Assembly (NCBI GenBank): GCA_009927835.1
Contig: RFMG01000161.1
Span: 1 to 36,172 of the forward strand
From: Verrucomicrobiota bacterium
GTDB lineage: Bacteria; Verrucomicrobiota; Verrucomicrobiia; Methylacidiphilales; Verrucolacustridaceae
Direction: 5' to 3'
DNA: 36,172 bases
Shown here in pieces: positions 1 to 36,172 of this stretch; within the stretch, counting starts at the first letter, position 1; each line of letters starts with the position of its first letter. Below the pieces are notes generated by a model, which was not told the origin of the DNA, did not search any database, and was given only the letters and a program-made list of their open reading frames with translations. The translations under genes were made by a program, and so were the position numbers.

Positions 1-1333
1 TCAGCGGCAAACCCTCCGCCTTGAGTTTTTGAACCTCCCCAACGTGTTGCCGTATGAAGTAACTCCGGCTTTGCTGGTCGCCACGCAGCAAACAGGGGTC
101 GGAACTTTGGCAACGCCGCTCTGCCATCCCGTTTTCCGCGATCAGGATGGGAAGATCCGGGTACTCGGTGGCATAGCGCTCCACAAAAAAACGCAACCCC
201 CGGGGGAGGGCCTTCCAATCCCACCACTTCGTGGTCAGGCTCTGCGTCAACCACTCCCGTAAACCGACCCGACCCAGGCGAAGATCGGAGAAGGTGGGAA
301 GGCGCACCGCATTACCAACGAACGGGTCGTAGTAGTCGAAGGATATGAAATCCACCACCGGCTCCTCCCTTCGTTCCCTCACCAACGGAACAAGCCGGGA
401 AAACGTGCTTTCATGCAGAAACTTCCGGCTCAGACCGTGCTGAATCTGCTTGAGAAACTCCCCGATTGCCTCCGAAAAAAGGCCGTGGTGGGGGAAATCC
501 ATGGCCCTGTACGCACGGGTAAATTCCCGGTACCGGTCGGTCAGAAATGCGAGGATCGGCTCTCCCCCCTCCGTTTGTCGCGCCGCCTCCAACACATCGA
601 CAAGCATCTTATCCATCCAGTACAGGTCACTGGCAAAGGTGTTGAAACTGAGCCTCGGAAATCCCCAATCCGGATGCAGCGAATACAGATCGTGGATTTC
701 CCTTCGAACCCGAACATGCGCCTCCAGCATCGTCTGCAAGGCACACAAAGCCGCCGCCCACCATGCTCTCCTCCCCGCTGGGAATGCGCCCACATTATAG
801 GTGCAGGCCGCCAACATGTTCGGTTCGTTCATGGTGATGAACCATGTGGGCGGCGCGACTCCCCGTTCGGTGAGCTTCCGGTTCAGAACCTCCCAGAGTT
901 TTCTTTCAAATTGGCTGAATATGAGCGGGGTTCTTTCGTCCAACCAAGGATCGGTTCCCAACCATTTTGGGGTCGTGAAATGACAAAGGGTGATTAACGG
1001 TTCCAGGTGCCGCTTTCGGAGCGCCGCGATCATGTCCACATAGCGGTTCAGTGCCGCCTCCTGGAACACAGCCGGTTCAGGGTCAGGCTGGACTCTCGTC
1101 CAGTCCACCCCCAGGCGATACCCCGTCAACCCCATCATTTCCGCACGGTCGAAATCCTCCTCGTAGCGGTTCCAGAAGTCGACCGACCGACCGGAACGGG
1201 AAACTTTTCCCGACCTCTCCCACTCCGCCCAGTTATTTTGCGGCTCCCCTTCCCCATTGTATCCCCCCTCATGTTGGTAGGGACACGAGGACACCCCCCA
1301 GAGAAACTTCTCCGACCTCCAATCGTTTTTCAT
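1..1333 (-). CDS. Glycoside hydrolase family 1 (beta-glucosidase-like), C-terminus cut by the window edge
   Basis: Manual reverse-strand translation from ATG at 1333 gives an open frame to base 1: MKNDWRSEKFLWGVSSCPYQHEGGYNGEGEPQNNWAEWE...GYRLGVDWTRVQPDP...LCHFTTPKWL...WFITMNEPN...LPILIAENGMAERR. The NEP acid/base and ENG nucleophile motifs of GH1 are present. Absent from the ORF track because no stop lies in the window. Confidence 0.88.
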   Translation of the reverse strand, partial: MKNDWRSEKFLWGVSSCPYQHEGGYNGEGEPQNNWAEWERSGKVSRSGRSVDFWNRYEEDFDRAEMMGLTGYRLGVDWTRVQPDPEPAVFQEAALNRYVDMIAALRKRHLEPLITLCHFTTPKWLGTDPWLDERTPLIFSQFERKLWEVLNRKLTERGVAPPTWFITMNEPNMLAACTYNVGAFPAGRRAWWAAALCALQTMLEAHVRVRREIHDLYSLHPDWGFPRLSFNTFASDLYWMDKMLVDVLEAARQTEGGEPILAFLTDRYREFTRAYRAMDFPHHGLFSEAIGEFLKQIQHGLSRKFLHESTFSRLVPLVRERREEPVVDFISFDYYDPFVGNAVRLPTFSDLRLGRVGLREWLTQSLTTKWWDWKALPRGLRFFVERYATEYPDLPILIAENGMAERRCQSSDPCLLRGDQQSRSYFIRQHVGEVQKLKAEGLPL

Positions 1334-2529
1334 CGCTTCCGAACCTGCTCTGCCATCTCCTCCTGTTGGTCGTTGTTCACCTCGACCGGAACGGGGTCCG
1401 ATTCGGCCAAAAGGGTCCGAACCACCGTCTCAGCCGCCTTGGGACGCCCCATTCTTTGCGCCGATACCCTCATTCTCTTCAGCCGTTCGGGATCCGAGAG
1501 CAAACCACCCACCTTGTATCCCAACGTCATGATCTCATTGCATTTGATCGCCACCCCATTTTCCAATAGTTGGTCGCTGTTTCTCTCCTCCTGCCCCGGG
1601 ATGGGGTCATAAATGGCCATCGGCAGATGACAAACCATCGCCTCGGCCGAGGTCATGCCTCCCGGCTTGCTGATGAGAAGATCCGCGGCAGCCATCCACT
1701 CCGACATGTTCTCCACATACCCCTGCACCCGGAAGTCCACTTCCCCCGCATCCGTTCGGGCCACCTCCTGCTCCACCAAGGCTTTTGCATCGGGATTTTT
1801 TCCGCAAATCACCACGACCTGGGTCTTGCGATTCAGTTGCCGCAACGACTTCACCACCTGTTCGGCAGGGTTCACCCCCAACGCCCCGGCCGAAACCAGA
1901 ACGACGGGGCAGTCAACCGCCAGACCCAGTCTTTTCCGAAGAGCCAATGGATCCAGTGAGGGGCCGAACGTGGGATCCACGGGGATGCCGCTCACGGTGA
2001 CGCGATCGGCCGGGAGACCCAGCATGGTCAAATAGGCCTTCGTCTCGTCCAGCGCCACAAAGTACCTGTGAAACGCCCGTGATAGCCACATTGCATGGAA
2101 ATCATAATCGGTCACCACGATGGAGAGTTTGGCGCGAATCGTCTTCTGGGTGATCAGATGGGAGATGATTTCCGCGGGCATGAAGTGGGTGCACACGGTG
2201 ATGTCGGGCTGAAGCTGGGCAATCAGACGCACGAGGGGGCGGGTGTTGAGGCGATCCAAAAGAAGCCTCATCTTGTCGGTTTTCCAAGGCTCGTCGCTCT
2301 TGTCATACCACCACCCCAGCAGGGTGGGAGCGTCCTGAACAAGCGTCAGGTAAAGTTTGGAATAGAAATCCCGGAAGAGTTTGTTCGTGAAGGCCAAGGC
2401 ATCCACATTCACCACCTCCCCGATCCCGGGGGTGGCGCGGCATACGGATTCGATCGCGGCCGCCGCCCGAAGATGTCCGGTTCCCGCACTCGCGGATAAA
2501 ATAAGAACTTTTTTGGGACGATTCACCAT
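1330..2529 (-). CDS. Glycosyltransferase, MGDG synthase / diacylglycerol glucosyltransferase-like (GT28, MurG-like fold)
   Basis: 399 aa; N-terminus KKVLILSASAGTGHLRAAAAIE typical of MGDG synthase/UgtP-like proteins; C-terminal DLLISKPGGMTSAEAMVCHLPMAIYDPIPGQEERN donor-binding motif. Overlaps the GH1 start by ATGA. Confidence 0.88.
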   Translation of the reverse strand: MVNRPKKVLILSASAGTGHLRAAAAIESVCRATPGIGEVVNVDALAFTNKLFRDFYSKLYLTLVQDAPTLLGWWYDKSDEPWKTDKMRLLLDRLNTRPLVRLIAQLQPDITVCTHFMPAEIISHLITQKTIRAKLSIVVTDYDFHAMWLSRAFHRYFVALDETKAYLTMLGLPADRVTVSGIPVDPTFGPSLDPLALRKRLGLAVDCPVVLVSAGALGVNPAEQVVKSLRQLNRKTQVVVICGKNPDAKALVEQEVARTDAGEVDFRVQGYVENMSEWMAAADLLISKPGGMTSAEAMVCHLPMAIYDPIPGQEERNSDQLLENGVAIKCNEIMTLGYKVGGLLSDPERLKRMRVSAQRMGRPKAAETVVRTLLAESDPVPVEVNNDQQEEMAEQVRKR

Positions 2530-2565
2530 TCTTCAGCCTACCCGACGAAACACACCGAGGAATCC

Positions 2566-5076
2566 CTAAAAAGAGTTCCCTCGCTCCGCGAATAGGTCGG
2601 GTTGCAGTTTCGGACTTTTTCCCTGCTTGGGATTCTTGGGCTTGATTCGGGCCGGTTTGCCGGAAGCGTCGGTCTCCCCCTCCTCCAATCCCTTCAATAT
2701 TTCACCCGCTCGATTCAGGACCGTTTCGGGCAGGCCGGCCAACCGGGCCACCTGAATCCCATAACTGCGGTCCGCTTCCCCCTCCACGATCCTGCGCAAA
2801 AAGACCACCCGGTCTTTCTCCTCCCGAACGTCGACACGGTAGTTCCTCACCCCCTTTCGTGTCAGCGCGAGCTCGGCCAGCTCATGGTAATGGGTGGCGA
2901 ACAGGGTCTTCGCCTTGACCTCGTCATGAAGGTGCTCCCCCACCGCCCATGCGATGCTGAGTCCGTCCAAGGTGCTCGTCCCGCGACCGATCTCATCCAA
3001 AATCACCAAACTATCCTCCGTGGCGTGATGCAGAATCATGGCTGTTTCGTTCATCTCCACCAAAAAAGTGCTCTGCCCCCTGGCCAAATCATCTCCGGCA
3101 CCAATTCTTGTAAAGATCCGGTCCAGGATCGGCAGTTCGGCCGACGCGGCCGGCACGAAGGAGCCGATTTGTGCCAGGAGACAGATGAGGGCTGCCTGCC
3201 TCAAATACGTGCTTTTTCCGGCCATATTGGGACCGGTCAGGATCATCAGCGTTCCCTGTTCTCCCCCGATCCACAGGTCATTCGGAACAAACGGATCCGC
3301 CCCCCCCGCCAGCAACTGCTCCACGACCGGATGCCTCCCTGCCACAATGTGGAGACAACGATCCTCCCTCATGGTGGGGCGCACATATCCCCATCGGCGT
3401 GCGGTCGTTGCCAGCCCGGCCAAAGCATCCAAAGTCCCCAGGGCCGAGGCGGTTTTCTGCAGGGACTCACTCCGTGAGAGAACCGACTCCCGAAGTTGTC
3501 CGAAGAGTTCCAACTCCCGCGCAGTCGACTTCTCCTCCGCACCCAGGATTTTTGACTCCATCTCCTTGAGTTCGGGTGTCACATATCTCTCGGCCTGGGC
3601 CAGGGTTTGCTTTCTCTGATACTCCTTGGGCACCTGATCCAGGTGGGTCTTGGTGACTTCGATCCCGTATCCGCTGATGTTATTAAAGCGGATCTTCAGG
3701 CTTTTGATTCCGGTCCTTTCGATCTCTTTAGCCTGGAGTTCCGCAATCCATGATCTCCCCTCGCGCATGGCCGTGCGGTGCGAGTCGAGAATCTTGTCAT
3801 ACCCATCACGTATCATCCCTCCCTCCCGAAGGGACGCAGGGGGATCATCTGCCACGGCACGACTCAGCTCCTGGGCCAAGGATTCCTGCAAATCGATTGA
3901 TTCACTGATCCTTCGATTCAGTTTTCCCGCCAACGCCAGTCCCTTGCTTTGGATGACGGGAAGGACGTTGAGGGTCGTTCGCAACGCCAAAAGATCCCTT
4001 GCCGTGCCCGAACCCCCAGCCAAACGCCCGACAAGTCGGCCCAGATCCCTTACTTCCAAGAGAGTCTCCCGAAAATCGTCCATCGCCCCCACATCATCCA
4101 GAAAGCCAGCCACGGCATCATGCCGCTCCTCCACCTCGGTTCTGTTCCGCAAAGGTCTCAGCAGCCAGGAACGCAGCTCCCGGCCTCCCATCGCGGTCTG
4201 GGTCTGGTCGATCGCCCGCAGCAGGCTTGTCGAGACCCCGGGCGAAGCCGAATCAAAGATCTCCAGATTCCTTTGGGTTGCCGAATCAACCTGCAGATAT
4301 CCCTCGGACAGGAGAGGCTTGGGGACCTGCCAGTGTCGCATCCCCCCTTTCAGGGTTTCCCTGACATAACGCACCAAGGCGCCGCCCGCACCCACTGCCG
4401 GACCCATTCCCCTGCAGCCGAAGCCATCCAGGCTCTGGACGCGGTAGTGCTCACACAGCACCGTTCGTCCGGCATCCTCCTCCAACGACCATTCGGGAAT
4501 CCGGGTTACCGTTGTTCGGGCATCCATCCACGCAGGAATCTCTGTCTCCTCCTCCGAAACCAGAATCTCCGCAGGATGGGTTTTTTTAATCTCATCTTTG
4601 CACGCGACCTCATCCCTCGGCTCCGACAACCGAAACTCCCCCGTGCTTGCGTCCAACAAGGCAAAGCCCCAAGGCCTTTTTTTCCCGTCCCCCCGACGGA
4701 CCGCCCCAAGCCATCGGGGCAATTTGGGGTCGGTCAACTCCAGCCCCGTGGCACACCCCGGACTTAGGATCTTGGTGATCGCCCGATCCACCATCTGCCC
4801 GCTTTTGGCCTCCCCCATCTGGTCACACAGCGCAACTCTTCGCCCTGCGGCCAGCACCTTGGCGATGTACCCCTCCGCCGCATGGTACGGCAACCCACAC
4901 ATGGGGATACCATTCCTCTTGGTGAGGGTAAGGTTCAGCAAACGAGACCCCTCATCCGCATCTTCAAAAAACAGCTCATAAAAGTCCCCCAGGCGGAAGA
5001 AGAGGAATGTGTCCTTGGGAACCTGCGCGCGAAGCCCACGGTACTGGCGCATCATCGGGGTGGATCCATCGGACAT
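2566..5076 (-). CDS. mutS: DNA mismatch repair protein MutS
   Basis: MSDGSTPMMRQYRGLRAQ...LFFRLGDFYELFFEDA N-terminus; Walker A TGPNMAGKSTYLRQAALI; DEIGRGTSTLDGLSIAWA; ATHYHEL. The ORF track extends to 5118, but MSDGSTPMMRQY at 5076 matches family starts better. Confidence 0.97.
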   Translation of the reverse strand: MSDGSTPMMRQYRGLRAQVPKDTFLFFRLGDFYELFFEDADEGSRLLNLTLTKRNGIPMCGLPYHAAEGYIAKVLAAGRRVALCDQMGEAKSGQMVDRAITKILSPGCATGLELTDPKLPRWLGAVRRGDGKKRPWGFALLDASTGEFRLSEPRDEVACKDEIKKTHPAEILVSEEETEIPAWMDARTTVTRIPEWSLEEDAGRTVLCEHYRVQSLDGFGCRGMGPAVGAGGALVRYVRETLKGGMRHWQVPKPLLSEGYLQVDSATQRNLEIFDSASPGVSTSLLRAIDQTQTAMGGRELRSWLLRPLRNRTEVEERHDAVAGFLDDVGAMDDFRETLLEVRDLGRLVGRLAGGSGTARDLLALRTTLNVLPVIQSKGLALAGKLNRRISESIDLQESLAQELSRAVADDPPASLREGGMIRDGYDKILDSHRTAMREGRSWIAELQAKEIERTGIKSLKIRFNNISGYGIEVTKTHLDQVPKEYQRKQTLAQAERYVTPELKEMESKILGAEEKSTARELELFGQLRESVLSRSESLQKTASALGTLDALAGLATTARRWGYVRPTMREDRCLHIVAGRHPVVEQLLAGGADPFVPNDLWIGGEQGTLMILTGPNMAGKSTYLRQAALICLLAQIGSFVPAASAELPILDRIFTRIGAGDDLARGQSTFLVEMNETAMILHHATEDSLVILDEIGRGTSTLDGLSIAWAVGEHLHDEVKAKTLFATHYHELAELALTRKGVRNYRVDVREEKDRVVFLRRIVEGEADRSYGIQVARLAGLPETVLNRAGEILKGLEEGETDASGKPARIKPKNPKQGKSPKLQPDLFAERGNSF

Positions 5077-5162
5077 TCCTCCTTTTTCCCTGACTCGTCC
5101 TCCCAGCTCAATCCACAAGGATGCAAGCTGTGCATAGTGTGGAAAACTTATAAACTCGGTTT

Positions 5163-6311
5163 GTGCGCGTCATCATCACGGGTCTGGTCGGGCAATATCC
5201 CTTTGGGGGAGTGATCTGGGACTACCTCCAATACCTGCTCGGCTTCCGTTCCCTGGGCCACCAGGTCCTCTATTTGGAGGACTCCGGCGCATGGCCTTAC
5301 GATCCCGAGGCCGGAACAATCACATCGGACTGCTCCTTCGCGCTCCAATCCCTGGAAAAAATCTTCCACGATTTCGACCTCGATCATGCCTGGGTTTACC
5401 GGAACGGTGCCGATGGAAAGTTTTACGGAGCCGGGGAAACGGTAGCCCGCGAGTGGCTCCGCCACGGGGACCTGTTGGTCAACGTCTCCAGTGCGGGTTG
5501 GCTGCGGGATTACGACCTCCGCGTGGGACACAAAATGTTTATCGATGGGGATCCCATGTTTTGCCAAATCGGTCTCCTGGATGGATCGAACCCGCTCTAC
5601 GCAGGTCGGCTGCGCAACCACGACAGCCACTTCACTTTCGGACTTTCCGTGGGGCAACCCGGTTGTCCCGTTCCCTTGGACGGGATCACCTGGCACCCCA
5701 CCGTTCAGCCGATTGCCATCGATCAGTGGCCTGTCACGCCGGTCTCAGCCGATGCACCTTGGACTACGGTGATGAACTGGTCCAGTTATCAGCCCAAGGT
5801 CTGGGAGGGACGAACCTACGGGCAGAAGAGCCTGGAGTTTCATCAATTTCGGGATTTGCCATCCAGGACGAACGCTCCTCTTCGGCTGGCCATGGGGCTC
5901 GGCGTGGACGGACAACGCCCCGCCCAAGAGTTGCGTCAACTCGGCTGGGACCTGGTCGAACCCCAAGAGGTCGTTCCGGATCACAGATCCTACCGCTCTT
6001 TTCTCACCTCCTCACGCGGGGAGTGGAGTGTTGCCAAACACGGATACGTGGAGGCAAAGACCGGTTGGTTTAGCTGCCGGACGGCTTGTTACCTCGCGGC
6101 TGGCCGACCGGCGGTTGTTCAGGATACAGGCTGGAGTCGTCATCTTCCTTCCACGCGGGGGGTTCTCTCCTTCACCACCCTCCAAGAGTCGGCAGAACGC
6201 CTGGCCGAGGCGAACCGCGACTACTCAGAACACTCCAAAGCCGCTCGGGAAATTGCCCTTGAGTTTTTTGATGCAAAGAAAGTATGCCGTGAGCTGCTGA
6301 ACAAGGTCTGA
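5163..6311 (+). CDS. Glycosyltransferase-like protein (GT4/GT-B-like)
   Basis: GTG start; MRVIITGLVGQYPFGGVIWDYLQYLLGFRSLGHQVLYLEDSGAWPYDP; C-terminal TGWFSCRTACYLAAGRPAVVQDTGWSRHLPSTRGVLSFTTLQES resembles a GT-B C-terminal domain. Confidence 0.7.
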   Translation: MRVIITGLVGQYPFGGVIWDYLQYLLGFRSLGHQVLYLEDSGAWPYDPEAGTITSDCSFALQSLEKIFHDFDLDHAWVYRNGADGKFYGAGETVAREWLRHGDLLVNVSSAGWLRDYDLRVGHKMFIDGDPMFCQIGLLDGSNPLYAGRLRNHDSHFTFGLSVGQPGCPVPLDGITWHPTVQPIAIDQWPVTPVSADAPWTTVMNWSSYQPKVWEGRTYGQKSLEFHQFRDLPSRTNAPLRLAMGLGVDGQRPAQELRQLGWDLVEPQEVVPDHRSYRSFLTSSRGEWSVAKHGYVEAKTGWFSCRTACYLAAGRPAVVQDTGWSRHLPSTRGVLSFTTLQESAERLAEANRDYSEHSKAAREIALEFFDAKKVCRELLNKV

Positions 6312-6336
6312 CCCAGGTGAAGGTCGCCTCTCCAAT

Positions 6337-6480
6337 TCAGCGTTTCCAGGCAAAATACAAAACCAGGAAGAGGAAGAACCAAAAAAGCAAGCTGATGCCG
6401 ATTGAAATCAGCAGGACCAAAGTACGGTTCTTCACCGGTTTCCCCTGCGCCTCTTGATCCTGTGGGGAGAATCTTATCAT
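6337..6480 (-). CDS. Small single-pass membrane protein (47 aa), unknown function
   Basis: Manual translation MIRFSPQDQEAQGKPVKNRTLVLLISIGISLLFWFFLFLVLYFAWKR*; one strong TM helix; ATG overlaps the TGA of the upstream LuxR-type gene (ATGA). Confidence 0.6.
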   Translation of the reverse strand: MIRFSPQDQEAQGKPVKNRTLVLLISIGISLLFWFFLFLVLYFAWKR

Positions 6481-7115
6481 GGGGATCCGACCCCATTCCC
6501 CATGGCCCATGGTAGTTGGGTGGCACGGACAATTTTCAATTTTTGATAAATCGCTTTTCTCTGGTTTTTGATCGTCCCCTCGGTTGTGCCCAGTTTTTTG
6601 GCCACCTGTTGAGCGGAGCTCCCGCGTACCAACATCTGGGCGACCTGCATTTCCCGCGGGCTCAGATGCTGGAGACCGTGTTTCGAGTCCTGGGTCTCAA
6701 GGGCAAGATTCACCGTGGGGGTCGCACTCGACCTGCCCTCGAGCACTTGATGGATGCAGTGCAACCACTCCTCGGGACTATCCCGGAAATCGAGAAGACC
6801 TTTCGCGCCCCGCTCTTTCCACCAAACCGCCGTCCGCGGGGTAAAGTTGTCATCAAAAATGATCGGGTCACCTTTGCAGCGCTTGGGCAGGATGGATCCT
6901 TCCGCGGGAGAGATTCGGGTGGATACAAAGACCAACCGGACCGGGGCCTCGGCGGTGCGCAGTTCACTTGGATGCGAGACCCTCAGAAGCCGACAAGGAA
7001 ACCGGGCTTCGAGCCACTCATGAAAAAGGGTCCCAAGAAAACTTCGATCCTCGCAAATGGCGAAATACAAGGCCTCGCCCGAAGCTTCAGGGGGAGATGA
7101 ATTTCCATGTTCCAT
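6477..7115 (-). CDS. LuxR/NarL-type transcriptional regulator with degenerate receiver-like N-terminus
   Basis: C-terminal LSPREMQVAQMLVRGSSAQQVAKKLGTTEGTIKNQRKAIYQKLKI is a LuxR HTH; the N-terminus has receiver-like layout without a clear phosphoacceptor Asp. Confidence 0.82.
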   Translation of the reverse strand: MEHGNSSPPEASGEALYFAICEDRSFLGTLFHEWLEARFPCRLLRVSHPSELRTAEAPVRLVFVSTRISPAEGSILPKRCKGDPIIFDDNFTPRTAVWWKERGAKGLLDFRDSPEEWLHCIHQVLEGRSSATPTVNLALETQDSKHGLQHLSPREMQVAQMLVRGSSAQQVAKKLGTTEGTIKNQRKAIYQKLKIVRATQLPWAMGNGVGSP

Positions 7116-7361
7116 TTTATATCAGGCGATTGCTTTAGGCTTGGATTGCCGAAGGTGTTACTTTCATGCACAGTTTAACGATGTTATTTCGCGAGGAAAC
7201 GGGTGAATCAGATGCTGTTTTTTGGCCATTAGAAGAGTCTGTATGCATCTGTGAATTCTTCCTCAAGTTTGGGATAAGCGGTGCAAATAATGTGACCAGC
7301 GGAACACCCGGCGCCACCCTGCCTAAGCCAAGATAGACAAAAGCCTCGTCTCGCTACCCGA

Positions 7362-9230
7362 ATGACTGCATCAACCAGCACCAAGCTCTCGGCAACAGCG
7401 CAAGGGGTTTTCGTGACCACACTTGCCCAACTTGCCATGGGTGCCTGTTCCCAATGGCTGCATCACGTCTCCCCACACTGGTCATCATCCCTTTGGTTCG
7501 GCTCAGGAGCTGCCCTGGGTTGCGTCCTTTTAGGCGGACCTTGGATGCTCCTGGGGGTCTATCTTGGACTTATCGCATACCATTTCCTCATCACAGGAAC
7601 CCTGCCGGTTTGGATGGCTTTGCTTTTGCCGCTGGCAAACGTCGCGGAGACCTCGTTGGCCTGGTTTCTTCTCACCAAGGTGGCTCGCGGTTTTCAACCG
7701 TGGATGCGAGAACAACGGGATATCGTCATCTTTCTCATCGCAGCCCCTTGGATCCCCGCACTTGTCAGCGCCCTGACCGCACAAATCCTTCTATCCATCC
7801 CTCATATCATCCCCCGCGTAGATTTTCAGGGTGAGTTGATAACGTACGCGCTGGGAAACGCGGGTGGGATCATTCTCATTACCCCCTTGATTCTACTTTG
7901 GCGGGATATACGCAAGTATGACTGGACTTCGCCCCGGGGGCGTCAAATGGTCACCTTTAATCTTTTCACCCTAATCCTGATATCCATGTTTTTCCAGGCC
8001 CCGGCTTTTCGCGCGATACTCATTGCCCTTTTGCTCCCCCAGGTCGTATGGGGCGTATGGATCAATGGACTCAAAGGGGCAACGATTTCGTTTTTTTTAC
8101 TCTCTTTCCTTTTTGTTTCCCTCAAGAACGAACATGAATCGTCCCACTACCAACGATGGTTGAAAAAATATTCGGTTACGGAGAGCGCGGAAAAAGGCCG
8201 CTTCCCATCCCCAGATCTGCCATCCCAGGCTCTCAGGGGAACGCGCAGAACAGAGGAGGTCGGTATCTTGATTCTTTTTTGCATCACCATGTTTCCGCTC
8301 GGCTTGGCGGCGGATACGCTTCGTGCCAAATCTCAGAGAGATAGTTGGGTGATGGATTCGATCGACTCCTCCCTCTGGACCTGGAGTGCCGTTACGGGCT
8401 ACAGGATCGATCAGGGATCTGTTTCTGAGAAGATTTCCAAAAAATACGCCCTCTTTAGCGGCAAGGCGCGAACAGGGCAGATCAAAATTCCGTCCAAGGA
8501 CCCCTCCAAGCCTGCGTACTTATCCCACTGGCGGATTACTCAGGTTTCCGCAACGGGCGAACCGCTCGAGGTGACCGGACTTCTTCACTGCCTTCGTCTT
8601 GAGGAGAGGGCCGAAAAAGCGGAGCACCATGCGGAAATATCCAGGATGGAGGTGGCTACCCTCCGATCCAGGTTCAACCCTCACTTGCTCTTCAACTGCC
8701 TTACTGGCCTGCGCGCCGTCATTCAGCGCAACCCGTCCCACGCACGGGACTTTGTCACACGCCTCGCAAGGTTTCTCAGGACAGCAGTCGACTCCCAACT
8801 CCATCCTCTGATTCCCATCGAGCAGGAGGTGGCTCTTTGCCTTCAATACCTCGAGCTTGAGAACATCCGGGGGAAAAAGATCACCTGCAAAACCAACATT
8901 TCCCGGCACGTCCGCAATAACCACATCCCCCCGATGAGTATCCAGACTTTGGTCGAGAATGCGGTTCAGCACGGGCACTACACCCCAAAACGATCGTTAT
9001 GGATCCGAATCTCGGCCCGAGTACGAGCTGACGGAAAATTGTGCGTGTCGGTCTCCCAACCGGGAAAGCTGAACTCATCCTCTGAAGGAAAAACATCGGC
9101 AGGAATCGCACTCGTCCGACATCACCTGGCTCTTCTTTATCATAGCGAGGGAACGGTTGAGCTCTGTGAAAAACAGAAGGGGGTGGTTACAGCAACCATC
9201 CTCGTGCCCATGGAGCGAGATCCGATATGA
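7362..9230 (+). CDS. Membrane sensor histidine kinase, MASE1-like N-terminus with LytS-type His_kinase/HATPase domains
   Basis: Multi-TM N-terminus (WFGSGAALGCVLLGGPWMLLGVYLGLIAYHF...ALGNAGGIILITPLILLWRD, MASE1-like); LRSRFNPHLLFNCLTGLRAVI H-box; PPMSIQTLVENAVQHG N-box. Confidence 0.88.
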   Translation: MTASTSTKLSATAQGVFVTTLAQLAMGACSQWLHHVSPHWSSSLWFGSGAALGCVLLGGPWMLLGVYLGLIAYHFLITGTLPVWMALLLPLANVAETSLAWFLLTKVARGFQPWMREQRDIVIFLIAAPWIPALVSALTAQILLSIPHIIPRVDFQGELITYALGNAGGIILITPLILLWRDIRKYDWTSPRGRQMVTFNLFTLILISMFFQAPAFRAILIALLLPQVVWGVWINGLKGATISFFLLSFLFVSLKNEHESSHYQRWLKKYSVTESAEKGRFPSPDLPSQALRGTRRTEEVGILILFCITMFPLGLAADTLRAKSQRDSWVMDSIDSSLWTWSAVTGYRIDQGSVSEKISKKYALFSGKARTGQIKIPSKDPSKPAYLSHWRITQVSATGEPLEVTGLLHCLRLEERAEKAEHHAEISRMEVATLRSRFNPHLLFNCLTGLRAVIQRNPSHARDFVTRLARFLRTAVDSQLHPLIPIEQEVALCLQYLELENIRGKKITCKTNISRHVRNNHIPPMSIQTLVENAVQHGHYTPKRSLWIRISARVRADGKLCVSVSQPGKLNSSSEGKTSAGIALVRHHLALLYHSEGTVELCEKQKGVVTATILVPMERDPI

Positions 9231-9937
9231 AGCAGTTGTCGGTGGTGGTCATCGATGATGAACCACTGTGCCGCCAGGATTTGCGGGATGTCCTTGGTAA
9301 ATTTCCCCATGTGAATTTTCTCGGTGAGGCTGAAACGTTGCCCGAGGCCACGGATCTGATTCACAAGGCAATGCCGGATCTCCTTTTTTTGGACCTTTCC
9401 CTTGGACACAGGAGCGGATTCGATTTCTTTCGATCCATATCGCCCGCCCCATTATGCATCGCGGTGACGGCCGACCCCACACAGGGCGCAACGGCTTTCG
9501 ATTTCGATTTTGTCGACTACCTCGTCAAGCCGGTGGAGGAAGCGCGACTTGGCCAGGCCCTGAAGCGTGCCATACGACGAATCGGCGATGACAGAACGAG
9601 ACAGATGCCGACTTTTCTCGTGGAAATCTCAAAAAAGAAAGTCCTTCTCCAAGGTGCGGAAATTCAGCAGATCGCAGCGATGGGTAACTACGTGGTTCTC
9701 CATTCCGGAAAAGGCAAAGGAATTCTCCGCTCCACCATGCGGGAAACACTCGCTCAATTTCCCAAGGGTTCGTTTCTTCAACTATCCCGGGGGCGGTGGA
9801 TCGCGCATGACCAGATCGAAGGTTGGGAGAAGAAGGCATCCAAACTTTTTTTGTGCCTGAAGGATAAAACTCTCCTGCCTGTCTCCCGTCGCAACAAATC
9901 CTCGCTTCTCAGGTTTCTTACCCCCCCCCAGAAATAG
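9227..9937 (+). CDS. LytTR-family response regulator
   Basis: REC domain VVVIDDEPLCRQDL...DLLFLDLSLGHRSGFDFF...DYLVKPVEEARL; C-terminal LytTR domain (IQQIAAMGNYVVLHSGKGKGILRSTMRETLAQFPKGSFLQLSRGRWIA). Overlaps the kinase stop (ATGA). Confidence 0.92.
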   Translation: MKQLSVVVIDDEPLCRQDLRDVLGKFPHVNFLGEAETLPEATDLIHKAMPDLLFLDLSLGHRSGFDFFRSISPAPLCIAVTADPTQGATAFDFDFVDYLVKPVEEARLGQALKRAIRRIGDDRTRQMPTFLVEISKKKVLLQGAEIQQIAAMGNYVVLHSGKGKGILRSTMRETLAQFPKGSFLQLSRGRWIAHDQIEGWEKKASKLFLCLKDKTLLPVSRRNKSSLLRFLTPPQK

Positions 9938-10061
9938 CGTAAGTAATTACTAGTCATATATCTATACGATTTTTGAAAAAATATTCAGGGTTTTTTACGA
10001 AAACCTGGTGAGTGGGCGGAATGGTAGATGCAATTTTATGATCCGGAGGTATACTTTCCAA

Positions 10062-12460
10062 ATGTTGAGAGCTGCATTTCCGATTTTTTTCTCGGCACTT
10101 CTTTGTTTTCAAATCATTGGGGGTCAACTCCGTTCGGAAACATTGCGTCCGAGTCCAGGTTCCCAGGCCACTGCCATGCTGGTTCAAAAACTCCTGCAGG
10201 ATCACCATTTTGCAGGAAAACCGCTCACGGAGGAAAAGGCCAAGGATTGGATCAAGGCGTATATGGAGTCCCTCGACTACAATCATGCCTTCTTTTTGGA
10301 TAGCGATCTGGTCGCCTATCAAAACACCTACGCCTCCCAACTGGCCCAGTTGACTCAACAGGGAAACACCACCCCGGCATTTGAAATTTTTGCGGGATTC
10401 AATGAACGGGTTCGCGACCGTTTGGCGTGGATCAAAAAACGCCTTCTTCTTCCTTTCGATTTCTCATCCGACCAGAGTTACGAAATCGACCGCACAAAAG
10501 TGGGTTGGCCGGTCGACGCCGCCGCCGCCAATGAGCTTTGGGAACGTCGCCTGAAGTTCGACATGCTGAGGGAAAAACTGGCTCCCAAAACGAAAAGCGC
10601 CAAGGAGAAGAAAAAAACCGACGAAGATCCCCTGGCGACGGTGACAAAACGGTACGACCGCCTGATCAAAAACCTTGAGGAGTACGACAACGAGGAAATT
10701 CTCCAACTCTACCTCACCTCGCTGGCCAGCCTGTACGATCCTCACTCCAGTTATATGAGCGCGGCCACCCTGGAGGATTTCTCCATCGGCATCAAATTGG
10801 CTCTCTGCGGGATTGGGGCGGTGCTTGCCTCCGAGGATGGCTACTGCGTCATCAAGGAGCTGGTCCCGGGGGGGCCCGCGGATCTGGACGGGCGATTGAA
10901 GGTGGGCGACAAAATCATCGGCGTGGCCCAAGGGGAAAACGCCTTCGACGACATTGTGGACATGAAGTTGCGGAATGCCGTAAAGAAGATCCGCGGCCCC
11001 AAAAATACCCTTGTGCGTCTTCAGGTGATCCCGGCGGGAAGCAACGCGGGAGAGCAGCGGGAGGTGCAGATCACACGGGACGAGGTCAAATTGGCCGCCC
11101 AACAGGCCACCGCATCAGTTTACGATGTTCCCAAACCAAGCCGCCCCGCAACTGCAGCTGCCGATTCCGCTCCCCCAAAAAAAACGAAGGAAGATCCGAA
11201 TTGGTGGGAGAAGACAGTCAGCAGCCTGACGGGGAAAGAGCCCTCGAAGGACTCCGGGACGCCCCAAAAAGTCACTGAGATCCCCCCCGTTCCTTCCGAC
11301 TCCTGGCGGATCGGCGTCATCGACCTGCCTAGTTTCTACGGTGAGGTCGGAGGCGCCGATTCGGCCGCAAGTGGGAACGGGGCACGCCCTCGCTCCACCT
11401 CCGAGGACGTGGAAGTTCTCCTGAAAAAGCTGAATCAAGCTCAGGTGGATGGAGTCATCCTCGATCTCCGAAAGAACGGAGGGGGCCTTCTGGACGAGGC
11501 GGTGACCCTCACCGGCCTTTTCATTGACCAGGGACCGGTTGTTCAGGTTCGGGACAGCAAGGGGACGGTCATTCAAAGGACCGACGACCATCCTGGCTCC
11601 CTTTATCAAGGCCCCCTGCTGGTACTGACAGGACGCCGCAGCGCCTCTGCCTCTGAAATTGCCGCCGGTGCCCTGCAAAACTACGGCCGTGCCCTGGTGG
11701 TGGGAGAGAAAAGCACCCATGGCAAAGGCACCGTGCAGGCGTCGTCGAACTGGGACGGTTTCTGAAACAGGGCAATGAAAAGGCCCAACCGCAGGCGGGA
11801 GCGGTCAAACTCACCATCCAAAAATTTTACCTTCCCAACGGACACTCGACCCAGAATCGCGGCGTCATCCCCGACATCTCCATTCCCTCCCCTCTGGACT
11901 ACATGAAAATCGGGGAATCCGACCTGCCCAATGCCCTCCCTTGGGACGAGATTGGCCCCAGCCGGTTCTCCGCCACCAAAATCGATCCATCCTTAAAAGG
12001 CGTTCTTCAGGAAAAATCAAAAGATCGGATCGCCTCCGACCGAAATATGGAGTTCCTGAAGGCGGACATCGAGAAAGTCCGTGCGAGGATCGAGTCGGGC
12101 AAGATCTCGCTCAACGAGACGAACCGGATTCAGGAAAAAAATGTGGAGGATCTCCGCAACGACGAACGCAAGAAGATCGAGGAACGGCTGGAGAAGAGCT
12201 CCGAGCCCAAGGCGCGTCTTGTGATCGATGACAAAAAAGGAGTCATCCTCTCGGACAAGGACCCCAAAAAGAAAAAACCCACCCTGGAAGATTCGGCTGA
12301 CGGGGAGTCCGAGGGTGTCACCGATGCGGTCGACTTGGCCGAGGCCTATGAACTTGGTGAGGCTCTCCAAATCATGAAGGATTGGCTCAATTTTCAATCC
12401 ACGCATGGTGGCTCAACGATTGCCAAGGATCGGTCAAATCCCCCCACCGCCTTAAAATAA
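10062..12460 (+). CDS. prc: C-terminal processing (tail-specific) protease, S41 family, with PDZ and C-terminal tail domain; reading frame broken near 11739
   Basis: MLRAAFPIFFSALLCFQ signal peptide after GGAGG; PDZ GIGAVLASEDGYCVIKELVPGGPADLDGRLKVGDKIIGV; catalytic region TGRRSASASEIAAGALQNYGRALVVGEKSTHGKGTVQ. The +2 frame continues VVELGRFLKQGNEKAQPQAGAVKLTIQKFYLPNGHSTQNRGVIPDI through to 12460. Confidence 0.9.
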
Positions 12461-12463
12461 TCG

Positions 12464-13039
12464 ATGGCTCGCACGGCCTCCACACAACGACTGGTCTTGG
12501 GGACCGCTGCCCCGGATTTCACGCTTCCTGACCCCCATGGGAAGCTCTGGTCCCGGGAGAAGTGCGCGCAGGGAAAGCCCCTTGTCGTGGTTTTTGCCTG
12601 CAACCACTGCCCTTATGTCGTCCACATCCGCGAGGCCCTAGGGCGGATTGCGGCTGAGTTCATCCCCAAAGGGATCTCCTTTGTTGCGATCAACTCCAAC
12701 GACGCCGACCAGTATCCGGAGGATGCACCGGACAAGATGCCTGCCTTCGCCCAGGAAGCTGGATGGCACTTTCCGTACCTGGTGGATTCGAGCCAGACCG
12801 TCGCCCACGCATGGCATGCCGCCTGTACCCCCGACATCTTTGTGCTGGATGCCCTCGGACACCTTGTTTACGCAGGCCAGTTCGATTCAACCCGACCCAA
12901 AAGCGGTGCGGTCGCCTCAGGCGCTGACCTCCGCTCCGTGCTTCAATCCATTCTGGCAGGTCACAGCGTTCCCTCGCCCCAGGTCCCTAGCCTGGGCTGC
13001 AACATCAAGTGGAAGCCCGGGAACGAGCCGAAGTCCTAA
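12464..13039 (+). CDS. Thioredoxin-family / AhpC-TSA-like redoxin
   Basis: LVLGTAAPDFTLPDPHGKLWSREKCAQGKPLVVVFACNHCPYVVHIREAL...FVAINSNDADQYPEDAPDKM...GCNIKWKPGNEP; CNHCPY is typical of this redoxin subfamily. Confidence 0.88.
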   Translation: MARTASTQRLVLGTAAPDFTLPDPHGKLWSREKCAQGKPLVVVFACNHCPYVVHIREALGRIAAEFIPKGISFVAINSNDADQYPEDAPDKMPAFAQEAGWHFPYLVDSSQTVAHAWHAACTPDIFVLDALGHLVYAGQFDSTRPKSGAVASGADLRSVLQSILAGHSVPSPQVPSLGCNIKWKPGNEPKS

Positions 13040-13055
13040 AGCATGGCTCTCCAAG

Positions 13056-13790
13056 TCAGCGTAAAGTTGCGGGCAGAAGGATCAGGAATGTCTGCGCCAC
13101 AAGCAGGCTGGTGATATAGAAAAAAGCCGCCTCCTCCCAGGGCATCTCGCCAGCAATTTTCCAGCCCGTGATCTGTTTTGGATCGAAGTACCAGATCCCT
13201 TTCTGGATCGCGTACCAGTCCGCCAGACAGAGGTAGGTTCCGATCGCCAACGTGGGCACCAGAACATGCCAGGAGTAAGCCAAAAGCATGGGCCCCGCGA
13301 CAATCCACTGAATGAATACAACGGGCAAAAACCAGAACAAGAGGTGCCAGGCATAGTGAATCCGTTGATCTCGGTTGGGCCACTCCTTAAGGGCGACTCC
13401 CACCGCAATCCAACAAACGAACAGGATCCCCAGATGGCGAAGAACCTGGGGCTCCCCAATCCAACGCGGCATCGGCGCCCCTGCGGGGGGTTGGAACCAG
13501 TGAAGAAAACCCCAACTCAGCATCATCACCTCGAGGGACTGGATGACGAAAAAGGCATACTCCTCGACGGGAAGTTTTCCGATGCGGAACCGGATCCGCT
13601 CCGGGGGGAAATCCCAGATTCCTCGAGCGACCGCCCAGTTGTCCCACGGCGAGGTGAAGGCAACCACGATCCCCAGAATCGCCAACATCACGATTACCAT
13701 CTCCCCTGGCCAAAAACCTTTGCCCGAAAAGAAAAAGAGAACCAGAAGCAGGGGAAGATTAAAGGCGAGATGGAATCCACTGTAAGTCAT
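13056..13790 (-). CDS. Carotenoid biosynthesis protein, CarR/CrtYcd-type lycopene cyclase domain protein
   Basis: Polytopic; SPWDNWAVARGIWDFPPERIRFRIGKLPVEEYAFFVIQSL and DWYAIQKGIWYFDPKQITGWKIAGEMPWEEAAFFYITSLLVAQ: two copies of the lycopene cyclase repeat with PxEE motifs. Confidence 0.85.
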   Translation of the reverse strand: MTYSGFHLAFNLPLLLVLFFFSGKGFWPGEMVIVMLAILGIVVAFTSPWDNWAVARGIWDFPPERIRFRIGKLPVEEYAFFVIQSLEVMMLSWGFLHWFQPPAGAPMPRWIGEPQVLRHLGILFVCWIAVGVALKEWPNRDQRIHYAWHLLFWFLPVVFIQWIVAGPMLLAYSWHVLVPTLAIGTYLCLADWYAIQKGIWYFDPKQITGWKIAGEMPWEEAAFFYITSLLVAQTFLILLPATLR

Positions 13791-13875
13791 GCGTCTCCTA
13801 TCGGTTTCCACCCTCCCAGCCCGCAGTGCAAGCCTGATGTTTCCCCCGCCGTGATGTTTCGGGTACAAAGGAAAG

Positions 13876-14514
13876 ATGAGCGTCCTTGTCATTGCGGGCC
13901 CCACGCACACACCTCTGGATGCCGCCCGGGAGATTTCCAACCGCTCCACGGGACGAACGGGGTTGCTCGTGGCCGAAGCTCTTCACCGTTCGGGTCTCAC
14001 CCCGCGCCTCTGGCTGGGCGAGAATATCACCCACCCCATCCCGCCGTACTTGCCTACCGATGCCCGTTTTCACACCGTCCATGACCTAAAGAAGCTGATC
14101 GATCACACTCCTCTGGATGGTTTCCAGGCGATTCTTTTGCCGGCAGCCCTGTCCGATTACGACTTTCTCGGGGCAGCAGGCCCCGACCAACGCCCCCTTT
14201 CACAACAAAAATGGCCGGGTTCCCTTTCCAGGATTGATATCCAACTCCGGCCTGCTCCGAGAATTCTGCCGTTACTACGCACTCTGGCGCCGAAGGCGAA
14301 ATTGGTCGGATGGAAGTGGGAGGCGTCAACCAGCCTGAAGGAGGCGGAACAATCAGCCAGGAGACAGAGCGAGGAGAATAAGACCGAAGCCACCGTTCTG
14401 AACGGTCCCTCCTACGGACCGGGCTATCTGTTTCTTCCCAAGGACGCCCCTGGCATCCCCTGCTCGGACGCGGAGGAGCTGGGAAGAGTTCTGGCTTTTT
14501 TTCTTACAACTTAA
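13876..14514 (+). CDS. Standalone phosphopantothenoylcysteine synthetase-like (CoaB / DFP C-terminal domain) protein
   Basis: MSVLVIAGPTHTPLDAAREISNRSTGRTGLLVAEALHRSGLTPRLWLG matches the CoaB GPTxxPxDxVRxxxNxSxGxxG pattern; no CoaC flavodoxin-like domain. Confidence 0.72.
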   Translation: MSVLVIAGPTHTPLDAAREISNRSTGRTGLLVAEALHRSGLTPRLWLGENITHPIPPYLPTDARFHTVHDLKKLIDHTPLDGFQAILLPAALSDYDFLGAAGPDQRPLSQQKWPGSLSRIDIQLRPAPRILPLLRTLAPKAKLVGWKWEASTSLKEAEQSARRQSEENKTEATVLNGPSYGPGYLFLPKDAPGIPCSDAEELGRVLAFFLTT

Positions 14515-14521
14515 ATTTTGG

Positions 14522-15175
14522 CTACAGAACGTAGAGGATCGAATAAAGAAAGATCCAAACCACGTCGACAAAGTGCCAGTAGTATCCGGTCAGCTCCTCA
14601 AACGTGTGGGACGGATCGGGGGTTTGGCCTGAGAAAAGTTTCATCTGCCGCAACGCGGACCTCCATACGGTCAAGAGAATCGCCAGCAGGCCCAGAAATA
14701 CGTGCAACCCGTGAAAACCGGTCATGGTGAAAAAGCAGGATCCGTATGTTCCGTAGGTATTGAACCACATGCCTTCATGCTTCAGATGCATCCACTCCCA
14801 GGCCTGGACTCCCAGGAAAATCACCCCAAAAAGCGCGGTAAGGGCATAGCCGATCAGACCGCTCCCCCCTTTCCGCATCCGAACCTCACCCCAATGGTAG
14901 GTCATGCTGCTCGAAAGGAGGATGATGGTGTTGGCAATCATCACCCAGTTCAGGAAGGTCGGGGGTATTTTTACCCCGATCTCAGGTGCCCCGGGGGGTG
15001 GCCAGTTCCCCTGCCCTTGGGCAATTCTCAGCACAATGTAACCGCCAATCAGACCCGCAAAGAGCATCGCCTCCGAAGCCAGGAATACCAGCATGCCGAA
15101 CTTGGGCAGGGTGAAACGCTGGCCGGACGAGGGCGAGGTTATCCCATGGGCAGAGGAGATCACGGTGGTCGACAT
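14522..15175 (-). CDS. ctaE: Cytochrome c oxidase subunit III
   Basis: FGMLVFLASEAMLFAGLIGGYIVLR...FFTMTGFHGLHVFLGLLAI...FEELTGYYWHFVDVVWIFLYSILYVL. Confidence 0.95.
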   Translation of the reverse strand: MSTTVISSAHGITSPSSGQRFTLPKFGMLVFLASEAMLFAGLIGGYIVLRIAQGQGNWPPPGAPEIGVKIPPTFLNWVMIANTIILLSSSMTYHWGEVRMRKGGSGLIGYALTALFGVIFLGVQAWEWMHLKHEGMWFNTYGTYGSCFFTMTGFHGLHVFLGLLAILLTVWRSALRQMKLFSGQTPDPSHTFEELTGYYWHFVDVVWIFLYSILYVL

Positions 15176-15188
15176 CGTGGGTTTCGAT

Positions 15189-15305
15189 TTAGGGTTGGAT
15201 CGGCTCCTTGGCGATAATGAAATAAACCCAAAATGCGGTCATGATGGCCGCAGCCGCGACAAGAAGGAGGAGGATCCGAAGATTGGCGTTGCGCAAGGAG
15301 GTCAT
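15189..15305 (-). CDS. Small single-TM protein (38 aa), possible accessory/subunit IV-like component of the aa3 oxidase
   Basis: MTSLRNANLRILLLLVAAAAIMTAFWVYFIIAKEPIQP* in the gap between ctaB and ctaE; one TM segment. Confidence 0.55.
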   Translation of the reverse strand: MTSLRNANLRILLLLVAAAAIMTAFWVYFIIAKEPIQP

Positions 15306-15307
15306 GA

Positions 15308-16216
15308 TCATCGCGAGTCCGAAACCAGCAGAATCAGTAGGATAGGCAGGTAGAGGATCGAACCAAGAAAGAGATTGCGAGCTGAGGAAGCCGAGGGCTT
15401 CCAGGCAAAGTTTACAGCACAATAGGCATACCCCAGACCAAGAAGAACCGCTCCCGCCCCGTACAGCCATCCCGCAGATTCCAACGTCACCGGCCAAAGT
15501 GAGGCCGGCAGCAAGGCACAGCAGTACAGCACGGAGACCAAACCCGTCACCCTGCCCTCCTCATCCCTGCAGGGCAACATGCGGAATCCCGCGCGCCGAT
15601 AATCCTCCCGGTAGCGCCATGCGATCGCCATAAAGTGCGGAATTTGCCAAAGAAACAGAATTGAGAAAAGGGCCCAACCTTCCATTTCGATCCGGCCGCG
15701 ACCTGCTGAGAAACCGATCAGCGGGGGAATCGCACCCGGAACGGCACCAACGAGGGTGTTGAATGCCGTCCAGCGCTTCATCGGGGTGTAGACAAAAAGA
15801 TAAAGGGCGAACGTCGCTGCCGCTAAAAATGCTGCGGGGGCGTGGACACCGAAATACAACGTGGCCAAACCTACTCCCGCCATCCCAGCTCCTCCGATCA
15901 AAGCCTCATCCGGGCTGACCCTGCCGGCGGGCAAGGGACGGTCCGCGGTGCGGATCATTTTTGCGTCCAGATCCCTTTCCATCCACTCGTTCAAAACGGC
16001 TGCGGCAGCCGCAACCAGAGATGTGCCAAGAAGCGTGCAAAGCGTCCGCCCCAGCTCCAAATGCCCCGCTGCGCCGCAATAGAGCCCCACCAGAGTGGTC
16101 AAAAGCACAAGCAGGCTAAGTCGTGCTTTCGCAAGCTCAGACCAGTCCTGAAGCCAGGCGCGAAGCCCTGCAGCCGTACCTCTCGCAGACGTCAACGCTT
16201 CAGGAGAATGGTTCAT
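15308..16216 (-). CDS. ctaB: Protoheme IX farnesyltransferase (heme O synthase)
   Basis: WSELAKARLSLLVLLTTLVGLYCGA...VLNEWMERDLDAKMIRTADRPLPAGRVSPDEAL...YTPMKRWTAFNTLVGAVPGAIPPLIGF. Start MNHSPEAL overlaps the ctaA stop (ATGA). Confidence 0.95.
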   Translation of the reverse strand: MNHSPEALTSARGTAAGLRAWLQDWSELAKARLSLLVLLTTLVGLYCGAAGHLELGRTLCTLLGTSLVAAAAAVLNEWMERDLDAKMIRTADRPLPAGRVSPDEALIGGAGMAGVGLATLYFGVHAPAAFLAAATFALYLFVYTPMKRWTAFNTLVGAVPGAIPPLIGFSAGRGRIEMEGWALFSILFLWQIPHFMAIAWRYREDYRRAGFRMLPCRDEEGRVTGLVSVLYCCALLPASLWPVTLESAGWLYGAGAVLLGLGYAYCAVNFAWKPSASSARNLFLGSILYLPILLILLVSDSR

Positions 16217-17262
16217 TGGGAGACATGCCTCACGGCCTTGATTCGGCTTCGGCTGGCCCTCGTCAACGGCAGATCCTGGGTGGATCGCCAGGAGGCCAAT
16301 CCCAACAACCACCCCGTCAAGGTCAGGGATGCACCCAACAGCACATGGGCGGTCGCGATCTCAGGCAGTCGACCCGTCCAAAGGATCGAAATGCCCAGAA
16401 GCATTTGGGAGACGGCCAGAAAGACCCAAGCCACCATTCCACGGGACCACCATGACGGGGTCATCGCCGAACGCACGCTCCAGATGGCACCCCAAAGAAT
16501 TCCAACGGCTGCCAAAATTCCAAGGGTGCGGTGCAGAATCTGGCAAAGGATGAGGGCTCCCGTCGTCTCCGGCCAGTGCAGTTGGGTGGCCCGAACCTGG
16601 TTGATCTTGCCGAGAACGGCTGAATCCCAAAAAGCGGGCATCCACTCCCCATAAATTTTTGGAAAGTCCGGAACCGATAAAAAGCCAGGTCCCTCATGCC
16701 TCATGAAAGCGCCGAGAATGGTTTGGGTGAAAACAACCGCGGTCATGAACCAGACCATTTTGGCACGGCTTCGGGCAAGATCATCTCCGTGACCCGGATT
16801 TTGCCAGAACCGGGACAAGACCAGCGCCAAACTTCCGGCCACCAGCAGGTACCCCTGCGCGAGACACCCGTGCAGGAGACCCAGCACCGAGGATGCCTGA
16901 AGTACCCTCTGCCCGCCCAAAATCCCCTGCAACACCACCAGGACCGAGGCCGCAAGTGCCAGACGGCGGGCCCATCCCTGGGGCTGGGTGAAAAACACCC
17001 AGGCCGTGACAAACAGCGTGATCAACCCAACTCCTGAGGCAACCAAACGGTGCGAGTGTTCCAAAAAAATAAACACGGAGGATGTCATGCTGGACCATGG
17101 ATAAACGAACAAGTTGTGGCCGAACGTTCCCGGCCAATCCGGAACGGCCATCCCCGCAACACGGGTGGTCACCTGCCCGCCCAGGGTGATCAAAAAAAGG
17201 ATCGCCCCGACCAGGAAGCAGGCCGCACGAAAGAGACCTCGGGACGGGGCGCTCGCCTCCAT
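16213..17262 (-). CDS. ctaA: Heme A synthase (COX15/CtaA family)
   Basis: GGQVTTRVAGMAVPDWPGTFGHNLF...FLEHSHRLVASGVGLI...LGGQRVL...LHGCLAQGYL...LHWPETTGALILCQILHRTLGI. Confidence 0.93.
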   Translation of the reverse strand: MEASAPSRGLFRAACFLVGAILFLITLGGQVTTRVAGMAVPDWPGTFGHNLFVYPWSSMTSSVFIFLEHSHRLVASGVGLITLFVTAWVFFTQPQGWARRLALAASVLVVLQGILGGQRVLQASSVLGLLHGCLAQGYLLVAGSLALVLSRFWQNPGHGDDLARSRAKMVWFMTAVVFTQTILGAFMRHEGPGFLSVPDFPKIYGEWMPAFWDSAVLGKINQVRATQLHWPETTGALILCQILHRTLGILAAVGILWGAIWSVRSAMTPSWWSRGMVAWVFLAVSQMLLGISILWTGRLPEIATAHVLLGASLTLTGWLLGLASWRSTQDLPLTRASRSRIKAVRHVSQ

Positions 17263-19038
17263 TTATCCCACTGCAACCGCGTGTTTCGGCTTGCCCGAGG
17301 GGGATTCGGAGATCGGCGGTTCGTTCTGCATGATGTAATCCCGCACATGCCCCGGAACGCTGTAGTCGTAAGGCCCGCGATAAACGGTGGGTGTGGTCCC
17401 GAAATTCCCGTGTCCCGGAGGGGATGCCACCGTCCACTCGAGAGTGGTCGCCTCCCAAGGGTTGTTCCCTGCGGGAGCGCCAACCTTGAGGCTTCGGAAA
17501 AAGTTCCAAAGGAAGATGAACTGGGAGAAGCCAAGACCGATGGCCGCCAAAGTGATGAACTGGTTGATGGGTTGAAGCGCCCGCAGATGCTCGTACGCCG
17601 TGGGGTCGGCAATCCGACGCATCATTCCCCCCAAACCCACATTGTGCATGGGAAAGAAACAGAGGTTAAAAAAGACGAAGGTGAGGGCGAAGTGAATCTT
17701 TCCCAAGGTCTCGTCCAACATCCGTCCGAACATTTTCGGATACCAAGTGTAGAGGGCGGCAAAGATGCCAAAAATGCTTCCTCCGAACAAAACGTAGTGA
17801 ATGTGAGCGACGATGAAGTATGTGTGATGGACAAAGATATCCACCGGAGTGGAGGCCATGAAGATTCCCGAAAGGCCACCGATAACGAACATCAAAACGA
17901 AGGCCAAGGCATTGAGCATGGCCGTGGTAAAACGAATCGATCCGCCCCAGAGGGTGCCCAGCCAGTTGAACGTTTTGATGGCGGACGGAACGGCGATCAC
18001 CATCGTTGAGACACCAAACGCGGCCGAGAGCACCAGATTCATTCCCGATACGAACATGTGGTGACCCCAGACGATGAACCCCAGGAAACCGATGGCCACC
18101 ATCGCGTAGACCATTGCCCGGTATCCAAAAATCGGTTTTCTGGCAAAAATCGCCAACACATCGCTGACCAGTCCCATGGCGGGAAGGATCATGATGTACA
18201 CCTCCGGGTGGCCGAAAAACCAGAACAGATGCTGCCAAAGAAGGGGTTGCCCCCCGTGCGCCGGATTAAAGAAGTTGGTCCCGGAATTCAGATCCAAAAA
18301 GAGCATGGCGGCGGCTGCGGAAAGAACCGGGACGGCCAACAAAAGTAAAAAGGCCGTAATGAAAAGCGCCCAAACGGCGAGAGGCATCCGGAAGAAGCCC
18401 ATTCCAGGAGCCCTCATGTTGACGATCGTGGTGATGTAGTTGAAGGCCCCCATGATCGAGGCGAGTCCATTGATGAAAATACCCACGCACCAGAGACTCT
18501 GACCGATCTGGGTGTTGTTGTAGGCGGCGACGGAGCTCAACGGTGCGTACGAGGTCCATCCACCCGCAGCAGCTCCCCCGGCGACCAAAAAGCTGGCCAT
18601 CAAAATGATTCCAGACAAGGCGTAGGCCCAGTAGGACAGCTCATTGATCAGTGGAAAGGCCATGTCCCCCGCCCCGATCTTGAGCGGGATAAGGTAATTT
18701 CCAAATGCGCCGATCAAGAGCGGCATCACCACGAGAAACACCATCACCGTGGCGTGCATGGTGAAAAGAGAGTTGTAAAACTGCGGGTTGATGAACGCGA
18801 GGGACATGGGATTGCCAACATCGCCATTCGGCATGACCTGGGTCGACGGATAGGCCAACTGCCAGCGAAGGAGGAGAGCCAACCCTCCCCCGACAAAAAG
18901 GAAAAGAAGCGATGTGAAGAGGTATTGAAGCCCAATGATCTTATGATCCATCGACCAAAGGTATTTCCCCCATCCCGAGGACTCGGTGTGCTCATGGGAG
19001 GAGTGCGTGGCGGCGTGAGGTAAGGTTGCGGTTGTCAT
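17263..19038 (-). CDS. ctaD: Cytochrome c oxidase subunit I (A-type, aa3)
   Basis: HATVMVFLVVMPLLIGAFGNYLIPLKIGAGDMAFP; WFFGHPEVYIMILPAMG; VWGHHMFVSGMN; VHHTYFIVAHIHYVLFGG: all canonical heme/CuB ligands present. Confidence 0.97.
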   Translation of the reverse strand: MTTATLPHAATHSSHEHTESSGWGKYLWSMDHKIIGLQYLFTSLLFLFVGGGLALLLRWQLAYPSTQVMPNGDVGNPMSLAFINPQFYNSLFTMHATVMVFLVVMPLLIGAFGNYLIPLKIGAGDMAFPLINELSYWAYALSGIILMASFLVAGGAAAGGWTSYAPLSSVAAYNNTQIGQSLWCVGIFINGLASIMGAFNYITTIVNMRAPGMGFFRMPLAVWALFITAFLLLLAVPVLSAAAAMLFLDLNSGTNFFNPAHGGQPLLWQHLFWFFGHPEVYIMILPAMGLVSDVLAIFARKPIFGYRAMVYAMVAIGFLGFIVWGHHMFVSGMNLVLSAAFGVSTMVIAVPSAIKTFNWLGTLWGGSIRFTTAMLNALAFVLMFVIGGLSGIFMASTPVDIFVHHTYFIVAHIHYVLFGGSIFGIFAALYTWYPKMFGRMLDETLGKIHFALTFVFFNLCFFPMHNVGLGGMMRRIADPTAYEHLRALQPINQFITLAAIGLGFSQFIFLWNFFRSLKVGAPAGNNPWEATTLEWTVASPPGHGNFGTTPTVYRGPYDYSVPGHVRDYIMQNEPPISESPSGKPKHAVAVG

Positions 19039-19050
19039 GGTTGGATCTCC

Positions 19051-19917
19051 TTATCTTTGATTCAAAACAACGGGGGTCCCGGAGGTTGCGCCGGAGACAG
19101 CGGGTGCGGGGGCTTTCCCCTTCGCCCAGGATTCGTACTCGGCGACGGGGACAACGGACAGCTTGCCGAACATTTTGTAGTGGCCCTGTCCACACAGCTG
19201 GTTGCAGGCCAACTGAAACTTCCCCGTCGCCTCCGCTTTCAGCCAGACAAAGTCGTACACACGTCCGGGCACCATGTCCTGGTAGAGGCGAAACTCGGGC
19301 ACATAAAACGCGTGGATGACATCCTTGGATCCCAGATACAGACGGATCGGTCGGTTGACCGGGAATACGATCTCCCCGTACGTCGTGAAATCGTCCAACC
19401 CGTCCTGATCCGCAGGATCCACCCCGAATGGATTTTCCTTGCTGATTTTTTTGGCGTCCATTTTGGCCAATTTCCCGTCCGCACCGGGATAACGCACATT
19501 CCAACCGAACTGCTCCCCCACAACCGCCACTGGCAGGGCGTCCGCCGGGGGCGTTTGACGCCTCATCCGGCTCCACTCCTCGTTGCCGTAAATGGCCAAT
19601 CCAAGGAAGATAAATACCGGGATCGTGGTCCAAACCACCTCCAAGGTGTTGTTTCCGTGGCTGTGGATGGCCGGAACACCCGGACGCGCACGATATTTTA
19701 CCAAAAAGAAAGCCATGACTGAAAAGACACCGATGAAGGTAACGCCGGTCAAAAGGAGGATCACATAAAAGATAAAATCGATGGCATGCCCGAACATGTT
19801 CACGTTTCGAGGCAACCACCAAACACTGGTTTCCCGGATCTCCGCTTGGGCCGAGGACAAGCCCAAAAGGATCAGGGTTATGAAGATGGAAAGAGGACGC
19901 CCGAAAAGCTTATGCAT
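19051..19917 (-). CDS. ctaC: Cytochrome c oxidase subunit II (CuA), no fused cytochrome c domain
   Basis: MHKLFGRPLSIFITLILLGLSSAQA signal; HSHGNNTLEVVWTTIPVFI; VIHAFYVPEFRLYQDMVPGR; CNQLCGQGHYKM CuA motif; ends shortly afterwards. Confidence 0.95.
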   Translation of the reverse strand: MHKLFGRPLSIFITLILLGLSSAQAEIRETSVWWLPRNVNMFGHAIDFIFYVILLLTGVTFIGVFSVMAFFLVKYRARPGVPAIHSHGNNTLEVVWTTIPVFIFLGLAIYGNEEWSRMRRQTPPADALPVAVVGEQFGWNVRYPGADGKLAKMDAKKISKENPFGVDPADQDGLDDFTTYGEIVFPVNRPIRLYLGSKDVIHAFYVPEFRLYQDMVPGRVYDFVWLKAEATGKFQLACNQLCGQGHYKMFGKLSVVPVAEYESWAKGKAPAPAVSGATSGTPVVLNQR

Positions 19918-20160
19918 GGGGAGCAGTCTCCAATGAATTTTCCACTTTTCAACCCCTTCCCCCGCTTTTTGCCTTGGGCAGCTCACATCCGCCCGTCGAA
20001 TCGGGAAAGTCAGAGGGAAAAAAGCCTTAAACAAAACTAATAAGCCCTGGCTTTGGGTTAATACTTCTAATGCATCCTTGATGAGACACAAAAGAGTCTC
20101 CATTTTCACCTATGCACCATCGTGAGCACGATATTTTGAAAAGTTTCCGCTGATCCCCCT
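19918..20160. promoter_or_regulatory. Intergenic region between the divergent aa3 and ACIII operons; expected to hold promoters for both
   Basis: 243-bp gap, AT-richer than its surroundings, between divergent starts at 19917 (-) and 20161 (+). Contains the inverted repeat ATCGTG-AG-CACGAT at 20119-20132. No promoter elements assigned with certainty. Confidence 0.4.
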
Positions 20161-20814
20161 ATGGCCAACATATTTCCACGCTTCAGCAACTGGTTGCCGA
20201 TCAAAATTTTGGTCTGCATCACGATTATTGCGGCCAGCGTGGTTTCGGGAATGGCCTACTACTTCACCCCAAAATACACCCGGGTCGGTTATCAGCCCAC
20301 ACAACCTGTAGCCTTTGATCACTCGCTGCATGTGAATCAACTCGGAATGGATTGTCGCTACTGCCACACGGGTGTGGAAAAATCCTCCCACTCCAATGTG
20401 CCCCCCACCCAGACCTGCATGAACTGCCACACGCAGATCAAATCCCAAAGCCCCAAGCTCGCGGCGGTGCGGGAATCATGGAAATCCGGCAACCCCGTTC
20501 CTTGGGTCCGAATCCATAAGGCCCCTGATTACGTCTATTTCAATCACGCCGTTCACGTGAATCGCGGGGTCAGTTGCGTTGCCTGCCACGGCAATGTCAA
20601 CCATATGGAGGTGGTCTACCATGCGAAACCTCACAGCATGGGTTGGTGCCTCGAATGCCACCGCGCTCCGGAAAATTATCTTCGCCCGCTGGATCAGGTC
20701 ACCAATCTGGATTGGGAACCGCCCACAGGAACCACCCAGCGCGAGCTTGGCGAAAAATTTGTCAAAGAGTGGAATGTCAAGCCGCCCGTAAGTTGCAGCG
20801 GGTGCCACCGATAA
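20161..20814 (+). CDS. actA: Alternative complex III, multiheme cytochrome c subunit ActA (5 CxxCH)
   Basis: Five heme motifs: CRYCH, CMNCH, CVACH, CLECH, CSGCH; N-terminal TM anchor; first gene of the act order. Confidence 0.93.
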   Translation: MANIFPRFSNWLPIKILVCITIIAASVVSGMAYYFTPKYTRVGYQPTQPVAFDHSLHVNQLGMDCRYCHTGVEKSSHSNVPPTQTCMNCHTQIKSQSPKLAAVRESWKSGNPVPWVRIHKAPDYVYFNHAVHVNRGVSCVACHGNVNHMEVVYHAKPHSMGWCLECHRAPENYLRPLDQVTNLDWEPPTGTTQRELGEKFVKEWNVKPPVSCSGCHR

Positions 20815-20817
20815 AAC

Positions 20818-23800
20818 ATGAAACGCACTCTTCTTCATCCCTCCTCCTCCCAGGGCCGCACCTACTGGCGGAGCCTTGGTGAATACGCCAAGACCCCGGA
20901 TTTTGAGGAGTGGTTGCACCGTGAGTTTCCTGCCGGAGCGGCGGAGTGGGACAATGATCCACTCTCCAGGCGAAGTTTTATTCGGCTCATGGGGGCCTCG
21001 CTGGCTCTTGCCGGGCTAAGCCTCTCGGGTTGCCGACGACCCGAAGCTCACCTCGTGCCCTTCACGCAATCTCCCGAATGGGTGGTGCCTGGAAAAAAAA
21101 TGTCCTTTGCCACGGCCCAACCCCGGCGCCGAGGTGCCGTGCCCCTTCTGGCGACAACCTTTGACGGCCGCCCGATCAAGATGGAGGGCAATCCCCTCCA
21201 CCCTCTCAGCCAAGGCTCGAGCGATAACCATGCCCAAGCCTCGATCCTTGACCTTTATGACCCGGCCCGGCGCCAACACCTCACTAGGAACGGCAAAAAG
21301 GCCACGGCGAGCGAATGGGAGGAGGAGATCAACCGGATTCGGGCCGAGTCCCTCTCCACTTCCGGATCCTCCTTGGCAATCCTGGCGGATGAGCAACTCT
21401 CCCCCACCCGCGAGAGGCTGCGCGGCGAACTTCAGCGTCAGTTTCCCCAATCCACTTGGGCCACATACGAACCCCTCTCCCCCGGACGGGATCTGGAGGC
21501 TTCCGCCCTCGTTTTTGGGGACAATACCGAATTCCGTCCCAATCTTTCGGCCGCCACTGCCATTCTCTCCGTCGACTGCGATTTTCTGGGATCGGAGGAG
21601 GGAGATTTAAACGACACGCGGGGTTTTGCCTCCGGTCGCCGGACCCGCAAGCCCTCCGATCCAACCAATCGTCTTTATGTGGTCGAGCCCAGGTTCTCCC
21701 TCACCGGCACCATGGCGGATCACCGTCTTCGCCTTCGCCCGAGCGCGATCGGGGCTTTCCTGCTTGAACTCGCCCGTCAAATCCGTGCCGCCAAGCCTGG
21801 CGCCGAACTCAACACGCTCCTCAGCCAATCCCCCGACCTTCCCCTTCCGGAGGGAGTGGATCCGGCCTGGATTCGGGAGTGTGCCGTGGATCTGGTTTCC
21901 CGCGGCAACCACTCCCTTCTGCTCGTCGGTCGCCGACTTCCCGTCTCACTTCAGGCCCTGGCTCTCGCGTTAAACTCCGCGCTCGGCTCGGTCGGCACGA
22001 CCCTTCTTGTGCAGCCCCGCCGTGCCACCACCTCAACCACAATTTCACAACTCGCTGAAAAAATCAGGGGTGGAACCGTTCGCACGTTGATCATCCTGGG
22101 GGGTGACCCGGTTTACAACGCGCCGGCCGACCTGAACTGGGGGGCCCTGCAATCCTCCATTCCAAATACCCTGCATCTGTCCCCGCTCTCCAATGCCACC
22201 TCCAAACAGTCGACCTGGTCGATCCCGGGAACCCATTATCTCGAGTCTTGGGGGGACGGATTGGCCATCGATGGCTCCTACCTGTCGATCCAACCCATGA
22301 TCCAGCCCCTCTGGAACGGACAAAGTCAGCTCCAACTCCTCTCCCGCATTCTTGCTCTCCCCAGCCCGATCGGCCCCTCCCTCATCCGTGAAACATTTGC
22401 CCAACGCACGGGTCTAACTGCTGAAAAGCTGGAGCAGGGCTGGAACGATTTTGTCCGCGAGGGGTTTTGGATAACCCCATCCGCCGCGCCAACACCCCGA
22501 CCCGCAAATCTCAATGGCGTCGCAGGCCTCCTTTCCCAGGTCGCAAACTCTCCCGCAGAGGACCCTTCCTCCTTGGAGGCACTCTTCATCCAGTCGGCCG
22601 CCGTGGATGACGGGCGCTACGCCAATAATGGATGGATGCAGGAGTGGCCGGACCCGATGACCAAACTCACCTGGGATAATGCAATTCTTCTTTCGCCGGA
22701 AACCGCACGGACGCTCGGCCTGAAAAACGATATCATAAAAGGGATCCTTGTGGCCGATGTGGTGCAGGCCACTTTGGCCGGGCGGTCGATCGACGCACCT
22801 GTGGTCATTGCGCCCGGGCATGCCAATTTCTGCGCGAGTCTCCCTCTTGGTTATGGACAGGAATGGGGTGGTCCGATTGCGAAAGGCGCGGGGTTTGACG
22901 CTTATCGTCTGCGAGCCTCCTCGACGGACTATCATGCCCCCGGACTTCAACTGAAACGCACGGGTCGGACACAGCAACTCGCCATCACCCAGGAACACCA
23001 GGTGATGGAGGGTCGCGATCTCGTCCGTGAGGCATCCGTAGATGAGTTTAAGGAAAATCCTGCGTGGGCAAAAACCGTCGGAATGGATGCCCACATTCCG
23101 CCCAATCAAACCTTTTACCCGAATCCGAAATTGGACGGCCAGCACCAGTGGGCGATGGTGGTCGATCTGTCCACCTGCACCGGCTGCAATGCCTGCGTGA
23201 CCGCGTGCACCGCGGAAAACAATGTCCCGATCGTCGGCAAAGACCAGGTCATGAAGGGGCGTGAGATGCACTGGATCAGGGTGGATCGTTACTACACGGG
23301 AGAACCCGAGGCGCCCGAGTCGGTCTCGCAACCCATCGCCTGCATGCAGTGCGAAAATGCCCCATGCGAAACCGTCTGCCCGGTCAATGCGACCGTTCAC
23401 AACGAGGAGGGGTTGAACGTGATGGCCTACAATCGCTGCATCGGCACGCGGTACTGCGCAAACAATTGCCCCTACAAAGTAAGGCGTTTCAACTTCTTCG
23501 ATTACAATCAACGCGCCCTCGACAAGCTGTATTGGGGACCCGTTGCCCCCAAGGGAACCGAGGAAACAATCAAGTTGCAGAAAAATCCGAATGTCACGGT
23601 CCGGATGCGCGGTGTCATGGAAAAGTGCACCTTCTGCGTCCAGAGAATCGAGGACGCAAAGATCGCCGCACGGGTCCGGGCTCGCGACTCCGCCGACCTC
23701 AGGATTCCAACCGGAACGCTCAAGACCGCCTGCCAGCAGGCCTGCCCTGCGGAGGCGATCGTCTTTGGGGACCTGCTCGACGAATCCTCCGAGGTGAAAA

Positions 23801-23973
23801 AGTTGCGGGAACTCCCCCAGAACTACTCCCTTCTGGAATACCTGAATGTTCGTCCCCGGTTGACCTATTTGGGCAGGATACGCAACCCCAACCCAGCCAT
23901 GCCGGGCGCCCGCACCCACTACGCCTCCACCCACGGAGCCTCGTCTCACGCCAAACAAGGGAGCCACGAATGA
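20818..23973 (+). CDS. actB: Alternative complex III ActB (molybdopterin oxidoreductase-like domain plus Fe-S domain)
   Basis: Tat-like [24 protein letters not shown] about 40 residues in; [76 protein letters not shown] clusters; 1051 aa. Confidence 0.96.
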
Positions 23974-25433
23974 GAGCGGACAACCCCTCCTCCCAAGCTG
24001 CCTTTGCAAAGGCCGCAGCCTACTTGGAGCGCCAACCCCTCGTTTCCAACCATCGTCCCCTTTCCTGGATCACCCAGCACGTCTGCCAAATTGTGGAGGA
24101 GCGCGCCCCGAAGTGGTGGTGGATTCTCACCTTTCTTTTCGGGGGGATGGCCACCTTGGTTCCGGCGATGTTGACCTACCTCGTATCCACCGGAGTCGGG
24201 GTGTGGGGGCTGAATGTTCCCGTTTGCTGGGCGTGGGACATCACCAACTTCGTGTTCTGGATCGGAATCGGCCACGCGGGAACCCTCATCTCCGCGATTC
24301 TTTTTCTCACCCGCCAAAAGTGGCGCACCTCGATCAATCGCTCGGCAGAGGCGATGACCATTTTCGCCGTGATCTGCGCCGGAATTTTTCCCGCTTTTCA
24401 CGTGGGACGGGTGTGGATGGCGTGGTTCCTGGCCCCCATTCCCAATGCCAATGCCATCTGGCAGAATTTTCGCAGCCCGCTCCTCTGGGACGTTTTTGCC
24501 GTATCCACCTATTTCACCGTCTCCCTCATCTTCTGGTATTTGGGCCTGATCCCCGACCTTGCTTCCCTGCGGGATCGCGCCACCACCCGGCTTCGTCAAA
24601 TGGCATACGGTCTGCTGGCCTTGGGTTGGCGGGGCTCCAACCGTCACTGGACCCATTACGAGAAAACGTATCTCATTCTCGCGGGAATTTCGACCCCGCT
24701 CGTTTTGTCCGTGCACAGTGTCGTGTCTTTCGATTTTGCCACTTCCATCGTTCCCGGATGGCACACCACCATCTTTCCACCGTACTTTGTGGCGGGCGCC
24801 ATCTTTGGCGGTTTCGCTATGGTTCTCACCCTTCTCATTCCCTTTCGCGAGATCTATCACCTTCACGACCTCGTCACCGACAAGCACATCGACAACATGT
24901 GCAAGATCATCCTGCTCACCGGGTCCCTGGTCGGATACGCGTACTCGATGGAGTTCTTTATCGCCTGGTACAGCGGCAACCCTTTTGAAATCTACGCCTT
25001 CACAAACCGTGCCTTTGGTCCCTACTGGTGGGCGTACTGGGCCATGATCACGTGCAACGTCGCTGCTCCCCAGCTTTTCTGGTTCAAGTATTGCCGCCAA
25101 AACCCCTGGGTCGTCCTGGCCATCGTGATGTTTCCCAACACGGGCATGTGGTTCGAAAGGTTTGTCATCATCGTCACGTCGATCCACCGCGATTTCCTCC
25201 CCTCCTCCTGGGGTTACTTCTCCCCGACTTGGGTCGACATCAGCCTCTTTATCGGAACCATCGGTCTCTTTGTTTTCCTTTTCCTCCTTTTCGTCCGTTT
25301 CCTTCCGATCATTAACATGTTTGAGGTGAAGGGCATCACGCCGCAGGCCGATCCCCACGCCCACGACGCGGAGGAGAATCATGCCCACTCTCGGCAGACC
25401 CCCACCCACACACCTTCGCAGGTGCACGCATGA
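23970..25433 (+). CDS. actC: Alternative complex III ActC (NrfD/PsrC-like quinol-interacting membrane subunit)
   Basis: MRADNPSSQ start overlaps the actB stop (ATGA); [59 protein letters not shown]...FHVGRVW...[39 protein letters not shown]. Confidence 0.96.
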
Positions 25434-26017
25434 TTCAGCCCTCCTCATCTCTATTCGGTTTGGGGGCGGAGTTCTCCTCCGCCGCTGCTCTTCTTGAAGC
25501 TGCCAAAAGGATCCATGCCCACGGTTTTCGCAAATGGGATGTGTACTCCCCTTTCCCGATCCATGGAATGGATCACGCCATGGGTTTCAAACGCTCCCGT
25601 GTTTCCCTTTTTTCACTCCTGGGCGGTTGCACCGGACTGACGGTGGCTTTTGTGCTGATCTACTACACCTCCGCCATCAACTATCCCCTGATCGTGCAAG
25701 GCAAACCCTACTTCGCGCTTGAACCCTCCCTGCCGATCTTCTTTGAACTAACGATTCTTCTGACCGCCTTTGGAACGGTTCTCGGACTGCTCCTTCTGAC
25801 TCTCCTCCCGCGCCTTCATCATCCCGTCTTCAACTGGGATCGCTTCCAAAAAGCCACCGATGACGGCTTCTTTCTCGTCCTGGAATCGACGGATCCCCGG
25901 TTCGAATCGGCTTCGTCGAGGCAACTGCTGGAGCAGATCGGGGGCCTTCACATTACGGAAATATTCCAGGATCCTGAGGAAACCCCCAACCCGGTTCGGC
26001 AGGAGACAACCGCATGA
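25430..26017 (+). CDS. actD: Alternative complex III ActD (DUF3341)
   Basis: [58 protein letters not shown]; two TM segments; position after actC. Confidence 0.94.
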
Positions 26018-26635
26018 GGGGCCTGATCCGCACTTTCCTCGCCGTGTTTGGAGCCGTGACGGTCACAATCATCGCGATCGCCGGATTCCGGGGGGACTTC
26101 ACGCAGCGAACCCCCATCGAAATCTTCCCTGACATGGATCGTCAACCCAAATACAAGTCGCAAACCCCATCCCACCCTTTTCACGGAGGGCAGAGTCGAC
26201 CGTGTGCCTCCCTACGGCACGATTCCCTTCCAACTCAATACCGATCAACCTTACCGGCTTACCGGGAAGATGGGGAACATGTGGGGCACGGGGATCCCGG
26301 TCACCGTGGATGAAAAGCTCCTTGCGCGTGGTCAGGAGCGATACCAGATCAACTGTCAGGTTTGCCATGGCGCCACGGGCGCGGGAAATGGCATCACCGC
26401 CCAGTACGGACTTGTCGGAGCCGCCAGCTATCACCTCGACAAGTACAGGGAGATGGCCGACGGGGAAATCTTTAACACCATCACCCACGGAAAGGGACAA
26501 ATGGGCCCCTACCACCACATCGATGTCAATGATCGCTGGGCGATCATCGCCTATATTCGGGCCCTCCAGTTGGCGCAAAATGCCCCATCCAAACTTCTCC
26601 CCCCCGAGGTTGCGAAAGCCTCCACCAAGCCATGA
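26014..26635 (+). CDS. actE: Alternative complex III ActE (monoheme cytochrome c), reading frame broken near 26171-26173
   Basis: Frame 1 [53 protein letters not shown], then frame 2 TLFTEGRVDRVPPYGTIPFQLNTDQPYRLTGKMGNMWGTGIPVTVDEKLLARGQERYQINCQVCHGATGAGNG...; CQVCH heme site. Confidence 0.9.
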
Positions 26636-27876
26636 GCCATAGCCCCTCTCCTTTGCCCTCCGCAGAGAAACTTCGGCTTGAGAGCCTTGGTATCCTGCCG
26701 GTGCTTTTCCCGTTGATCGGCGTGATCGGCCTTGTCTCCGCCTTCGTGTGGGGACTCATGACAAACCCGATGCAACTCGCATTTTCCTATCTCTTCGCCT
26801 TCACCGTCGGGTTCACCATCTGCGCGGGAGCTCTTTTTTGGACCTTGCTTCATCACGCTCTCGATGCCGACTGGTCAGTCCTGATGCGCAGAATTCTCGA
26901 ATCCATCGCCTCCTGTTTTCCCGTTCTCCTTCTTCTCTTCCTCCCGGTCATCTTTCTTTTTTCCAGGGAGCTATGGCACTGGATGACCACCGATCTTTCG
27001 GAAGATCCGCTTCTCGCATGGAAACGACCCTTCCTGAACGAGCCTTTCTTTTATCTTCGATGCGGATTTTACCTTCTCTTTTTTTCCGTCGCCGGAATGC
27101 TCTACCGAAATCTCTCCATGAGACAGGACTTGGATGGGGACCCCAGAATCACCCTCCGCCTCCGTCATACCGCCTATGGGTTCATCCCCCTCTTTGTCCT
27201 GTGCCTGACCTTCGCCGGATTTGATTGGCTGATGTCGCTGGATCATCACTGGTACTCCACCATGTGGGGCGTCTACCTGTTTGCCGGTTGTGCCCAATCC
27301 TCGATGGCGATTCTGATCCTGGTCACGAATGGTCTGGTCCGCACGGGGCACCTCAAGGGTCTTTTCACCGTGGAACATAACCACATCATGGGAATGCTCC
27401 TTTTCGCCTTCACCACATTCTGGGGTTACATCTCCTTCAGCCAATATTTCCTCCAATGGTATGCGAATATCCCCGAGGAAACATGGTTCTTCGTTTACCG
27501 CAACACGGGGAGTTGGTACGCGTACTCGATTTTCCTCGTGGTGGGCCATTTCTTCATCCCCTTCATCCTTCTTCTCACCCAGCCGGCCAAGAGAACTCCA
27601 TGGCGAATCTGCGCCACGGCCGCCTGGGTCGTGTTGATGCACTGCGTCGACATCTACTGGATCATTATGCCCAATCTCCAACTCCAGCAGTCCCGTCACG
27701 CCGGTCATGCGGCCGCCACCACCGGATTTCACCCGCACCTCCTCGATCTTCTTGCCCTGGTCGGGGTCCTCGGAGTCCTTGGCCACACGGTTCTTTGGCT
27801 TCTTTCCCGCGGTTCAATCTTTCCTGCAAGAGACCCTCGCCTCCGCGAGAGCTTGGCGGTGACCAACTGGTTATGA
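26632..27876 (+). CDS. actF: Alternative complex III ActF (NrfD-like membrane subunit)
   Basis: Polytopic; FAGFDWLMSLDHHWYSTMWGVYLFAGCAQSSMAILILVTNGL...TVEHNHIMGMLLFAFTTFWGYISFSQYFLQWYANIPEETWFFVYRNTGSW. Confidence 0.95.
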   Translation: MSHSPSPLPSAEKLRLESLGILPVLFPLIGVIGLVSAFVWGLMTNPMQLAFSYLFAFTVGFTICAGALFWTLLHHALDADWSVLMRRILESIASCFPVLLLLFLPVIFLFSRELWHWMTTDLSEDPLLAWKRPFLNEPFFYLRCGFYLLFFSVAGMLYRNLSMRQDLDGDPRITLRLRHTAYGFIPLFVLCLTFAGFDWLMSLDHHWYSTMWGVYLFAGCAQSSMAILILVTNGLVRTGHLKGLFTVEHNHIMGMLLFAFTTFWGYISFSQYFLQWYANIPEETWFFVYRNTGSWYAYSIFLVVGHFFIPFILLLTQPAKRTPWRICATAAWVVLMHCVDIYWIIMPNLQLQQSRHAGHAAATTGFHPHLLDLLALVGVLGVLGHTVLWLLSRGSIFPARDPRLRESLAVTNWL

Positions 27877-28346
27877 GCGAATCCTCCCACTCCCCCCATC
27901 CAAAGCGGCACCCCTATCCTTCGGGACTTTGGCTTGCAGCGGGATTCCTTGGTCTTGCGAGCCTCGCTCTCCTCCTGCGCCCCCTAGGGATCAGTACCGC
28001 CACCCTTACCCAATCGGCTGCAAAAGTCCGTCTGGAGAAATTGTCAAAACTGCGGACCGAGCAGGACGCTGCCTCTTCCACCTACGGATGGGTGGACAAG
28101 TCGAAAGGTGTCGCTCACATCCCGATCGCGCAGGCCATGGAGCTGATCGTTCCCCAGCTTCGTTCCAATCCACCTCACCCCGCATATCCCATCACAACGA
28201 TCCAACCATCCGCCATCTCCGCGGCGGGTTCTCCTCTTTACCCTGAACTCCCTCCAGTCGACCCAGCTGTTGTATCAGCTGCCTTGAAGGCCGACGGAGG
28301 TGCTGCCTCTGCCACCCCTCCTTCCACGTCCCCAACAAAAAAATAG
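27873..28346 (+). CDS. Membrane-anchored small periplasmic protein with YGWVDKxKGVxxIPIxxAMELIV motif, unknown function
   Basis: MSESSHS start overlaps the actF stop (ATGA); one N-terminal TM; STYGWVDKSKGVAHIPIAQAMELIVPQL. I recall similar motifs in hypothetical proteins of oxidase/ACIII clusters. Confidence 0.75.
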   Translation: MSESSHSPHPKRHPYPSGLWLAAGFLGLASLALLLRPLGISTATLTQSAAKVRLEKLSKLRTEQDAASSTYGWVDKSKGVAHIPIAQAMELIVPQLRSNPPHPAYPITTIQPSAISAAGSPLYPELPPVDPAVVSAALKADGGAASATPPSTSPTKK

Positions 28347-28348
28347 AC

Positions 28349-29779
28349 ATGAACATCCCTTCCAGCTCCAAGACAAACTTATCCGTGGGAATCCTTTTGG
28401 TCGGCTCGGTCAGCTGGGCACTTCTCGGAGCTGGCCTCCAGGTCCTCGCGACCCTGCAACTTCTGGTTCCGTCGCTGGCATATCTCGTTCCCATTCCTTG
28501 GATCGGATATGGCCATATCGCTCCCCTGGTCTCTTTTCTGTTTACCTACGGGTGGATCGCCTCCGGTTTTCTCGGCGTCCTTCTGATATTAATCCCCAGA
28601 ATTTCCGGGATCCTGTCTCCCTCCGGGAGACTTCTTACGGGGGCTGCAATCGTATGGCAATTCGCCGTCCTTGTGGGAATGGCGGAGATTCTCTGGTCCG
28701 GGTCCACAGGACTGATCTCCCTGCCCTTTTCACGTTCGGTGACGGCTCTCTTCCTCTTGTCTTACCTGATTCTGGGATCGGCCCTGTCACGCGGATTGGG
28801 AGGTTCCTGGAAAAGTGGGCCTCTTCTTCCCCGCCTTTATCTCTTGGGCGCTCTTCTTGCTCTTCCCTTGGGATTGGGCACTGCCGAAGTCCTTCTCCGG
28901 GGGGGGCTTGCCCCGGGTGCACTGCAGATCATCATGCAGTTTGTCTGGCACTCCTTTCTGTATCATCTCTGGCTCACCCCCTTGGCTCTCGTTTTTCTGT
29001 TCCAGCTTCTTCCCGCCCTCACAGGTCGCCCGGCGGGAAGTCTCTCACTCGGACTACTTTCCTGGATTGCGACAATCGGTTTTGGAGGATGGGTGGGAAA
29101 CAGTTTGGCAAGTGAGGGTCCCATGCCTTCTTGGCTTCAAAGTGCCGGGGTTATAGCCACCCTCCTTCTTGGGGTTGCTGTCCTGGGGAACACGCTTCTC
29201 CTCAAACCGCTTTTGGACGGGAAATGGGAGGAGTGCCGGCGTCAAGTCTCCCTCCGTTTTTTTGCCGTCGGTTTTTGGTCTTACTTTGCCTCGTATGCTT
29301 GGTTGGCTTTTCTTGCGCTGCCCGGTGTTCGCCAAACAACAACCTTCACCATGGTCGGCCAAGCAACTCAAGCTCTTCTTATTTTCTCCTTTTATGGAAA
29401 TGTCCTTGCGGGTGCCGTCTATTCTCTTCTGCCCGCCTCCCGTTCCATCGGATGGCCGTCTCATCCCGCCCTTACCCTCCACTTTTGGTTCACCACTTTG
29501 GGCGCGGCCCTCATCGCTTTGGCGTACGCACTGGCCGGGATCTTCCAGGGCCTGGCTCTGAATGACCCGGGAGTGCCGATGTCCACGATCTCCAGCTACC
29601 TCCGCCCTTTCCTCGTGGTGGCTTTGGCGGGTCAGCTCTTCTGGTGGCTGGGACAGCTTGCATTTTCCTCCATTTTCTTTGCCAGCCTTCTGAAGCTTTT
29701 CCCATCTGTCGCCCCCGTTGCCATTTTTCCCCCGGATCGGGAGGCTACAAAGCAGTCTCTCACCCCCGCCCACCCATAA
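28349..29779 (+). CDS. CcoN-like (cbb3-type oxidase subunit I-like) membrane protein lacking the canonical heme/CuB histidines
   Basis: YGHIAPLVSFLFTYGWIASGFLG..., MQFVWHSFLYHLWLTPLALVFLFQLLPALTGRP...WVGNSLASEGPMPSW, and LHFWFTTLGAALIALAYALAGIFQGL keep CcoN spacing. Ligand positions are V61, S202, S252-L253, T340, A342. Confidence 0.78.
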   Translation: MNIPSSSKTNLSVGILLVGSVSWALLGAGLQVLATLQLLVPSLAYLVPIPWIGYGHIAPLVSFLFTYGWIASGFLGVLLILIPRISGILSPSGRLLTGAAIVWQFAVLVGMAEILWSGSTGLISLPFSRSVTALFLLSYLILGSALSRGLGGSWKSGPLLPRLYLLGALLALPLGLGTAEVLLRGGLAPGALQIIMQFVWHSFLYHLWLTPLALVFLFQLLPALTGRPAGSLSLGLLSWIATIGFGGWVGNSLASEGPMPSWLQSAGVIATLLLGVAVLGNTLLLKPLLDGKWEECRRQVSLRFFAVGFWSYFASYAWLAFLALPGVRQTTTFTMVGQATQALLIFSFYGNVLAGAVYSLLPASRSIGWPSHPALTLHFWFTTLGAALIALAYALAGIFQGLALNDPGVPMSTISSYLRPFLVVALAGQLFWWLGQLAFSSIFFASLLKLFPSVAPVAIFPPDREATKQSLTPAHP

Positions 29780-29783
29780 ACTG

Positions 29784-30386
29784 ATGAAATCCTCCCATGC
29801 CCTCATCTTGGTCTTTCTCCTGCTGCTCTTGACCTGGGCCGGACAGGTTGCCCTGGGATTCTTTCAAGTCGGCAGAATGGAGCCGATTCTGGATGAGGAA
29901 ACAAACTATCCGAAACCCCCTGCAGCCTCAGGCCTCGCCCAGACAGGAGCCCGCGTTTTTGCGAGTGAGGGTTGTCTGGAATGCCACTCTCTTTCCGCCC
30001 GGGGACCCACCGGCTCTGCCGATTTAACGAGAGGATGGGGCCCAAGACGGAGCGTCCCTCGCGACTATTTGTTCCGTGAACCCGCCCTCATCGGCCTGTC
30101 CAGGGTGGGTTCCGATCTTTCCAATATTGGCCTCCGGGTCCCGGAAACGAAGGATTTGATGCTGCATCTCTACAACCCCCGCCAACGAAACGCAAAGTCC
30201 AACTGCCCACCTCATCCATGGCTGTTCGACACACGCTTGGCAGGCACAGGGATCGAAAATGAGGCCCTGCCTCTGCCATCCCGGGACTGGCAGCAACTGC
30301 TGCCCACGTACAAAGCCAAGGCTCTTGTTGCCTATCTCCAGTCGCTGCGAACCGACTATTCCCTTCCCGAGGCACCTCTCAAATGA
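29784..30386 (+). CDS. CcoO-like membrane-anchored monoheme cytochrome c with axial Met replaced by Cys
   Basis: N-terminal TM; GARVFASEGCLECHSLSAR...RVGSDLSNIGLR...HLYNPRQRNAKSNCPPHPWLFDTRL...KAKALVAYLQSLRTDY parallels CcoO EGCVGCHSQM...GPDLARVGGR...[20 protein letters not shown]. Confidence 0.85.
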   Translation: MKSSHALILVFLLLLLTWAGQVALGFFQVGRMEPILDEETNYPKPPAASGLAQTGARVFASEGCLECHSLSARGPTGSADLTRGWGPRRSVPRDYLFREPALIGLSRVGSDLSNIGLRVPETKDLMLHLYNPRQRNAKSNCPPHPWLFDTRLAGTGIENEALPLPSRDWQQLLPTYKAKALVAYLQSLRTDYSLPEAPLK

Positions 30387-31021
30387 ACCCTCCTGAACTA
30401 CCCTCTCTTTCCCAAGCCCCAGCCGAACGTCATGCGCCCGTTCCCGGATGGCTCCTGGGCGTGGGGATCATCCTTTCGTTTTGGGCGGGGGGTTATCTGT
30501 TCTTCTACAGCGGCGGGTTTCGCGGGGACGTCTATGATCCGGGCCAAATAACCTGGGGACCTGTCAATACCGGACCCGTGGTTCCTCCGGATCCAAAAGT
30601 GATCGGTAAGCGACTCTTCACGGCGAACTGTGCGCAGTGCCACCAAGCCACTGGATTGGGGCAGGCTGGAGTCTACCCCCCCTTGGCAGGTTCCGAGTGG
30701 GTCACAGGCTCAAAAAACAGGCTGATTTCCATTTTACACAAGGGAATCGCAGGGCCGATCAATGTGAAGGGCCTGCTCTACAACAACAACATGCCTGCCT
30801 GGGGAGATGGCGCTCCGGTTCCCCTAAAAGATGAACAGATTTCAGCCATCCTCACCTATATTCGGAGTGATTGGGGAAATAGCGCCGACCCCGTCACAAC
30901 CGAGGAGGTGGCGGCAAAGCGCAAGGAGCTTGCCGGAATGAACAATCCTTGGAGTGAGGCGGGGTTGCTTGCCCTTCCGGATCAATCCGCCACTCCCCCT
31001 GCTCCTCCTGTCAAAAAATAA
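30383..31021 (+). CDS. Membrane-anchored monoheme cytochrome c (CcoP-like position)
   Basis: N-terminal TM WLLGVGIILSFWAGGYLFFYSGGFRGDVYDP; GKRLFTANCAQCHQATGLGQ...YPPLAGSEWV...NNNMPAWGDG...ISAILTYIRSDWGN; start overlaps the previous stop (ATGA). Confidence 0.87.
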   Translation: MNPPELPSLSQAPAERHAPVPGWLLGVGIILSFWAGGYLFFYSGGFRGDVYDPGQITWGPVNTGPVVPPDPKVIGKRLFTANCAQCHQATGLGQAGVYPPLAGSEWVTGSKNRLISILHKGIAGPINVKGLLYNNNMPAWGDGAPVPLKDEQISAILTYIRSDWGNSADPVTTEEVAAKRKELAGMNNPWSEAGLLALPDQSATPPAPPVKK

Positions 31022-31022
31022 G

Positions 31023-33872
31023 TCACGGTCCTGTCTGGGGGGGTTTCAACGAGGATTGAAACTCAGGTTCCCCTTGGATTTTTTGGAACATTCCTTCCGA
31101 CGCAATTTTTTCCCTCATGGGCAAACCTCCCAATCGAATGGCATCTTTCAAGTACCGGTAAAACTCGGACCGGTTGCCGATCGCCATGGAGAACTTTGCC
31201 ATTCCGAGCTTCAAATCAGCATCCTCAGGGGTTAACTTCTCCAGCCGTTTGCCGTATTCGATCGCCGCAGGCACACGGTTCTGGACGGCGTAGTAGTTCA
31301 CAATATCCCGAAGGATCTCGGAATTGGTGGAAAAGAGTGAGGCACCCTCAACCACGAAAGGATCGGCCTTGGTAAGATTTCCTTCCTCCGAATACTTGCC
31401 AAGGAGCTGCTGGAACCGTTTCGGCTCTTTCGGCGATTCCCTCCACTGTTTTTCCAAATCGGTGATTTCCTTCCCCAGGGCAATTCGCCTTTCACAGTTC
31501 GCCAAGAGCATCGTCAGCAAACTGTTATTGGGATCCGCCTTCGACGCCTTCTCCAAAATATCCCGAAGGTCCCCAGCCCTTTTCTGTTTCATCAGAAGGT
31601 CGGAGAAATTATTCAGCGTCTCCGTGTTTCCCGGCCAAAGTTCCAGCGCCTGTCGATAGGCTTTTTCGGCGGCCTCGGGCATCTGCCTCCACTTGTAGAT
31701 GTTTCCACCGGTATTTCTCAATTTGGAAAAGGATCGCTGCGCATCGATGTCGTTCTCAAATCGCGGGTTCTTCTTCAGGTGATCGATATATTCCCTCCAA
31801 TACTTCATGTCCCCTTCCACCTGTTCGGGAGACAACCGTGGAACAGGATCCCTTTTGATCTCGTAACACAATCCGTGCGGCACAGCATTCGGATACGACC
31901 ACTCCATGGGGAAACTCTCTTCCACAAAGAAGTGGCGCTGGTCCTTGTTTCGTTGCCAGATCCACTCTCCCACCATCGAATTGAGCACGGTGGGATCGGA
32001 GTTGGGATCGGGAGCGGACAGATCCTGTTGTCTTCGTTCGATCGCCGCCTGATAGATGGCCATGATGTCCTCCTGCCGGGGCAGGACGAGGGGCGCCTGG
32101 GGGTAGTGTTTGTCTCGCCCCAGCCACTGATCCACCCATCCGCGGGGTGCAGGTCGCTCGGACGAGTAGTGGTTCCGGATGTACTGGTTGTAAAAAGCAT
32201 CGGCCAAGGCGTTCTGAGTGATGATGTACAGATCGCGCCGGTCGAAATTGGGGTCCCGCTTGAACTTCTTCGGCTCAAAACTTTCCGAAAGAATCATGTA
32301 GGTGGGAACAAACCGACCGGGATCGGTTCCGCCATAAACGAAACTGTCTTTGGGAAGATCCGCGAGCATATCCCTTCCATACATCCACCCAAACCAGTGC
32401 TCCCTTTGGCTGCAAAACGTCAAGTTTTGCCGGAAACTGAAGACACTTAATATCAGGGACAACAGAGTCGATACAGCCACGGCCGATGAAATGCTCTTCA
32501 GCCAGCGGTCGACCACCAATCCCGAACCGAAGCCTGCCAACAAGACGAAGAAGGCGTGGGAGTATCCCAGGTAAGGCATCTCGAGGAGCCACGCCGCCTC
32601 ATCGGCGCCTGCCTGGTCAAAGGCCGGTTGAAGGAACCCGGCCAAAAGAAAACCGATGGCGCTGATCTGGATCCATGATCTCACCGGCGGCGGCAAACCA
32701 CCCATAAATGCCACCGCCGCGACCAAGGCGAGGATGGAAAGAGGAGTAAAGTTCTCCACGATCTTTCTCCAATACAGCTGGGCGAACTTTCCCAAAGTTT
32801 CCCGGAAGGAGGGTGGTTTCGGCGTCCCGGGAGGCGGCTCAGGGGGGTTCAGCAGTTCCTGGGGGGCTGCCCCCATGACACGACCCACGGTTTTCAAAAG
32901 TTGATCGGACAGCTTTCCGGAGTACTGGCTGCGGTTGATGGCGTAAAAAAAACCCTCCTTGGTGCTCGTAAAACCCCAATTCATCGGAGGATTGGTCGAG
33001 GAGGCCATCGGCATATACGCATAAGGAGAGAGTCCAATCGCCACTGCAGCCAAAAGCAAAAGTCCTGTTCTCCAGTTGGGCAGACTTCGTTTGACCAACA
33101 TCCAGATGACCAGCGCCACGCCCACCGAGTAAAGGAAGCGGACGGAGGAGTGCCAAGTGGGCTGCTCACCGGAAATACTCCCAAACCCCCAATAGACCAA
33201 GGCGGCAGCGATGCAGAGATACAGCATCCCCTCCGCCAAAAGATCCCTCCGGCGCAATACCATCACCATGACCGGTAGCGGTGCCATCGAGATCATCAGG
33301 TGGTGATCACTCATCCCCAAAGAGAAGAAAAAGGCCGACCAAGCCAACCCATTCGTCCACTCGGGAGCTCTGAGCCAGCGGTACAGCACCCAGACATAAA
33401 ACATCACCATCAGGGAGTGCAGGCCATAAACCTCGGCAATGACCGCCTGGGACCACATGGAGACACTGAATGCCAAGGCGATCGCCCACCCCGCACCCAG
33501 GATCTGGGCCACAACATCCCGTACCCCAGCCCAACGCAGGGAGTTGGATAGAATCAGCGCCACAATTCCAATCGCAATTGCCGTGCAAAAGCCGGAAAAA
33601 AGATTCACCTCCCACGCACCGTTTCCGATCGGGAATAAGGTGAAGAGATGGGAAAAGATGGTCCAAAGCGGGTAGCCGGTCGGATGAGGCACCCCGACAT
33701 GAACCGAAGCGGTGAGAAACTCACCCGAATCCAGCAGACCAACATTGGGCTGGGTCGTCAGGAAATAGACCACTTGGGAAACCAGCCAGGCGAACCCCGC
33801 AGCGATCCAATCTTTACGATCGAAGGGCCAGTCCCAGCGCATCCGGGCAGGTGCAGCTTGTGTCTGGTTCAT
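31023..33872 (-). CDS. DUF2723 (GT-C/O-mannosyltransferase-like) membrane protein with C-terminal TPR region
   Basis: MNQTQAAPARMRWDWPFDRKDWIAAGFAWLVSQVVYFLTTQPNVGLLDSGEFLTASVHVGVPHPTGYPLWTIFSHLFTLFP is a DUF2723 signature; C-terminal TPR-like repeats. The ORF-track start at 34067 is too far upstream. Confidence 0.9.
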   Translation of the reverse strand: MNQTQAAPARMRWDWPFDRKDWIAAGFAWLVSQVVYFLTTQPNVGLLDSGEFLTASVHVGVPHPTGYPLWTIFSHLFTLFPIGNGAWEVNLFSGFCTAIAIGIVALILSNSLRWAGVRDVVAQILGAGWAIALAFSVSMWSQAVIAEVYGLHSLMVMFYVWVLYRWLRAPEWTNGLAWSAFFFSLGMSDHHLMISMAPLPVMVMVLRRRDLLAEGMLYLCIAAALVYWGFGSISGEQPTWHSSVRFLYSVGVALVIWMLVKRSLPNWRTGLLLLAAVAIGLSPYAYMPMASSTNPPMNWGFTSTKEGFFYAINRSQYSGKLSDQLLKTVGRVMGAAPQELLNPPEPPPGTPKPPSFRETLGKFAQLYWRKIVENFTPLSILALVAAVAFMGGLPPPVRSWIQISAIGFLLAGFLQPAFDQAGADEAAWLLEMPYLGYSHAFFVLLAGFGSGLVVDRWLKSISSAVAVSTLLSLILSVFSFRQNLTFCSQREHWFGWMYGRDMLADLPKDSFVYGGTDPGRFVPTYMILSESFEPKKFKRDPNFDRRDLYIITQNALADAFYNQYIRNHYSSERPAPRGWVDQWLGRDKHYPQAPLVLPRQEDIMAIYQAAIERRQQDLSAPDPNSDPTVLNSMVGEWIWQRNKDQRHFFVEESFPMEWSYPNAVPHGLCYEIKRDPVPRLSPEQVEGDMKYWREYIDHLKKNPRFENDIDAQRSFSKLRNTGGNIYKWRQMPEAAEKAYRQALELWPGNTETLNNFSDLLMKQKRAGDLRDILEKASKADPNNSLLTMLLANCERRIALGKEITDLEKQWRESPKEPKRFQQLLGKYSEEGNLTKADPFVVEGASLFSTNSEILRDIVNYYAVQNRVPAAIEYGKRLEKLTPEDADLKLGMAKFSMAIGNRSEFYRYLKDAIRLGGLPMREKIASEGMFQKIQGEPEFQSSLKPPQTGP

Positions 33873-36172
33873 GGAAAGATCCTCCGAACGGCCAGCTGAA
33901 AAACCCGTTTGGCCGCCTCGAGGGCAATGTTGGCCGACATCTTGGAATTCCCCTCCCGACGCTCTGTGAAAACAATCGGAACCTCCTGAATCTTGAATCC
34001 GGACTGCCACGCGAAGAAATGAAGCTCCACCTGAAACCCGTAGCCTTGAGAAGTGAACTGCTCCCAATTCAATCCCTCCAAAACCCGCCGCCGGATGGCC
34101 TTAAAACCACTCGTGGGATCGGTCATCGGCAGGCCCGTCAGGGTCCTGGCATACCAACCGCCAAAGGTGCTGATCCATAGCCGGCTCTGGGGCCAGTTGA
34201 GGATCCGGATTCCATTCAGGTAACGCGATCCAACGGCCAGATCTGCCCCTTCCCCGATTGCCGTCAATAACCGAGGGACATCCGCCGGATCATGGGAAAG
34301 ATCCGCATCCATCTCGACCACGCTGTCGTAACCTTTCTCCAAGGCCCATTGGAAAGCGGCCCGATAGGCAGATCCCAGTCCAGCCTTCCCGGGGCGTTCC
34401 ATTATATGCAACCGCTTCTTAAAATCCGGGTGACTCTTGACTTTAGCCGCCGTCCCATCGGGAGAACCATCGTCCACCACCAGCACCTCCACGCCCGGAG
34501 CTTTCGTCAAAATCTCATCTAAAGCGGTCTGAATCATCTCCGCCTCGTTGTAGGTGGGAAGGATCACCAACGACTTGGAAGGACGATCGGTCCTGGCACT
34601 CTTTTCTTTGGCACTCTTCGCGGTCTTCCGCTCTTGAGCTTGTTCCTTCTCAAACTCCAAATCCTCACCCTCCCACCAATTCCTCCATGGAGCAGGGCAT
34701 GGCGCAAACCTCAGGTAGGCCGACCCACCGAGAACCAACCCCCAGCTGAGGAGCCCCAATCCCAACGAGAGCGAAACCCATGCGGGAGGGGAAAAAACAA
34801 AGCTTACTTCCCTCACCCCCTCCCCGATCCGGACCCCGGTGAAAGCCACCGCCACCCTTCGCAGGTCGCTCTTCACTCCATCCACCCAAACCTGCCAATC
34901 CGGATGCCACGCCTGCGTTAACATCAGCCAACCCGACTGCCCTTGTGGTAAAATCTTCCAGACATTGGGTCCCTCGTGTTGGCAGCTGGATGCATCGAGC
35001 AACCGGAAGGGCTCACCCTCCCGGTCACGAAAGGCTCCGGTCAACTCCACCTCCCCATTCTGGGGATTCATGATACCCGCCAGTGCCGGATCATTCATCT
35101 CCACGCCCGGAATCTCCACCGGCAGGAAGTATAATCGGACCAGACCCAGATCCGCGGTCGCATAATCGTATTTGGCCGGCGGAATCGAAACATAGTTCTT
35201 GGCGAAAAAGCCCGGGGAGAGACAGTTCGGATTCTCGAGAACCGTGAAGAATGGGTTTTCAAAAACCGTGGGGTACTGCTGCTTGAAAGCAGTTTGGAGC
35301 TGTTCGGGCGTGTCCACATCCTTGCGATCCATCAAAATGTAACGAACCCCTTGAAGACTGAGGGAAACCCTCATCAGGTCGGCGTTGGCTCCCCCGGCAT
35401 CTTGCAGGGCCCGCGTGCCTCTGGACATGAAGTAGGCTTGAAACGCCTCGGTGGAAATAGGGCGGCCGGTCAACTGCGGGAGTCGCATGTAAAAATAACG
35501 TCCCGAAAGCGGCAAGACGGATCCGGCCTTGGGTTGGCTTTTCAGGAATGCGGAGGCCTCGAGAAATCCCTCAAATGTCCCTGCCTCCAGTCCGGGTTTG
35601 AAAAATTTCACATAATAGGGACTGAAATCGATGGCTGCGACCAGCAGGACCACGGGTGGAAGCCATGCCATGCTTTTGCCTGGGCAAAAACGCGTCACAG
35701 CGAGTGCCCCGACCCCGGCCAGACAAAAAGATCCTCCCACCTGCCAGAAAGACCAGGGGGCCCGCACCGTACCTGCCAAGGGGATCAACTCAAAGAGACG
35801 GAATCCTGGAACCAGCAAATAGACCGCCAGAGCGATGGCGAACGTGGGCCATTTCCATCGCCCGGCAGGCCAAATCAGCGACAGAACCGCGATCGGGCCT
35901 AAGGCGCTGATCCAAAAAATGGGCAAAACCCAATCCTGGATCCCTTGGGCGGATTTCAGAAACTCTCCCATTCCCCCCAGTCCGTTCCTCGGACCCAGAC
36001 TGAACCATTGGACGAGCAGAAAGAGCGCGATAAAGAGCTTAAGGATTCCATCCAACGGGGATTCCGAACCACGACGGCGAATTTCCAACGCCACGGCCGT
36101 GGCCACCACCACCACCAACCCCAGGTAAAATCCCCCCTCGTCCACCGTGAAGTTGCCCGGCATCCCCTGAAG
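33869..36172 (-). CDS. YfhO-like membrane protein fused to C-terminal GT2 (polyprenyl-phosphate mannosyltransferase / Dpm1-like); N-terminus cut by window edge
   Basis: N-terminal NFTVDEGGFYLGLVVVVATAV...GIQDWVLPIFWISALG plus a YfhO-like periplasmic region (WLMLTQAWHPDWQVWVDGV); C-terminal SLVILPTYNEAEMIQTALDEIL...VLVVDDGSPDGTAAKV...VVEMDADLSHDPADVPRLL...DPTSGFKAIRR. The frame stays open to base 36172. Confidence 0.87.
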   Translation of the reverse strand, partial: LQGMPGNFTVDEGGFYLGLVVVVATAVALEIRRRGSESPLDGILKLFIALFLLVQWFSLGPRNGLGGMGEFLKSAQGIQDWVLPIFWISALGPIAVLSLIWPAGRWKWPTFAIALAVYLLVPGFRLFELIPLAGTVRAPWSFWQVGGSFCLAGVGALAVTRFCPGKSMAWLPPVVLLVAAIDFSPYYVKFFKPGLEAGTFEGFLEASAFLKSQPKAGSVLPLSGRYFYMRLPQLTGRPISTEAFQAYFMSRGTRALQDAGGANADLMRVSLSLQGVRYILMDRKDVDTPEQLQTAFKQQYPTVFENPFFTVLENPNCLSPGFFAKNYVSIPPAKYDYATADLGLVRLYFLPVEIPGVEMNDPALAGIMNPQNGEVELTGAFRDREGEPFRLLDASSCQHEGPNVWKILPQGQSGWLMLTQAWHPDWQVWVDGVKSDLRRVAVAFTGVRIGEGVREVSFVFSPPAWVSLSLGLGLLSWGLVLGGSAYLRFAPCPAPWRNWWEGEDLEFEKEQAQERKTAKSAKEKSARTDRPSKSLVILPTYNEAEMIQTALDEILTKAPGVEVLVVDDGSPDGTAAKVKSHPDFKKRLHIMERPGKAGLGSAYRAAFQWALEKGYDSVVEMDADLSHDPADVPRLLTAIGEGADLAVGSRYLNGIRILNWPQSRLWISTFGGWYARTLTGLPMTDPTSGFKAIRRRVLEGLNWEQFTSQGYGFQVELHFFAWQSGFKIQEVPIVFTERREGNSKMSANIALEAAKRVFQLAVRRIFP

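Follow-up and report, generated by a model that had tools for sequence, protein, structure and literature searches.

Gene organization of the locus

The window, a 36,172-nucleotide stretch of contig RFMG01000161.1 from a Verrucomicrobiota bacterium, contained an operon composed of ActA to ActF, orfX, N, O, and P (Table 1). The ActA–F genes of an alternative complex III (ACIII) were present in order, and N encoded a homologue of CcoN. Partner cytochromes of the CcoO and CcoP types, as in C-type oxygen reductases, were present in the operon. The original prediction had placed N after actF in an operon with two cytochromes; both cytochromes were found, but orfX, which had no Pfam match, separated actF from N. 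The P protein resembled CcoP, matched FixP_N weakly, and was monohaem rather than dihaem. The axial Met of O was replaced by Cys (SNCPPHPW).

The genes of an aa3 oxidase lay next to the operon. CtaD was the sole other COX1-family gene found in the window's genome, and ActE and P were the only PF00034/PF13442 cytochromes found there. Since CoxB had no cytochrome domain of its own, ActE, O, and P are likely carriers to the CuA site of the aa3 oxidase. Elsewhere in the window (10008–12460), a tail-specific protease-like gene appeared to be split over two ORFs (10008–11765 and 11903–12460), possibly by a frameshift or an assembly error.

Table 1. Genes of the ACIII operon, the adjacent aa3 oxidase genes, and codons of N at the CcoN active-site positions (by alignment to 8smr_E).
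Feature	Position	Strand	Remarks
CtaD	17263..19038	-	A-type oxidase subunit I
CoxB	19051..20109	-	aa3 oxidase; CuA motif; without cytochrome c domain; divergent from actA
ActA	20161..20814	+	ACIII multihaem cytochrome c
ActB	20818..23973	+	Iron-sulfur subunit
ActC	23970..25433	+	Membrane subunit
ActD	25430..26017	+	PF11821
ActE	26204..26635	+	Monohaem cytochrome c; start codon uncertain
ActF	26632..27876	+	Membrane subunit
orfX	27873..28346	+	Small conserved protein; one predicted membrane anchor
N	28349..29779	+	CcoN homologue without ligands; 476 aa; ~12 predicted TM helices
V61 codon	28529..28531	+	Helix II low-spin haem His (8smr_E H54)
S202 codon	28952..28954	+	Helix VI CuB His (8smr_E H201)
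G246 codon	29084..29086	+	Helix VII cross-linked Tyr (8smr_E Y245)
S252-L253 codons	29102..29107	+	Helix VII CuB His pair (8smr_E H251, H252)
T340, A342 codons	29366..29374	+	Two helix X haem His (8smr_E H339, H341)
O	29784..30386	+	FixO/CcoO-like monohaem cytochrome c; one CXXCH; FixO 49.5 bits
P	30383..31021	+	FixP/CcoP-like monohaem cytochrome c; one CXXCH; axial Met retained

Fold and active-site positions of N

The N frame ran from an ATG at 28349 to a stop ending at 29779 and was open across 476 codons, as predicted. The protein passed the haem-copper oxidase superfamily profile COX1 of Pfam (PF00115; 47.6 bits, cut-off 34.8), and a phmmer search against the PDB matched cbb3 subunit I chains only, the best being 8smr_E (E=5e-10). 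N was a full-length CcoN homologue with a low identity of about 25%. The NCBIfam ccoN equivalog TIGR00780 was not met (33.7 bits, cut-off 583), but this cut-off was not diagnostic, as an intact relative, L021, also fell below it at 227 bits (the f, g, G, and L designations of families, genera, genomes, and loci, e.g. f9g12, G052, and L125, are codes). The AlphaFold model of N was of low confidence (pLDDT 56.2, pTM 0.61), good for fold assignment only and too weak for inspection of the pocket. In a Foldseek search with this weak model, the CcoN chains 8smr_E and 3mk7 ranked first with a TM score of 0.75, in agreement with a CcoN fold.

In the alignment to 8smr_E, the six haem and CuB His residues were replaced by V61, S202, S252, L253, T340, and A342, exactly as had been predicted, and the cross-link Tyr, not part of that prediction, was replaced by G246. 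The HFW and GIxQG motifs were retained, again as predicted. The FeB and haem b3 His ligands of NorB occupy the same columns as the CcoN ligands and were likewise absent. As far as can be read from sequence, these columns support the earlier claim that N would be neither a conventional oxidase nor a NO reductase, and absence of O2 reduction is inferred. Compared with CcoN (PDB codes 3mk7 and 8smr), N shared full-length homology, the fold, scaffold positions, and CcoO- and CcoP-like cytochromes in the operon, whereas the haem and CuB ligands, the cross-link Tyr, and CcoS were missing.

An alignment error at about 25% identity was ruled out, as relatives 52–61% identical to intact N showed the same losses. 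The low identity is not a weak point, because N of L125, 61% identical to the intact N of L129 of its own family, had all six ligands replaced (A,A,V,N,Q,Q). The neighbouring residues H201 and H206, which the original prediction had named as possible ligands, were also rejected: H201 was not conserved within the genus, and H206, although invariant there, aligned to Gly in intact N and was one helical turn from the CuB His. Residue H378 was invariant in the genus as well, but is a general CcoN residue, retained in 86% of ligand-less genera.

Conservation of N within the genus

The genus of the window consists of small-genome Verrucomicrobia known from MAGs. Two public MAG records of this genus (L059 and L067) were labelled Akkermansia muciniphila and Candidatus Paceibacterota, and are probably mislabelled. 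Gene N was found in 17 of 20 same-genus genomes and the ligands were absent in all 17, with no His at any covered ligand position; some copies were cut by contig ends, and the counts cover sequenced ligand positions. The dN/dS values of same-genus N were 0.06–0.11 (three pairs, Nei–Gojobori), with synonymous sites near saturation in the window pair. Ligand-less N overall gave 0.06–0.21 (ten pairs) versus 0.01–0.06 for intact N (three pairs), so the dN/dS comparison proposed earlier indicated purifying selection.

In 28 ligand-less genera, retention was 0–32% at the seven active-site columns (none of the 28 kept the cross-link Tyr), whereas the 116 other invariant columns had a median retention of 68% (p=1e-4). 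The membrane fold was retained, and W, G, and P positions were conserved. Conservation at the periplasmic face, sought as a sign of cytochrome docking, showed no difference; loops and helix halves all had 62–64% of the intact conservation.

It can be all but dismissed that N is a decaying pseudogene of one lineage, open by chance. Other families do have intact homologues at this locus, and N evolved faster than ActF and ActC. Yet all 17 same-genus copies were open and ligand-less, apart from truncation of some by contig ends, their dN/dS was low, and the same state recurred in about 12 lineages that retained the operon; a local pseudogene or an assembly error was rejected on the first two of these points. 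The intact homologues, which had been taken in advance as a sign of a local pseudogene, do not imply one, because loss of the ligands is fixed and conserved in the genus and has occurred repeatedly without loss of the operon.

Distribution of the operon and number of losses

The operon had the class-wide form ActABCDEF-orfX-(ccoS)-N-O-P. Within the order, most other families carried ActABCDEF-orfX-N-O-P, often followed by the aa3 operon. N was intact in f2, f4, f5, f9g13, and G028/G038 of f9g9, and ligand-depleted in f1, f3, f8, f9g12, and G052 of f9g9, with replacements that differed per group. A phylum survey with ActD gave a match in 85 of 243 genomes. In the 60 neighbourhoods read, N-O-P followed ACIII only inside the class; outside it, ACIII was followed by CoxB-CtaD wherever the neighbourhood was readable. 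The 43 further N genes were divided into 20 intact and 23 without most or all ligands, the latter including two f13 genomes reading H,N,Q,R,Y,H. In total, N was intact in 24 of 65 operons and ligand-depleted in 41; ligand loss, whose universality the original prediction had raised as a question, affected all copies found in the genus but not all those of the class.

Because ligand-less N has long branches, states were counted on a midpoint-rooted ActD+ActE+ActF tree of the 65 operons. The N state changed 11 times, nine of them forced by well-supported branches, and 11–12 times over bootstraps; with the six His not regainable, the tree gave 12 losses. Transfer of N alone could shift this count slightly. 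N of L125, L036, and L098, 61%, 56%, and 52% identical to intact N, were the clearest recent single losses. Some depleted proteins were only partly stripped: f13 N kept both low-spin haem ligands (8smr H54 and H341), and f9g12 N kept two CuB His.

The question whether N always follows actF had an exception in f7. In this family, a shorter ligand-less N was found with O and P, each with one CXXCH, among unrelated genes (L050:5797–7980, L051:9963–12178) and away from any ACIII genes; a search of G026 yielded no ActD.

Other divergent relatives were observed. In f3, a second ligand-poor N-O pair (L057 ORF 8915 -, L058 ORF 9134 +, L042 ORF 2221 -) was oriented divergently from a canonical fused ccoNO and had no linkage to ACIII. 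A divergent COX1-family protein with weak profile scores was located just upstream of another COX1-family subunit (L140:4359–5855, L141:2942–4375), and a divergent CcoN-like protein keeping some His (L142:3898–5277) preceded a fusion of a membrane protein with a CcoO-like cytochrome.

Loss of ccoS with the ligands

In intact operons, ccoS was located between orfX and N. A ccoS profile built from five intact-operon genes found the gene upstream of N in 24 of 24 intact operons versus 0 of 40 ligand-less operons; the 19 intact genes not used in the build scored at least 59 bits, and ligand-less operons at most 6.6 bits. The independent Pfam FixS profile matched 8 of 9 intact and 0 of 17 ligand-less genomes. 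In the window, ccoS was absent from the operon, where an orfX–N gap of only 2 bp left no room for it, and it was not found in the window's genome. CcoS is an imperfect genome-wide marker, since G022 has a canonical fused ccoNO elsewhere and no FixS match. A second maturation marker, FixH (CcoH), was found in no genome tested.

It has been reported that the cofactors haem b, haem b3, and CuB depend on CcoS, and that CcoNOQP still assembles in its absence (PMC8267372). This assembly is a precedent for a cofactor-free N that assembles with its cytochromes. The loss of ccoS also bears on the idea that N binds haem or metal via other residues and retains redox chemistry, which is considered improbable. 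Although f13 and f9g12 kept part of the ligand set and H206 and H378 were invariant in the window's genus, the positions of these two residues, described above, do not suggest new ligands, the replacements differed among lineages without a common substitute, and the maturation gene was gone. Metal-site residues are also changed in NO dismutase and some further haem-copper superfamily proteins, which keep a catalytic metal site. Unlike these proteins, N has lost all or nearly all of its ligands, along with the maturation factor.

Cytochromes O and P

N, O, and P occurred together in all 41 ligand-less operons, and all 73 O and all 72 P proteins had a single CXXCH. The axial Met of P was kept in 51 of 51 aligned ligand-less rows. 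That of O was kept in 24 of 24 intact rows versus 27 of 50 ligand-less rows; it was replaced by Cys in the window's genus and f11, and by His, Arg, or Ala in other ligand-less lineages. The Cys-bearing O sequences of the window's genus and f11 (STCPPHPW versus STCPPHPF) were apparently convergent. Judged by these residues, loss of the Met in O and its retention in P would fit, by inference, a chain in which O need not feed a haem in N and P still works. Without the axial Met, O of the window's genus may not be a high-potential carrier.

In f20 (L170, L171; G264, G186), no P gene was detected alongside N and O. A P homologue adjoined the caa3 genes, which is a genomic link between P and the A-type oxidase.

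The constancy of O and P helps to weigh two other functions. N could serve ACIII as a membrane subunit that binds quinone or translocates ions, in the manner of ActC or ActF, and not as a cytochrome anchor, in keeping with its long-standing ACIII linkage and its kept membrane fold with conserved W, G, and P positions. This seems rather unlikely, though not excluded, as it leaves the constant retention of O and P unexplained, f7 keeps N-O-P without ACIII, and no conserved intrahelical charged residues were identified. Alternatively, N, O, and P could form a redox-tuned sensor or an assembly platform off the main electron path. The replacement of the axial Met of O in several ligand-less lineages would shift the potential or permit ligand binding, but P kept a His/Met-type haem site everywhere and there was no signalling gene within the operon, and such a function is doubtful.

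Other oxidases in genomes with ligand-less N

All 24 ligand-less genomes surveyed had a COX1-family gene scoring at least 410 bits, the A-type range here. Among 18 intact-N genomes, four had no such gene, and in G060 and G201 N was the sole COX1-family gene. Further ligand-less genomes also carried another COX1-family gene, apart from G052, where a contig end left just an unresolved fragment, and G054, where the gene was partial. The other oxidase was A-type wherever resolved. In the other half of the class (f10, f12, f16, f17, f19, and f20), a cytochrome c domain was nearly always part of the A-type oxidase, irrespective of whether N was intact. Absence of this domain from CoxB was rejected as a marker of ligand-less N, as it tracked the clade and not the N state.

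In Rhodothermus marinus and Flavobacterium johnsoniae, direct electron transfer from ACIII to the oxidase via a bound cytochrome has been reported (PMC5928083, PMC8552683). These ACIII-caa3 and ACIII-aa3 supercomplexes resemble the system proposed here in that a bound cytochrome domain carries electrons directly from ACIII to an A-type oxidase. They differ in the location of the bridging haem, CoxB (caa3) or ActA, whereas a whole N-O-P module derived from another oxidase is available here.

Verrucomicrobial methanotrophs

Family f8 was taken as Methylacidiphilaceae; PF02461 (AMO/PmoA family) genes were found in 8 of 8 genomes, with sizes of 2.2–2.5 Mb. Its ACIII-linked N read S,E,S,H,F,V or A,D,A,H,Q,T/V, with five of six ligands missing in all copies examined, and its operon contained no ccoS, which rules out a conventional oxidase. 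The remaining COX1-family proteins read in G043 were of the ba3, NorB, and aa3 types and a further CtaD adjoined the operon, which leaves the ACIII-linked N as its only C-type candidate. In G027 (L134, 2993–5897), a Methylacidiphilaceae genus, ActF-orfX was followed directly by CtaE and CoxB, and N, O, and P were gone.

The ACIII-adjacent cluster of verrucomicrobial methanotrophs has been called a cbb3 oxidase (PMC6688271, PMC8498564) and tied to high oxygen affinity (PMC6688271), and the cbb3 type has been counted among the terminal oxidases of methanotrophs (PMC10205796). The ACIII-linked C-type oxidase described for methanotrophs and Opitutaceae (PMC6688271, PMC8498564, PMC10205796) is the same cluster adjoining ACIII; unlike the published enzyme, N of the Methylacidiphilaceae type lacks five of six ligands and has no ccoS. 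The published cbb3 assignment looks wrong as a functional statement, though sequences of the named strains were not included. Genome-based physiology would be corrected accordingly, with the cluster listed as cbb3 oxidase being a ligand-poor module. As automatic PF00115 annotation is blind to ligand loss, microaerobic respiration should be inferred only after a check of the six ligand columns or of the presence of ccoS.

Proposed role of ligand-less N

The sequence data establish ligand loss with conserved fold and operon, co-loss of ccoS, purifying selection, and a separate terminal oxidase. The original view that N is maintained and not decaying was borne out by its genus-wide ligand loss together with the last three of these, and there is little doubt that N is both maintained and non-catalytic.

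Among the roles suggested earlier, a cytochrome-binding scaffold is inferred to fit best. N is reasonably likely to be a cofactor-free membrane scaffold on which O and P form an electron bridge between ACIII and the aa3 oxidase, a role that is inferred. N, with O, would anchor the monohaem P, and possibly O, beside ACIII. Electrons would pass from ActA/ActE to P and then to the CuA site of the aa3 oxidase. O2 reduction would have moved wholly to aa3, with the former oxidase persisting as the bridge. The association of N with ACIII rests on gene linkage only, and f7 indicates that the module can also occur apart from ACIII. In f10, f12, f16, f17, f19, and f20, the bridge is not strictly needed, since the oxidases have their own cytochrome c domain. 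Against a bridge, G027 still has ACIII and CtaE/CoxB without N, O, and P.

For the class as a whole, the balance tips only slightly toward conversion of an ACIII-linked cbb3 oxidase into a cofactor-free electron-transfer module of an ACIII-aa3 assembly, about a dozen independent times. No earlier description of a ligand-less CcoN was found in a literature search that did not cover most subscription journals. If the conversion is true, it would be a recurrent and predictable route from terminal oxidase to scaffold, with the maturation factor co-lost each time. A central respiratory enzyme would have repeatedly lost its chemistry while its body was kept, and a scaffold role of CcoN would become directly testable. 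Close pairs of intact and ligand-less N (such as L129/L125 and L052/L036) are natural experiments on the roles of an oxidase subunit beyond O2 reduction.
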